Of a stretch of DNA of 64,000 nt, positions 1 through 64,000 are shown in pieces; within the stretch, counting starts at the first letter, position 1, and the number at the start of each line of letters is the position of its first letter. The stretch comes from Acidibrevibacterium fodinaquatile (GTDB taxonomy: Bacteria > Pseudomonadota > Alphaproteobacteria > Acetobacterales > Acetobacteraceae). Under the pieces are notes generated by a model. The model saw only the letters and a list, made by a program, of their open reading frames with translations, did no database searches and was not told where the DNA came from. Location: the NCBI RefSeq assembly GCF_003352165.1, contig NZ_CP029176.1:3231501-3295500 (forward strand), read 5' to 3'. Position numbers and translations under genes: made by a program.

Positions 1-771
1 ATGATCCTCGGCGCCTACGTCACATTTCTGATCTCGAAGCTGTTCGCGGCGTTTCTCCCGGGTGCTTTTGCGATCTACTTCTTTCTCGCGATCGTACTTG
101 CCTTTGTCGCCTCTGGCGCGCTCGGCATAGTGGTCGAATGGCTCTTGATCCGCCATCTCTATCGCCGTCCCCTCGATACATTGTTGGCGACATGGGGGCT
201 CAGTCTCATCCTGCAGCAAATCTATCGTAGCATTTTCGGCGCGCGCGAAGTCGGCGTCGAATTGCCAAACTGGATGATGGGTTCGCTGCATCTGACGGAC
301 GCGATTGAAATCCCGATCAACGGGCTGATCGTGATGGCAATCACGACGCTCATCACCGCCGCCGTATACTACTTGATCTTTCACGCGCCTTGGGGCCGGA
401 AAGTGCGCGCGGTGATGCAAAACCGCGTCATGGCCGGCGCCGTCGGGATTGACGCCGGGCGCGTCGATCGGCTGACCTTTGCTCTTGGTTGCGGCATCGC
501 CGGTGTGGCCGGTAGTGCGTTCACGATGATCGGCTCGACTAGCCCGACCGCCGGGCAGCTTTACATCGTCGACACGTTTCTCATCGTCGTGTTCGGTGGC
601 GCGCAGAGCTTGATCGGTACCATTGCCTCTGCGTTCACCATCTCGCAGGCGCGCTCGACGATGGAATTTTTTCTCAGCGGCTCGATGGCGCAAGTGGTCG
701 TTCTTCTGCTCGTCGTCGGCATTCTGATGCTGCGCCCACAAGGTCTTTTCGTTCTCAAGCTACGCCGCTGA
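1..771 (+). CDS. urtB: Urea/amide ABC transporter permease UrtB-type (5' partial)
   Basis: Branched-chain amino acid/urea-type (LivH/UrtB) inner-membrane permease, probably half of a permease pair importing urea or short amides. The frame is open at the window edge. The first Met lies in a stretch matching the internal 'MLGAYV' segment of the family, so roughly the first 50 residues are outside the window. The visible 256 residues hold several hydrophobic helices, a UrtB-like 'LLATWGLSLILQQ' segment and the usual 'RPQGLF' C-terminus. The next gene follows after 6-12 nt. UrtB is preferred over LivH because of the UrtC-like partner and the downstream formamidase. Substrate is inferred. Confidence 0.85.
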   Translation: MILGAYVTFLISKLFAAFLPGAFAIYFFLAIVLAFVASGALGIVVEWLLIRHLYRRPLDTLLATWGLSLILQQIYRSIFGAREVGVELPNWMMGSLHLTDAIEIPINGLIVMAITTLITAAVYYLIFHAPWGRKVRAVMQNRVMAGAVGIDAGRVDRLTFALGCGIAGVAGSAFTMIGSTSPTAGQLYIVDTFLIVVFGGAQSLIGTIASAFTISQARSTMEFFLSGSMAQVVVLLLVVGILMLRPQGLFVLKLRR

Positions 772-780
772 AGGAGCGTG

Positions 781-1917
781 ATGATGGCCGAAAATTCCTA
801 TCTCGCCCGCAAGGATCTGCTGCTTATTCTTCTCTTCACCGCGTTGATCATGGTTTTGTTGCCGCTTATCCTGGACCCGTTTCGGCTGAATCTGATCGGG
901 AAATACCTCACCTATGGTTTTGTCGCCATCGGGCTTGTGATCTGCTGGGGGGACGCCGGCATTCTCAGTCTTGGGCAGGGGATCTTTTTCGGCCTCGGGG
1001 GCTATTGCATGGCGATGTTTCTGAAGCTCGAGGCATCCAGCGTCGGTGCGACCAAAATTCAATCGACACCTGGAATTCCCGACTTCATGGACTGGAATCA
1101 ACTTACTGCGCTCCCCTGGTTCTGGCGTCCCTTTCACAGTCTGGCCTTCGCGCTCATTGCCGTGCCAATGGTGCCAATGCTGCTAGCCCTCGTTATCGGG
1201 ATTGCGATGTTCAAGCGCCGCGTCGGCGGCACCTATTTCGCCATCATCACCCAGGCCATTGCCGCGATCCTCACCATTCTGATCATCGGCCAGCAGGGCT
1301 ATACCGGCGGTGTCAACGGCATAACCGACCTTCGCACGCTGAAAGGATGGGATATTCGAACCGATCACGCAAAATTCGTGCTCTATTTCGTCAACGCGGC
1401 TTTGCTCGTGCTTTCCCTCTTGGTCGCGCAATTTGTGCGGCGGAGCAAGCTTGGCCGAATCCTCGTCGCGATGCGTGAGCGCGAAGATCGTGTGCGCTTT
1501 TCAGGCTATGACGTCGCTGCCTTCAAGATTTTTGCTTTCTGCTTTGCCGCGGCTATCGCCGGAATTGGTGGCGCCATGTTCACCCTTCAGGTAGGGTTTA
1601 TGTCACCCTCCTTCGTCGGGATCGTACCCTCGATCGAGATGGTGATATTCTGCGCCGTCGGTGGGCGGACATCGCTGCTCGGTGCGCTTTATGGCGCGCT
1701 TGCTGTGAATTGGGCGAAAACCACGTTTTCGGAGGACATGCCGCAACTCTGGCTGCTAGCCATGGGGGCACTGTTCATCGCCGTTGTCGTCGTGTTTCCG
1801 AACGGCCTTGCTGGTCTTTACCGCGACCATCTGGAGCGGCGCCTGGGACGGATATGGCGTCCGCAACTGCGGCTTGCGCCGACGGCCGATGCCGGCAAAC
1901 AGGGAGCGGGGCGATGA
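781..1917 (+). CDS. urtC: Urea/amide ABC transporter permease UrtC-type
   Basis: Second membrane permease of the importer (LivM/UrtC family, about 378 aa), with some ten hydrophobic segments. The 'PDFMDWNQLTALPWFW' stretch resembles the insertion seen in UrtC and not in typical LivM. An AAGGAG ribosome site at 771-776 precedes GTG 778, ATG 781 and ATG 784; ATG 781 or 784 has the better spacing. The stop codon overlaps the next start (ATGA at 1914-1917), so the genes are translationally coupled. It should pair with the upstream permease and the two ATPases downstream. Confidence 0.88.
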   Translation: MMAENSYLARKDLLLILLFTALIMVLLPLILDPFRLNLIGKYLTYGFVAIGLVICWGDAGILSLGQGIFFGLGGYCMAMFLKLEASSVGATKIQSTPGIPDFMDWNQLTALPWFWRPFHSLAFALIAVPMVPMLLALVIGIAMFKRRVGGTYFAIITQAIAAILTILIIGQQGYTGGVNGITDLRTLKGWDIRTDHAKFVLYFVNAALLVLSLLVAQFVRRSKLGRILVAMREREDRVRFSGYDVAAFKIFAFCFAAAIAGIGGAMFTLQVGFMSPSFVGIVPSIEMVIFCAVGGRTSLLGALYGALAVNWAKTTFSEDMPQLWLLAMGALFIAVVVVFPNGLAGLYRDHLERRLGRIWRPQLRLAPTADAGKQGAGR

Positions 1918-2660
1918 ACGCGGCGACCGATTTCCTGCTCGCGGTCGAAGGCGTAAGCGTCTCCTTCGACGGATTCAAAGCGGTCGACGACCTTTCCTTC
2001 TATGTCGATCAAAACGAGATCCGTGTCATCATCGGCCCCAATGGCGCTGGCAAGACCACCGTTCTCGACCTGATTTGCGGGCGCACCCATGCCAGCGCCG
2101 GATCGGTGAGATTCCAGGGGCGTGAGCTGACGCGGCTTCCCGAGCACCAGATCGTTCGTGCTGGTGTTGGCAGAAAATTCCAGACGCCGTCGATTTACGA
2201 GGATCTCACGGTGTTCGAGAATCTCGAAATTTCCTTTCCTCGTGGGCGAAATGTTTTCGGGGCACTAGCGTTTCGCCGCGACCATGTGGTGCGAGAGCGT
2301 GTCCAGGAAATCGCTGGGATGGTTTTTCTCGACGCCATGCTCGCCGAGCGCGCGGAAAATCTTAGCCACGGGCAGAAGCAATGGCTAGAAATCGGTATGC
2401 TTTTAGTCCAGGATCCGTTGCTGCTCATGCTCGATGAGCCGGTCGCCGGCATGAGCGTGAGTGAACGCAAGAAAACCGTGGAATTGCTCCACCGCATCAT
2501 CGGTGGCCGCGCCGTTTTGGTCATTGAACACGACATGGGATTCGTCGCCGATATCGCGCATCGGGTGACGGTTCTGCATCAGGGCAAGGTAATCTCTGAG
2601 GGTTCGCTCGACCACGTCAAAGCCGACCCCAAGGTCGTCGAAGTCTATCTTGGGCATTGA
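1914..2660 (+). CDS. urtD: ABC transporter ATP-binding protein UrtD-type
   Basis: ATPase of about 248 aa energising the urea/amide importer (LivG/UrtD family). Walker A 'GPNGAGKTT' is near residue 42. The ABC signature appears as 'LSHGQKQWLEIGM', the UrtD-like variant of LSGGQ, and Walker B is 'LLMLDEPVAGMS'. The start is the ATG in the ATGA overlap with urtC; a longer upstream reading frame exists but lacks family similarity. urtE follows 13 nt later. Confidence 0.9.
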   Translation: MNAATDFLLAVEGVSVSFDGFKAVDDLSFYVDQNEIRVIIGPNGAGKTTVLDLICGRTHASAGSVRFQGRELTRLPEHQIVRAGVGRKFQTPSIYEDLTVFENLEISFPRGRNVFGALAFRRDHVVRERVQEIAGMVFLDAMLAERAENLSHGQKQWLEIGMLLVQDPLLLMLDEPVAGMSVSERKKTVELLHRIIGGRAVLVIEHDMGFVADIAHRVTVLHQGKVISEGSLDHVKADPKVVEVYLGH

Positions 2661-2673
2661 AGGGGACTAGGCG

Positions 2674-3363
2674 ATGCTGAGTGTTTCCGCATTACGCGCT
2701 GGCTACGGCCAAAGCGAGGTGTTGCACGGCTTGGATTTCAGCGTCTCGGCAGGCGAAATCGTCGCCGTGATGGGGCGGAATGGCATGGGCAAGTCGACGC
2801 TTATGAAGACCTTGATCGGTGTGCTGCCAATCGGCGGGGGTGAGATCGTACTCGATGAGGTTTCGCTCAACGACCACAAGACGCATCAGAGAGTGGCCAG
2901 AGGTTTAGCTTATGTGCCGCAGGGGCGGATGATTTTTCCGGCGATGACGGTCGTCGAGAATATCGAAACTGGTCTCGTGGTGCGGGGGGGAGGGGCCGTT
3001 CCGCAAGATATTTACCGGCTATTCCCGGTCCTCGAGGAAATGCGTGGGCGGCGCGGCGGCAATCTGTCCGGTGGGCAACAGCAGCAACTCGCGATTGCCC
3101 GGGCGCTCGCGACCAATCCGAAGATGCTGCTTCTCGACGAGCCGACGGAGGGAATACAACCTTCGATCATTCGCGACCTAGCGCGCACCCTCAAGCGGAT
3201 TCGTGACGAGCGCGGTCTTGCCATCTTGGTTTCGGAGCAGGTCTTGAGCTTCGCTCTTGACGTCGTCGATCGACTTTTCGTGCTCGAAGGCGGTCGGATC
3301 GTCCACACGGCGTTGCGCGCCGAAGTCGACGAGGCCGAAGTTGCCCGTTTTCTCGCCGTCTGA
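2674..3363 (+). CDS. urtE: ABC transporter ATP-binding protein UrtE-type
   Basis: Second ATPase (229 aa, LivF/UrtE family). Walker A is 'GRNGMGKST', the signature 'LSGGQQQQLAIARAL' and Walker B 'LLLDEPTEGIQPSI'; the 'TEGIQPS' wording is typical of UrtE. A GGGG-rich ribosome site precedes the ATG. It is the last transport gene before formamidase (41 nt gap), which points to uptake of amides or urea coupled to hydrolysis. No periplasmic binding protein is visible; it would lie upstream of the window. Confidence 0.9.
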   Translation: MLSVSALRAGYGQSEVLHGLDFSVSAGEIVAVMGRNGMGKSTLMKTLIGVLPIGGGEIVLDEVSLNDHKTHQRVARGLAYVPQGRMIFPAMTVVENIETGLVVRGGGAVPQDIYRLFPVLEEMRGRRGGNLSGGQQQQLAIARALATNPKMLLLDEPTEGIQPSIIRDLARTLKRIRDERGLAILVSEQVLSFALDVVDRLFVLEGGRIVHTALRAEVDEAEVARFLAV

Positions 3364-3404
3364 CCCTGTCATCATCTATCCTTCCCGCGATAAAGGAAAC
3401 CAAC

Positions 3405-4634
3405 ATGACCGATACCATCATCAAAGTCGACCTTTCGCAGACCCCCTACGAAAATGATATGATTCACAATCGCTGGCATCCTGACATTCCAATGGTGGCG
3501 ACCGTCAAGCCGGGGGCAGACTTCATCGTCGAGTGCTATGACTGGACCGGCGGCTTCATCAAGAACAACGATTCCGCCGCGGATGTGCGTGATATCGACC
3601 TTTCGATCGTGCATTTCTTGAGCGGTCCGATTGGCGTCGCGGGCGCCGAGCCCGGTGACCTGCTCGTCGTTGATATTCTCGATATTGGCGTGTTTCCGCA
3701 CAATAGCTGGGGCTTCAATGGGTTTTTCTCAAAGAAGAACGGCGGCGGATTTCTCACCGAGCATTTCCCGGAGGCGCAAAAATCGATCTGGGATATCAAG
3801 GGCATGTTCACCCGCTCGCGCCATGTGCCGGGGGTGGGATTTGCCGGGCTGGTCCACCCAGGATTGATCGGCTGCCTGCCGTCGGCATCGTTGCTCGAGA
3901 CATGGAATGCGCGCGAAGCGACGCTGATCGCGACTAACCCGTCGCGCGTGCCACCACTTGCCAATCCGCCTTTTGCCGCAACCGCCCATCTTGGCCGTCT
4001 CAAGGGTGACGCGCGTGCTGCGGCGGCCGCCACCGGCGCGCGCACCGTGCCGCCGCGCGAACACGGCGGCAATTGCGACATCAAGGATCTTTCGCGTGGC
4101 GCCAAGGTCTTTTTCCCCGTCTACGTGAACGGCGCGGGGCTCTCGATGGGGGATCTCCATTTCAGCCAGGGTGACGGCGAGATCACCTTTTGCGGCGCCA
4201 TCGAAATGCCGGGTTGGATTCACCTCAAGGTGGAAGTGATCAAGGACGGCATGGCAAAATACGGTATCAAAACCCCAATCTTCAAGCCGAGCCCGATCAA
4301 GCCGCAATATGATGATTACCTGATTTTCGAAGGGATTTCGGTCGACGAAGCGGGTGAGCAGCATTATCTCGACGTCAACGTCGCCTATCGACAGGCGTGC
4401 CTGAATGCAATCTCCTATCTGCAGAAATTTGGCTATTCCGCGGCGCAGGCCTATGCCATTCTCGGCACTGCGCCGGTGCAGGGACATATCAGCGGGGTCG
4501 TTGATATTCCGAATTCGTGCGCGACTTTGTGGTTGCCGACGGGGATTTTCGATTTTGATATCAATCCGGGCGCGGCCGGCCCGCAAAAGATGATCGCGGG
4601 GGATGTCGACGTGCCACTCGCGCCGGATCTTTGA
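3405..4634 (+). CDS. fmdA: Formamidase (acetamidase/formamidase family)
   Basis: Cytoplasmic amide hydrolase (409 aa) releasing ammonia from formamide, or less efficiently acetamide. The length matches the FmdA family (about 410 aa). Family features visible are the N-terminal 'NRWHPDIP', 'GHLxGP-AEPGDLLVVDILDIG'-like segment (residues near 75-95), the 'GVGFAGLVHPGLIGCLPS' stretch and the 'NCDIKDL' segment. An AAAGGA ribosome site lies upstream of the ATG. Together with the preceding importer this forms a nitrogen-scavenging operon like the amide systems of methylotrophs; that comparison is from family knowledge. Confidence 0.93.
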   Translation: MTDTIIKVDLSQTPYENDMIHNRWHPDIPMVATVKPGADFIVECYDWTGGFIKNNDSAADVRDIDLSIVHFLSGPIGVAGAEPGDLLVVDILDIGVFPHNSWGFNGFFSKKNGGGFLTEHFPEAQKSIWDIKGMFTRSRHVPGVGFAGLVHPGLIGCLPSASLLETWNAREATLIATNPSRVPPLANPPFAATAHLGRLKGDARAAAAATGARTVPPREHGGNCDIKDLSRGAKVFFPVYVNGAGLSMGDLHFSQGDGEITFCGAIEMPGWIHLKVEVIKDGMAKYGIKTPIFKPSPIKPQYDDYLIFEGISVDEAGEQHYLDVNVAYRQACLNAISYLQKFGYSAAQAYAILGTAPVQGHISGVVDIPNSCATLWLPTGIFDFDINPGAAGPQKMIAGDVDVPLAPDL

Positions 4635-4712
4635 ATGAAGGCGCAGCGCTTTTTCAGACGTAGGCGCGGAATCCGGATGCCATCTGGATCCCGCACGCGA
4701 GGGATATTGACC

Positions 4713-5018
4713 ATGCCGAGCTATGATTACCTCTGCGAGACGTGCGGCCCGTTCACTGAGGCACGACCGATGGCGGAGTTCGCGGCGCCGCGGCCGTGTC
4801 CGGGCTGCGCGCGTGCCGCGCCGCGCGCCTTGCTCTCGATGCCGGCGCTCGCGGTGATGCCGGCGTCTCGGCGAGCCGCTCACGCGACCAATGAGCGGAG
4901 CGCCAATGCACCGCGCCGGAGCCATCCCTCGGGCTGCGGCTGCTGCGCCGCGAGACCGGCAAAACTCGCGGCGGAATCGGCCTCGCCCACCGCGCGCCCA
5001 TGGATGTTGAGCCATTGA
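4713..5018 (+). CDS. fmdB: FmdB-type zinc-ribbon protein
   Basis: Small protein (101 aa) of the FmdB/CxxC-CxxC family. It begins 'MPSYDYLCETCG' with a second 'CPGC' pair about 20 residues later, a single zinc-ribbon knuckle. The C-terminal half is Ala/Arg/Pro-rich and low in complexity, with a further Cys cluster (GCGCC). FmdB was proposed as a regulator of formamidase expression, but many members have no proven role. The ATG at 4713 is chosen because the zinc ribbon starts there; 78 nt separate it from fmdA. Confidence 0.75.
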   Translation: MPSYDYLCETCGPFTEARPMAEFAAPRPCPGCARAAPRALLSMPALAVMPASRRAAHATNERSANAPRRSHPSGCGCCAARPAKLAAESASPTARPWMLSH

Positions 5019-5109
5019 GATTGGTGCCTCCGAGGCCCGCGACGTCCCGGCGCCGCTGACGAGAAACCCTGGAGGCTCCGCTTCGTGAGGAGGATTTCAT
5101 TGACATCCG

Positions 5110-5400
5110 CAACTGCTTGATGACGTCGAGCGCGGCGAGGTCATCGTCATCACGCGCCATGGCCGGGCGATTGCCCGCCTGATACCGGAAATGGACGGCA
5201 GGCGGGAAGAGATTGACCAAGCCATCGCCGGCATCAAGGCGCTCATGCGCGCCCGCCGGCATTGGCTCACGGTCTATGATGCGAGCTATCTCGCATTGGC
5301 GCCGCGCGAAAGCGTGCCACTTGCGACGCTCGATGGCGCTTTTAGGGGAGCGGCGAGGACGGCAAGGATATCCCTGCTTGACGAGCGCTCATCGGCATGA
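5110..5400 (+). pseudogene. Fused remnant of a Phd-type antitoxin and a VapC PIN toxin
   Basis: One open frame reads 'QLLDDVERGEVIVITRHG' followed by 'RAIARLIPE', the core of a Phd/YefM antitoxin, and continues into 'LTVYDASYLALA' and 'PLATLDGAF', the C-terminal signature of VapC PIN-domain toxins. An in-frame TGA (5101-5103) lies just before the antitoxin part, so its N-terminus is lost. The antitoxin C-terminus and the toxin N-terminal two thirds, including the first PIN acidic residues, are deleted. It is read as a collapsed toxin-antitoxin operon; the fused product is unlikely to be functional. Confidence 0.6.
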
Positions 5401-5804
5401 GCCGCGATGGTGTGATGCGGCGCGGGTTACCGTCGTCGTTCGACCGATGGCTCATCGGCCAGGTCGCCGAGGGACATGTCGGGGCGCTTTGCCGGGCTGG
5501 TCCTGAGCCTCGCTGAGGCCGCCGCCGAGATGCGAGCGGCTGAAGCGTGAGCCTGGCGCTCTTTCACGGCGATGGCCGGCCGCTCAGCAGGCGACGGGGA
5601 GGAGGGTCAATGTCGGAGGTTGCCGGCCCGGCAAGGCAACCCTCTCCATCATCGCCATGTCTCCTTTACCTGAACCGCTGCTTTCAGCCGTGATCAGCAG
5701 GCTTGCGCCTCTCCTGGCGGACGCGCGGCGGCGAGATCGTTGGCGGTTGCCGCGTGCGGTGGTGTTGCGCTGGCCAGTTCTGTGTGCGTCGCGAGATTGG
5801 GGAT
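5401..5804. other. Stretch without a recognisable gene
   Basis: About 400 bases between two gene remnants. Short open frames exist on both strands, including one from ATG 5658, but none resembles a known protein. The 3' part (5730-5800) may include frameshifted residues of the YeiH-type permease that follows. It is best read as decayed DNA. Confidence 0.4.
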
Positions 5805-6404
5805 GAAGCCGAGGATGTCGCGACCGCCATTGCCTTCACCGCGGTGCTCGGCGTCGCTACCGTCCTTGGTTTGCCCGGATTGATACCGCTTCTCCATCTC
5901 AGCGGCTCGCAATATGGTGTGCTGGCCGGTCTGACCGTCTATGCCGTGCCGCAAGTGCTCGCCGCGACCGTTCCCGCGGGCACGCTCGCCGTCCATATCG
6001 GCACGCTGGTCAAGCTCGTGCGCGTGCTCATGCTCGGACCGGTGCTGTTGGTCCTGTCATTGATCGCGCACCGGTTGCAAGACGATGGCGAGGATCTGGG
6101 ACAGGGAGCGGCGGCAGGTGATCGGTTGGCGTACCGGCTGCGGCTTCATCATCTGGTGCCATGGTTTATCGTCGGCTTTCTGGGCCTTGCCGCTCTCCGC
6201 TCCTTCGATTATGTCCCGCACTCTCTCCTTTCGCCCATGGCGATGGCGGCGAATTGGCTGACCGTGATCGCGATGGCCGCACTCGGCCTCGGCACCGATC
6301 TGCGCCAGATCGCCCGCGCCGGCCTGCCTGTGGCAAGCGCCGTCACGGTCTCGCTCGCACTTATCGTTGCGATCAGCTTCGTCTTGATCCAGTTCCTCGG
6401 CTGA
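5805..6404 (+). pseudogene. YeiH/UPF0324-family permease, N-terminally truncated remnant
   Basis: About 200 residues match the C-terminal half of the YeiH (putative sulfate exporter, UPF0324) membrane family: 'TAIAFTAVLG', the 'SGSQYGVLAGLTVYAVPQV' segment in place of the usual 'G..H.VAQV' helix, 'KLVRVLMLGPVL' and the terminal 'MAALGLGTDL'. The family is normally about 330-350 aa with ten helices; the first half is absent and the frame upstream is unrelated or frameshifted. It is flanked by other gene remnants, so it is called a pseudogene. Confidence 0.65.
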
Positions 6405-6491
6405 GCACGGACGATGGCCCAGGGCGGGCTTTGCGCACAGGCCGGCGGGCTGCCTCTCCGTCGATGAGTGCCCTTGCCACCCTCGCGCGGG

Positions 6492-7046
6492 TTACGCGCG
6501 CTGCGCCGCGGTGGGGATTGGCCAATTATCGATCAGCCGGACAGAGCCCAGCCGCACTGCGGCAAGAACCCGCGCCGGAGCATGGCACGTCGTGCAAGGC
6601 GCGAGGGTTTCGGCGTCACGGATTTCCAGATATTCGACCTTGAACCGGGCTGCGGTGAGGACCGCGTGGCCTTCCGCGAGGAGCGGCGCGATGGCGCGTT
6701 CGCCGGGGGAGAGGAAGCGGTTGCGTGACGAGAGCGCAAGCCCGTCCGCCTCGCGCACCGTCGGCACCGCGCGAAGCCGCACCGGGATGTCGAGATCGGC
6801 GACCAGGCGGCGCACCACCAGCCATTGCTGATAATCCTTCTCGCCGAACCAAGCGCTCTCTGCTCCGGCTTGCGGGAAAAGCTTGGTCACCACCGTCGCC
6901 ATGCCGTCGAAATGCCCAGGCCGCTGGGCGCCGCACAACCCCTCGCTCAGCCCGGCGACGCTGACCGTGGTGGCATAGCCGGAAGGGTACATGGCGCTGA
7001 TGGCTAGCGCATAAACCAGACCCGCGCCCGATTTCGCACGCCTATT
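6492..7046 (-). pseudogene. panC: panC (pantoate-beta-alanine ligase) remnant
   Basis: The frame matches the C-terminal two thirds of pantothenate synthetase: 'YPSGYATTVSVAGLSEGLCG', 'RPGHFDGMATVVTKL', 'FGEKDYQQ', 'VPTVREADGLALSSRN' and the end 'VRLIDN'. The N-terminal third, with the HIGH-like nucleotide-binding motif, is missing. The stretch after 'LSPGERAIAP' is about 30 residues shorter than in family members, so there is also an internal deletion. The broken 5' end abuts a 34-bp repeat at 7047. Not expected to be active. Confidence 0.75.
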
Positions 7047-7080
7047 CAATTGCTTAGAAAAACACGCTGTTTAACTGGGG
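7047..7080. repeat. 34-bp repeat, copy 1 (inverted relative to copy 2 at 59252)
   Basis: Bases 7047-7080 run from caattgctta to taactgggg. Their reverse complement matches 59252-59285 at 32 of 34 positions. The block sits exactly between the broken end of panC and an Mrr fragment. The second copy abuts a degenerate IS5 element. The two copies face each other across the photosynthesis cluster. Confidence 0.7.
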
Positions 7081-7082
7081 TC

Positions 7083-7214
7083 AAACGGCTTTCGCAACGA
7101 GTGATTCTGACCGACGGCAGCGAGTTTGCCCGTCTGATGATTGAGCACGATGTTGGCGTGCGCTTGGCACGTCGGGTCGATGTCAAACGCATCGATGAGG
7201 ATTTTTTCGCCGAA
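7083..7214 (+). pseudogene. Mrr-type restriction endonuclease, C-terminal fragment
   Basis: About 44 residues ('RVILTDGSEFARLMIEHDVG' then 'VKRIDEDFF') match the extreme C-terminus of Mrr/type IV restriction endonucleases, whose usual wording is 'RIVLIDGxQLAxLMIDHxVGV...LDxDYF'. The catalytic domain is absent, and the reading frame begins inside the 34-bp repeat. The tail after 7214 has no recognisable relative. A truncated relic. Confidence 0.55.
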
Positions 7215-7362
7215 AATTGGCCGAAGGTCGCTGAATTGAATGGCCCCAACGCCTTCTCCGCCACCAACAGCCCGCGCATCAATGGATTATTCGCGGGCGC
7301 ATCTTCAAAGCTGCAGCGCCTATGGCTCGCATCTGCCAATAATGCCGTGAAGTTTATCGACG

Positions 7363-7686
7363 CTACTGCGCGTGGCGCGGAGGTGGGGAAGAGGCTTGGC
7401 CCGACGCAAGCCCCGAGCCTGACCGGCGCAATCGCCCGGCGAGGTCGCCGAGATGCGCAAAAAGGGCAGCAAGCAGGCTAAGCGCCATCCAGCCCCACCA
7501 GCCTTGGCCGAGGGCGATGCGCAACGCTAGCAGCAAAAAGCCGCCGGCGCCGAGATTGGCGAGAAGGGCGGCAAGCGAAACGCGTGCGTCCCCCCAACGG
7601 CACCAAAGCGCGAGGCCGAGCGCTTCAAGGATGACGAGCCCCAAAATCACGTCGACAAGGCGCCCATCAGTGAGGAATTGGCCCAT
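7363..7686 (-). CDS. Small membrane protein downstream of bchO (orf107)
   Basis: Predicted 107-aa protein with three hydrophobic helices (roughly residues 10-30, 38-55 and 60-80) and a Ser/Arg/Pro-rich tail. No family is recognised. Its ATG lies 7 nt after the bchO stop, so it is probably the last gene of the ppaA-ppsR-bchGP-tspO-bchIDO transcript. The frame extends upstream inside bchO, but the ATG at 7686 is the sensible start. It may assist pigment synthesis or membrane assembly; that is only inferred from position. Confidence 0.55.
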   Translation of the reverse strand: MGQFLTDGRLVDVILGLVILEALGLALWCRWGDARVSLAALLANLGAGGFLLLALRIALGQGWWGWMALSLLAALFAHLGDLAGRLRRSGSGLASGQASSPPPRHAQ

Positions 7687-7693
7687 AACGCCG

Positions 7694-8665
7694 CTACCCC
7701 TCCCCCTCCTTTGCCGCGAGAACACCCCAGCCGCGCGCGAGGCGGCGGATAATCTCGGCGGTTTCCCGCGGCCGCTCCTCATGCGCGAGATGACCGAGTC
7801 CGGGCATCATGATGATTTCGGCACGTGGCAGAACGCCGCGCACCGCCTCGGCCTCGCTCGGCGGGATGGCACGATCGGCGCCGCCGATGATCTGCGCGAG
7901 CGGCGGCCGCAAGCGTGGCAGATCGCGAACGAGAGGATCGAGATCCCAATTCGCCATCATGCCGAGCACGGCATCGACATGACCAGGGCTTCGCATCAGG
8001 CGGGCGTAGAAATCGATGCCTTCGGGGTCGATCATTGAGCCGGTATTGCGGATCAAGCGCTCGACCGTCGCGCGATCACGCGCGCGCCAGGAAAATATCA
8101 TCGGCAATATCGGCATCGCGAAGAAAAGCCGCGCAAGCGGTGCGAAAAAATGCCCGGCCAAGCCGCGAAACGGCAGCAAGGCGCCGTTCAGACTGATCAG
8201 GCCGCGGGGCGCGAGGCCGCCATCAAGGACCGCCCGCGCAAGAATAGCCGCCCCCGCCGAGTGGCCCGCGGCAATCGCCGGGCGGACGCCTAACGCATCA
8301 ACCAATGCGACGATGCCCGCCGCCATTCCTGGAAGCGAGAGTTGCGCCCGGGCCGGCGCCTCGGTGAAGCCGTGGCCGGGAAGATCGGGCGCGATCACGG
8401 TGAAATCCTGCGCCAATAGCGGCATCAGTGCGCGCCAGGAATGGGTCGACGCGCCGGTCCCATGGATCAGCAGAAGTGCCGGGCCATGCCCGCATGACTG
8501 CACATGCCACGTGATGCCGCCGGCGCGCAGGAAATGGCTGCATTCGCGGTTCGGCCAATCTTGGCCATCACGTAGCCAGACCAGGCGTAGCCCCGGCGCG
8601 CGTGCCGATGGCGGAAAACCAGCCCTACGGCGCGCGCTCGGAAGGGGCATGGCCATGCGCCTCAT
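7694..8665 (-). CDS. bchO: BchO, alpha/beta-hydrolase-fold protein of bacteriochlorophyll synthesis
   Basis: Alpha/beta-hydrolase (323 aa) always found beside bchD/bchI and assumed to help Mg-chelatase or an early Mg-porphyrin step; its reaction is not proven. The sequence shows the oxyanion 'LLIHGTGAS' loop, the nucleophile elbow 'AGHSAG' and a late His in 'MPGLGHLAHEE'. The start codon overlaps the bchD stop (ATGA), showing translational coupling. Confidence 0.9.
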   Translation of the reverse strand: MRRMAMPLPSARRRAGFPPSARAPGLRLVWLRDGQDWPNRECSHFLRAGGITWHVQSCGHGPALLLIHGTGASTHSWRALMPLLAQDFTVIAPDLPGHGFTEAPARAQLSLPGMAAGIVALVDALGVRPAIAAGHSAGAAILARAVLDGGLAPRGLISLNGALLPFRGLAGHFFAPLARLFFAMPILPMIFSWRARDRATVERLIRNTGSMIDPEGIDFYARLMRSPGHVDAVLGMMANWDLDPLVRDLPRLRPPLAQIIGGADRAIPPSEAEAVRGVLPRAEIIMMPGLGHLAHEERPRETAEIIRRLARGWGVLAAKEGEG

Positions 8666-10491
8666 GCCGAGCCCATGCGTGCGGCGCGCGCGGCGCGCGA
8701 CAATGTCGCCGCATCGGCTTGCGGCAGGGCAAGAAACGAGACTCCCATGGCCGCGGCGAGCTCGCGCGCGAAAGGATGCGGCCAGCGCGCGGTATCGATC
8801 AGAACGCCAGAACTCCCGCGCGCGCGAAGCGCCGCGGCCGCGGCGCGCGCATCGGCTTCGGCCCGCGCGCGCAAAGGCGCCCCATCGCGCGCGATATTGG
8901 CGCGGCCATCGGTGAGCACCACCACGGTCGCGCTCTCGCCCCGCCGCTGGGCGGCGATCACCAAGCCGCGCGCGACATCCAAGCCCGCCGCGAGCGGCGT
9001 CGCGCCGCCGCCCGGCAAGGCCGAAAGCGCGCGCCGCGCCCGCGCCAAAGCATGGGTCGGCGGCAACAGCACCTCCGCGCCCTGCCCACGAAAGGCGACC
9101 AACGCCACCTGGTCACGACGCACATAGCACTCGCCGAGCAAAAGCTCGACGGCGCCTTTAGCCTCTGCAAGGCGCTCGAAGGCGGTCGAACCCGAGGCGT
9201 CGACAACGAAAATGGTCAGCGTCGCGGCCGGTTCGCGATACCGGACGACGCGAAAATCCGAATGCCGGACGAGCACATGCCCGCCATCCTTGCCGCGCCC
9301 CGCGGCATCGCGCCGCAACGGCTGCCAGGGGGCGGCCGCGCGCAGGGTTGCGATCACATGCAAGCGCTTGCCGCCTCTCGGCTCACCCCGGGAGACGCCG
9401 ATCGGCCGCCCGCGCTTCGCCTCGCTGCGTGTCGCGCCGACCCGCCCGACCGCACCCGCGCGGCTGCGAGAGAGCTTGCCCCCCGCCCCGGCCAGCAAGC
9501 CCGGCGGCAGATGCGCGCGCACCGCCGCCAGAATCTGCGCGGCCGAAGGGGGGCTTTCGCTCTCGCCCGGGCGGGCATGATCGTCTTCTTGCCGGCGGCC
9601 ATCGTCGGCTTCCCCTGGAGCCGGTGCGCGATTGCGGCTCGCATCTTGGTGCTTCTCGGCGGGCGGATTTTGTGCCTCCGCCACCGCCTGCGGGGGAAGC
9701 TGGACCGCGCGCGGGGCCAGCACCAAACGCGCCGCGATCGTGACATCGGCCTCGTCGATCGCGCGCTTACCGGCGAGTGCCGCATGGCCGCGCGCGGCAC
9801 GCAATGCGAGAAGCGGGGCGCGCAAGGAATGGATGCCGAGCGCCGCTGCGATCTCGCAAAGCGCGCCGAGCATCGCCTCGCTCGCCCCAATCGCACCAAC
9901 GCTACGCCGCGCCGCCGTGATCGCTTCCGGGTCAGCGCGGGGCCAAATCATATCGCGCGCCGCGATATCGGAAAAATCGAGCCTGAAGGCAAGATGCTCG
10001 CCGAGCACCGCGGGAAGGCGTTCCTCCTCATTGAGGCCCTCATCGAACGCGAGAACGCCGATGCGCGCCGGCAGGCGGCGGCTGAGCCCATCGCGCGCAA
10101 GAGCCACCGCACCAGTATCGAGCGCTTGGGCAAGGCGCGCGGCGGTCGCGACACTGAGGCGCTCGGCCATCAGGGCGATCACCACGCCGCCATCGCTCTC
10201 GGCAAGCAAGCCGCGTTCGGCGATCTCGTGGCCGGCGGCGAGGGTCGCGCTGAGATCGAGCCCGCCCAATAGACGGTCATCGCCGATCATCGGCGGCATT
10301 TTGCGTATCGTCGTCGCCGGCGCGAGATGCGCGCGCCAAAACGCGAGCCAGCGTTCGCGGAGCGGGCCATTCTGCGCGCGAATGACGGCGCCGGTACCAC
10401 GCGGATCGAGGGCGAGGAGGCGGGCGGCGAGCAAGGCGTCGGGCAGCGCGGCCGCGGGTGGCGTTGCCGCGTACCAAGCGCGCCCGCTCAT
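8662..10491 (-). CDS. bchD: Magnesium chelatase subunit D
   Basis: The 609-aa D subunit of Mg-protoporphyrin IX chelatase, acting with BchI and BchH in the first committed step. The N-terminal AAA+-like domain is degenerate, without a clear Walker A. A Pro/acidic linker is near residues 280-320. The C-terminal von Willebrand A domain has the MIDAS motif 'VVDASGSTA' and 'VVVLTDGRAN'. Start and stop overlap bchI and bchO by 4 nt each. Confidence 0.95.
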   Translation of the reverse strand: MSGRAWYAATPPAAALPDALLAARLLALDPRGTGAVIRAQNGPLRERWLAFWRAHLAPATTIRKMPPMIGDDRLLGGLDLSATLAAGHEIAERGLLAESDGGVVIALMAERLSVATAARLAQALDTGAVALARDGLSRRLPARIGVLAFDEGLNEEERLPAVLGEHLAFRLDFSDIAARDMIWPRADPEAITAARRSVGAIGASEAMLGALCEIAAALGIHSLRAPLLALRAARGHAALAGKRAIDEADVTIAARLVLAPRAVQLPPQAVAEAQNPPAEKHQDASRNRAPAPGEADDGRRQEDDHARPGESESPPSAAQILAAVRAHLPPGLLAGAGGKLSRSRAGAVGRVGATRSEAKRGRPIGVSRGEPRGGKRLHVIATLRAAAPWQPLRRDAAGRGKDGGHVLVRHSDFRVVRYREPAATLTIFVVDASGSTAFERLAEAKGAVELLLGECYVRRDQVALVAFRGQGAEVLLPPTHALARARRALSALPGGGATPLAAGLDVARGLVIAAQRRGESATVVVLTDGRANIARDGAPLRARAEADARAAAAALRARGSSGVLIDTARWPHPFARELAAAMGVSFLALPQADAATLSRAARAARMGSA

Positions 10492-11507
10492 GCCGCGAAT
10501 AATTCCTCGACCGCGCGCGCAACCCGCGCCGTTGCCACGGTCTCATCGAGCGGGTCACGCCGCAACCGGTGTCGCAACGCCATCGGCGCGACGATTTGCA
10601 AATGCTCATCGCCAACCACGAGCGCCCCGCGCAAGGCGGCAAGCGCGCGGGCGGCACGAATAAGGGTGAGTTCGCCGCGCAGCCCATCGGTGCCAAGCCC
10701 CATGCAGAGCTTGGCCGCGCGTTCGACAATCGCATCGGGCACGCGCACATGCTCGCGTCGGCGACGCGCCTCGATGAGGCGCGCACGCAAAAGCTTTTCC
10801 TCTTTTTCCCACAGACGAACAAAGGCTTTTGGCTCTGCCTCGAACGCATCGCGCCGCTTGATGACGGAGACGCGCTCTTCGAGTGTCTCGGGCGTGCGCA
10901 CTTCGACCGCAAGCCCGAAGCGATCGAGCAGTTGCGGACGCAATTCACCTTCTTCCGGGTTGCCGCTGCCGATCAGCACGAAGCGTGCAGCATGACGAAT
11001 GCTGAGCCCGTCACGCTCGACGATATTTTCACCCGACGCGGCGACATCGAGCAGGAGATCGACGAGATGATCCTCGAGCAGATTGACCTCGTCGATATAG
11101 AGATAGCCGCGATGCGCTCGCGCGAGCAGGCCAGGCTCGAACGCGCGCACGCCGGCGCGGAGCGCGCGTTCGAGATCGAGCGCGCCGGCGACGCGATCCT
11201 CCGTCGCCCCGAGCGGCAGATCGACCACGGGCACTGGCCGCGAGATGATTTTTCTCTCGCGCTGGCCGAGACATTCCGGGCACAAGGCTTGCGTATCGGC
11301 GGGATCGCAGCCAAAGCGGCAGCCCTCGATGACGCGGATTTTCGGCAGCAGCGCCGCCAAGGCGCGGATTGCCGTCGATTTGCCCGTGCCGCGATCGCCG
11401 AGCACCAAAACGCCACCGAGGCGCGGCTCGACAGCGGCGATCAAAAGCGCCGTCTTCATCTCGTCCTGGCCGACGATCGCGGTAAAAGGATAGGCGGTCG
11501 CGGACAT
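10488..11507 (-). CDS. bchI: Magnesium chelatase ATPase subunit I
   Basis: AAA+ ATPase of 339 aa forming the ring that drives Mg insertion with BchD and BchH. Walker A 'GDRGTGKST' and Walker B 'LYIDEVNLLEDHLVD' are intact, and an arginine-finger region follows ('GSGNPEEGELRPQLLDRFGL'). The ATG at 11507 is chosen because family similarity begins at 'YPFTAIVGQ' and a GGAGG ribosome site lies just upstream. The upstream open frame is a shadow of tspO. Confidence 0.96.
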   Translation of the reverse strand: MSATAYPFTAIVGQDEMKTALLIAAVEPRLGGVLVLGDRGTGKSTAIRALAALLPKIRVIEGCRFGCDPADTQALCPECLGQRERKIISRPVPVVDLPLGATEDRVAGALDLERALRAGVRAFEPGLLARAHRGYLYIDEVNLLEDHLVDLLLDVAASGENIVERDGLSIRHAARFVLIGSGNPEEGELRPQLLDRFGLAVEVRTPETLEERVSVIKRRDAFEAEPKAFVRLWEKEEKLLRARLIEARRRREHVRVPDAIVERAAKLCMGLGTDGLRGELTLIRAARALAALRGALVVGDEHLQIVAPMALRHRLRRDPLDETVATARVARAVEELFAA

Positions 11508-11544
11508 GCTCACCTCCAAACGCTGGCGATACGAACGCGTGCGA

Positions 11545-12057
11545 TCACCGCGCGCGCGCCGAAAATGGCGCGTTGAGACGCACGATGGTCCAGTTGAGAT
11601 AAGCGGCGAAGCCGACCCAGAGGAGATATGGCGCAAGCAGCACCGCCGCGAGCGGGGCAAAGGGCCAAAACGCGACAATGAGCAGGAGAATCGAGAGCCA
11701 GAGCGGCGCGACTTCGAAAAATGCCCAATCGGGGCGGCGCAGCGTGAAAAACAACACGCTCCAGAGAATGTTGAGGATCGCATTGAGCGCAAAGAGAACG
11801 ACCACCGTCTCGCGGGCCCACACGCTCGGCGCATCGCGCCAGGCGATCACGCCCGAGACCGTGATGAGAGCGAAGATCACCGACCAGACCGGGCCGAACA
11901 GCCAATTCGGCGGCTGCCAGGAGGGTTTGCGCAATTGCTCGTACCAAGGGCCGAGCCGTGTCGCGAGACCACCAAGCAGGGCAACGAAAAAGGCGGCTGG
12001 CGCCGCGACCCATAACGCGCCCCATGGCCCGCCTGGCGCGAAAAACTCCCATCTCAT
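11545..12057 (-). CDS. tspO: TspO/MBR-family tryptophan-rich sensory protein
   Basis: Five-helix membrane protein (170 aa) of the TspO/CrtK family, which in Rhodobacter binds tetrapyrroles and modulates photosynthesis genes. Trp-rich motifs are visible: 'LRKPSWQPPNWLFGPVWSVI', 'ILNILWSVLFF' and 'YLLWVGFAAYLNW'. The ATG at 12057 overlaps the bchP stop, supporting this start. Its position between bchP and bchI suggests a role in tetrapyrrole flux or regulation. Confidence 0.92.
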   Translation of the reverse strand: MRWEFFAPGGPWGALWVAAPAAFFVALLGGLATRLGPWYEQLRKPSWQPPNWLFGPVWSVIFALITVSGVIAWRDAPSVWARETVVVLFALNAILNILWSVLFFTLRRPDWAFFEVAPLWLSILLLIVAFWPFAPLAAVLLAPYLLWVGFAAYLNWTIVRLNAPFSARAR

Positions 12058-13256
12058 GCACCCGCGAGCCCGGCCAAATGCACGAGATTTTTGCAGAAAA
12101 TCCGGGCATGCGCGAATGGCTTCGCATAGACCAGCCGCTTTTCCATATACGCATCCCACGTCAATTGCCGGATATCGTCATCGCCACAGAGACGGACGAA
12201 GCGCTCACGCCTACGATCATTGCGATACCAATAATTCTGCATGACGCCGAGGATGAAAAAAACTGCGCCATGCGCGCGCATGAAGCGCCGCCGCGCCTGC
12301 GCGAGGACGCGGCCATCACGCCGCTCACAACACTCATCAGCCGCTTCCGCGGCGAGTGCGCCACTGACCATCGCATAATAGATGCCCTCGCCCGATGCTG
12401 GCGCGACCACCCCCGCCGCGTCGCCAGCGAGAACGACATCGCGACCATTGTCCCAGCGTTTGAGCGGGCGCAGAGGAATGGGCGCGCCTTCGCCGCGCAG
12501 CGTCTCCATCCCCGCGAGCCCGACCCGGCTGCGAAGCATACCGAGCGCATGGCGGAGCGGAAAACCTTTTTGCGCTGACCCGGTGCCGATACTCACCGTC
12601 TCGCCATGGGGAAACACCCAGCCGTAAAAATCCGGGGAAATCTCGCCATCATAGTGCACATCACAGCGCGCGCCGTCATAGTCGACCCAGTCGCCACGAG
12701 GCGCGCGGACGATTTCGTGATAGGCGAAAACGGCAGGATTTTCCGCAGCCCCCGGGATGTTCTGCTGCGCAACCCGCGAGCGCGCGCCATCGGCGCCGAT
12801 GACGACGCGCGCGCGCACCGCAACCGTGGCCCCTGCCCCGCCCTCGCTCAAGCGGGGGCGGAAATAAACATGCGTCTCCCCAGCCGCCTCTCTCGTGATG
12901 CGGAGGAACTCCCCGCTTTGGCGGAGTGCCCCGGCATCGGCGGCACGCTCACGCAGCCAGGCGTCGAACACACCGCGATCGACCATGCCGACATAGCCGC
13001 GCCCGGTCGGCATCGCCACCGCGCGCCCCGAGGGCGCGAGGATCCGCGCTGCCGTGATGCGGGCACAAAGAAGATGCGGGGCGATCGCGAAATCGCGGAT
13101 GAGACGCGGCGGGATAGCGCCGCCGCAGGGCTTGATGCGCCCCGCACGATCGAGCAACAACACCGATCGCCCTCGGCGCGCGAGAACATCGGCCGCGGTC
13201 GCGCCGGCGGGGCCACCACCGACCACGACGACATCGAAGGAAGGGATTTCCGTCAT
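12054..13256 (-). CDS. bchP: Geranylgeranyl diphosphate reductase
   Basis: FAD-dependent reductase (about 400 aa) converting the geranylgeranyl tail of bacteriochlorophyll to phytyl. The N-terminal dinucleotide site 'VVVVGGGPAGATAADVLARR' is followed by 'RIKPCGGAIPPRL', the BchP/ChlP signature, and 'GDAAGVVAPASGEGI'. Start is ATG 13256, with GTG 13259 as an alternative. It lies 15 nt after bchG and overlaps tspO. Confidence 0.95.
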   Translation of the reverse strand: MTEIPSFDVVVVGGGPAGATAADVLARRGRSVLLLDRAGRIKPCGGAIPPRLIRDFAIAPHLLCARITAARILAPSGRAVAMPTGRGYVGMVDRGVFDAWLRERAADAGALRQSGEFLRITREAAGETHVYFRPRLSEGGAGATVAVRARVVIGADGARSRVAQQNIPGAAENPAVFAYHEIVRAPRGDWVDYDGARCDVHYDGEISPDFYGWVFPHGETVSIGTGSAQKGFPLRHALGMLRSRVGLAGMETLRGEGAPIPLRPLKRWDNGRDVVLAGDAAGVVAPASGEGIYYAMVSGALAAEAADECCERRDGRVLAQARRRFMRAHGAVFFILGVMQNYWYRNDRRRERFVRLCGDDDIRQLTWDAYMEKRLVYAKPFAHARIFCKNLVHLAGLAGA

Positions 13257-13271
13257 CACATTTCCCGTTCT

Positions 13272-14162
13272 TCAAATTTCCGGCCGCAAGGCGAAGGCTG
13301 TCACCAGCATGCCGATCACGTAAAGCGTGGTACCGGTACCGTTGTACCAGGGCGCGTACGCACGCGGGTCTTTAAGCAGCCGGCGCATCAAAACCGCCTG
13401 CACGAGAACGAGGGCGATGATCACGCCCGCGCTCTGCCAAGCGCCCCACTGCACCAACAGGGCGACGACGGCCAGTTGCGCGAGCCCCATGATGACGCAG
13501 GCGAGACGGGCGGCGCGATCGACGCCAAGGCGAACCGGCAAAGAGAAGATGCCCGTCGCGCGGTCGCCCTCGACCGATTTGAAATCATTGAGGGTCATGA
13601 TGCCATGGGCGCCGATGCTATAAAGCAGGGCGGCAAGCAACACCGGGCTTGCCGGCATCGCGCCGCCGAGCACGGCGGCACCGGTGAACCAGGGCAGCCC
13701 CTCATAGCAAAGCGCGACCGCGGCATTGCCCCACCAGCCATTGCGTTTCAGGCGAAGCGGCGGCGCGCTATAGGCCCAGGCGAGGGCGAGACCGAAAATT
13801 GTCGCCGCGAAGGCAAAACGCCCGAGCGCAAATCCCCATAGAAGGGACAAGCCACTCCACGAAACTGCGATGAAAAACCCCCATTGGCCAGGGATACGCC
13901 CTGAGGGGATCGGCCGCTCGGGCTGGTTGATGGCATCGACATCGCGGTCATACCAATCATTCACCGCCTGGCTGGTGGCGCAAACGAATGGCCCCGCGAG
14001 CACCATCCCGGCGATGGCGAGCGGCCAATGCGCGCTCATATGGCCGGCCGAGACGGCGCCGCAGCCAAATGCCCAGATCGGGGCAAACCAGGTGATCGGT
14101 TTCAGAAGTTCGAGAACCGCAAGCAGCGAGGGACGAGAGATCGCGGCCGCTGGCGCCGACAT
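13272..14162 (-). CDS. bchG: Bacteriochlorophyll synthase
   Basis: UbiA-type prenyltransferase (296 aa) attaching geranylgeranyl/phytyl to bacteriochlorophyllide a. It has about eight helices and the two Asp-rich motifs 'NDWYDRDVDAINQPERPIPSG' and 'NDFKSVEGDRATG'. The ATG at 14162 lies one base after the ppsR stop. A longer frame upstream overlaps ppsR and is not homologous. First pigment gene after the two regulators in this transcript. Confidence 0.95.
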   Translation of the reverse strand: MSAPAAAISRPSLLAVLELLKPITWFAPIWAFGCGAVSAGHMSAHWPLAIAGMVLAGPFVCATSQAVNDWYDRDVDAINQPERPIPSGRIPGQWGFFIAVSWSGLSLLWGFALGRFAFAATIFGLALAWAYSAPPLRLKRNGWWGNAAVALCYEGLPWFTGAAVLGGAMPASPVLLAALLYSIGAHGIMTLNDFKSVEGDRATGIFSLPVRLGVDRAARLACVIMGLAQLAVVALLVQWGAWQSAGVIIALVLVQAVLMRRLLKDPRAYAPWYNGTGTTLYVIGMLVTAFALRPEI

Positions 14163-14163
14163 C

Positions 14164-15627
14164 TCAGCTCTCGCCGTCTTCTGGCGACAATTCACCAAGC
14201 CCGTAGCGGCGCAACTTGACATAGAGGCTTTGGCGGCTGAGGCCGAGGATTTCAGCCGCCGAGGCACGGTTGTCGCCCGTCATCTCGAGCGCCGCCTCGA
14301 TGCAGAGACGCTCGATCATATCGGTTGCCTCGCGCACCAGATCCTTGAGCGCGACCCGGCCGATGAGTTCCGTCAGTTGCTCGACCGAACGCGGCAGGGC
14401 GCGATTGGCCGCGGGCACGAGATTTGGGCCCGCCGGCAGGCGATAGCCCACATTGCGAATGGTGAACCCGAAATACATCTGCTCCTGATTGGCGACGGCG
14501 ACAGCGGAGATCTCCACCTCGTTCGTAATCCCCGACTCACCGCGCAGGCTTGTCGCAAACAGGCGAACCGAGCCGTGTTGGCGCAAATTGGCGATCAAAA
14601 CCCCGAGATCGACCCCTGGGCGGCCGAGCCAGCGCTCGAGCGACTCGCCATGCGCTTCTTCGATGGCAGGTAGCTGCACGAGATCGAGAAACGCCGCGTT
14701 GGCGGCGATCACACGCCCGTCCATGTCGGTCACGACGAAGGCATCCGGAGATTTTTCGACGATATGCAGCAATTTGGCGGCAAGCGAGCCCGGCATTGCC
14801 GCCATCCCCTCGGCGAGCGGAGTGAGGCGGACGAGAAACAGCTGCGCGTCGTCTTGCCGGAAGAAATGCGCGGCGAGCACGATCTCCTGGCCGCTTTCGG
14901 CCAATCGGACACGCCGCTCCTCGCCGCGCCCGGCGCCACGGACCCCACCAAGAAGCGTCTGCACCGCTTGCGCGTCTTCCTCGGCGACATAAAAACTCAG
15001 CGTTCGCCCGACGACACGGCGAAGATGATCGCCCAAAAGATCGCGCGCCGCAGGGTTGGCCTCGACGATTTTGAGCGTCGCGACATCGAGGATGACCACC
15101 GGATCAGGCGACATTTGAAAAAGGAGACGATAGCGCGTTTCCATCTGTATGCGCCGCGCGTAATCTTGCTCGAGCGATTGCTGTGCTGCGACGAGGCGCT
15201 GCTGAAGCGCCGCCATGTCGCGCAAATCACGGCTGAACGCGACGATCCGGCCATCACGCCCGATGCGCACGGTCGCAGCCAGGATGGGAACATCGGGGCC
15301 GTTGGCGGTGCGATAATTAATGTGGCGCCAGCGCGGCGATGTGGTCTGGCCAGAGGTCGCGGCGTCGGCGAGCAAGGCATCGATTTTCGGGCGGCTTTCC
15401 ACGGTCACGAGGTCGTGCCATTTCCGCCCCGGCCAGTGCACATGCTCAGCCAGCTCGCTTGCCAAGGCATCACTTTGGATGGAGACGTCGTAAATCATGC
15501 CGGCCTCGTCACAAACCAACGCCATATCGGCGGCGGTGGCAACAAGTGCCGCGGCAATTTCGGGGTCGAGGCTCCCAAAAGTCTTTTTGGGCGACCTGAA
15601 GGCCTTCACAACTTTTGAGACCCCCAT
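14164..15627 (-). CDS. ppsR: PpsR/CrtJ transcriptional repressor, copy 1
   Basis: Redox-responsive repressor of photosynthesis genes (487 aa). It has an N-terminal domain, a Q-linker helix ('RLVAAQQSLEQDYARRIQME'), two PAS domains and a Fis-type HTH ending 'AAEILGLSRQSLYVKLRRYGL'. Cys39 and Cys442 are the only cysteines I see; Cys442 sits in 'IERLCIEAAL', equivalent to the redox-active Cys of Rhodobacter PpsR/CrtJ. It should bind the TGT-N12-ACA sites in this window. It is paired with ppaA, whose product normally antagonises PpsR. Confidence 0.94.
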   Translation of the reverse strand: MGVSKVVKAFRSPKKTFGSLDPEIAAALVATAADMALVCDEAGMIYDVSIQSDALASELAEHVHWPGRKWHDLVTVESRPKIDALLADAATSGQTTSPRWRHINYRTANGPDVPILAATVRIGRDGRIVAFSRDLRDMAALQQRLVAAQQSLEQDYARRIQMETRYRLLFQMSPDPVVILDVATLKIVEANPAARDLLGDHLRRVVGRTLSFYVAEEDAQAVQTLLGGVRGAGRGEERRVRLAESGQEIVLAAHFFRQDDAQLFLVRLTPLAEGMAAMPGSLAAKLLHIVEKSPDAFVVTDMDGRVIAANAAFLDLVQLPAIEEAHGESLERWLGRPGVDLGVLIANLRQHGSVRLFATSLRGESGITNEVEISAVAVANQEQMYFGFTIRNVGYRLPAGPNLVPAANRALPRSVEQLTELIGRVALKDLVREATDMIERLCIEAALEMTGDNRASAAEILGLSRQSLYVKLRRYGLGELSPEDGES

Positions 15628-15667
15628 GCTCTATCCAACCCCCGAACAAATGCCGACCCCTCTCACT

Positions 15668-15699
15668 TGTCAATCGCCACCGTTTTTTTGTCTTGTCAA
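15668..15699 (-). promoter_or_regulatory. Tandem TTGACA boxes upstream of ppsR
   Basis: In the 93-nt gap between ppaA and ppsR, TTGACA occurs twice on the minus strand (15699-15694 and 15673-15668), 26 nt apart. Either could be a -35 element giving ppsR its own promoter. No convincing -10 or full PpsR palindrome is seen, so confidence is low. Confidence 0.3.
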
Positions 15700-15720
15700 C
15701 CACTTGCCTCGCGTGCGCGG

Positions 15721-16608
15721 TCAACGCGCAGCCGCAAGAACCGAGATCAGGTTCTCGGCTTGACGCGGCGCACTCTCGGCATCGGCGGCGGTGGTGTCGG
15801 CGCCAACCAGTCTAACGAATTCAGGATGATCAATAAAAGCCGCGCCCCCCACCATCACCCCAATGGCGGGATTACGCGAAAGCCGGCGTATCGCGCGGAT
15901 GGCGCTCGCCAGCGCATCGAGCTTGCGCGCCGATCCGACCGATAGCCCGACCATCGAAAACCATTCCCGGCGCACCCGCGCCGAGAGATCTTGCATCGTC
16001 TCCAGCGGGTCGTTGCTGACGCCCCAGCGGGCACGGCGGAAAAATTCCCCGAGCATCTGCGCACCGAAATTATGCTGCTCACCAGGCAGCACCGCGAGCA
16101 GCAAGCGGCGATTGGGGAGCGGCGGGCGATGGGTGATCTCGCCTGCGAGATCGCGAAACATGTTTCGCAAGCGCCAGAGGCAAACCGAAACAGAGGCGAA
16201 ATCGCAGATATCCTCCTCCCACAACACGCCGAGCCGGCGCGCTGCGGGGGCGAAGAGATCAAGGAATATGGTCTCGATATCGACCCCGCGGCTCCGCGTC
16301 CGCTCCACGGCGGCGCTCGTCGCGGCGGCGTCGTGCCGTAGGAGTGCGGCAAGTAGCGCATCGACGTCGCTGCCATCGACCGTGCCCAGCCCCACAGCGC
16401 CGAGCGTACGCGCGCCGGCCTCATCGCAATGGGCGAGCACAAGACGCGGGACGATGTCGTGTTCTATCGCGAACGCGAGCGGCTGGCCGATCTGCGGACA
16501 GGCAACGGGCAGAGGTGATGCACCGCGGCCGGCTGTCGGCGGTCGGCCGGACGAGACCCGCCCGCGCGACCATAAAGCTTCCGTTTGGACTTCTAAGAGC
16601 TGATCCAT
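15721..16608 (-). CDS. ppaA: PpaA/AerR B12-dependent antirepressor
   Basis: Cobalamin-binding light/oxygen regulator (295 aa) that antagonises PpsR/CrtJ. The N-terminal half is helical; the C-terminal SCHIC-type B12 domain contains 'LPGEQHNFGAQMLGEFFRRA', where His179 matches the cobalt-ligating His region of AerR, and 'GLSVGSARKLDAL'. A GAGGA ribosome site precedes ATG 16608. Transcribed divergently from bchF and upstream of ppsR, the classic arrangement. Confidence 0.9.
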   Translation of the reverse strand: MDQLLEVQTEALWSRGRVSSGRPPTAGRGASPLPVACPQIGQPLAFAIEHDIVPRLVLAHCDEAGARTLGAVGLGTVDGSDVDALLAALLRHDAAATSAAVERTRSRGVDIETIFLDLFAPAARRLGVLWEEDICDFASVSVCLWRLRNMFRDLAGEITHRPPLPNRRLLLAVLPGEQHNFGAQMLGEFFRRARWGVSNDPLETMQDLSARVRREWFSMVGLSVGSARKLDALASAIRAIRRLSRNPAIGVMVGGAAFIDHPEFVRLVGADTTAADAESAPRQAENLISVLAAAR

Positions 16609-16651
16609 GGCTTCGTTTCCTCCCGAGACATTGACCTTTCGCGTCTGTATG

Positions 16652-16669
16652 TGTCAAGTTTTATTTACG
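16652..16669. promoter_or_regulatory. PpsR/CrtJ-type site in the ppaA-bchF divergent region
   Basis: TGT-N12-ACG palindrome (tgtcaagttttatttacg), one base off the TGT-N12-ACA consensus. It is upstream of the bchF -35 box and close to the ppaA start. A second site at 16851 is about 200 bp away, suitable for cooperative binding by PpsR tetramers (family knowledge). Confidence 0.65.
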
Positions 16670-16679
16670 TCGTTTTTGC

Positions 16680-16709
16680 TTGACACTCCTTACCGTCCAT
16701 GCCTAGGCT
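16680..16709 (+). promoter_or_regulatory. Sigma70-like promoter for the bchF operon
   Basis: TTGACA at 16680-16685 and TAGGCT at 16704-16709, an 18-nt spacer. The bchC promoter has the same TAGGCT box. Transcription would start about 16716, upstream of the leader ORF at 16738. This would drive the long bchF-to-hemC operon. Confidence 0.5.
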
Positions 16710-16737
16710 CACCTACGGACCAAGACGGGAGGGCGGA

Positions 16738-16859
16738 ATGAAAAAATTCACTGACATATCTGTCCTCGCAAGAGTTTCCGTGGGTTCGCGCGAAGCGAGC
16801 AGAAAAGCGGCGCGAGCCGTGTGGATCAGTCGACAACTCGCCGGAGGTATTGTCAAGTG

Positions 16860-16860
<1 letters not shown>
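16738..16860 (+). CDS. 40-codon leader ORF translationally coupled to bchF
   Basis: Short frame starting MKKFTDISVL and ending with TGA at 16858-16860, the A of which is the A of the bchF ATG (TGATG). A strong GGGAGGG ribosome site lies 5 nt before its ATG. The peptide is basic (several Arg/Lys) with no membrane segment and no recognised family. It lies between the predicted promoter and bchF, so its translation probably controls initiation of bchF. It could also encode a real small protein. Confidence 0.5.
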
Positions 16861-18745
<1,885 letters not shown>

Positions 18746-18748
18746 GCG

Positions 18749-20282
18749 ATGCAACTCACCCTCTGGACCTATGAAGGACCACCCCATATCGGCGCGATGC
18801 GGATCGCAACGTCGCTCCAAAATGTTCACTACGTCCTGCATTCACCCCAGGGAGACACCTACGCCGACCTTCTCTTCACCATGATCGAGCGGCGCGAGGC
18901 CCGCCCCCCTGTCACCTACACGACCTTTCAGGCGCGTGACCTCGGCGCCGATACCGCGGCGCTGTTCAAAAACTCAGTGCGGGACGCTTATGCGCGCTTC
19001 AAGCCGGATTTGATGGTCGTAGGCGCTTCCTGCACGGCGGAACTCATTCAAGACGACCCAGGCGGCCTCGCGCACGCACTTGCTTTGCCGATACCGGTCG
19101 TGCCGCTCGAATTGCCGGCCTATCAGAAGAAAGAAAATTGGGGCGCAAGCGAAAGTTTTTATCAGATCGTGCGCGCCTGCGCGCGTCCCGCCGCAGCGGC
19201 GCGCCCAGCTCGCCCGCCCGCCAGCACCGAGGGCCGGCGCCCCCTATGCAATATTCTCGGCCCGACCGCACTCGGCTTTCGCTATCGCGACGATCTTCGT
19301 GAAATCAAGGCCCTCCTCGGCAGGCTCGGGATTGCGATCGGGGTGGTGGCGCCACTCGGTGCCGCGCCTGCCGATCTCGCCCGGCTTGGCGAGGCCGATT
19401 TCAATGTCGTCCTCTATCCCGAAATCGCTCATCTCACGGCGCAGTGGCTGCAGCGCCAATTCGGCCAGCCCGCGACAACGACCGTGCCGATCGGCGTTGG
19501 CGCAACGCGGCGCTTCATCGCCGAGGTGGCAGCCCTCAGTGGCCTCGCGCCAGACGCGCCCTCGGTCACGGCGGCGCTGGCGGGAAGCACGCTCCGCCTT
19601 CCTTGGTATTCGCGCTCCGTCGACTCGACCTATCTCACCGACAAACGCGTGTTCATCTTCGGCGATGCGACCCACGCTCTTGCTGCCGCACGCATCGCCT
19701 GCGACGAGCTCGGCCTCGCCGTGGTTGGGATTGGCACCTACAGCCGCGAATTTGCCCGCGATTTCCGCGCCGCCGCGGAGACCTATGGCGTCAAGCCGCT
19801 GATCACCGATGATTACCTTGAGGTCGAGCGCGAAATTGCCGCCGCCGAGCCCGCTCTCGTTCTTGGCACACAAATGGAGCGCCACATCGCCAAGCGCCTT
19901 GGCATCCCGTGCGCCGTCATCTCCGCCCCCATTCATGTCCAAGACTTCCCCGCTCACCACGCACCCTACATGGGATTCGAAGGCGCCAACGCGATTTTCG
20001 ACGCCTGGATACAGCCCCTGATGATGGGCCTCGAGGAGCATCTCTTGACGATGTTCCGCGAAGATTTCGAATTCCACACCGCCGCGCCGCCTTCGCATCT
20101 CGGAAGATACGTGCCCCAAGCAAGCCCACCTGCCGCCAACACTGACCCCACGCGCTGGGTCGATGAAGCCCTGCGCGAACTCGCTAAAATCCCCTTCTTC
20201 GTCCGCGGCAAAGCCCGCCGCAATACCGAAAAATTTGCCGCCGAACGCGGAATCTCCCCGATCACACTCGAGACGCTCTACG

Positions 20283-20308
<26 letters not shown>
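18749..20308 (+). CDS. bchB: Dark-operative protochlorophyllide reductase subunit B
   Basis: The 519-aa B subunit of DPOR. Asp36 in '[11 protein letters not shown]' is the unusual aspartate ligand of the N-B iron-sulfur cluster, and '[14 protein letters not shown]' follows near residue 90. The C-terminal light domain with '[16 protein letters not shown]' is present. A short Pro/Ala-rich insertion near residue 150-165 is less conserved. The 3' end overlaps bchH by 26 nt. Confidence 0.96.
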
Positions 20309-24786
<4,478 letters not shown>

Positions 24787-24787
<1 letters not shown>

Positions 24788-25485
24788 TGAGCGAGACCTA
24801 TCACCAACGTCGCGCGCTACTTCTTGAGTATTTTGACCGCACGGCTATTGATGCCTGGGCGCGGCTTACGTCGGACGCACCCCTCAACCCGATCCGCGCC
24901 ACCGTTCGCGCTGGCCGTGACGCGATGCGTAATACGCTTTTGCAATGGCTGCCTGAGCGCCTCGATGGCATGCGCTTGCTTGATGCGGGTTGCGGGACTG
25001 GTGCCCTCTCCCACACGCTCGCGCAACGCGGCGCGAACGTGCTTGCGTGCGATCTGTCGCCGCGGCTCATCGATATCGCCCGCACACGCGGTGCCGAAGC
25101 CCGCCAAAGCGGAGCTCTCGAATTCGTTGTGTGTGACATGCTCGATGTCGCGCTTGGGGAATTCGACTGTGCGATCGCGATGGATAGTCTCATTCATTAT
25201 CAACCAGCGACGATTTTGGCGGCATTAGAGGCCCTCGCTCAACGCGTGCGACGCTCCCTACTCTTTACATTTGCGCCGCGTAACGCGCTCCTTGCGGGAA
25301 TGCATGCGCTTGGACACCTGTTTCCCCGCGGCAACCGGGCACCCGAAATCGTGCCGATCGCAGAGAAAGCCCTCATTCGTGGCATTGGCGCTAGTGCTGC
25401 TCTCTCAGAGTGGCGAATTGGCCGCACACAACGCGTCGCCCGGGGCTTTTATATCTCGCAGGCGCTGGAGCTCGTGCGAAAATGA
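24787..25485 (+). CDS. bchM: Mg-protoporphyrin IX methyltransferase
   Basis: SAM-dependent O-methyltransferase (232 aa) esterifying the C13 propionate of Mg-protoporphyrin IX, the step before AcsF. SAM motif I 'LLDAGCGTGALSHTLAQRG' and post-I 'CDLSPRLIDIARTR' are intact; 'AMDSLIHYQ' follows. Coupled at both ends to bchL and lhaA. Confidence 0.95.
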
Positions 25486-26948
25486 GTCTCTCAGAGACGA
25501 AATATCCCGATCTCGCGCAGGTCAACCGCCGTCTTGGCGCACTCTGGAAGCGTCTCGGGCCGCGCTATCTTCCATTTGCCGACGCAGTGACCTCGGAGCT
25601 GCCATTTTTGCGGCTCATCCGACTTTCCTTGTTTCAGGTCTCCGTCGGCATGGCGGTCGTACTTCTGATTGGCACGCTCAATCGGGTGATGATCGTTGAA
25701 CTCGGCGTGCCCACCTGGCTTGTCGCCGTCATGGTCGCGCTACCGCTGGTTTTCGCGCCGTTCCGCGCTCTGGTTGGATTTCGCTCCGACATTCACCGCT
25801 CGGTGCTTGGCTGGCGGCGGGTTCCATATATCTGGTTTGGGTCTTTATTACAGTTTGGTGGTTTTGCGATCATGCCGTTTGCGCTCATCATCCTATCAGG
25901 TGACGTGAGGGGTGGGCCCGCCTTCGTCGGCGACATCGCCGCGGCGGTTGCCTTTTTGATGGTGGGTGCTGGCCTGCACACGACCCAGACCATCGGTCTT
26001 GCCTTGGCGTGCGATCTTGCGCCCGAGAAGAGCCAGCCGCGTGTTGTTGCCTTGCTCTGCATGATGATGCTGATCGGCATGGTAGTCAGCGCGCTGGCGT
26101 TCGGGATATTTCTTGCGCGGTTCAGCGAGGTGCGTCTCATCCAGGTGGTACAGGCGGCGGCATTCGTGACGATGGTTCTCAACATCGTCGCACTTTGGAA
26201 GCAAGAGCCCCGTCATCGCGCGGATGGCGGCGACGCCACGGTTTCCTTTGCGGCCTCTTGGCGGGCCTTTCGCAGCCAAAGACAAGCGGTCCGGCGCCTT
26301 GTCGCGCTGGGGCTTGGAACGCTCGCCTTTAGCATGCAGGATATTCTTCTTGAGCCCTATGGCGGGCAGGTTTTGCATCTTACCGTCGGGCAGACGACGC
26401 TGCTTACCGCGGTTCTCGCTTGCGGTGGTCTTGCAGGCTTCGGTATTGCCGCGCGTGCCCTCGGCCGTGGCGCCGATCCCTATCGGTTTTCGGCACTTGG
26501 CAGCTTGATCGGGCTTTTTGCCTTTACGATCGTGATCTTTGCTTGGCCGCTCGCTTCACAGATTTTGTTCGGACTTGGTGTCTGCCTGATCGGCGTTGGC
26601 GCGGGCGTATTTGCTCACTGCACGCTGACCGCGGCGATGGGCACGGCTGAGCGCACGCGCATCGGTCTTGCGCTCGGCGTCTGGGGGGGGGTACAGGCTT
26701 CAGCGGCGGGCATCGCCGTAGCACTTGGCGGCTTGCTTCGTGACGCCATCTCCTATCTCGCGATGAGAGGCGCCTTGGGGCCGGTGCTGCACGATCCTGC
26801 CATCGGCTACATCGCCGTCTATCATCTGGAAATTCTTCTGCTCTTCGTAACGCTCGTTGCCATCGGTCCACTGGTTCGCGCCGGGGCGGACGAGAAAACG
26901 CGCTCACCATCCCGCGGATTGCTTGGGATGCCGGCTTCTCAGACCTGA
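25482..26948 (+). CDS. lhaA: LhaA/PucC-family light-harvesting assembly transporter
   Basis: Twelve-helix MFS-like membrane protein (488 aa) needed for LH1 assembly, possibly delivering bacteriochlorophyll. Conserved segments include 'RLSLFQVSVGMAVVLLIGTL', 'FRALVGFRSDIHRS' and 'LGWRRVPYIWFGSLLQFGG'. ATG 25482 lies in an ATGA overlap with bchM. Location before puhA matches lhaA of other purple bacteria, as opposed to pucC, which sits with pucBA (not found here). Confidence 0.93.
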   Translation: MSLSETKYPDLAQVNRRLGALWKRLGPRYLPFADAVTSELPFLRLIRLSLFQVSVGMAVVLLIGTLNRVMIVELGVPTWLVAVMVALPLVFAPFRALVGFRSDIHRSVLGWRRVPYIWFGSLLQFGGFAIMPFALIILSGDVRGGPAFVGDIAAAVAFLMVGAGLHTTQTIGLALACDLAPEKSQPRVVALLCMMMLIGMVVSALAFGIFLARFSEVRLIQVVQAAAFVTMVLNIVALWKQEPRHRADGGDATVSFAASWRAFRSQRQAVRRLVALGLGTLAFSMQDILLEPYGGQVLHLTVGQTTLLTAVLACGGLAGFGIAARALGRGADPYRFSALGSLIGLFAFTIVIFAWPLASQILFGLGVCLIGVGAGVFAHCTLTAAMGTAERTRIGLALGVWGGVQASAAGIAVALGGLLRDAISYLAMRGALGPVLHDPAIGYIAVYHLEILLLFVTLVAIGPLVRAGADEKTRSPSRGLLGMPASQT

Positions 26949-26964
26949 CAGCTGAGGTGAAATT

Positions 26965-27741
26965 ATGCCAAAAGGTGCGATCACCGGTTATATCGACGTT
27001 GCCCAGCTCACGCTGTATGCGTTCTGGATCTTCTTCGCCGGACTGATTTATTACCTCCACCGCGAGGATAAACGCGAGGGATATCCAATGATTTCGGATA
27101 ATCCGGACGCGCCCGCCCGGGAGGGATTTCCACCAATGCCAGTCCCGAAAATATTCTTGCTGCCGCATGGCGGAACCCAGAGCGCCCCGCGCCAAGAGGT
27201 CGCACGCAAGGTCAATGCCGCACCCGCCTATCCGTGGTCGGGCTCGCCGCTCGTCCCACTCGGCAACCCGATGCAAGATGGCATTGGCGCTGCCGCCTAC
27301 GCCGACCGCGCCGAGGAGCCGGAGCTGACATTCGAAGGCGAGCGGCGCATGGTTCCACTCCGTGTGGCGAATATCTATTCCGTGCACCCCGATGATCCGG
27401 ATCCGCGCGGCATGGAAATTGTCGCAGCAGACGGTGTGATTGTTGGAGCCGTCACTGATTTGTGGATCGATCGCAGTGAGCCGCATATCCGCTACGTCGA
27501 AGTTACGCTTGCGGCCGCGGCCCCGCCACGGACGGTGTTGGTGCCCATGCTTTACGTCGATCGGATCGAGCGCGCGAGGGGTCGTCTCTTGGTCAGTGCG
27601 ATCACATCAACTGATTTCCTTGCTATCCCGCCGCTCAAGGATCGTGACCAAGTGACCGCGCGCGAAGAGGACAAGATCACCGCATATTTCGCTGGGGGCT
27701 TCCGCTACGCAACGCCCGATCGGCAGGAGCCGCTGCTATGA
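26965..27741 (+). CDS. puhA: Reaction centre H subunit
   Basis: H subunit (258 aa), with one N-terminal transmembrane helix (about residues 12-31) followed by 'YYLHREDKREGYP' and a cytoplasmic beta-rich domain ('GVIVGAVTDLWIDRSEPHIRY'). It caps the L-M core on the cytoplasmic side and guides protons to QB. GAGGTG ribosome site 7 nt upstream. The stop overlaps puhB. Confidence 0.96.
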   Translation: MPKGAITGYIDVAQLTLYAFWIFFAGLIYYLHREDKREGYPMISDNPDAPAREGFPPMPVPKIFLLPHGGTQSAPRQEVARKVNAAPAYPWSGSPLVPLGNPMQDGIGAAAYADRAEEPELTFEGERRMVPLRVANIYSVHPDDPDPRGMEIVAADGVIVGAVTDLWIDRSEPHIRYVEVTLAAAAPPRTVLVPMLYVDRIERARGRLLVSAITSTDFLAIPPLKDRDQVTAREEDKITAYFAGGFRYATPDRQEPLL

Positions 27742-28388
27742 GTGAGAAAATGCCGATTGTGCCGCATGGCCTCCCGGGGCCGCTACCTGCAGGGGAGACC
27801 ATACTTTGGCAGGGTGCACCTTCGTGGAAGCTATTGGCGAGGCGCGTTTATCACCTCCCGATGATTGGTCTCTATTTCATTGCGTTGCTCGTCTGGCGTG
27901 AGGCGATAGCGCTTTCCGGCGGCGGCACCTTGGTGGACGCGCTCAAGGCTGGCGGTGCGGCGCTCGGTCTCGCGATGGTAACGCTCGGGCTGCTTCTCGC
28001 CTTGGCACGGCTTGTCGCGCGGAGTACGGTTTACACGATCACGTCGCAAAGGCTCGTCATTCACTGCGGTATCGCCCTTTCGGTGACGCTAAATTTGCCC
28101 TACCGCTTGATCGACGCCGCTGAGCTCCGTGATCATCGCGATGGCAGCGGCGACATTTCGCTGACCCTACGCAAGGGAGAGCGCATCAGCTATCTGATGT
28201 TCTGGCCGCACGTCCGGCCATGGCACCTCAATCGGGTCCGCCCCGCTCTGCGACAGATCGAAAATGCCTCGCAGGTCGCGCAGTGTCTCGCGCGCGCGCT
28301 TGCCGCCGATGCGGCGCAGCCCGCGCCAACCGTGCCACAAAGCGTGCGCGCGGCTGACAGCGTTTCGGCCGCGGTGGCGCCAGCATGA
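27738..28388 (+). CDS. puhB: PuhB reaction-centre assembly protein
   Basis: Membrane protein (216 aa) needed for reaction-centre assembly. It starts with a soluble 'GPLPAGETILWQGAPSWKLL' segment, then three hydrophobic helices and a PH-like domain ('TVYTITSQRLVIHCGIALSV'), followed by a 'YLMFWPHVRPWHLNRVRP' tail typical of PuhB. Overlaps puhA and puhC by 4 nt each. Confidence 0.92.
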   Translation: MSEKMPIVPHGLPGPLPAGETILWQGAPSWKLLARRVYHLPMIGLYFIALLVWREAIALSGGGTLVDALKAGGAALGLAMVTLGLLLALARLVARSTVYTITSQRLVIHCGIALSVTLNLPYRLIDAAELRDHRDGSGDISLTLRKGERISYLMFWPHVRPWHLNRVRPALRQIENASQVAQCLARALAADAAQPAPTVPQSVRAADSVSAAVAPA

Positions 28389-28843
28389 GCAGGACCGCTT
28401 CCCCTTATCGCGCGTTTCCAAGCGGGCCCTTGGTCGCCTGTGCGGCCCTGATTACCGTCGCGATCGGCGCCGCGGCGCTCGGGGATTGGCGCGGCATATC
28501 GAGCGCCGTGCCCCGCTCGGCACCGCTCGTAAGCCGGCCGATTCAGTTTGTCGACCAGCCGGATGGCGCAATTAGGGCGCTCGATGCAGCGACGCGGCAG
28601 GAGATTATGATTATCGCGCCGGGAACCAATGGTTTCTTGCGCGCGACCCTGCACGGCCTGGCGCGCGAGCGGCGCCGGGCGGGTTTTGGTCCACAGCCGC
28701 CGTTTCAACTCACTGCCTGGCGGGACGGGCGTCTCACCCTGACCGACTCGACGACGGGACGTCGTATCGAGCTCGAATCCTTCGGCCAAGACAATGAGGC
28801 CGCCTTTGCCCGTCTACTCACGAATGAGGGGAGACAGCCATGA
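28385..28843 (+). CDS. puhC: PuhC photosynthetic complex assembly protein
   Basis: Single-pass membrane protein (152 aa) with one helix near residues 18-36 and a periplasmic domain; required for normal LH1-RC organisation in Rhodobacter. Family wording 'FVDQPDGAIRALDAATRQEI' and 'GTNGFLRATLHGLARERR' is visible. Coupled by ATGA overlaps to puhB and to orf96. Confidence 0.9.
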   Translation: MSRTASPYRAFPSGPLVACAALITVAIGAAALGDWRGISSAVPRSAPLVSRPIQFVDQPDGAIRALDAATRQEIMIIAPGTNGFLRATLHGLARERRRAGFGPQPPFQLTAWRDGRLTLTDSTTGRRIELESFGQDNEAAFARLLTNEGRQP

Positions 28844-29130
28844 GCAGTGCGCGGAGAGAGTTCGATATTTCGTGTCGTGTAGATATCGAACAAAGCCCGG
28901 AGAGTTTACATGCCCACGCGATCCCGGAAGGGGTCTCGCTGCGGCCCGGCGACACCGTGATCGTGCATGGGGTGCCATCGACGGTAGCATTTGGTGAGCA
29001 CCTGGAAATGACATGCCGGGCGACTGTGTTCCGTGCCGGTATTTTTGAGCGCTTGTGGCTCCGGTTTAGCTCGCTTTTCGAACTGACCGAACTCTATGAG
29101 GTCGGCTTTCAACCCAAGGAGTTGGCATGA
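28840..29130 (+). CDS. Conserved small photosynthesis-cluster protein (orf96)
   Basis: Soluble 96-aa protein with no signal peptide or membrane helix. Similar small ORFs lie between puhC and acsF in other purple bacteria, but the function is unknown. It contains '[20 protein letters not shown]' and '[12 protein letters not shown]', suggestive of a small beta-barrel. Its start and stop overlap puhC and acsF (ATGA both sides), so its dose is tied to AcsF. A role in cyclase or reaction-centre assembly is inference. Confidence 0.75.
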
Positions 29131-30182
29131 TGTCAGCGATGGCTGCCCCGAATGAGGCGACACGTCTCGCCCAGCGCGATACCGTGTTGAGTCCGCGATT
29201 TTATACGACCGATTTCGCCGCGCTCGAGCAGATAGATATCACATCGGTACGCGCGGAATGGGACGCCGTGATGGCGGAATTTCGTCTCGATAAAAACAAG
29301 GGCCATTTCATCCGTAATGCCGAGTTCGACCTCGATCTCTCGCAAATGCCTGATGCGTTGCGCGAGGAATTTCTTGATTTTCTGATCAGCTCTGTCACCG
29401 CGGAATTCTCTGGCTGCGTTCTTTATGCCGAAATTAAGAAGCGCCTCAAAAATCCTGCTCTCAAGGAGTTGTTCGGCTTCATGAGCCGCGATGAGGCGCG
29501 GCATGCGGGCTTCATCAACGACACACTCAAGGATTTTGGCGTCGGCGTCGATTTGAGCTTCCTGACCAAGGCGAAGAAATACACCTTCTTCAAGCCGAAA
29601 TTTATCTTCTATGCCACCTATCTATCCGAAAAGATCGGCTATGCCCGCTATATCTCGATCTATCGCCAGCTCGAGCGCCATCCGGAATATCGCTTTCATC
29701 CGATTTTTAAATGGTTCAAGGAATGGTGTAACGACGAATTTCGCCATGGTGAGGCTTTTGCGCTTTTGATGCGCGCCAATCCTTGGCTACTCTCGGGCAT
29801 AAACAAACTCTGGATCCGGTTTTTTCTGCTCGCCGTCTTCGCGACCATGTATGTGCGCGATCACGGGCGCCCGGCCTTTCATCGTGCGCTTGGCATCGAT
29901 CCGGATGAATATGATTTGCAGGTATTCCGCATCACTTCGGCGATCGCAAAGCAGGTCTTTCCGGTGGCATTACCCGTCGACGATCCGCGCTTCATGGCTG
30001 GTCTGCGGCGTTTGCGAGGCATTTCCGACAAAGTCAGCCTGCTCAAATCCCGAGGGCCGTGGGCACGCGTGAAGCGGGCGGCACTCCTTGCGCGAGCCGG
30101 CGGAGTCCTGCTTCGCCTTTATCTGATGGCGCCAGAAAGATCAGCGCTCCCCGCAGAGGTACGTATGGCACCGACCTGGTAG
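29127..30182 (+). CDS. acsF: Aerobic Mg-protoporphyrin IX monomethyl ester cyclase
   Basis: Diiron oxygenase (351 aa) forming the isocyclic ring E with O2. Iron-binding motifs are DEARH at residues 122-126 and DEFRH at 203-207, with an upstream Glu in '[13 protein letters not shown]'. No anaerobic bchE lies in this window, so pigment synthesis here is oxygen-compatible; bchE may be elsewhere. Start overlaps orf96. The fused puhE gene follows after 18 nt. Confidence 0.96.
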
Positions 30183-30200
30183 CACAAGAGCGAGGATGCT

Positions 30201-32036
30201 GTGAACCACTATGTTTTTCCCGCCCTATATGCGCTTTTTGTCTGGTGGTTTAGCACCGGGGTGATCATTTATCTCGATGGGCTGCCGCGCGCGACGTTTC
30301 GCTGGAGCATGATCGGCGCGACGATCGTCCTTGCGGCATCTTTGTATGGGCTTTGGGCCAGTAGCAAAATAGTGACGCTGGGTGGGCTCTACTGCGCTTT
30401 TACCACCGGTCTTCTCGCCTGGGGTTGGCAAGAGATTAGTTTTTACATGGGTTTCGTCACGGGCCCGCGACGTGAGCCCTGTCCCGAGAATTGTCATGGC
30501 TGGCGCCATTTTATTCACGCGATAGAGACAAGCCTCTATCATGAATTGGCGATCATTGTATTTGCGGTTGCAGTTATTGCGCTCACGTGGGGCGCGCCAA
30601 ACCATGTCGGTGCCTGGACCTTCATGATTTTGTGGTGGATGCACCAGAGCGCGAAGCTCAATGTTTTTCTCGGCGTACGCAATCTGAATGAAGAATTCTT
30701 GCCCGAGCATCTCGGCTTCCTGAAGAGTTTTTTAACCAAAAAGCCGATGAACCTGTTGTTTCCGTTTTCGGTAACGATATCGACGGTGATTGCTGCACTT
30801 TTATTCGAGGAAGCAGTACGGCCTGGTCAGTCGAAGTTCACCGCAGTGGGCGACGTGTTTCTTGGCACGATGATGGCACTGGCGATCCTCGAGCACTGGT
30901 TTTTGGTGCTCCCACTGCCAGCGGCGGCGCTATGGCATTGGGGTCTTGCCTCGCGCAAGGCGGCAGCGAAGGTTGATATCGAGGTTGTCGCGGGATTTCT
31001 CGGCGCTGGCAAGACTACGGTTTTGAGCCGCCTTCTCGCCGATGCGGATCCCGCGTTGCGCACCGTGGTGCTGGTCAATGATTTTGCGAGCGTGGGTGTC
31101 GATGGCTCGCTTCTCGCCGGGCGCGGCGCGGACATTGTTGAATTGCCGAATGGCTGTATTTGCTGCTCGCTCCGCCAGGATTTGGCGCGACAATTGCAGG
31201 AGACGCTGGCACGCTGGGCGCCGCAGCGCGTGTATATCGAACCAAGCGGCGTCGCCGACCTCGCATCCCTGATCAGCGTCCTCCATCAGGATCGCTTGCG
31301 GCCGCTGATCAGTGCTGTTCATGTGCGCGCCGTTATCGATGCTGGGGCATTTCAATATGATTTTGCCCGGATGCCTCGGCATTTCGAGGCGCAGATGGGA
31401 CTCGCGAACGATGTACTGGTCAACAAATGCGATCTGGTAGCGCCAGCAGAACTCCGCATGATCGCGGCGACGTTGGCGGCAATCAATCCCGGGGCGAGCA
31501 TTGTTCCCGCGCGTTTCGGCATGCCCTCGACGCACCAAGGCGATGCGGATGCGCTCGCCGCCCGCGGGGATGATATCGCGTCGCCGCCGAGGTCAAAATT
31601 AGCCGCCCGGCCCGAGCACATGCCGGCGGCAAAGGGCGCGCGGCATCACCACGAGCACGAACATACACATGAACGTAATGAGAACGCGGGGCACGAAGCA
31701 GATCATGCGCATGATTTAGATCATGGCCATGAGGCCGCGCTCGCTGGATTAACCGCATGGAGTGCAACCCTCGGTGGGGTGTGTCATCCGCTCGGGCTGG
31801 AAACGGTTCTGACTGCGGTCGCCGCCGGGAAGTTTGGGGCGGTGGAGCGGGTCAAGGGGATCGCGCGGAGCGGGGATGGCTGGGTTCGTTTCGATGTCGC
31901 TGGCAGGCGCTGGCGGGTTGCCGCGTATGCGCCGGGGAATGATGAGCAAGCGCGGGTTATCGCGATCGGGCGTTCGGTCGATGAGCCCGGCCTCGCCGAG
32001 GCGTTCAGGGCGTGCGTGATGTCGGCCTCGATGTGA
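30201..32036 (+). CDS. puhE: PuhE fused to a COG0523 (CobW/ZNG-type) GTPase metallochaperone
   Basis: A 611-aa two-domain protein. Residues 1-250 are PuhE, a seven-helix membrane protein of unknown role in complex assembly ('CPENCHGWRHFIHAIETSLY'). Residues 258-611 are a full COG0523 GTPase: Walker A GFLGAGKT (265-272), 'VNDFASVGVDG', the metal-binding CICC (319-322), 'IEPSG' (347-350), NKCD (408-411), a His-rich stretch with 11 His in 481-510, then a CobW C-terminal domain. There is no stop or frameshift between the halves. Start is GTG 30201 with GAGGA upstream. It sits 18 nt after acsF and before hemA. A role in metal delivery to AcsF or tetrapyrrole enzymes at the membrane is inferred. 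Confidence 0.9.
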   Translation: MNHYVFPALYALFVWWFSTGVIIYLDGLPRATFRWSMIGATIVLAASLYGLWASSKIVTLGGLYCAFTTGLLAWGWQEISFYMGFVTGPRREPCPENCHGWRHFIHAIETSLYHELAIIVFAVAVIALTWGAPNHVGAWTFMILWWMHQSAKLNVFLGVRNLNEEFLPEHLGFLKSFLTKKPMNLLFPFSVTISTVIAALLFEEAVRPGQSKFTAVGDVFLGTMMALAILEHWFLVLPLPAAALWHWGLASRKAAAKVDIEVVAGFLGAGKTTVLSRLLADADPALRTVVLVNDFASVGVDGSLLAGRGADIVELPNGCICCSLRQDLARQLQETLARWAPQRVYIEPSGVADLASLISVLHQDRLRPLISAVHVRAVIDAGAFQYDFARMPRHFEAQMGLANDVLVNKCDLVAPAELRMIAATLAAINPGASIVPARFGMPSTHQGDADALAARGDDIASPPRSKLAARPEHMPAAKGARHHHEHEHTHERNENAGHEADHAHDLDHGHEAALAGLTAWSATLGGVCHPLGLETVLTAVAAGKFGAVERVKGIARSGDGWVRFDVAGRRWRVAAYAPGNDEQARVIAIGRSVDEPGLAEAFRACVMSASM

Positions 32037-32086
32037 AACGCTATGGGAAGGAACCCGAATAGGTTCGCGAAGGAGTGATGAGCGCC

Positions 32087-33298
32087 ATGGATTATGAAGC
32101 GTTTTTTGAGGAAAAATTGGCCGCCTTGCAACGCGAAGGGCGTTATCGGGTTTTTGCCGATCTGGAACGCCGTGCCGGCCATTTTCCGCGGGCGACGCAT
32201 TATCGGCGGGGCGGCGGGTCGGAGGTCACGGTGTGGTGCTCCAATGATTATCTCGGCATGGGCCAGCATCCGAAAGTGATCGCGGCGATGCACGAGGCGA
32301 TCGATCGCTGCGGGGCCGGGGCTGGCGGCACGCGGAACATCTCAGGGACCAATCATTATCACGTCACCCTTGAGGCGGAACTCGCTGATCTTCACGGGAC
32401 CGCGGCGGCGCTATTGTTCAATTCGGGCTATATGTCGAATTGGGCGACACTGAGTACGCTCGGCCAAGCACTTCCGGGTTGTGTCGTATTGTCGGATGCG
32501 CTCAACCATGCCTCGATGATCGAGGGCATCCGGCAATCGCGGGCGGAACGAATCGTTTTTGCCCACAATGATGTCGCCGATTTAGCACGCAAGCTCGCCG
32601 CGATTGATCCCGCGCGGCCCAAGCTCGTCGCCTTCGAGTCGGTCTATTCAATGGATGGCGATATCGCGCCGATTGCCGAAATTTGTGACGTCGCCGAGAC
32701 CTATGGCGCGATGACCTATCTCGACGAGGTTCATGCCGTTGGGCTTTACGGCGCTCGCGGCGGCGGGATTTCCGAGCGCGAGGGAATAGCGGCGCGTTTG
32801 ACGGTCATTGAAGGGACGCTTGCCAAAGCCTTCGGCGTCGTTGGCGGCTATATCGCTGGATCGGCGGCCCTGTGTGATTTTATTCGCAGTTTCGCCTCCG
32901 GTTTTATTTTTACCACTTCTTTGCCCCCTGCCATTGCCGCGGGAGCGCTCGCCAGTATCCGCCATTTGAAGGAAAGCAATGAGGAGCGCGAACGCGTTGC
33001 CGAGCGGGTCGCGACATTGCGGCGCGAGCTTGACGCGATCGGCGTGCCGCATCTCGAAAACCCCAGCCATATCGTGCCGGTGATGGTGGGGGATCCTGTT
33101 CTCTGCAAGCGTATTAGTGACGAGTTACTCGAGCGGTTCGCAATCTATGTGCAGCCGATCAATTATCCGACCGTCCCGCGCGGCACCGAGCGGCTGCGGA
33201 TCACGCCGTCACCGCTGCACAGCGACGCCGATCTCGCGCATCTGGTCGATGCGCTCGGGACGATCTGGTCGGCATTGCGCCTGCGGCGCGCGGCCTGA
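32087..33298 (+). CDS. hemA: 5-aminolevulinate synthase
   Basis: PLP enzyme (403 aa) condensing glycine and succinyl-CoA, the alphaproteobacterial entry into tetrapyrrole synthesis. '[12 protein letters not shown]', '[17 protein letters not shown]' and the PLP-lysine motif '[17 protein letters not shown]' are present. The start is taken as ATG 32087 ([11 protein letters not shown]) with GAAGGAG 11 nt upstream; ATG 32078 or GTG 32075 would add 3-4 residues. Followed by hemC after 10 nt. Confidence 0.95.
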
Positions 33299-33308
33299 GG
33301 GTGTGAAC

Positions 33309-34361
33309 ATGGATATCAGCCAGCATGTGAGCGTCGCTCAAGCCCAAGCAACCCCACGGGTTTTGGTGCCGCCCCATCGTCGAGCACTCCCGCTCAGGGT
33401 CGGAACTCGGGCCTCACCGCTCGCGCTTGCGCAGACAAAGACGTTTCTTTCAGTGTTATCGGGCTTTTGTCCCGTTCTCCGTGATATGCCGGTGTTCGAG
33501 GCGCACCCCATCCGCACGACGGGCGATGCGTCGCAGGCAAGCGGGTGTCGTCTTGCCGATCTCGGCGGCAAGGGTTTGTTCGCCAAGGAGATCCATGAGG
33601 CACTCGCCGATGGGCGCATCGATTTCGCCGTCCACAGCTTGAAGGATCTCGAGACTGAGTTGCCGGCCGGGATCGTTCTCGCCTGCACCCTGACACGCGA
33701 GGATGCGCGCGATGTGCTCATTCTCCGAGATGATCTTCCTCGCTGGGGGCGCGCGGAAATCTCCGCGCGGGCCGAGGCGGGCGATGATCTCTGGGATTGT
33801 CTCCCTGATGGCGCGGTGATCGGGACATCCTCGGTGCGGCGGCAGGCGCAGCTTCTCCATGCACGGCCCGACCTGCAGATCAAAACGCTACGCGGCAATG
33901 TGCAGACCAGGATCGATCGCCTCGATCATGGTGATTGCGCGGCAACGCTCCTTGCGCTCGCGGGCCTCAAGCGGCTCGGTATCGCCGATGATCGGGCGAT
34001 CGTCATCGACCCTTCGGTGATGGTGCCAGCGGCGGGTCAGGGGATCATCGGCGTGACCGTGCGCGCCGATGACCATGAGCTTCGCGATCTTTTGGGCGCC
34101 ATCGAAGACCCTGAGGCGCGCGCCGTCTCCACCGCCGAGCGCGCTTTGCTCGCGGCCCTCGATGGCTCGTGCAAAACCCCGATCGGCGGCTATGCGCGGG
34201 TGAAGGAGGGGCGCCTTCACCTCACGGGCCTGCTTGCGCGCGAGGATGGCTCGTTTCTGGTGCGGCGAACGGTGAACGGCGTGATTTCAGAGGCGGCGGG
34301 GATCGGCTACGCGCTCGGCATGGAGCTTCGCGCCCAGGCACCGGCCGACGTGTTCGCATGA
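33309..34361 (+). CDS. hemC: Porphobilinogen deaminase
   Basis: Hydroxymethylbilane synthase (350 aa). 'LRVGTRASPLALAQT', 'FAVHSLKDLETELPAG', 'VIGTSSVRRQAQLL' and the dipyrromethane-cofactor Cys in 'DGSCKTPIGGYA' are intact. The N-terminal ~30 residues before the conserved core are longer than usual. ATG 33309 has a GAGGGTG ribosome site. Placement after hemA links precursor supply to the bch genes. Confidence 0.94.
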   Translation: MDISQHVSVAQAQATPRVLVPPHRRALPLRVGTRASPLALAQTKTFLSVLSGFCPVLRDMPVFEAHPIRTTGDASQASGCRLADLGGKGLFAKEIHEALADGRIDFAVHSLKDLETELPAGIVLACTLTREDARDVLILRDDLPRWGRAEISARAEAGDDLWDCLPDGAVIGTSSVRRQAQLLHARPDLQIKTLRGNVQTRIDRLDHGDCAATLLALAGLKRLGIADDRAIVIDPSVMVPAAGQGIIGVTVRADDHELRDLLGAIEDPEARAVSTAERALLAALDGSCKTPIGGYARVKEGRLHLTGLLAREDGSFLVRRTVNGVISEAAGIGYALGMELRAQAPADVFA

Positions 34362-34462
34362 GGAATTTTCGACCGATGGAGATCTGGCGAACCCCGTGAC
34401 TAGGCCCATATCGCTGGTGGGCGTGATTTTCGCTCTCGTCGCAATGCAAGGAGGTAAATGCC

Positions 34463-34732
34463 ATGGCAGAAAACGAGGTTGCAAAGCCCTCACGGCGGGC
34501 GATATTGGGCGCGGGCGTGACCGGCGTTCTCGGCTTGGCGCTGGCGCAAACGGCGCGCGCGCAACAAGACGGCAAGGTTGAGAAGGCCGCCGTCATGTAT
34601 CAAGACAGCCCGAAAGACGGCCAAAAATGCAGCATGTGCGTGAATTTCCAGCCGCCGAATGCGTGTAAGGTCGTTGCCGGCGAGATCAGCCCAGATGGCT
34701 GGTGCGGCGCCTACGCGCCGAAATCGGCCTAA
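34463..34732 (+). CDS. hip: High-potential iron-sulfur protein (HiPIP)
   Basis: Periplasmic [4Fe-4S] electron carrier (89 aa precursor), likely donor to the PufC tetraheme cytochrome. A Tat-type signal has Arg11-Arg12 in 'SRRAIL' and a probable cleavage after ARA33. Cluster ligands are Cys56, Cys59, Cys68 and Cys81, in 'CSMCVNFQPPNACKVV' and 'DGWCGAY'. A perfect AAGGAGGT ribosome site precedes the ATG. It lies 101 nt after hemC and may have its own promoter. Confidence 0.92.
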   Translation: MAENEVAKPSRRAILGAGVTGVLGLALAQTARAQQDGKVEKAAVMYQDSPKDGQKCSMCVNFQPPNACKVVAGEISPDGWCGAYAPKSA

Positions 34733-34792
34733 ATCCGCGGCGTGCGGATCGCAAGCCGTCTCAAGCTTCGTTGCTTGCGCTGGCGCCCGATC

Positions 34793-34829
34793 GGTCAGGC
34801 ACGCCCGATCACCCCCCCCTCTCCTGACC
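34793..34829. terminator. Possible bidirectional terminator between hip and bphO
   Basis: Perfect 7-bp inverted repeat GGTCAGG (34793-34799) and CCTGACC (34823-34829) around a C-rich loop, between the convergent hip and bphO genes and reaching into the bphO 3' end. There is no clear T tract, so this is tentative. Confidence 0.35.
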
Positions 34830-35522
34830 GGGAATGGTGGTCGCGGCGAGCAGAGCCGCCTCCACCGCCTCCGAGACGGCAATGTTGGCTGCGAACGCCG
34901 CTGCCGCTTCCTCGATCACGAATTTGGTATCGGCCATCTCCCTTCCCGCCGCGTCGATGGCGGCGCGATAGGCCGTGCGCAGGGCGGGAAGATCGGCGAC
35001 GTCACCAAAGCGGTAAAAATTGAGGGCGGCTTGCGGAAGCCCGATCGTCTCGGAAAGACGGGTTGCGATCACCTGGCCGCCATTGAGATCCCCGAGATAG
35101 CGCACATAGGCGTGGGCGACCAAAGCCCGGCCGTCGCCGAGAGCGCCTTTGGCGATACGCCGCGCGTAAGCGCCTCCCGCCGCGAGCAGGGGCAGCGATC
35201 GCCGCCATCCTGGCCCGCTCAATGCGACGAGATCGGCTTCGATCGCGGCCGCGCGCGCGAGATCAAAGGCCGCGAGGGGGGCGACGCCAGGGCTTTCGCG
35301 ATGCCGGCGCAAGCCGTACTCGAGAACACGATAGGCGGGGAGCAGGGTACGTAGCAGAAGAGCGTAGCCAGCGGCGGAGACGCGGCCGCGGAGAAGCGCC
35401 CGCATGATCCCGCCCCGCTCGGCAGCGCCATGCAGGGCACGGGTGCGCGCGCGGCACGCATCAGCGAGCCCGGGGCGGTCGGAGTCGGTCTTGGCGGTGG
35501 GTTGGGGAGATCCGCATTTCAT
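34809..35522 (-). CDS. bphO: Heme oxygenase (biliverdin supply for bacteriophytochrome)
   Basis: Heme oxygenase of 237 aa, converting heme to biliverdin IXalpha, the phytochrome chromophore. The proximal heme His lies in 'RTRALHGAAE' and the distal helix is 'AHAYVRYLGDLNGGQ'. It is divergent from ppsR2 and bphP with a 66-nt shared upstream region, the usual BphO-PpsR2-BphP arrangement. The protein is Ala/Arg-rich but otherwise complete. Confidence 0.88.
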   Translation of the reverse strand: MKCGSPQPTAKTDSDRPGLADACRARTRALHGAAERGGIMRALLRGRVSAAGYALLLRTLLPAYRVLEYGLRRHRESPGVAPLAAFDLARAAAIEADLVALSGPGWRRSLPLLAAGGAYARRIAKGALGDGRALVAHAYVRYLGDLNGGQVIATRLSETIGLPQAALNFYRFGDVADLPALRTAYRAAIDAAGREMADTKFVIEEAAAAFAANIAVSEAVEAALLAATTIPGQERGG

Positions 35523-35588
35523 GATATAAGATCTCTCTATAAGCGAAACCGACCCTCCGTGAAAAGGAATTGAGCAACCGCTCGCACG

Positions 35589-36926
35589 ATGAACGCCCTT
35601 GATCTCGCTCAGCCAGATGTCATGCTAAGGCTCGATGATCAGGGGATCATTCGTGAGGCGAGCCTGTCCAATGCCGTCCCCGGCGAGGGAATCGGCGAAT
35701 GGGTCGGGCGCCGCTGGTCGGAAACGGTGGGCGGGCGCGGCGGCGAAGAGGTTCTGCGTCTCCTCTCATCGGCACGAAAATCTGGGGTTTCGCCGTTTCG
35801 CGAAATAGCCCAGCGTTTTCCGAACGGCCTCGAAATACCGATGGAATACACCGCGGTTCGCCTCGGCGGCAAAGCCGGCGTGATCGCCATCGGGCGCAAT
35901 CTACGCGCGGTCAGCGAATTGCGCGATCGGCTGATTGCGGCGCAGCAAGAGGTCGAGCGCGATCACTGGCGTCTGCGGCAAATCGAAACCCGCTATCGCT
36001 TGCTGTTTGATACATCGAACGACGCGATCGTCACCCTCGATGGCGCAACGTTGCGCCTCGTCGATGCGAATCCCTCGGCACACGTCGCCTTTGGGCTGAC
36101 GCCGGGCGATGATTTTCTTGCCCATCTCGCGCCGGCCGGGCGTGAGCGTTTCCGCGCCATGCTCGCGCGCGTCAAGGAGCAGGGAAAAACGCCCGGGCTT
36201 TTGCTGCATCTTGGTGCCGCGCGCAAACCCTGCGTGATCCGCGCATCACATATGCCAAGCGAGCCTGGCGCCATGCTGTTCCTCCTACACCTCGCGGAGC
36301 TTGGGGTGATGCGTGGCCAGGCCGGCCGGCAGCCACCGCCATCGGCCGACCGTATCATCGAGCGGCTGGGCGACGGTTTCGTGGTTTTCGATCGGCGCGG
36401 CGTCGTGCATCGCGCCAACCGGGCCTTTCTCGATCTCGTGGAGATGACCGGCGAGGAGGCGGTGATCGGGGAGATGATCGGCCGCTGGCTGATCGCACAG
36501 GAGGGCGACACCGTGGCCATGATCGCGGCCATCGAGCACCAAGGAGCCGAATCCCGCTTCAACGCCATCTTGCGAAACGAACACGGCGCGCGCTTGGCGG
36601 TGGAGATCACCGCCGCGGGTGACACCGACAATAAACCGATTTATTTCGGTGCCCTGGTGCGCGATCTGCGCCGCTCTGCGCCCGCCGCGGGGTGGGCGCC
36701 GCAGCACGCGCTTTTACCCCCCGGGGACGCGGATGAGGCGCCGCCGCTTCGCGATCTGATTCGCAACGCAACCCAGGCGATAGAGCGCTATTACATCGAG
36801 GCCGCGCTCGCGCAGGCCCGCGGCAATCGCACGCTCGCGGCCGAGCGGCTCGGGTTGAGCCGGCAGAGTCTCTATAATAAAATTGAGCGCTACGGCTTGG
36901 CGGGCGACACTGCGGGTCGGGAATGA
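35589..36926 (+). CDS. ppsR2: PpsR-family regulator, copy 2 (PpsR2)
   Basis: PpsR/CrtJ paralogue (445 aa): N-terminal domain, Q-linker ('AAQQEVERDHWRLRQIET'), PAS domains and a Fis-type HTH ending 'AAERLGLSRQSLYNKIERYGL'. The position of the redox Cys (Cys442 in copy 1) is Tyr402 here, in 'IERYYIEAAL'; its only Cys is Cys215. It is therefore unlikely to use the HTH-cysteine switch. Adjacent heme oxygenase and bacteriophytochrome genes suggest it is the light-controlled copy, as in Bradyrhizobium/R. palustris. Confidence 0.9.
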   Translation: MNALDLAQPDVMLRLDDQGIIREASLSNAVPGEGIGEWVGRRWSETVGGRGGEEVLRLLSSARKSGVSPFREIAQRFPNGLEIPMEYTAVRLGGKAGVIAIGRNLRAVSELRDRLIAAQQEVERDHWRLRQIETRYRLLFDTSNDAIVTLDGATLRLVDANPSAHVAFGLTPGDDFLAHLAPAGRERFRAMLARVKEQGKTPGLLLHLGAARKPCVIRASHMPSEPGAMLFLLHLAELGVMRGQAGRQPPPSADRIIERLGDGFVVFDRRGVVHRANRAFLDLVEMTGEEAVIGEMIGRWLIAQEGDTVAMIAAIEHQGAESRFNAILRNEHGARLAVEITAAGDTDNKPIYFGALVRDLRRSAPAAGWAPQHALLPPGDADEAPPLRDLIRNATQAIERYYIEAALAQARGNRTLAAERLGLSRQSLYNKIERYGLAGDTAGRE

Positions 36927-37021
36927 GCGCGCCCGAGCGTGCCATGCGCGCAAGCGTCGCGCTGGGGCGGTTTGCGGGGCGGCATTTGACCGGAGGGTAA
37001 TTTCAGCGGAACAGTGTGGGT

Positions 37022-39190
37022 ATGATGTCGTCGCAGGCTCATGCCCCGGCGTTTGGCGAAGCGGATCTCACGAATTGTGACCGCGAGCGGATCCAATATG
37101 CCGCCGCTATCCAGCCGCATGGCGCCCTTTTGGTGTTGCGCGAGCCGGATTGGATCGTGGTTCAGGCGAGCGCCAATGCCGCGGATTTTCTCGGCCTTCG
37201 GGCCTCGCCCGTCGGGCGGAAGCTGGCGCTGGTAGAGCCCGGCTTGGTCCCTTGTCTCGCGCGTGCGCTCACGCAGCCGCTCGACGTTATTCCGGTTGCA
37301 TTGCGCTGTATCGGCCGGAAAGGCCCCCTCGATTGCCTGGTCCATCGCCCGCCGGAGGGGGGTGTGATCCTCGAGCTCGAGCATGTTGGCCCGCGCCGCG
37401 ACGTCGGCGCGATTCTCGAGCCCGCCCTACAAACCATCCTCGCCGCGCCATCGCTTCGCAGTCTTTGCGATGAGACGGCGCGCTTGTTCAAGGATGTCGC
37501 CGGCTATGACCGGGTGATGGTGTACCGCTTCGATGATGACGGCCATGGCGAGGTGTTTGCCGAAGAGCGCGAGCCCCATCTCGAGGCCTATCTCGGCAAT
37601 TGGTATCCCGCCTCCGACATCCCTACCCTCGCCCGCAAACTCTATGAGCGCAACCGGGTGCGGGTTCTCGTCGATGTCGCCGCCGTCTCCGCGCCGGTCG
37701 CACCGCGCATATCACCGCTCAGCGGGAAGGAGCTCGACATGTCGCTCTGCTTCCTGCGCAGCATGTCGCCCATTCATATCCAGTATTTGCGCAACATGGG
37801 GGTGGTCGCGACCTTGGTCGTCTCGCTCATGGTGGGTGGCAAATTATGGGGGCTCGTTGCCTGCCATCATTATCAGCCGCGTTTCGTGCATTTCGAAACC
37901 CGCGCCCTCTGCGAGCTTTTGGCCGAGGCGGTGGCGACGCGCATCCTCGCCCTCGAGAGTTTTCTGCAGGCTCAGGCCGAGCTTTGGGTGCGTCGGCTCG
38001 AACAGCGCATGGTGGAGACCGTCTCGCGTAAGGGGGATTGGCGGATCGCCCTGTTCGACGGCTCGCAATCGCTGCTGCAACCGCTTGGCGCGTCTGGCGC
38101 GGCCTTGCTGTTCGAGGGCACGGTGATGACCGAGGGCGACGTTCCCGGAACCCAGCAAATCCGCGACATCGGCGCATGGCTCGACCAAAAGCCGCGCGCG
38201 CCGGTCTTTGCCACCCCCTCGCTCAGCGGCGAGGCGGCTGCCTTCGCGCCGCTGACCCCGGTTGCGAGCGGCGTCATCGCGGTTCCGATTTCGAACGCGC
38301 CCGGCGAATATCTCCTCTGGTTCCGCCCCGAGCGCATTCGCACCGTGACCTGGGGCGGCAACCCGTTCAAGCCGTTCGAAATCGGCAATGACCCCACCGA
38401 TCTCTCCCCCCGCCGCTCATTCGCGCAATGGCACCAGATGGTCGAAGGCACCTCGGCGCCGTGGACGCAAGCCGATCTCGCCGCCGCCCGCCTGATCGGC
38501 GAGACGGTCACCGATGTCGTGCTGCAGTTCCGCTCGCTGCGGATGCTGATCGTCCAGGACCAGCTCGAGACCGTGCGCCGGCAGATCCAGCTTTCCGATC
38601 AGCCGGTGATGATCGCCAGCCCCGAGGGCACGGTGCTCGCGTCCAATCAGGCGCTCGAGCGGCTGCTCGGCGATGTCCATCCGCGCTTGCAGCGGGTCGA
38701 GGATCTTTTGCTTTATGTCGCCGATGCGACCGATCTGCGCCGGCGCCTTCTTGATCTCCTCAAACATCATCGCGGCTGGCGAAGCGAGATCCGCCTGGAA
38801 ATCGAGGGGAGTGCCGCGAGCAGTTTGCTCTTGCGGGCCGACCCGGTCTTTGCCGCGCCGTCGCGGGTGCTCGGTTTCGTCTTACTGTTTACCGATCTTT
38901 CGACCCAGAAGGCCGCCGAGGCGGCGCGTGGCTTGTTTCAAGAGAGCCTCATCCAAGGCCATCGCCTGGGTCTCGGCAGCCTCGAGGGGCCGGCTGATCT
39001 GCTTTTTCGCAGCCTTTTTTCCAGCATGATCGAGAACGCGCAGCTCGCCGCCTGGGAAATCACCGATGCCGTCGAGACGGCGAAAATTCCGGAACTCCTT
39101 GCCAATCTGCGTCTTTCCGTACAGCGCGCGGCCGAGACGCTGGCGCATCTGATCCGCCACGAGACGGAATTTTCCGAGCGAGAAAACTGA
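37022..39190 (+). CDS. bphP: Bacteriophytochrome (BphP1-like)
   Basis: Far-red photoreceptor of 722 aa: PAS-GAF-PHY photosensory core, then a PAS domain and a helical C-terminal output region. The biliverdin-binding Cys is Cys19 in 'DLTNCDRERIQ'. GAF shows 'WYPASDIPTLARKLY' and PHY the 'PRRSF' tongue motif. I see no H-box or ATP-binding motifs of a histidine kinase, as in RpBphP1-type proteins that bind PpsR2 directly. Start ATG 37022 is one choice; GTG 37016 is possible. 95 nt after ppsR2. Confidence 0.92.
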   Translation: MMSSQAHAPAFGEADLTNCDRERIQYAAAIQPHGALLVLREPDWIVVQASANAADFLGLRASPVGRKLALVEPGLVPCLARALTQPLDVIPVALRCIGRKGPLDCLVHRPPEGGVILELEHVGPRRDVGAILEPALQTILAAPSLRSLCDETARLFKDVAGYDRVMVYRFDDDGHGEVFAEEREPHLEAYLGNWYPASDIPTLARKLYERNRVRVLVDVAAVSAPVAPRISPLSGKELDMSLCFLRSMSPIHIQYLRNMGVVATLVVSLMVGGKLWGLVACHHYQPRFVHFETRALCELLAEAVATRILALESFLQAQAELWVRRLEQRMVETVSRKGDWRIALFDGSQSLLQPLGASGAALLFEGTVMTEGDVPGTQQIRDIGAWLDQKPRAPVFATPSLSGEAAAFAPLTPVASGVIAVPISNAPGEYLLWFRPERIRTVTWGGNPFKPFEIGNDPTDLSPRRSFAQWHQMVEGTSAPWTQADLAAARLIGETVTDVVLQFRSLRMLIVQDQLETVRRQIQLSDQPVMIASPEGTVLASNQALERLLGDVHPRLQRVEDLLLYVADATDLRRRLLDLLKHHRGWRSEIRLEIEGSAASSLLLRADPVFAAPSRVLGFVLLFTDLSTQKAAEAARGLFQESLIQGHRLGLGSLEGPADLLFRSLFSSMIENAQLAAWEITDAVETAKIPELLANLRLSVQRAAETLAHLIRHETEFSEREN

Positions 39191-39210
39191 CGCGCGCACC
39201 GCAAAGATGG

Positions 39211-39239
39211 GTGACAGTATGTAAGTTTTTCTGTACACT
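39211..39239 (+). promoter_or_regulatory. crtI promoter
   Basis: GTGACA (39211-39216) and TACACT (39234-39239) with a 17-nt spacer. Expected transcription start is 39245-39247, at the crtI GTG itself (39246). The PpsR palindrome at 39220-39237 fills the spacer, so repressor and polymerase binding would exclude each other. Confidence 0.55.
39220..39237. promoter_or_regulatory. PpsR/CrtJ-type site in the crtI promoter
   Basis: Perfect TGT-N12-ACA palindrome (tgtaagtttttctgtaca) between the -35 and -10 boxes of crtI, downstream of bphP. A TGT-N13-ACA look-alike overlaps the crtI start but has the wrong spacing. Confidence 0.7.
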
Positions 39240-39245
39240 CTTTGT

Positions 39246-40796
39246 GTGAACGTAAATCTGACAGTTGCACCCTCCCCTCCCAGCGCCCTCTCGTACGCCG
39301 CGCGGCCGCATGCGGTCGTTATCGGTAGCGGTTTTGGCGGGTTGGCGGCAGCGATTAGATTGGGCGCTCGCGGCTATCGTGTCACGGTATTGGAGCGCCT
39401 TGGCGTGCTCGGCGGCCGTGCCCTCGTCCATCGTCAAGATGGATTTACATTCGATGCCGGGCCAACGATCATCACCGCGCCCCATCTTCTCGATGAGCTT
39501 TGGGCGCTATGTGGCCGGCGCCGCGAGGAGGATGTCGAATTGCGGCCGATGGCGCCGTTTTATCGCATCCGCTTTGCCGACGGCGCGGTCTTTACCTATT
39601 CCGGCGATGCCGACGCGATGCGCGCCGAGGTCGCCCGCTTTTCGCCAGAAGATGTCGCTGGCTACGAGCGTTTCATGGCCTATAGCGCGCAGGTTTGCCG
39701 CATCGGTTTCGAGCGGCTCGGCGATCAGCCGTTCGATGATTGGCGCATGATGGCGCGCGTGGCCCCTGATCTCCTGCGCCTCGGCGGCTTGCGGAGCGTC
39801 TATGGCGCCGTCGCACGCGATATTCGCGACCCACGCCTTCGCACCGTGTTCAGCTATCATCCGCTGCTGATCGGCGGCAATCCCTTTACCGCGAGCGCTG
39901 TCTATTGCCTGATCGCATCCCTTGAGCGCCGCTGGGGGGTGCATTACGCGATGGGTGGCACCGGGCGGCTGATTGCCGGCCTCGCGGGATTGATCGCGCG
40001 AGAGGGCCATGCGTTGCGCTGTAACGCTGATGTCTCCGCCATTTTGGTCGATCGCGCGGGCGGCGGGCAGCGGGTGCGCGGGGTTTGCCTTCGTTCTGGC
40101 GAGGAGATCGGCGCCGATATCGTCGTCTCCAACGCCTGCTCGGCCTGGACCTATCGCCATCTGTTGCCCGAAGACAGCCATCGACAATGGCGGGCGCGGC
40201 GTATCGAGCGGGCGCGCCACTCGATGGGGCTCTTTATTTGGTATTTCGGTACTGATCGGCACTATCCCGAGATTGGCCATCACACCATCCTGCTCGGGCC
40301 ACGCTATCGCGCGCTGCTCGACGATATTTTCCGCCGCAAGATTCTGGCGCGCGATATGAGCCTTTATCTCCATCGCCCGAGCGCGACCGACCCGAGCGTC
40401 GCGCCGCCGGGATGCGATGCGTTCTATGTCCTCGCCCCGGTCCCCAATCTCGCGGCCGACATCGACTGGGCGCAAACGGCCGAACCCTATCGCCGCGCCA
40501 TCGCCGCACATCTCTCGGCAACGCTCTTGCCAAACCTGGAGCAGCACGTGGTTACCTCACGGGTTACGACCCCCGCTGATTTCGCCGCGCAATTCCTCGC
40601 CTTTCGCGGCGCGGCGTTCGGCCTCGAGCCGGTTTTGACGCAGAGCGCCTGGTTCCGGCCACATAATAAAAGTAGTGAGATCGAGGGGCTTTATCTGGTA
40701 GGCGCGGGAACCCACCCTGGCGCCGGTGTGCCGGGCGTGCTGTCCTCGGCGCGGGTTCTCGACCGGGTGGTACCGCATGTCACCGCGCCGCGCTGA
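39246..40796 (+). CDS. crtI: Phytoene desaturase
   Basis: FAD-dependent carotenoid desaturase (516 aa), making lycopene/neurosporene from phytoene. N-terminal 'VIGSGFGGLAAAIRLGARGY' dinucleotide fold, 'DAGPTIITAP' and the C-terminal 'GLYLVGAGTHPGAGVPGVL' are clear. Start is GTG 39246 with no ribosome site; the promoter lies immediately upstream, so the mRNA may be leaderless. The 3' end overlaps crtB by 20 nt. Confidence 0.94.
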   Translation: MNVNLTVAPSPPSALSYAARPHAVVIGSGFGGLAAAIRLGARGYRVTVLERLGVLGGRALVHRQDGFTFDAGPTIITAPHLLDELWALCGRRREEDVELRPMAPFYRIRFADGAVFTYSGDADAMRAEVARFSPEDVAGYERFMAYSAQVCRIGFERLGDQPFDDWRMMARVAPDLLRLGGLRSVYGAVARDIRDPRLRTVFSYHPLLIGGNPFTASAVYCLIASLERRWGVHYAMGGTGRLIAGLAGLIAREGHALRCNADVSAILVDRAGGGQRVRGVCLRSGEEIGADIVVSNACSAWTYRHLLPEDSHRQWRARRIERARHSMGLFIWYFGTDRHYPEIGHHTILLGPRYRALLDDIFRRKILARDMSLYLHRPSATDPSVAPPGCDAFYVLAPVPNLAADIDWAQTAEPYRRAIAAHLSATLLPNLEQHVVTSRVTTPADFAAQFLAFRGAAFGLEPVLTQSAWFRPHNKSSEIEGLYLVGAGTHPGAGVPGVLSSARVLDRVVPHVTAPR

Positions 40797-41886
40797 GCAG
40801 GCGCAGAGCGTGGCGATCGCCGCGCCCGATCTTGCCGCATGTCGCGCCTCGCTTCGCACCGGATCATTGAGCTTCGCCGCGGCGGCACGGCTTTTGCCGG
40901 CGCGGGTGCGTGATCCCGCGATCGCGCTCTATGCTTTCTGCCGCCTCGCCGATGATGCGATCGATCAGGGCGGCGGGCAGGCGCTCGCGCTGGCGCAGCT
41001 TCGCGCCCGACTCGATCGCGCCTATGCCGGGCGGCCATTTCCGGCCCCGGCCGATCGCGCCTTGGCGGCGACGCTGACGCATTTTGCCATTCCGCCCGCC
41101 TTGCCCGAGGCGCTGCTCGAGGGTCTCGCCTGGGACGCTGAGGGAAGGCGCTACGAGACGCTCGCCGCGCTGACCGCCTATGCCATGCGCGTTGCCGGCT
41201 CGGTCGGGATGATGATGGCCTTGGTGATGGGGGCGCGCACGCCCATGGCGCTGGCCCGCGCCGCCGACCTCGGGGTTGCGATGCAGTTCTCCAACATCGC
41301 CCGCGATATCGCCGAGGATGCGCGTGCCGGGCGCGTCTACCTGCCGCAGCAGTGGCTTCGTGAGGCGAATATCGAGCTCGCGCGGCCACCCGAGCTTTGG
41401 CTGGCCGATCGCGACACTGCCGGGGCGCTCGCCGGGGTCGTGGGACGGCTTCTTGCCGTCGCCGAGGGGCTTTATCGCCGAGCCGATAGCGGAATCGCCC
41501 TTCTGCCCCGCCTTTGCCGGCCCGGCATTCGGGCCGCGCGCCTGCTTTATGCCGAAATCGGCCATGAAGTCACGCGGCGCGGCGCAGCTGGGCTCGGCGC
41601 GCGCGCGGTGGTGTCGCGGCGGCGCAAGCTCTGGGTGCTTTGCCGCGGCCTCGCCGCCCGGCCGGCCACGATCGATGCCGCCGATCCGCTGCGCGCGGCA
41701 CGATTCCTGCCCGCGACACGCTTCCTGATCGATGCCGTCACGGCAACGACGATCGGCTCGTCGATGCCAGAGGCATCGCAGAGGCCGCTTGGTGAGCAGG
41801 TGGTTTGGGTGGCTGAATTGTTCGCCCGGCTCGCTGAGCGCGAACAATCTCGCGCTGCCTCGATGGTGCGCGACGGGGTTGCGTGA
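40777..41886 (+). CDS. crtB: Phytoene synthase
   Basis: Prenyl-condensing enzyme (369 aa) joining two geranylgeranyl diphosphates. The Asp-rich motifs 'YAFCRLADDAID' and 'NIARDIAEDARAGRVYLP' are present. ATG 40777 starts inside the crtI end. The stop overlaps orf45 (ATGA). Confidence 0.93.
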   Translation: MSPRRAEQAQSVAIAAPDLAACRASLRTGSLSFAAAARLLPARVRDPAIALYAFCRLADDAIDQGGGQALALAQLRARLDRAYAGRPFPAPADRALAATLTHFAIPPALPEALLEGLAWDAEGRRYETLAALTAYAMRVAGSVGMMMALVMGARTPMALARAADLGVAMQFSNIARDIAEDARAGRVYLPQQWLREANIELARPPELWLADRDTAGALAGVVGRLLAVAEGLYRRADSGIALLPRLCRPGIRAARLLYAEIGHEVTRRGAAGLGARAVVSRRRKLWVLCRGLAARPATIDAADPLRAARFLPATRFLIDAVTATTIGSSMPEASQRPLGEQVVWVAELFARLAEREQSRAASMVRDGVA

Positions 41887-42023
41887 TGTTCCGCTGGGAG
41901 TGGCTGGTGATCGACGGCCTGGTTCTCGCCTTTGCCATCGTCGAGCTTGTCCGCACCCGACGCGGGCTGCGCCGCTTGCGCGAGAATGAGCGCGCGCAGG
42001 AGGCGCGTCCGCATGACCAGTGA
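41886..42023 (+). CDS. Small membrane protein downstream of crtB (orf45)
   Basis: 45-aa frame starting MFRWEWLVIDGLVLAFAI: one N-terminal helix followed by a basic 'RTRRGLRRLREN' stretch, inside-positive topology. Its ATG overlaps the crtB stop (ATGA). Short tail-anchored or bitopic proteins of this shape are common after crtB in alphaproteobacteria; the role is unknown. Confidence 0.55.
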   Translation: MFRWEWLVIDGLVLAFAIVELVRTRRGLRRLRENERAQEARPHDQ

Positions 42024-42148
42024 TCCTGGTCAGCGAAATCGGCGACCAGTATAAACTCTCGGCTCGCCGGCGGCGTCGCGAAATCCCGCGTTTGTAAGCT
42101 CATCTCGGCTTGCGCCATCATTGGGCGGCAGCGGTGAGGGAGCGAAGC

Positions 42149-42525
42149 ATGACATCAGAGCCGACCTCTCTTGGCTCCCGTGCGGCGGGCCCGCCGAACC
42201 GGCTCGGCGAGGTGCTGCGCATTTTTCTTCGCCTCGGATGCACAAGTTTCGGCGGGCCAATCGCCCATCTCGGCTATTTCCGCACCGAGTTCGTCGCGCG
42301 CCGACAATGGCTCGATGAGGCGCATTATGCGGATCTGGTCGCTCTTTGCCAGTTTCTTCCCGACCCAGCGAGTAGCCAGGTCGCGGTCAGCCTTGGCATC
42401 CTACGTGCCAGATTGGCCGGCGGCATCGCCGCGTGGTTTGGGTTTTCAGCGCCTTCTGCGCTCGCTTTGGTCGCGTTTGCCGCCGGCGTGGCGCGGCTCG
42501 GCGCCCTGGCCGATGCGGCTTGGCA
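42149..42525 (+). pseudogene. chrA: chrA (chromate transporter) N-terminal fragment
   Basis: About 125 residues match the start of ChrA: 'FLRLGCTSFGGPIAHLGYFR', 'EFVARRQWLDEAHYADLVAL', 'CQFLPDPASSQVAVSLGILR' and two helices. Full ChrA is about 400-450 aa. At about 42523 the sequence changes to IS1380-family transposase with no intervening terminal repeat, so the gene is cut off. Confidence 0.8.
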
Positions 42526-43659
42526 TCGCAAGTCGTTTGGCCGCATGCATCGATGATCCGCGTGCACCCGGCCGTGTGGTCCATGGGCTCGACGAGATCA
42601 TCCGGTTTCGCATGCTGATGATCGCGGCCGGCTACGAGGACGGCAACGATGCGGACAGGTTGCGCCGCGATCCGATGTTCAAGCTCGCGATGGAGCACCT
42701 GCCCGAGGCGGGGGATCTGTGCTCGCAGGCGACGATCTCGCGCGCAGAGAACCTGCCCGGCCCCCGCGCGCTGCTGCGCATGGGGCTGGCGATGGTCGAG
42801 CATTATTGCTCGAGTGTCTGCAGCGTGCCCAACCGGATCGTGCTCGACATCGACGATACCTTCGATGCCGTCCACGGCGCACAGCAACTCTGCTTGTTCA
42901 ACGCGCACCACGATGAGTACCGATACCAACCGATCGTGGTGTTCGACGGCGACGACCGCATGGTGGCCGCCGTGCTCCGCCCCGCCTGCCGACCGAAAGG
43001 GACCCAGATCGTCAAATCGCTACGCCGCCTGATCGATGCCATTCGCAGCCACTGGCCGCGCACCGCGATCATGCTGCGCGGCGATTCCCACTACTGCACG
43101 CCGGAAGTGCTGCGCTTCTGTCGCGCGCGCGACCTGCGCTACATCTTCGGTGTTGCGACGACATCGACGCTACGCAAACACGTCATCGCTCTGGAAGCCA
43201 GCACCACGGCCCGGGCAGAACAGACGCCGGGCAAGAAAGTCCGGCGGTTCAAGGAGTTCAACGATGGCGCGGCAAGCGGGGATCGCGTCGAGCGAATCAT
43301 CGCGCGCGTCGAGGCCGGACCACTGGGCGTGGATACTCGATTCATCGTCACCAACCTGAAAGCCGGATCGCCACGCACCGTGTACCAAGACATCTACTGC
43401 GCGCGCGGCCAGCGCCAATCAGATGCGCCTGTTCCTGCATATCGGCGCCTACTGGCTCACGTGGAGTTTTCGCTCCCTGATGCCACGTCGTTCACGCTGG
43501 CGCGGCATCCAGTTCGATACCTTGCGCCTGCGCCTGATCAAACTCGCCGTCCGCATCAAGATATTGAAGAAATCAGTTCGTCTGCATCTGCCACGATCAA
43601 TGCCGGATCAGGTCATCCTCAGCTACGCTCTGGCCAGACTGCCCAGGTTGCTGGTCTGA
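42523..43659 (+). pseudogene. IS1380-family transposase, truncated and frameshifted
   Basis: Similarity begins at 'RLGIASRLAACIDDPRAP' (about residue 40 of the family) and includes 'LDIDDTFDAVHGAQQL' and 'MLRGDSHYCTPEVLRF', the DDE-type catalytic segments. The first ~40 codons and left terminal repeat are missing. After 'YCARGQ' (about 43412) the frame shifts and roughly 20 residues with the late catalytic Glu region are lost; it resumes at 'NQMRLFLHIGAYWLTWSF' in another frame to the stop near 43659. An inactive relic. Confidence 0.85.
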
Positions 43660-43842
43660 GTTCAGGGGCGGTCGCCCGACCAGTCACAATATCAGCCAAC
43701 TCCAGCGCCGAAACATCGCCAAGCCCTCCAAAACCAGCGCAGATTGGCCGGAGATCCATCACGCCGCCTCGACAACGGGCAAAACGCCCCCCTTTTTTCC
43801 GCCGGCCGACGGCTCGCATTTCATCAGTACGCCACGCCGCGA

Positions 43843-44862
43843 TCACTGCGCGCCACCCGCATTTCCGAGAAGTTCTGGAAACGACTTGGCCATTTGAGCC
43901 CCAAAAAGCGGCTTATATACGCCCTGATGACAGGTCGCGCACAGAATCTTCGGCCCATCCCCCTTCGGCCCATGTCGATAGGCGGGCAGCGTATTCGCCA
44001 GAGGCAAGAGATAGTCGCTGTTTAGATTGCGCACCATCCGAATTCCATACCACGCCGTGACGCGTTGTGGCGTGCTCTCGCTCCATTGCTCGAACGCCCG
44101 CGAGTTGTGGCAGAAAACACAATTCACACCGAGCGCCTGCGAAAAATGCATCATCAGGGCATACGTCCACTCCGTCTGTTTGATGGAAGACCGATCGCCC
44201 TCTGGCAACGCTGTTGTCGACTGGACGCGAATCTGGTCGTCCGATACCAGGAACGCCGTGATCGGATCAAACGGCAACGAGGAGCCGCCAGCGACCGGCG
44301 CGGGCAAATTCTTCCCCGTGTCACTCTCGACGGAGCCCAATGCGTGCGGAGGGTTCGGCTCGAACCAGATCGCGGCGGGAACCGGCTGACCACGATGGCA
44401 CGTATAGCACGTCACCCCCACTGCCCCCACATGGTCGTACCACGCGCCGTTAATATGCTTGACCATTTGCACCATGCGGCGCGCGACGATTTTCGTATAA
44501 AGCTTATCTGACGCGAAATTTCCCGCCTCATGGCAATAGCCACAGCCTTGCTTGGGAGCCACCCAAACGGTCATCGCCGCCATCAGCCGCGTGAACTCAC
44601 CAACACTCACATCCCCGAGAACCTGTACATTTTTGTAAACCGCCCCGGCTTTCGGCCCTTCCCCGCCGGCTTGTGGCAGCGTTGGCGGGATATGGCTCGC
44701 TGCAAGCTCGGTAGCCACGGTACGCGGATTATACACCAAATCCATACCCGTTCCCCGATAGCCATTTTGGATGAACCTCACCGGCGGGCGCTCAAAGGTC
44801 GCCAGCATGCCGATAAAGATCGCAACCGCAATCGCGATCGTGAGTGGCAGCCCGATCCTCAT
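43843..44862 (-). CDS. pufC: Tetraheme cytochrome subunit of the reaction centre
   Basis: 339-aa membrane-anchored c-type cytochrome that re-reduces the special pair. Four heme motifs are visible: CGYCH, CYTCH, CVFCH and CATCH. The N-terminal helix (residues 5-22) has no lipobox Cys that I can see, so it is probably an uncleaved signal anchor. Its start overlaps pufM (ATGA). The IS1380 remnant ends within about 180 bp of its stop. HiPIP (34463) is a plausible electron donor. Confidence 0.94.
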
Positions 44863-45842
44863 GACGCATGTCCTCCCATTAAAGCCGGATCATGAACTGC
44901 CGGCCACACCTGCGGGTACGATGGCGCCACGCCATGCTTTACGGCCCAGAGAAACCAGTTATCAACGACGGTGCCAGTCAGCAGAATGCCGATACCCCCG
45001 CAGAGTGGGCAGAGAACCGCAAACCACCACGCCCAGCGATGTATCGATTCCGCTGTCGCATTGAAGCCCATCGTCCAACGCCAAAACAGCGCCCCGCGCT
45101 CAAAAGCCGTGCCGCGATCGAGTGCCTGCTCGACCTCCTGTTCGGCGCCAAACCGGCTCGTCGCCAACACCGTTGCCCCGTGCATGGCAAACAGAACGGC
45201 AGAACCGTAGAGAAATACAATAGACAGCATATGAAACGGGTTATAGAACAAATTCCCATATCGCAATGAGAATGCTGCTGTCCAGTCCAGATGTGGGAAG
45301 ATCCCGAACGGTACCGCCTCGCCCCAGCTTCCCATCAAAATGGGACGTATGAAACCCAATACCAAATAGAGCCAAATTGCAGCCGCAAACGCCCACGCCG
45401 TGTGCGTTCCCAAACCAAGGTTACGTGCCAGGCGATAGGTTCTGACCCACCACAACAAGATCGCCAGGGTCAGAAAAAAGCCCGCGATTAACCACCATCC
45501 CCCTTGGCTCAACGGCGGAAAAAGCCGCAGACCCATCGCCGGCGGCGGCGGCTCGAGCGCAAGCCAGGGAAGTTTCCGCACGAACTGGATCGGATTCCAA
45601 TTCACTGAAGCCCACATGTTCAACCCGATCACTTCGATCGCTATGAAACCTGAGATCAGTGAGGCAACGCCCGTCCAGCCAAGGCTGATCGGGCCGAGCT
45701 GCGCATCACCGATGCGCCCAAGAAGACGGCTGAACCGCCCTTGCCCCTGCCGCGGCCACACGCCAGCCTCGCGCGGCGGCACGCCCGGATAAGCCGGCGC
45801 CTGAATCTCGATACGATTGAAAATATTTTGATATTCGCCCAT
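44859..45842 (-). CDS. pufM: Reaction centre M subunit
   Basis: Five-helix core subunit (327 aa) binding pigments, QA and non-haem iron. It starts [14 protein letters not shown], the usual PufM N-terminus; the long upstream frame overlaps pufL and is rejected. '[20 protein letters not shown]' carries the special-pair His ligand, and '[12 protein letters not shown]' the iron region. The C-terminus is extended, as in species with PufC. Confidence 0.95.
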
Positions 45843-45864
45843 TTTCGCTATCTTTCCTCCCCGC

Positions 45865-46695
45865 CTACTGGCCGCTCCAGAACGGCAGATTAAGCCACCA
45901 CGACCACCACTCCGGCCATCCCCTGGTCCAAAACGGGCCGCTGATAATGATACAAATCGCGCTCCAGAAACTCGCCGATACCGCGAGAAACATGCCAAGC
46001 CGATGAATGCCGAGGGTGCCAATGGAGTACCCAATGAAATCACGATAGAACGTATTTTCATGCTCGGCAGTTTTTACCGTCTCCCCCCGCCCCGGATTAA
46101 GAGCTGACAAAACCAGGGAACTATGCAACGCGAGCGCAAGCACATTGGTAAAAAAGAATGTAATCGCGATCATATGCGCCGGATTATAATGAAAATGCAG
46201 ATACTGATACCCAGTGTTCGAAACCCAATCCAAATGGCTTATAATTCCGTACGGAAATCCATGACCCCATGCGCCTAGCAACAGAGGCCGGATGACAACT
46301 AAGCTTACATAAGCAAAGATCGCGAAGCTAAACGCGATAGGAACATGCAGCCCCATCCCGAGTTTTCGTGCGATTTCCGCCTGTCGTAGCGCCCAGGATA
46401 CGAACGCGCCGACGGCGCAGATCGTAATCAATTGCCAGAGCCCGCCGCTCTTGAGTGGCGCTAACGCCAAGCCATAGCTGATATCTGGCGGTGCAATGCT
46501 GATACGCCAGGGATTGGCCGTGCCCTGAATGGCAGCGCCCCACACGATGAGGGCAGTCCCGAGGCTCGCAAAAAATGCCGTTGTTACGCCAAAAAACCCC
46601 ACATAAAATGGTCCCACCCAAAAATCGAACAGGTCGCCCCCGATCAGCGTCCCGCCTCGCACGCGGTATTTCATTTCAAAGCTGAGCATAGACAC
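45865..46695 (-). CDS. pufL: Reaction centre L subunit
   Basis: Five-helix core subunit (276 aa) with the QB site. '[20 protein letters not shown]' and '[21 protein letters not shown]' are classic. In the HYNPAH motif both His are present, equivalent to L168 and L173; Acidiphilium has Glu at L168. Start is GTG 46695 with GGGAGG 8 nt upstream, matching 'MALLSFE' of other PufL; ATG 46689 is less likely. Confidence 0.95.
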
Positions 46696-46738
46696 GACCC
46701 AAACCTCCCGCCAGATACCCGTGAAGTTTCCACCCCCT

Positions 46739-46775
46739 CAGATTCTCGTTCAGGAGACGGACGAGAATAGGTCTG
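46739..46775 (-). other. Intercistronic hairpin between pufA and pufL
   Basis: On the coding (minus) strand, TTCTCGT (46767-46761) pairs perfectly with ACGAGAA (46749-46743), extended by CAGA/TCTG ends with a small bulge. Position matches the pufBA mRNA-stabilising stem-loop known in Rhodobacter, which raises LH1 over RC expression. Confidence 0.6.
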
Positions 46776-46816
46776 TCAGTTCCGTATTCCCGCCCATCCT
46801 GCCGAAAAGCGAGGGA

Positions 46817-47011
46817 CTATTTCCCTTGCCCTTGCGGCGACGGCATCGCCGAATTTTGCGACGCGGCCATCGTCGCGTGTGGACCATCCAGCCAATTGAA
46901 CCGGTCCGTGCTGAGCAAAATGAAATGAATCAGCAAAGCCAGTGCAAAGAGAAAGATACCCAACGCGACCAGCGCCCGGCGCGGGTCGAAGATCAGCCAT
47001 ATTTTATACAT
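46817..47011 (-). CDS. pufA: LH1 antenna alpha polypeptide
   Basis: 64-aa single-helix antenna protein. N-terminal '[18 protein letters not shown]' is the LH1-alpha signature, with the bacteriochlorophyll-ligand His in '[11 protein letters not shown]' and 'FNWLDG' after it. A GAGGAG ribosome site lies in the 13-nt gap after pufB. The hydrophilic C-terminal tail (about 16 residues) is longer than some relatives. Confidence 0.95.
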
Positions 47012-47024
47012 GTGATCTCCTCCC

Positions 47025-47258
47025 TCACGTCAGCAGCGATAGCGCGTGCGTTGCCAAACCATGCGCGCTATCCAAAAGCGACGTCTGGTAGCCATGCACG
47101 CCCGGCAGCCATGGACGCCAGATCCACGCGAGGACATGGGCGATGATGGCAACGATCGTGAAGCCAATGAAGCTCTGCATGAAGATCGCATGAAACTCAC
47201 GGGCTTCCGCGTCAGTTAAACCTGACAGCGACTCTCCTTTCGATGATGAACCTGACAT
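47025..47258 (-). CDS. pufB: LH1 antenna beta polypeptide
   Basis: 77-aa antenna protein. '[20 protein letters not shown]' is the LH1-beta N-terminus; the ligand His is in '[17 protein letters not shown]'. An unusual extra tail of about 20 residues follows the RPWLPG motif ('[20 protein letters not shown]'), longer than typical beta polypeptides (about 48-70 aa). AAAGGAA ribosome site before the ATG. Confidence 0.93.
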
Positions 47259-47275
47259 TTCCTTTCTTCTCCGGT

Positions 47276-47458
47276 CTACGGCCCTGGGGGCTCACGCCGC
47301 GCAAAGCCCGCGCGGTAAGGCGCCATGGCGCGACTCGCCATGGTGGCGTCATCGCCCGGACTTTCCAGGCGATCACTTCGGCTTCCCGTCCCGAAAGCAA
47401 CGATCAACGCCTTCGCGATGGAAAAGCGGAAGACGATCTCTGAGTGTCGCGCGCTCAT
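47276..47458 (-). CDS. Small ORF in the pufQ position (possible degraded pufQ)
   Basis: 60-aa frame whose ATG overlaps the bchZ stop (ATGA). It starts [20 protein letters not shown]; this hydrophobic start loosely resembles PufQ, but the rest does not. A second frame (47400-47212) has basic text ending in a PufQ-like '[10 protein letters not shown]', so a frameshifted pufQ relic is possible. PufQ normally sits between bchZ and pufB and supports bacteriochlorophyll supply. I cannot confirm either reading. Confidence 0.35.
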
Positions 47459-48915
47459 GCCGACACTCCTAAATTGATTTCATCGAGCGCGGCCGACGCA
47501 TGCTCCCTGTCGATCCTCGACCTTCCTCGCCCGCGGGCCGTTTTCTCGATATAATCGCGTGCGCGTTTAGCCGCCGAAATACGAAGAAGAAATGGCTGCG
47601 CTTCAACATAAGACTCGAGCGCGCTAACAGCGGATGGCTCCCACGAAAGTACGTCACCCATTGCTCGCGCTGGTGTCGGTTCAACACGGTCGAGTGTCGT
47701 GCCAAGCGGCAGGATATGAAACAAGGCATCAAAGAGCGCGTTGCAAAATTCCTGGACGAGATAGGCGGCGCCAGCGTAGCCCATGAAGGGCGTCCCGGTT
47801 GCGCGACGAATGAGAGCGCCTGGGAACGAGGCTGGAATATACATCGATCGGCTCTCGAGTTCCGCGAGATACATGCGCTCGTTATAAGACCCAAAGGTCA
47901 CGAGTGGCTTGCATGTCCGGAGCGACTCTCTAACCAAGGCGTTATCCGGCTTCAGGCCAGGCTTTCGCGCGTAAGAAAACGCGCAGGGAATTCCCAATTC
48001 CGCCTCGAGAAGTTGCCGAATACCAAATGCGTAGGTATCGTTGGCGATGACCGCAAAATTCGCCTGCGCGAAGAAATCCTGCGTCACGCTGCGCCACAAA
48101 TCCCACACCATTTTTAGAGTCGTGTGCTTTTCCGCCTCAATGAATGGCTCTGGATCCAGGCCCGTCAATTCTCCCAAAGTGCGAAGAAAATTCGTCGTCG
48201 CAAACACGCCGATTGGTGCTTGGAGATATGGCACCCCAAGCTCTTCAGCGAGTTTCCTTCCATATTCCCGGTAGAGACAGATATTCACGTCCGCATCACT
48301 CAAGCGCGGCACATCGTCGATATGTGCGCCGAGCGGAAATGTCAGATTGATCTCGCAGCCTATCCCCTCGACTATTCTCCGAATCTCTGCAAGATCGGAT
48401 GGCATATTGAACATGCCATAAGCTGGACCAATGATGTTGACACGTGGTTTCGCACCTTGTGCACGTGGCTTGCGTGCGCGGTGCTTGATGCGCTTAGCCC
48501 CAAATTCCGACCACAGCCAATTGAGTGCGCGGTCAGCACTTTGCCATTGGTCTTCATCTATGGTGCGCGGGATGAAGCGCATCAGGTTAGATCCCTCAGG
48601 CGTGACGCCACCGCCAATCATCTCGGCGATGCTACCGGTCACCACCACGGCGGGTAGCTCCTGATCCTGGGTTCCACTCGCCCGCCGCATCGCCTCTTCT
48701 GTTCCGCTCAACGAGAGATGCTCTTCGGAGAGACCGGTCACGGCGATTGCAAGCTCCGTAGGCGGCAGCGCGTCGGTGTAATGCAAGACTGCCGTCACTG
48801 GCAGATTTTCGCAGCCGACAGGCCCATCGATCACCACACGCAAGCCACGAATAGCGGTAAAGGCATAAACGGCGCCCCAATATCCTCCCGCACGGTCATG
48901 ATCGATCACGAGCAT
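47455..48915 (-). CDS. bchZ: Chlorophyllide a reductase subunit Z
   Basis: 486-aa beta subunit of the nitrogenase-like chlorophyllide a oxidoreductase, which reduces ring B. '[20 protein letters not shown]', '[20 protein letters not shown]' and '[16 protein letters not shown]' are conserved. 4 nt after bchY. Part of bchCXYZ upstream of puf, allowing read-through superoperon transcription. Confidence 0.95.
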
Positions 48916-48919
48916 TGGC

Positions 48920-50437
48920 TTAGGTTCCTACCGCTTCTTCGGCCTTAGCCCGTTGCGCGTGCGACCGGCGCCAACGATCGCGAAAGCCACTGGGCTCTTG
49001 GGGGACGCCTTGCCAGCCATAGCCCGCAGCGTTACCTGCACCGACCCCCTGAAAGAACGACACCATCCGAGAGAAACGCTCGCGTCCCTGCATTTGCGCG
49101 TCGATCGTGCTGACGATCGACGCGAGACCGGCAGCCCCGAACAGCGGCCGCGAGGAAATGATATTGGTGAAGTAGACCGCGGGAATCCCCGACTCTTTGG
49201 CCCTCTGGACAAGCGGCGTCGTCCCCAGAGCGAGATCTGGCCGCACGTCGCGAAGTGCCGCTAGGTCCTGTTCGAGAGAGGCGCGGTATTGCACATGGGT
49301 GCCATGCGCGGTCAGCCACGCCTCGTCCTCCGCGCTCCATGCGGTACGCGGGCAGGCCGTGCCGACATAGGGAATTTCCGCGCCGGCTTCCGCGAGCAGA
49401 CGCGCGACCAACAATTCTGAGCCCTCATAGCCCGAGATCGTGAGGCGCGCGGCAAGCCGATGGCGTGCGCGTGCGGCCGTTATAGGCGCCAATATCTCCG
49501 CTTTGGCTTCATCGCACACGCCGTGCGCGATGTTGGCCGCAGCGGCGACGGCATCGAGCCAGTTGGCGGTGCCCTCGAGGCCCACTGGGCCGGAGCCGAT
49601 CACCTTGCGTCCGGCAAGCGCCAACTCGCGCGTGGTTGCGACATAAAACGGGTGCAGGGCACAGGCCGCAACACAGTCGAGCGCCCCGTAGAGATCGCGC
49701 CATTCGCGCGCCGGCAAATGTGGTGCGATCGCGAGGCCCAGGGGCGCCACGAGATTGCCAATACCCACGGGATCAGCGGGGAACATTTCACCGATCAGGG
49801 TAAGCGTTGGCTTCTCGCTCCGTGGGCCACGCGGCCGTGCAACCGGCCCCGCCTCCGCCTCGAGGCGCGCATAGCGAACCATCGCGCTGGTCAGCACATC
49901 CTTGGCCTCGGCATGGGTCGGGACGCCGAAACCCGGCACGTCGATGCCGATGACGCGCACGCCGTCGATTTCCTTTGGCAGGAGATCGAGCGGCACACCA
50001 GAGGCCGTGGGGACACAAAGATTGATGACCACAACCGCATCATAATCAGAGGCCTTCGCTGTCTCGAATACCGCTTTGCGGATATCCTCGAAAAGCTGGC
50101 CAGTGACCAAGGTCTCTGAGTTGAATGGAACGTAGCCGACACTGCGCCGTGCGCCGTAGAAATGCGAGGTGAAGGTTAGCCCGTAGACGCAGCAGGCAGA
50201 GCCGGAGAGAATGGTCGCGACACGGCGCATGCGCAGACCGATACGGAGAGAGCCGAACGCCGGACACATGGATTGCGGCTGATCATGCGGCCCGCGCGGG
50301 TAATCGGCGAGGAGGCGGGCAATGCCCTCACCCTTCCCCGCCTCTGCTGCCGCGGCCAGCATGGTTTCGCGCCCGCCGTGGCAGCCGCCAATTTCCGGCG
50401 TCGTCCTGGGGCCCTCGGTCATCGCCATCGCGCTCAT
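48920..50437 (-). CDS. bchY: Chlorophyllide a reductase subunit Y
   Basis: 505-aa alpha subunit of chlorophyllide a reductase. Cluster-ligand region '[20 protein letters not shown]' and '[20 protein letters not shown]' are present, with '[20 protein letters not shown]' later. ATG 50437 overlaps the bchX stop. An upstream in-frame Met lies within bchX and is not used. Confidence 0.95.
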
Positions 50438-51381
50438 GCCCCCTCGTAATGAACCTCTAGCGATGGCCGGGTGAGGACGGCGCTGCCGCACATGTCGGAT
50501 TCTGTTGCTGGCGTCAGCGTCACGCCGCGCCCAACCGTTTCGCCTTTGAAGAGGCCGAGCAAAGTTTCGTGTGTCAAAGGGTTTGGGCGGAGAGGCGGCG
50601 CAGAGGCCACCTGTTCGCCAAGCGCCTCGAAAAGCGGTGCCCAGCGTCCCCCCGGGCGGCCGACGATCTCGTAATTTGCGCTTTTGCGGCGGATGTCCTC
50701 GTCAGCCGGGATCGCCGCCAAAACCGGGATACCAACGGCGGCGGCGAACGCTTCTGCCTCGCCGGTACCGTCATCCTTGTTAATCACAAGGCCCGCGACG
50801 CCGACATTGCCCCCAAGCTTGCGGAAATAATCCACCGCTGAACAAACATTGTTGGCGACGTACAGCGATTGCAGGTCATTCGAGCCGACAACGATTACCT
50901 TCTGGCACATGTCGCGCGCGATCGGCAGCCCGAATCCGCCGCAGACGACGTCGCCGAGAAAATCCAGCAGCACGTAGTCAAAAGCCCATTGGTGAAAGCC
51001 GAGCTTTTCGAGCAGTTCAAAGCCGTGGATAATGCCTCGCCCGCCACAGCCGCGTCCCACTTCGGGGCCGCCAAGCTCCATGGCGAACACGCCATCGCGC
51101 ATGAAGCACACATCGCCGATGCTGACCACTTCGCCGGCGAGCTTCTTTTTCGATGAGGTCTCGATGATGGTCGGGCAGCTACGCCCGCCAAACAAGAGCG
51201 AGGTAGTGTCGCTCTTGGGGTCGCATCCGATGAGTAAAATACGCTTGCCTTGCTGGGCCATCATGTAGCTGAGATTGGCGAGCGTGAAGCTTTTGCCGAT
51301 GCCTCCCTTGCCGTAGATAGCGATGATCTGCGTTTGGCTTTTGCCTTCCGGTTGGCCAGCGACGTCGATAATGGCATTCAT
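50434..51381 (-). CDS. bchX: Chlorophyllide a reductase iron protein X
   Basis: NifH-like ATPase (315 aa) feeding BchY-BchZ. Walker A '[20 protein letters not shown]' (Phe replaces the usual Thr after Ser, as in BchX), and cluster cysteines in '[10 protein letters not shown]' and '[13 protein letters not shown]'. ATG 51381 is chosen by homology and its overlap with the bchC stop. Confidence 0.95.
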
Positions 51382-52331
51382 GAAACCAATCTCCAATCGA
51401 GAACCATTTTGAGGCAGAGGGGATCTTCGAACGCGGTGCGATAGGCCTGGTCGGCCTCGGCTGCCCCGCTCCGGTGGGTAATCAGGCCATCGAGGGAAAG
51501 CTCGCCGGATTCGACGAGCAATTTGACTGCTGCGAGATCGGCGGGCTGCCACTCGGCAGCGACGCGGAGGCGCGCCTCGCGCAAAAATGCTGGCGGAAAG
51601 GCGAATGTGAGAGGGGCCGCGTAGAACCCCGCGAGAATGATCTCGCCACCGCGCGCAAGTCGGGCGATCAGCGTGTCGAGCACGCCCGCATCGCCACTCG
51701 CATCGCAAATCACCGCATAGCCGCGTTCCGGGTCTTCTTCCGGCGCGAGCACCGGGTAGGCGTCGCTGCCGGCGCGGCGGGCGAGATCTTTTTCCCACAC
51801 CACAGGCGGTTTTTTGCCGGCAAGCACTGTCAGACGCGCAAGCAGGCGCCCGAGAACACCATGGCCTATGATGAGATCGGGCGGAGTCGCCCCGGGCGCC
51901 AAAATCGCGTGATACGCCGTCGCGGCGAGAGCGAGCAGCGTCCCCCTCTCGCCGAGGGAAGGATCGAGCGGAACCAATTTCGTATCCGGCACCACGAGCC
52001 GCGCCGCGGCGCCACCGAAGAGGCCGCGCACCGCGCCGAAGCAATTGGCGCCCGGGACGAAAACCCAATCGTCAACCCGCACCGTCCCGCTATTGCCGGC
52101 CTCGACCACACGCCCGACCGACTCATAGCCCGGCACCAGGGGATAGCCGAGACCAGGAAATGGCGGCATCCGCCCAAGCCACAAAAGACGCTCGGTGCCA
52201 GTGCTGATGCCACTCCACGCGACTTCGACAACGGCATCATCGGCACGCGGCGCGGTAAGATCGAGGCGCGAGAGATGGAGACGCTTCGGCTCTTCCAAGA
52301 CCACGGCCAAAGTATCCAACCCTGTCGGCAT
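51378..52331 (-). CDS. bchC: 3-hydroxyethyl bacteriochlorophyllide a dehydrogenase
   Basis: Zinc-free MDR-type dehydrogenase (317 aa) forming the C3-acetyl group. '[20 protein letters not shown]' and '[17 protein letters not shown]' are BchC hallmarks; '[14 protein letters not shown]' is the nucleotide fold. First gene of the bchCXYZ-puf superoperon, with promoter and PpsR site 46-85 nt upstream. Confidence 0.95.
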
Positions 52332-52376
52332 CGCTGCTTTCCTCCGTCGCCCGCGCCGGGGCTTCTTATCGCTGTC

Positions 52377-52404
52377 AGCCTAAGACGACGACTATAAATG
52401 TCAA
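52377..52404 (-). promoter_or_regulatory. bchC promoter
   Basis: On the minus strand TTGACA (52404-52399), 16-nt spacer, TAGGCT (52382-52377). The bchF promoter uses the same TAGGCT box. Would drive bchCXYZ-pufBALMC. The -35 box is inside the PpsR palindrome at 52399-52416. Confidence 0.55.
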
Positions 52405-52416
52405 GTGTTATTTACA
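52399..52416. promoter_or_regulatory. PpsR/CrtJ-type site at bchC
   Basis: Perfect TGT-N12-ACA palindrome (tgtcaagtgttatttaca) covering the bchC -35 box and the last codons of crtF. Confidence 0.75.
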
Positions 52417-53596
52417 CCGAAGCCACGATCACCCGTGCCAGCATGTCGAGGCGCGTGCGTAAAAGCTTGGCCGCATGAAAGCCCGCGGCCGCCAGCAATT
52501 CGGTGTAGGCCGCCGGGCTACGCGGTCGGCCCTGGCCCATCGCCAGCAGGTAAAATCCGAAATAGGCGTCGCTCACACGATCGCCGCCGGCTGTTCCTAC
52601 CATCGGCTCGGCAATCACGACGCGGCCGCCGGCGGGCAACGCTGCTCGTGTTGCGCGCAGGATTTTGAACACCGCCCGATCGTCATGGTCATGTAAAACG
52701 CGGATCAGGGTGATGACGTCGGCGCCTTGCGGCAGAGGATCGGCGAAAAAATCCCCACCCGAAATCAAGACCTTTTGGCCGAGCCCGGCCGCGGCAAGCT
52801 TTGCGCGGGCCATCGTCGCAACCGCGGGGAGATCATAGAGCATGAGGCGAAGCGTGGGCACGCGTCTTGCCGCGGCGAGCAAAAACGCGCCGCTTCCGCC
52901 ACCGACATCAAGAAGGCAACGATGACGGGAAAACCGATAGGCGGCCAGAACCTCCTCGGCAATCATCGGCTGCGAGGCAGCCATCACCGCTGAATACGCT
53001 TCGACCTGCTCGATCCCGAGCGCACGCGCATCCGGTGCCATGCCGGCATAGGGCCAGTAGCGCGCAAGTGCTGTGTCTTTTGGCCGCGCGGCCAGCAGCG
53101 CTACCGGGTCGGCGAGATCGGCATAGAGCGCGCGGTGGTGTTCGACCATAGCAGCGACACCAGGATTGGCGATCAGCGCCGCGCCCAGCGGCCCGAGGCC
53201 AAACCGCCCGCCACGCCGCTCGGCCAAGCCGAGGGCAACCGAAGCGTCGAGAAGACGCGCGACACTGGCCAGCGGCAGCGACAAGCGCCGGGCAAGTTCG
53301 GCGAGCGATGCCGGTCCCTCGGCGAGCAGCGGGCAAAGCCCTAGCGTCACGTTCGCGTGCAGAATCTGCGAATAGACGAAGCCGGCACAGAGATCGAACA
53401 GCGCCCGCGTCCGCCGGCGCGCGATCGGCCGGGTAAAGGGCAGCGCGATCGCGGCACGCTGAAACGCCGGGTTGACCAGCAGGCGATCGCGAAAGCCGCG
53501 CCAACGCGCCAACCACGACCGGTTAGCGGGCGGCACTTTCGCGATCCCCCCGGTCATCATCTCGCCTTCTGCCGGAAGCCCGGCCATTGCCGCCAC
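52412..53596 (-). CDS. crtF: Hydroxyneurosporene/demethylspheroidene O-methyltransferase
   Basis: SAM-dependent carotenoid O-methyltransferase (up to 394 aa) methylating 1-hydroxy groups. An N-terminal dimerisation/winged-helix domain with 'FVYSQILHANVTLGLCPLLA' is followed by the SAM site 'CLLDVGGGSGAFLLAAARR' and 'VLHDHDDRAVFKILRATRAA'. Candidate starts are GTG 53596 (straight after the crtE stop), ATG 53587 and ATG 53560 (AAGG just upstream). The 3' end contains half of the bchC operator. Confidence 0.9.
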   Translation of the reverse strand: MAAMAGLPAEGEMMTGGIAKVPPANRSWLARWRGFRDRLLVNPAFQRAAIALPFTRPIARRRTRALFDLCAGFVYSQILHANVTLGLCPLLAEGPASLAELARRLSLPLASVARLLDASVALGLAERRGGRFGLGPLGAALIANPGVAAMVEHHRALYADLADPVALLAARPKDTALARYWPYAGMAPDARALGIEQVEAYSAVMAASQPMIAEEVLAAYRFSRHRCLLDVGGGSGAFLLAAARRVPTLRLMLYDLPAVATMARAKLAAAGLGQKVLISGGDFFADPLPQGADVITLIRVLHDHDDRAVFKILRATRAALPAGGRVVIAEPMVGTAGGDRVSDAYFGFYLLAMGQGRPRSPAAYTELLAAAGFHAAKLLRTRLDMLARVIVASV

Positions 53597-54466
53597 TCAG
53601 GCAGCTTGCCGGGCCAAGTCGCGCGGCACGAGGCGTCGCGCTTCCGATTGGATGATGGCTGCGAGATCGGCCGCGCCGGGACAGGGCGGAATGATCGCGA
53701 TCGCTTCCTCGGTCAAGCTTCGCAGCCGCGCGACAGCGCCGGCAAGGCCGAGCTCGGCTGCCGCATTCGGCCGATGATGTGCCGCGTCCTGCCCGACGGG
53801 TTTGCCGAGCTCCATTTCATTGCCAACGAGGTCGCGAATGTCGTCGGCGATCTGATACGCCTCGCCAATGGCAAGGCCGAGACCGCGCCAGCTCTCGCCA
53901 TCCCGCCCGACCGATGCCGCGCCCGCCATGGTCGCCGCGGCGAACAGGGCACCAGTCTTGGCGCGCTGATAGCAAGCGAGATCGACGCGCGGCTCGCACT
54001 CCCAGGCTTGGCCGGCGGCAATGCCAGCCGGCACACCAACCGCTTGCGCGATGATGAGCAGCAAAGGCGGCAGGCGCGCGGGTGACGGCGCCCCTTTGCG
54101 CGCCAAGATCTCGAAGGCCAGCACGATCATCGCATCCCCGGCGAGCAAGGCGATCGGCTCACCGAACGCGCGATGAACCGATTTGCGCCCCCGCCGCAGC
54201 GCCGCATCGTCGAAGCACGGGAGATCATCATGAACCAGAGAAGCGCAATGGAGCAGTTCAATCGCCGCCGCGGCAGCATCCGTCAGCGTCGGATCGGAAT
54301 CACCACACGCCGCGGCAACGGCGAGGCAAAGACGCGGACGAACACGGGCGCCGCGCGGAAAAACCGCATGTCTCATGGCGGCGGCAAGCCGGGGTGGCGT
54401 TTCTGGCGCGGTGCAGAGATTGATCGCGTCGGTGAGACTGCGTTCGATCCGGGTGACGGCGTCCAT
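53597..54466 (-). CDS. crtE: Geranylgeranyl diphosphate synthase
   Basis: Isoprenyl diphosphate synthase (289 aa) making C20 precursor for carotenoids and the pigment tail. First Asp-rich motif 'LVHDDLPCFDDAALRRG', second 'YQIADDIRDLVG'. ATG 54466 has a strong GGAGGAGG ribosome site 7 nt upstream. Divergent from crtD. Confidence 0.94.
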   Translation of the reverse strand: MDAVTRIERSLTDAINLCTAPETPPRLAAAMRHAVFPRGARVRPRLCLAVAAACGDSDPTLTDAAAAAIELLHCASLVHDDLPCFDDAALRRGRKSVHRAFGEPIALLAGDAMIVLAFEILARKGAPSPARLPPLLLIIAQAVGVPAGIAAGQAWECEPRVDLACYQRAKTGALFAAATMAGAASVGRDGESWRGLGLAIGEAYQIADDIRDLVGNEMELGKPVGQDAAHHRPNAAAELGLAGAVARLRSLTEEAIAIIPPCPGAADLAAIIQSEARRLVPRDLARQAA

Positions 54467-54485
54467 GGTCTGCCTCCTCCGCAAG

Positions 54486-54503
54486 TGTCATTCTGTATTG
54501 ACA
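54486..54503. promoter_or_regulatory. PpsR/CrtJ-type site 1 between crtE and crtD
   Basis: Perfect TGT-N12-ACA palindrome (tgtcattctgtattgaca), 20 nt from the crtE start. Its right half is the -35 TTGACA of the crtD promoter. Confidence 0.7.
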
Positions 54504-54526
54504 TTTTAAGTGTCGTTCTTTATTGA
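54498..54526 (+). promoter_or_regulatory. crtD promoter
   Basis: TTGACA (54498-54503), 17-nt spacer, TATTGA (54521-54526). Overlaps both PpsR palindromes; transcription would start about 54533, 31 nt before crtD. Confidence 0.5.
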
Positions 54527-54528
54527 CG
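54511..54528. promoter_or_regulatory. PpsR/CrtJ-type site 2 between crtE and crtD
   Basis: TGT-N12-ACG palindrome (tgtcgttctttattgacg), one base off consensus and 25 bp from site 1, so the two lie on nearly opposite faces or 2.4 turns apart. It overlaps the crtD -10 box. Confidence 0.6.
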
Positions 54529-54563
54529 CTCATGTCAAGCCCTTTTAGGGTGGAAAATACGTC

Positions 54564-56153
54564 ATGCGCACACCGCACGTGGTCATCATCGGGGCTGGTA
54601 TGGGTGGCTTGGTGGCCGCGCTCGATCTCGCGGTGCACGGGCTCGCCGTCACGCTCGTCGAGCGCGCGGATGTCATCGGCGGCAAGCTCGCACACGTCGA
54701 CATCGCCGGCGCCACGATCGATGTCGGGCCAACGGTATTGACGATGCGCGACGTGTTCGAGGCCATCTTCGCACGCGCCGGCACCACGCTCGCCGACCAT
54801 CTGACCCTGCGGCCGGCGAGCCTTCTTGCCCGCCATGCCTGGAACGCCGAGGCAAGGCTGGATCTTTTCGCCGATCCGCGGGCAAGTGAACAGGCGATCG
54901 GCGTCTTCGCCGGCGCCGCCGCGGCACGCGGCTTTCACCGCTTTTGCCGCGATGCACAGGCGATTTTCAAAGCATTAGAGACGCCGTTTTTACGGGCGAG
55001 GACTCCGCGCCTCAAAACCCTGCTTGCGGGGGCAGGGATTTCCGGGCTTCTCGCGATGGCGCGGGTTTCGCCGTTCCGCCCGCTTTGGCGCGCGCTTGAG
55101 ACATATTTTCCCGACCCGCGCCTGCGCCAGCTCTTTGCGCGCTATGCGACTTATTGCGGTGCGGCGCCAACGCTTGCCCCGGCGACGCTAATGCTGATCG
55201 CCCATGTCGAGCAAAGCGGCGTCTGGCTTGTTGAAGGCGGGATGTATCGCCTGGCCGAAGCCTTGCGAACGCTCGCCCTAACCCACGGCGCGCGGTTGCG
55301 CACAAGGAGCGAGGTTGCGGAAATTCTCGCCGTCGGCGGGCGCGCCTGTGGCGTACGCCTTGCCTCTGGCGAAGAGATCGCCGCCGATGCGGTGATCGCC
55401 AATGGCGATGTCGCGGCGCTCGCCGGCGGGCTTTTCGGTGACGCCGGCCGGCGCGCGGTCTCTGCGATCGCCGGCGGCTCGCGTTCACTCTCGGCGATGA
55501 CGTGGGCGATGCGTGCCGATGTCGAGGGATTTCCGCTCGCCCATCATTCAGTTTTTTTCTCGCCCGATTATGAGGCCGAGTTCAGCGATATCGTCACGCA
55601 CGGCCGGCTGCCGGGCCGCCCCTCGGTTTATCTCTGCGCTCAGGATCGTGATGATCGGGGCGCGTGGCGTGCCAGCACTACGCAAGCGCCGGCTGGCGGG
55701 GAGCGGCTTTTCTGCATCGTCAATGCCCCTGCCTGTGGCGACCAGCGCCCCCTCACTGACGCGGAGATCACGCGATGCGAAGCCGTAACATTGGCAACCC
55801 TCGCGCGCTGTGGCCTCTCCCTCCGCAGCGACCCGGCGAAGAGGCTGATCAGCACGCCAGCCGACTTCGCGGCACGATTTCCAGCGACCGGGGGGGCGCT
55901 CTATGGCCGGGCGATCCATGGCTGGCAGGAATCGTTCCGCCGGCCGGGGGCGCGGACGAGCCTGCCGGGCCTTTATCTCGCCGGGGGCAGCGTGCATCCG
56001 GGGGCGGGGCTGCCGATGGCGGCGCTCTCAGGCGGGCATGCCGCTATGAGCCTGCTTGCGGATCTCGCTTCGACGTCGCGGTTGCACCCGGTGGGTATGT
56101 TTGGTGGTATCTCGACGCCATCAGCGACGACGCTCGTTACGGCCTCACGCTGA
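54564..56153 (+). CDS. crtD: Hydroxyneurosporene/1-hydroxycarotenoid 3,4-desaturase
   Basis: CrtI-related FAD desaturase (529 aa) adding the C3,4 double bond. N-terminal 'VIIGAGMGGLVAALDLAVHG', 'GPTVLTMRDVFE' and 'GLYLAGGSVHPGAGLPMAAL' are visible. A GGTGGA ribosome site precedes the ATG. The last ~28 codons lie over the N-terminal coding region of crtC in another frame. Confidence 0.93.
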   Translation: MRTPHVVIIGAGMGGLVAALDLAVHGLAVTLVERADVIGGKLAHVDIAGATIDVGPTVLTMRDVFEAIFARAGTTLADHLTLRPASLLARHAWNAEARLDLFADPRASEQAIGVFAGAAAARGFHRFCRDAQAIFKALETPFLRARTPRLKTLLAGAGISGLLAMARVSPFRPLWRALETYFPDPRLRQLFARYATYCGAAPTLAPATLMLIAHVEQSGVWLVEGGMYRLAEALRTLALTHGARLRTRSEVAEILAVGGRACGVRLASGEEIAADAVIANGDVAALAGGLFGDAGRRAVSAIAGGSRSLSAMTWAMRADVEGFPLAHHSVFFSPDYEAEFSDIVTHGRLPGRPSVYLCAQDRDDRGAWRASTTQAPAGGERLFCIVNAPACGDQRPLTDAEITRCEAVTLATLARCGLSLRSDPAKRLISTPADFAARFPATGGALYGRAIHGWQESFRRPGARTSLPGLYLAGGSVHPGAGLPMAALSGGHAAMSLLADLASTSRLHPVGMFGGISTPSATTLVTASR

Positions 56154-56983
56154 TCGCGTTTCTCGGTAGCGTCTTCTCCCCGTTTTACGCGCGCGCGCGC
56201 CGCCGCGGCCGCGCCAATCCTTTCGCCCATGCCGCGTTCAATATCGCGCTTTATGGCGGCGCCACCGAGCGCTGGGCGTTCACCGAGTATGGCGAGCGGC
56301 ATCTCGGTCGCGGCACCGATTGGTTGACCCTTGCCGACAACAGCCTCGCCTGGCGTGGCGATCATCTCGCGATCGAAATCGCGGAATGGAGTGCCCCCTG
56401 GCGGCGCCACCTTCGCGGCCATGTCCGCGTTTATCCGACCGCGCGCGCAGAGCGTCTGGTCGCGCTCGACGACGAAGCGCGACATGTCTGGTCACCGATC
56501 GCGCCCATCGCCGATATCGAAGTCGTGATGACGAAGCCAGCGCTTTCCTGGTCGGGCCGTGCCTATCTCGACAGTAATGCCGGAGACACGCCGCTCGAGG
56601 CAGCGTTTTCCCACTGGCATTGGAGCCGCGCTCATCTCGCGCATCATGCGGCGATTTTTTACGACGTCGTCCCGCGCGTCGGCATGCCGCGAACAATCGC
56701 CCTCCAGGCCGACGATAAAGGTGGCTTAGAGGAAATCCCCGCGCCGCCAGCAACGCCGCTTGCGCGCACCGGTTGGCGAATTGCACGTGCCGCCCGCGCC
56801 GATCCGGGCACCCTCCGTATCCTCAAAACCCTTGAGGATACGCCCTTTTATGCCCGCAGCATGCTCGCCGGCGAACTCGGCGGCACCTCGGTGCGGGTGA
56901 TGCACGAAAGCCTATTTCTCGATCGCTTTCGCGCCCCTTGGGTGCAATTCATGCTCCCTTTTCGCATGCGCCGCATCGGCTGA
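56069..56983 (+). CDS. crtC: Carotenoid 1,2-hydratase (hydroxyneurosporene synthase), start uncertain
   Basis: CrtC (about 304 aa from the first homologous residue), hydrating the end of neurosporene/lycopene for spirilloxanthin-type carotenoids. Homology starts at 'FDVAVAPGGYVWWYLDAISD' (56069) and continues 'LIAFLGSVFSPFYARARRRG', 'ANPFAHAAFNIALYG' and 'WSGRAYLDSNAGDTPLE'. No ATG, GTG or TTG occurs in frame near it; the only upstream ATG is 55775, inside crtD. A CTG at 56150, overlapping the crtD TGA, would give 'MIAFLGSVFSP', the usual N-terminus in Rhodobacter. End is secure. Confidence 0.85.
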   Translation, partial: FDVAVAPGGYVWWYLDAISDDARYGLTLIAFLGSVFSPFYARARRRGRANPFAHAAFNIALYGGATERWAFTEYGERHLGRGTDWLTLADNSLAWRGDHLAIEIAEWSAPWRRHLRGHVRVYPTARAERLVALDDEARHVWSPIAPIADIEVVMTKPALSWSGRAYLDSNAGDTPLEAAFSHWHWSRAHLAHHAAIFYDVVPRVGMPRTIALQADDKGGLEEIPAPPATPLARTGWRIARAARADPGTLRILKTLEDTPFYARSMLAGELGGTSVRVMHESLFLDRFRAPWVQFMLPFRMRRIG

Positions 56984-57270
56984 TCGCTCTATTCACGCTC
57001 TATTCAATAGAAGTCTAGGCATTTTCCGATATCCTCCTGACCACAACGACGAGTCGGCGCTCGCGGCGGGCATGGCTGCGCCAATATGGCCGGCGCGGAT
57101 CAGGGGCTGCGCCAGCGGCTGGAATTTCCGCCCCGGGGAAGTTCAAGGGAGTGTTCGCGCCAGATCAGCACCACCGCCGAGACTTTTCTTCCCACCCGCC
57201 ATGATCAATCGGCATTGGCCATGGCGGGGCCGGCCGGGCCATATCGGCGACGATATTCTGGAGAACACGC
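56984..57270. other. Intergenic region between crtC and tarD
   Basis: About 290 bases. I see no gene, PpsR palindrome or convincing terminator. Right boundary of the photosynthesis genes. Overlapping short frames over 57072-57284 lack similarity. Confidence 0.4.
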
Positions 57271-58434
57271 ATGCGCATCGTTGACATCCGCGAACGAACC
57301 CTTCCCATCGCCTCGCCCATCGCCAACGCCTATATCGATTTCAGCAAGATGACGCTGAGTCTGGTCGCCGTCATCACCGATGTGATCCGCGATGGCAAGC
57401 CGGTGGTTGGCTATGGGTTCAATTCCAACGGCCGCTATAGCCAGGGCGCCCTGATGCGCGAGCGCTTCATCCCGCGGCTGATGGAAGCTGAGAGCGGTGC
57501 GCTTTTGAACGACGCTGGCGACAATCTCGATCCGCACCGGATCTGGGCGACGATGTTCAAGAACGAGAAGCCCGGTGGCCATGGCGAACGCTCGGTCGCG
57601 ATCGGCACGATCGACATGGCGGTGTGGGACGCGACCGCGAAAATCGCCGAAAAGCCGCTCTTTGCGTTGCTCGCCGAGACAAACGGCCGGATCGCCGACC
57701 CGAAGGTCTTCGTCTACGCCGCGGGCGGCTATTATTACCCTGGCAAGGATAACCGCATGCTGGTGGATGAGATGCGATCCTATCTCGACCGCGGTTATAC
57801 GGTGGTAAAAATGAAGATCGGCGGCGTGCCGCTCGCCGAAGATCTCGCCCGCATTGAGGCGGTGCTCGCAATCCTCCCTGCCGGTTGCAAGCTCGCGGTC
57901 GACGCCAATGGCCGCTTCGATACCAAGACGGCGATCGCCTATGCCCGGGCGCTCTCGGCCTATGACCTTTTCTGGTACGAGGAGCCGGGCGATCCGCTCG
58001 ATTACGCCTTGCAGGCCGAACTCGCGCAGCATTACCCGAAGCCGATGGCGACCGGGGAAAACCTTTTCTCCACCGCGGATGCGCAAAACCTCATCCGCTA
58101 TGGCGGGATGCGCAAGGAGATCGACTGGCTTCAGTTTGATTGCGCCTTGAGCTACGGCCTGGTGGAATATCTCCGCACGCTCGCGATGCTGGCGCGCCAT
58201 GGCTGGTCGCCCTCGCGCTGCATCCCGCATGGCGGCCATCAGATGTCGCTCGCGATCGCAGCGGGGCTCGGACTCGGTGGCAATGAGTCTTACCCCGATC
58301 TGTTCCAGCCCTTCGGCGGCTTCCCCGACGGTGTCCGCGTCGAGGGTGGCCATGTCACCCTACCGCCGTTGCCGGGTATCGGCTTTGAGGGGAAAAGCGA
58401 TCTCTACGCGATCATGGCGTCTCTCAGCACCTAA
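57271..58434 (+). CDS. tarD: D(-)-tartrate dehydratase (enolase superfamily)
   Basis: Mandelate-racemase-like enolase-superfamily enzyme (387 aa) dehydrating D-tartrate to oxaloacetate. The sequence closely follows the Bradyrhizobium enzyme: 'ISSPIxNAYIDFxKMT'-like start, 'EKPGGHGERSVAIGTIDMAVW', 'YTVVKMKIGG' (catalytic KxK), 'LAVDANGRFD', 'WYEEPGDPLDY', 'MATGENLFS' and 'SRCIPHGGHQMSL' (general acid His). GGAG ribosome site 6-9 nt upstream. Stands alone, unrelated to the photosynthesis genes. Confidence 0.88.
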   Translation: MRIVDIRERTLPIASPIANAYIDFSKMTLSLVAVITDVIRDGKPVVGYGFNSNGRYSQGALMRERFIPRLMEAESGALLNDAGDNLDPHRIWATMFKNEKPGGHGERSVAIGTIDMAVWDATAKIAEKPLFALLAETNGRIADPKVFVYAAGGYYYPGKDNRMLVDEMRSYLDRGYTVVKMKIGGVPLAEDLARIEAVLAILPAGCKLAVDANGRFDTKTAIAYARALSAYDLFWYEEPGDPLDYALQAELAQHYPKPMATGENLFSTADAQNLIRYGGMRKEIDWLQFDCALSYGLVEYLRTLAMLARHGWSPSRCIPHGGHQMSLAIAAGLGLGGNESYPDLFQPFGGFPDGVRVEGGHVTLPPLPGIGFEGKSDLYAIMASLST

Positions 58435-58488
58435 GCGTCGCGCGTCGGCGCGCGGGAATGCCTGGCGCGGTCTCGGGATTTTGTGGCC

Positions 58489-58929
58489 TTATTTGAATTG
58501 CGGCCCCATCACCGCGCCTTTTGAGAGCGAGGTGATATAAGTTTCGAGCGCCACCATATCGGCGCTGCCCGGGGCCGGCGGCGTACCCTTGAGGGCGTTG
58601 TGGATGCAGCCGCCGATCTGTTGCGAAAGCGTGATTACCGCCTGCGCACGCGGGGAGTAGCGCGGGAACCCTGCCGCCGCGCCGACTAGGCTCGGGATCG
58701 CTTTGCCGTTCGGAAGCTTGCCAGGATCGCGCCCGCCATTGAGATGGCATGTCTCGCAAGTGCCGGCGCCGCCGAAACTCTCATGCGCGAAGAGATCCGC
58801 ACCTTTCTGAACCGCTTGCTGGAGCGCCGCCTGCGCCGCCGGGGCATCGGCCGCGCGCGCGGCAATCGGGATGGCGAGCACAGCCACCATGAGGGCAATG
58901 TTCAATCCCGGGCCTTTTCCTCGCGTCAT
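58489..58929 (-). CDS. Periplasmic c-type cytochrome, monoheme
   Basis: 146-aa protein with a signal peptide (hydrophobic residues about 9-25, 'ARAADA' cleavage) and one heme motif CETCH in 'GTCETCHLNGGRDPG'. The C-terminal 'SADMVALETYITSLSKG' pattern resembles SoxX/TsdA-like class I cytochromes; assignment is uncertain. ATG 58929 is chosen because a GGAGAGG site lies 5 nt upstream; the longer frame lacks one. Convergent with tarD. Confidence 0.75.
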   Translation of the reverse strand: MTRGKGPGLNIALMVAVLAIPIAARAADAPAAQAALQQAVQKGADLFAHESFGGAGTCETCHLNGGRDPGKLPNGKAIPSLVGAAAGFPRYSPRAQAVITLSQQIGGCIHNALKGTPPAPGSADMVALETYITSLSKGAVMGPQFK

Positions 58930-59060
58930 GATTCCTCTCCTTATTATGATCTTCTCGGGGCGGTTCACTCTCCGGCTCGCGCCCGGGAAGATCGGTCCCG
59001 AGGATAGGCGCTGAGCACCGCTGCGGCAACCGCCGCGTGCGATTAGATTTCAGGAGAGCA

Positions 59061-59284
59061 ATGATGAGCAGTTTTCTTGCGCGCCGTCTCGAGGTCCTGC
59101 GTGACACCCTATTTGGGGCTGCGATGACAACCCTATCTACAGCCTGCCCCTGCTCGATCGCCATGGCGGAGAGGGCGATTGGTGATTGGCCCCGGTATTC
59201 TCGCGCTGGTCTTTACCATCGCAACGATGGCGAGCTTCATCCCACCCTTGGCCCCAGTCAAACAGCGTGTTTTCCTAAGCAATT
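59061..59284 (+). pseudogene. Broken unknown ORF upstream of the IS5 element
   Basis: An AGGAGAG ribosome site precedes ATG 59061, and the frame starts MMSSFLARRLEVLRDTLFGA. It runs into the 34-bp repeat and the IS5 end and is out of register afterward. I recognise no family. The first 20 residues look like a real start; the remainder looks decayed. Confidence 0.25.
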
Positions 59285-59285
59285 G
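59252..59285. repeat. 34-bp repeat, copy 2
   Basis: ccccagtcaaac to taagcaattg, 32/34 identical to the reverse complement of 7047-7080. It ends exactly at the first base of the IS5-like left terminal repeat (GGACACC from 59285). Confidence 0.7.
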
Positions 59286-60314
59286 GACACCTCGAAGAAC
59301 CGCGTGGGTTGTCGTCGTTTTGGCGGCGACATGGGATGGCTTGCCGGGGTTGGGGCGTTGATGGGGGTGAGTTGGGCGGTGTCTGGTGCTGAATTCTGGA
59401 CTGGCGGAGCGAATATCTGCCTCCGACCAGCGCGATTTCGGTCAGGCGGGCGCAGTTCGCCTGTCGAGCCAGGCCAGGCGCTGCATGAACCGCGCCGGGA
59501 ATCCCGGCGCGGCATCGGCCGGCCCCGCGGTTTCTTGCGATGAATGCATGAGCGCATGCCGTTGTCCGCAAGCCATGCCTCGTTCTGCTTCGACCGGTAT
59601 GCGGTATCGGCCCACACACCGGCGGCATCGATCCGTCCGGCTTCGTCTTCGCCTTGGTGAACTTCACCGTCCAACGCGCCTCACGATCCTTCTGCGGCAG
59701 CCTGGCCGGCGTGTCCTGCCAGCCCGCGGGGATCTCGCCGGCCTTGATCACCCTCTTCTCTTCCTCGGTGTTGCGCTGCCGCGGCGCCGCCACCAGGCTC
59801 GCGTCGATGATCTGACCCGCCATGGCGAGATAGCCGCTTTCCTTCAGCCGCGCGTCAAATACCGCGAACAGTTTTGCGATCGCTCCGGTCTGGGTGAGAA
59901 GCTCGCAAAACAGCCAGATCGTCTTCGCGTCCGGCGCCTTGTCCGACAGCCCCATGTCGAGGAAGCGCATGAACGACAGCCGGTCGCCGATCTGGAACTC
60001 CGCTTGGTCGTCGGAGAGGTTGTAGAGCGCCTGCAGCACCAGGACCTTGAACATCAGCACGCAATCGTAAGGCGGACGCCCGCCGCGGGCCCGGTCGCTG
60101 CGGTTCAGCGCCTTCTCCAGCCGGTAGCGGAACGTCTCGAAAGGCACGATCTCCTTCAGCCGAACCACAGTGGATCGCCCGCTTTCGACAACGCCGCATA
60201 CCGATCGTCGAGATCAAAGAACCCAGGCTGCGACACCATCTCACCCTCCACCGCTTCACCCGCCACAGCGAATCACCAAATCGCGCCAGGCACTAGGGGT
60301 TCTTCGAGATGTCC
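59285..60314 (-). mobile_element. Degenerate IS5-family insertion element
   Basis: Terminal inverted repeats GGACACCTCGAAGAACC (59285-59301) and GGTTCTTCGAGATGTCC (60298-60314) pair with one mismatch over 17 bp; similarity extends a few bases outward with a gap. About 1030 bp. The enclosed transposase is broken. No target duplication is obvious. Confidence 0.75.
59400..60239 (-). pseudogene. IS5-family transposase, frameshifted
   Basis: The N-terminus from ATG 60239 reads 'MVSQPGFFDLDDRYAALSKA' then hits a stop after 'GDPLWFG'. The frame resumes at 'RLKEIVPFETFRYRLEKALN' and runs through 'RGGRPPYDCVLMFKVLVLQA' and 'DAKTIWLFCELLTQTGAI' with the first catalytic Asp region. After 'RWTVKFTKAKTKPDG' about 60 residues are deleted, and 'GVWADTAYRSKQNEAWLAD' continues in another frame to 'HRKKPRGRPMP'. 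At least two frameshifts, so inactive. The end near 59400 is approximate. Confidence 0.8.
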
Positions 60315-60518
60315 AACTTGCTCGATCATATCGTCAAAGATCAAGAGCCATGCGACCAGAAAACACTATCGCATTATCTCACCAAAATCGCACGCCTCGG
60401 CGGCTATCTCGCCCGCGCGAGTGATCCCCCACCCGGCAATACCGTTATATGGCGCGGAATGATGCGCCTCACCGATATCACCCTCGGAGCAGGCAGCGTC
60501 GCAAATATTTGTGGGTAA
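60315..60518 (+). pseudogene. IS4-family (Tn5-like) transposase C-terminal remnant
   Basis: 'LSHYLTKIARLGGYLARASD' followed by 'PPPGNTVIWRGMMRLTDITLG' is the well-conserved C-terminal segment of one IS4-group transposase family. It starts right at the IS5 right end and stops at 60518, 8 nt from the hyfI stop on the other strand. Only about 65 residues remain. Confidence 0.7.
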
Positions 60519-60525
60519 TCGAAAG

Positions 60526-61041
60526 TCACGCCGGAGGGATACAAAGCGCCAGAAGTCCCTCCAGCAGCTTGGTTGGCGATGGAGGGCATCCGGCAATGCG
60601 AAGGTTGACGGGAAGCACCCCTCCGACGCCGCGCTCGCACGCATAGCTATCGGCGTAAAGACCGCCGCAAGCTGCGCAATCGCCAACAGCGACGACCCAT
60701 TTCGGCGCTGGCATAGCGTCGTAGGTTCGTAGAAGCGCCTCGCGCATGTTCTTCGTCACCGGGCCGGTCACGAGCAGCACATCGGCATGGCGAGGCGAGG
60801 CGACGAAGCGCAATCCGAAGCGTTCGAGATCGTAATAAGGATTGCTCAAGGCGTTGAGCTCAAGTTCGCAGGCGTTGCACGAACCCGCATCCACAAGCCG
60901 CAGAGACAGGCTGCGGCCAAGCTGGCGGCGAGCCTTGACAGCCAGTTCGGCAGCCATGCGAGCGATTTCCGGATCACCCGAGATAGCCAACTTTTCAGTA
61001 AAGGGGCGTCGGGTGAGACTCTCGAATAGTGTCTTACGCAT
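60526..61041 (-). CDS. hyfI: Hydrogenase-4/complex-I-like small subunit (HyfI)
   Basis: 171-aa NuoB/HycG-type subunit. Cluster ligands are visible as Cys pair 'GSCNACELELNAL', 'GDCAACGGLYADSY' and 'IAGCPPSPTKLLEGL', so the N2-like proximal [4Fe-4S] cluster should form. Last gene of the hyf operon in this direction. ATG 61041, 9 nt after hyfG. Confidence 0.88.
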   Translation of the reverse strand: MRKTLFESLTRRPFTEKLAISGDPEIARMAAELAVKARRQLGRSLSLRLVDAGSCNACELELNALSNPYYDLERFGLRFVASPRHADVLLVTGPVTKNMREALLRTYDAMPAPKWVVAVGDCAACGGLYADSYACERGVGGVLPVNLRIAGCPPSPTKLLEGLLALCIPPA

Positions 61042-61050
61042 TGGCCACCC

Positions 61051-62592
61051 TCAGAGATCATGCCCGGAATAGGAGCAGTTGAAGGATTTATTGCAGATTG
61101 GAAAATCCGCGACGATGTTGTTTTCAATCGCAGCCTCCAGCAGTGGCCACTGGAACCAGGACGGATCGCGCAGATGGCAGCGTTCGATGCGACCGGTAGC
61201 GCCGATTCGAATCCAAGCAAGAATGTCGCCACGAAAGCCTTCGACGATCGCCATGCCCTCGCTTGCCGCGTTCGCGGGGCTGCTGCCATTCTCCGTCCTA
61301 ATCGGGCCATCGGGTAACTTGGCGACGATTTGCTCGATCAGCCGAATGGACTGCTCCACTTCGCGGACGCGAATCCAAAGTCGAGCGTTCACATCGCCTT
61401 CCTGAAGCACAGGGATGTCGAATTCCAGCTCGTCGTAAGGAGCGTAGCCCGGCCAACGTCGCGCGTCGCATTTGCGGCCCGAGGCGCGACCGACAAATCC
61501 GCCGGCCGCGAACTGCCCGGCAAATGCCCGCCGTAGGACGCCCGTTCCAACGGTACGGTCTTGCATTGATGCGGTTGAATCATAAAGCTCGACGAGCCGC
61601 TGAAAACGACGACGGATGTCTGCCGTCAAAGCGGCAATACGTGCCGCGCCAGCGGGGTCGATATCGCCGACGACACCGCCCGGTACGATGCAATCCATCA
61701 TCAGCCTGTGCCCAAAGCATGCGCCTGCTTCCCGGAGCACTTGTTCCCTCAGCGCCGAACAATGAGCGAGCATGATGGCGAACCCGCCATCGTTGCAGAT
61801 CGCGCCAACATCGCCGAGATGATTTGCAAGACGCTCCAGTTCCGCCATCAGGGCTCTAAGCCAGGCGGCGCGTGTGGGCGGTATCCAACCAAGCGCCGCT
61901 TCCACCGCACGCGCAAATGCCAGGCCGTAAGCGACGGTTGAATCGCCGGAGCAGCGGCACGCCAATCGCGCCGCCCGCTCCAGGTCGGCGCCTTGCAGGA
62001 GACTCTCGATGCCCTTGTGGGTGTAGCCGAGGCGTTCCTCGAGACGCACCACGGTCTCGCCATCGGCGCTGATGCGAAAATGTCCCGGCTCGATGATGCC
62101 GGCATGAACCGGCCCGACCGGCAACTCGTGAATGTTCTCTCCTTCGACGGGAAGGAATCCGTACTCCTCGGCTGGTCGGGCGTCGTTTCGCTGCGCGGCA
62201 AGCGGGGCCTGCACGCCCCATTTCCCGTGATCGAGCCAGGGTCGCGTATCCGGCAGCCCGACTGGAACAAGTGCGAACAGATCGGCGACAGCACGCTCCA
62301 ACCGAATCGCCGGCGGATGTACGCGCCCCACCGAGGGATAGCGGCCATCGGGGCACGAGGTGCTCAACACCAGGATGCGGTTCGGGTCATTGGCGTCCGC
62401 GATGGCCATATGAACGATCTGTGGTTCGCCCCAGAGAGCGAGCAGGGTCAAGGTTTCGCGACTCAAGCGATCTGCCGCTTCCGCCCAAATATCGGCCTGC
62501 ACCTCTATTCTGGGCCACGGGCCGTGCTCGGCAACGATGCGCCCATTCAAACGGTCGAACGGATCAGGCAGCAATTGATCGGACATCGTCAT
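61051..62592 (-). CDS. hyfG: Hydrogenase-4 large-subunit-like protein (HyfG), Ni-ligand cysteines missing
   Basis: 513-aa fusion of a NuoC-like N-terminal part (about residues 1-170) and a NuoD/HycE-like part ('YTHKGIESLLQG', 'ELERLANHLGDVGAI'). The site equivalent to the HycE RxCGxC motif reads 'LACRCSGDSTVAYG', and the C-terminal CxxC is 'NCSYSGHDL', with Ser for the second Cys. NiFe binding is therefore not expected. Start overlaps the hyfF stop. It may act as a quinone- or formate-linked complex, not a hydrogenase. Confidence 0.85.
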   Translation of the reverse strand: MTMSDQLLPDPFDRLNGRIVAEHGPWPRIEVQADIWAEAADRLSRETLTLLALWGEPQIVHMAIADANDPNRILVLSTSCPDGRYPSVGRVHPPAIRLERAVADLFALVPVGLPDTRPWLDHGKWGVQAPLAAQRNDARPAEEYGFLPVEGENIHELPVGPVHAGIIEPGHFRISADGETVVRLEERLGYTHKGIESLLQGADLERAARLACRCSGDSTVAYGLAFARAVEAALGWIPPTRAAWLRALMAELERLANHLGDVGAICNDGGFAIMLAHCSALREQVLREAGACFGHRLMMDCIVPGGVVGDIDPAGAARIAALTADIRRRFQRLVELYDSTASMQDRTVGTGVLRRAFAGQFAAGGFVGRASGRKCDARRWPGYAPYDELEFDIPVLQEGDVNARLWIRVREVEQSIRLIEQIVAKLPDGPIRTENGSSPANAASEGMAIVEGFRGDILAWIRIGATGRIERCHLRDPSWFQWPLLEAAIENNIVADFPICNKSFNCSYSGHDL

Positions 62593-64000
62593 TTGAGCAA
62601 ACCCGCGACGTTTTGAAACCAGGCGACCATGGCTCCGGGCATGTAAAGCCCGGCGATCAGCACAAGGCTCAAATGCGCGAAGATCGGCACGTAAGAAGCG
62701 CGCACCGGCGTCATCGACCCGGTGGGTTGGCCGAAGGCGATGGAGCTCATACGCAGCAGGAGCGCGCCGAATGCCACCAGCAAGCCAAAGGCTGCGAGCG
62801 CAGCAAGTGCGGGTTCCTGCGCGAAGGCCGAGGTGACAACCAGAAACTCACTCATGAATACGCCGAAGGGCGGCAGCCCCGCGATCGCGACGACCCCGGC
62901 GATGAGCGTCCAGCCGAGAAGCGGGTGGCTGGTCGTCAGCCCACGAATATCGGCGATCTTCTGTGTGCCCTTGACCTGGGCGACGTGACCAACCGAGAAG
63001 AAGATAGCTGATTTCGTCAGGCTGTGCATGGTCATCTGCAACAGGCCAGCGAAATTGCCGAGGGGGCCGCCCATCCCGAAGGCGAAGACGATAATCCCCA
63101 TGTGCTCGATCGACGAATAGGCGAACATGCGTTTGATGTCGCGGCGCCGATAGAGCATAAAGGCGGCGAAGATCAACGAGCCGAGACCGAGCGTTATCAT
63201 CAGCGGCCCGACGGCGATCGTTCCGGGATTTGCCGCAACGATCATCTTGAATCGCAACACCGCATAAAGCGCCACATTCAGCAGCAATCCCGAAAGCACG
63301 GCGGAGACCGGCGTCGGCCCTTCCGCATGGGCGTCCGGTAGCCAGGCGTGCATCGGCGCCAGGCCGACCTTGGTGCCATAGCCAAGCAGGAGAAACACGA
63401 ACGCTATATTCAGCAGCGAAGGGTCAAGCGTGGCGGCGTGGCGCAGTAGGTTGGTCCACGCCATCGCGCCCACGCCCTCGCCGATGGTCGACACTGCTGC
63501 GAGATAAACGAGGATCGTTCCAAACAGCGCCAGCGCGATCCCGACGCTGCCCAGAATGAAATACTTCCAGGCGGCTTCCAGCGCCTCGTGCGTGCGGTAG
63601 ATGCCGACCATCATGATGGTCGAGAGCGTCGCCAGTTCGATCGCAACCCACATCAGGCCGATATTGTTGGCCGTCAGCGCCAGGTCCATGCCGAACATCA
63701 TCAGTTGGAACATCACGTGGTAGAAGCGCAGATAGCCGGGCGTGAGACGTCCAGTCTCCAGTTCATGCCCGATGTAGCTGGCGCTGAATGTGCTCGTTGT
63801 GAAACCCACGAAGGCATTCAAGGCGATGAACACCACGTTGAGGTCGTCGGCGAGCAGCAGATCGTCGACGGGCGGCCGGCTGCCGAAGAGCAGCATCGCG
63901 AAAAGCAGTACGACGAAGCTGGCAAGTATATTCAACCGCGCCGACCAGCGATAATCCCCGACAAAGGCAAGCGCCGCGGCCGCGACCAGCGATGTTAGGA
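62589..64000 (-). CDS. hyfF: Hydrogenase-4 membrane subunit HyfF (NuoM/NuoN-like), 5' partial
   Basis: Proton-pumping antiporter-like membrane subunit. 'LTANNIGLMWVAIELATLST', 'YGTKVGLAPMHAWLPDAHAE' and 'RRRDIKRMFAYSSIEHMGII' are complex-I-type motifs with the key Glu and Lys. The frame stays open to the window edge, and a TTG at 63935 is inside it, so the gene starts outside the window (at least 469 residues visible). Coupled to hyfG by ATGA. Confidence 0.9.
   Translation of the reverse strand, partial: LTSLVAAAALAFVGDYRWSARLNILASFVVLLFAMLLFGSRPPVDDLLLADDLNVVFIALNAFVGFTTSTFSASYIGHELETGRLTPGYLRFYHVMFQLMMFGMDLALTANNIGLMWVAIELATLSTIMMVGIYRTHEALEAAWKYFILGSVGIALALFGTILVYLAAVSTIGEGVGAMAWTNLLRHAATLDPSLLNIAFVFLLLGYGTKVGLAPMHAWLPDAHAEGPTPVSAVLSGLLLNVALYAVLRFKMIVAANPGTIAVGPLMITLGLGSLIFAAFMLYRRRDIKRMFAYSSIEHMGIIVFAFGMGGPLGNFAGLLQMTMHSLTKSAIFFSVGHVAQVKGTQKIADIRGLTTSHPLLGWTLIAGVVAIAGLPPFGVFMSEFLVVTSAFAQEPALAALAAFGLLVAFGALLLRMSSIAFGQPTGSMTPVRASYVPIFAHLSLVLIAGLYMPGAMVAWFQNVAGLLK

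Follow-up and report, generated by a model that had tools for sequence, protein, structure and literature searches.

PuhE is a usual component of purple-bacterial photosynthesis gene clusters; to our knowledge its mechanism has not been described, and we know of no report that it binds a metal. HypB and UreG, two of the GTPases that it will be useful to compare here, are soluble, have no CobW_C domain and act on other clients. The G3E GTPases of the COG0523 family have been tied to zinc, iron or cobalt with few known clients; target contact is predicted to be made by their C-terminal domain (PMC9164220). Histidine stretches are taken as a sign of metallochaperone activity (PMC2770081). DUF3623, the Pfam family of PuhE, lacks the TmAT fold and was removed from the transmembrane acyltransferase clan, according to PMC12423673.

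The gene analysed here combines both families. It resembles COG0523 G3E GTPases such as YjiA, ZigA, CobW and Nha3 in its Walker A, CxCC and NKxD motifs, His-rich linker and CobW_C domain, but differs from them in being joined to a seven-helix membrane protein and in forming its own clade on a long branch. It resembles other PuhE/DUF3623 proteins in matching TIGR03055 above the cut-off, in its position after acsF in the puh operon and in its invariant Glu and His residues. The gene lies in a stretch of 64,000 nucleotides of the Acidibrevibacterium fodinaquatile genome (the window), in a cluster with the order PUCC/lhaA-puhA-puhB-puhC-orf96-acsF-puhE-hemA-hemC, where we take lhaA to be the name of the PUCC-type gene at the start. 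The features are as follows.

26965..28843, + strand: puhA, puhB and puhC (context)
29127..30182, + strand: acsF, oxygen-dependent cyclase, ending 18 nt upstream of the fusion
30201..32036, + strand: PuhE-COG0523 fusion gene, 611 codons in an uninterrupted frame, GTG start, stop ending at 32036
30201..30962, + strand: PuhE domain (DUF3623) with seven long helices, Pfam residues 1-254, E 2e-113
30432..30434, + strand: invariant Glu78 in the third long helix (1.00 of 143 PuhEs)
30540..30545, + strand: invariant His114-Glu115 in the fourth long helix (0.99 and 1.00 of 143 PuhEs)
30891..30896, + strand: invariant Glu231-His232 in the seventh long helix (1.00 of 143 PuhEs)
30957..30992, + strand: spacer from the PuhE domain to the P-loop, 12-13 residues long in 38/38 fused frames
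30981..31505, + strand: COG0523/G3E GTPase domain (PF02492, cobW), residues 261-435, Pfam E 6e-39
30993..31016, + strand: Walker A motif GFLGAGKT, residues 265-272 of the translation
31155..31166, + strand: CxCC metal motif CICC, within NGCICC (residues 317-322 of the translation)
31422..31433, + strand: NKxD guanine motif NKCD, residues 408-411 of the translation
31581..31739, + strand: disordered linker with 11 His (model pLDDT below 50 at residues 461-513)
31755..32018, + strand: CobW_C domain (PF07683), residues 519-606, E 7e-8, 32.6 bits against a cut-off of 22
32075..33298, + strand: hemA, 5-aminolevulinate synthase (context)
33309..34361, + strand: hemC, porphobilinogen deaminase (context)

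The first-pass annotation had described a single 611-codon frame holding PuhE and a COG0523 GTPase, which translation and the Pfam and NCBIfam matches confirmed; every motif it had named (GFLGAGKT, CICC, NKCD, the 11 histidines and the CobW C-terminal domain) was located, and the distance of 18 nt from the end of acsF to the fusion start was borne out. The PuhE half scored 328.2 bits against TIGR03055 (cut-off 164) and 378 bits against DUF3623 (cut-off 27), the 11 linker histidines of the translation all fell between residues 482 and 510, and CobW_C was found in 17 of 17 sequences of set A2. An AlphaFold model of the full protein (44 sequences) had a mean pLDDT of 84.8 with the linker disordered. 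A frameshift or assembly artefact near 30950-30980 is excluded, because the same in-frame join with a spacing of 12-13 residues recurred in all 38 distinct fused frames from many assemblies. An in-frame ATG, GTG or TTG between the end of the seventh transmembrane helix and the P-loop was absent from 10 of these 38 frames including that of the window, where a complete GTPase thus cannot start separately at this place. The photosynthesis cluster also contains, at window positions 35589-39190, genes for a phytochrome and for a regulator of the PAS/Fis type, which suggests light-quality control.

The best partial NCBIfam match of the GTPase half was CobW (TIGR02475), which gives some ground for a true CobW role in which the fusion supplies cobalt or cobalamin for BchE or for B12 synthesis. 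We regard this role as highly improbable, since the score of 104.7 bits did not reach the cut-off of 332.1, a separate CobW above the cut-off was encoded in the same genome (L002, 528.6 bits) and BchE exceeded its cut-off in only 7 of 26 fused genomes. Neither ZigA (NF038288, 84.6 bits, cut-off 600) nor the YjiA-type model (PRK11537, 71.8 bits, cut-off 361) was reached either. The structural relatives of the GTPase domain included, among other P-loop GTPases, zinc-bound YjiA, zinc-bound HypB (2hf8, Z 16.3, rmsd 3.1 over 174 residues) and nickel UreG (5xkt, Z 16.1, rmsd 2.9 over 171 residues), the latter two sharing the GTPase fold of the window protein. The genome of the window also encodes CobW, two more COG0523 proteins and UreG, so that general metal chaperones are present besides the fusion. 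The first-pass annotation knew of no described PuhE-COG0523 protein, and we likewise found no description of such a fusion among the papers listed by our searches of the open full-text literature; domain databases may list the architecture.

We searched an even draw of 200 genomes from the family of the window (Acetobacteraceae) and 14 control genomes, and PuhE was detected in 66 of the former vs none of the latter. The 66 genomes comprised 15 with full fusions, 6 with PuhE followed by CobW_C alone (C-only), 41 with neither and 4 that were unclassifiable owing to contig ends (G074 and G026) or fragmentary sequence (G178 and G018); one of the 15 fusions, that of G132, was truncated within its GTPase, where the contig ends. 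Unlike the window protein with its attached GTPase and CobW_C, therefore, most PuhEs of the family had neither (41 of 62 classifiable genomes), which indicates that the tail is dispensable. The three other genomes listed for the window's own genus (G062, G137 and G185) had no PuhE match, and phototrophy looks patchy within this genus. Across the class, PuhE scored above the cut-off in 27 of 385 drawn genomes, and one of the 25 outside the family carried a full fusion (G297).

Named genomes were scanned with a PuhE profile built mostly from fused proteins, and the best 80 of at least 561 relatives were kept, a set biased to fused-like PuhEs, in which the GTPase followed in frame at 28 loci, CobW_C alone at 3 and neither at 49. 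The fused loci, three of which lay at contig ends (L096, L110 and L143), belonged among others to Acidiphilium rubrum (L090), Acidocella bins, Lichenicoccus roseus, Jiella, Fulvimarina, Aurantimonas, Rhodovibrio sodomensis and two Ferrovum bins, while C-only PuhEs were found in Acetobacteraceae, Pelagibius and Geminicoccaceae bins. After 14 duplicate PuhE domains among the loci up to L165 were dropped, at least 38 distinct PuhE-GTPase frames remained (21 Acetobacterales, 10 Aurantimonadaceae and 7 others). The database search for such fusions that the first-pass annotation had proposed thus returned them mostly from Acetobacterales and Aurantimonadaceae, and the fusion is not confined to the window's genome. 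No separate GTPase copy was found in the flanks (up to 8 kb per side) of the unfused named loci, and no stand-alone GTPase of the fused clade was found in 32 phototroph genomes (23 with unfused and 9 with C-only PuhE), whose best GTPase score was 171 bits vs 505 for the window. No plasmid record matched the fused protein over at least 80% of its length.

Several individual genomes were unusual. G053 encodes two distinct fused PuhE-COG0523 genes (L008 and L258, the latter identical with L087), both counted among the 38 frames, the second of which lies on an 8.7-kb contig with no match to the other puh, acsF or hemA queries. Proteobacterial-type PuhEs were found in records named as an Anaerolineae bin and Kouleothrix (loci L109 and L110), which are probably mis-binned contigs. 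Four Rhizobiales PuhEs (L118, L120, L128 and L131) ended in a short His-rich tail with neither GTPase nor CobW_C.

Among the 38 distinct fused frames, Walker A was kept in all, and the CxCC, NKxD and EPSG-type motifs were each kept in 35. CxCC was gone from L021 and L119 with the frame still open, the EPSG motif also being gone from L119; other misses came from the frameshifted L099 and the cut L010 and L110. In the 34 complete frames the linker after the GTPase was 17-149 residues long; it held at least eight histidines in 27 of them and at most three in the other 7. Close pairs of fused genes gave dN/dS values of 0.03-0.39 for the GTPase (12 pairs, 10 of them at 0.03-0.10), 0.035-0.32 for PuhE (11 of the 12 pairs with a value) and 0.07-0.60 for CobW_C (12 pairs); the linker, for which 6 pairs gave a value, was looser at 0.21-0.45. 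The pair L018/L064, with an oddly low dS, had the top value for each of the three domains. The low dN/dS of the GTPase indicates that it is maintained under purifying selection.

Some single loci departed from this pattern. In the complete genome of Jiella pelagia (L099), the fused puhE was frameshifted near 8943, within the part encoding the GTPase. Rhodovibrio sodomensis (L114) had, in place of a His-rich linker, a short tandem repeat with many Gly, Asp, Thr and Gln residues. Both CxCC and the His-rich linker were lost in L021/L125 with the GTPase frame still open, which may be a stage on the way to the C-only form.

The history of the fusion was traced with quick trees of the PuhE, GTPase and C domains and of a 44-row PuhE set, all built without bootstraps. 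In the GTPase tree, from which L010, L099 and L110 were dropped as too short, 35 fused domains were split from 31 COG0523 domains of stand-alone proteins of the class by a branch 1.15 long (SH-aLRT 100). Because the 35 fused domains form one clade, the sequences indicate that there was one fusion event and that the fused GTPases are a new COG0523 branch. The C-domain tree, with 101 columns only, likewise placed the PuhE-attached domains (34 full fusions and 14 C-only, including L094 with just 31 residues of CobW_C) and 20 stand-alone domains, namely those of the 31 stand-alone proteins with enough model coverage, on separate sides (SH-aLRT 100). The C-only proteins, which share a C domain of the same clade with the window protein but differ in having no GTPase domain, have most likely lost their GTPase, since their C domains group with those of full fusions, some of whose typical residues they have altered. 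They occupied three places in this tree (11 Acetobacteraceae, Pelagibius and Geminicoccaceae), which suggests three separate GTPase deletions; its starred branches force one change of the C-only label only. The PuhE tree requires five changes of the C-only label, three of them forced by starred branches, and 14 of all labels together, the His-tail label covering two of the four Rhizobiales tails. Six further C-only loci, from the order draw, are outside the trees.

A clade consisting only of full-fusion and C-only PuhEs was rejected by the AU test on 44 hand-picked rows of the 143 PuhEs (p 0.003), so that unfused PuhEs lie among them. Either the entire tail has been lost repeatedly since a single old fusion, or it has been transferred by recombination; of the two we favour loss.

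The PuhE domain modelled alone had seven long helices with a pLDDT of 93.3. Foldseek returned no match to this fold at E <0.001, the best VIA-align match was a designed helical barrel (Z 7.3, rmsd 5.0 over 186 residues), which is uninformative for a helical bundle, and no PuhE relative was found among the sequences of solved structures at E <=1. Over 58 PuhEs, Lys and Arg residues numbered 0.66, 2.17, 3.83 and 2.62 per sequence in the segments taken as inside vs 0.36, 0.19 and 0.10 in the outside loops. PuhE is accordingly predicted to be N-out/C-in, with loops 1, 3 and 5 and the C-terminus inside, and these positive-inside counts would place the GTPase in the cytosol. Glu78, His114, Glu115, Asn154, Glu231 and His232, which all lie within predicted helices, were conserved at 0.98-1.00 of the 143 PuhEs, whether fused or unfused.

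Our tentative preference, which we hold at somewhat less than an even chance, is for a membrane-anchored G3E/COG0523 GTPase, derived from a single fusion of a cobW-type gene to puhE, that loads metal in cis to PuhE. The GTPase would bind a transition metal at CxCC, most likely zinc judging by its relatives, with iron or cobalt possible; the His-rich linker would store metal, CobW_C would recognise PuhE, and GTP hydrolysis would free the metal for in-cis transfer to PuhE, whose Glu78, His114, Glu115, Glu231 and His232 form a candidate intramembrane metal site. Whether this site is loaded may then tune bacteriochlorophyll supply for complex assembly. Species with unfused PuhE might manage with a general COG0523 protein or without any chaperone. 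PuhE would be the simplest client because CobW_C stays on PuhE without the GTPase and because the distance between the GTPase and the membrane domain is fixed; the single fusion event and the invariant Glu and His of PuhE point the same way. As the C-terminal domain is the predicted target binder, PuhE as the target also agrees with the retention of this domain in proteins that have lost the GTPase. Against loading in cis, the fold of PuhE has no convincing PDB match, its conserved Glu and His may serve pigment binding, catalysis or packing, L021 and L119 have kept the frame without CxCC, the linker is poor in His in the seven frames noted above, the tail is absent from most PuhE genomes of the family and the C-only domains have changed some residues typical of the fusion.

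The persistence of CobW_C without the GTPase and the open GTPase frames of the CxCC-less L021 and L119 would also suit a switch or sensor that depends on GTP and metal, rather than an insertase. The GTPase half would then adjust the effect of PuhE on bacteriochlorophyll production to the zinc or iron status of the cell, and CobW_C by itself could keep the interaction. We consider this somewhat unlikely, as the presence of CxCC in 35 of 38 frames and of many linker histidines in 27 of the 34 complete ones fits metal transfer at least equally well.

The metal might instead be delivered in trans to the diiron cyclase AcsF, with PuhE merely anchoring the GTPase near it. In keeping with this, acsF immediately precedes the fusion in the window and accompanied the puh genes at 22 of 28 fused named loci, and 28 of the 29 fused genomes searched, a set without that of L114, encode AcsF, the exception being a bin. 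AcsF was encoded in 7 of 7 CobW_C-only and 1 of 4 unfused genomes searched. However, acsF was about equally common beside unfused puhE (37 of 49 among the best 80 of at least 561 loci) and accompanied the puh genes at 3 of 3 CobW_C-only named loci, and it therefore does not go with the GTPase. It was not beside puhE at the fused loci L087, L107, L110, L114 and L143 (L098 was cut off there); AcsF was encoded elsewhere in the genomes of L087 and L107, and the bin of L143 (G694) has BchE and no AcsF. No cyclase was common to all fused genomes, BchE being above its cut-off only in the 7 of 26 given above. Of the C-only genomes, 3 of 5 had BchE above the cut-off, as did 1 of 2 unfused ones. AcsF as the sole client was weakened by this distribution across loci and genomes, and we judge delivery to AcsF unlikely. 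Of the membrane-tethered metal insertase that the first-pass annotation proposed to serve AcsF, Mg-chelatase or ALAS/hemA partners, the tethered, cytoplasmic COG0523-type GTPase is upheld by the sequence; AcsF, Mg-chelatase or ALAS as its specific client is not supported. The in-cis role is favoured over delivery to AcsF because PuhE itself has invariant Glu and His residues and a predicted cytoplasmic C-terminus.

We also looked at zinc-bacteriochlorophyll, for which Glu in place of His at PufL L168 is presumably the change that marks the acidophiles that use it, A. rubrum included; our open full-text search found no literature on this Glu. The L168 equivalent was Glu in 7 of 30 genomes (G096, G153 and G676 of one code-named genus, two Acidocella bins, G023 and G667), whose pufL loci (L210, L212, L213, L214, L220, L221 and L223) mark candidate zinc-bacteriochlorophyll users. 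All seven were fused with CxCC intact, and their PuhEs formed one starred clade (SH-aLRT 98). His was found at this position in 18 of 25 fused genomes, the window's included, and in 3 C-only and 2 unfused genomes.

Acidiphilium makes zinc-bacteriochlorophyll by a zinc entry route that is uncertain (PMC12654162), and the Mg-chelatase of A. rubrum inserts Mg, with zinc thought to follow (PMC4944227 and PMC12654162). The fusion in acidophiles could supply this zinc by metal exchange at or near PuhE, as the full fusion in A. rubrum (L090) and the fused, CxCC-bearing state of every Glu-L168 genome would allow. We hold this to be very unlikely, given the 18 fused genomes with His and given that ferrochelatase or chemical exchange could suffice. 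Moreover, Fulvimarina and Jiella, which are not known to be acidophiles, are fused, and Acidisphaera sp. L21 is unfused although its genus was reported to make zinc-bacteriochlorophyll conditionally. Since the 18 fused genomes keep His, the fusion looks older than the PufL Glu trait; it cannot alone explain the zinc pigment, but it is a candidate. It is distinctly unlikely, if worth stating, that PuhE is an intramembrane metalloprotein, handling bacteriochlorophyll's metal or that of its own Glu/His site, which the GTPase loads in cis and which is the missing zinc source in acidophiles of the Acidiphilium/Acidocella type.

In sum, the lasting fusion and the retention of CobW_C after GTPase loss tie PuhE to metal handling, give it a testable job and name the residues with which to test it. 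What is new is a membrane-anchored branch of COG0523, a family with few known clients (PMC9164220). The fusion also places a candidate zinc-handling protein in the photosynthesis operon of A. rubrum, where the route of zinc into the pigment is uncertain (PMC12654162).
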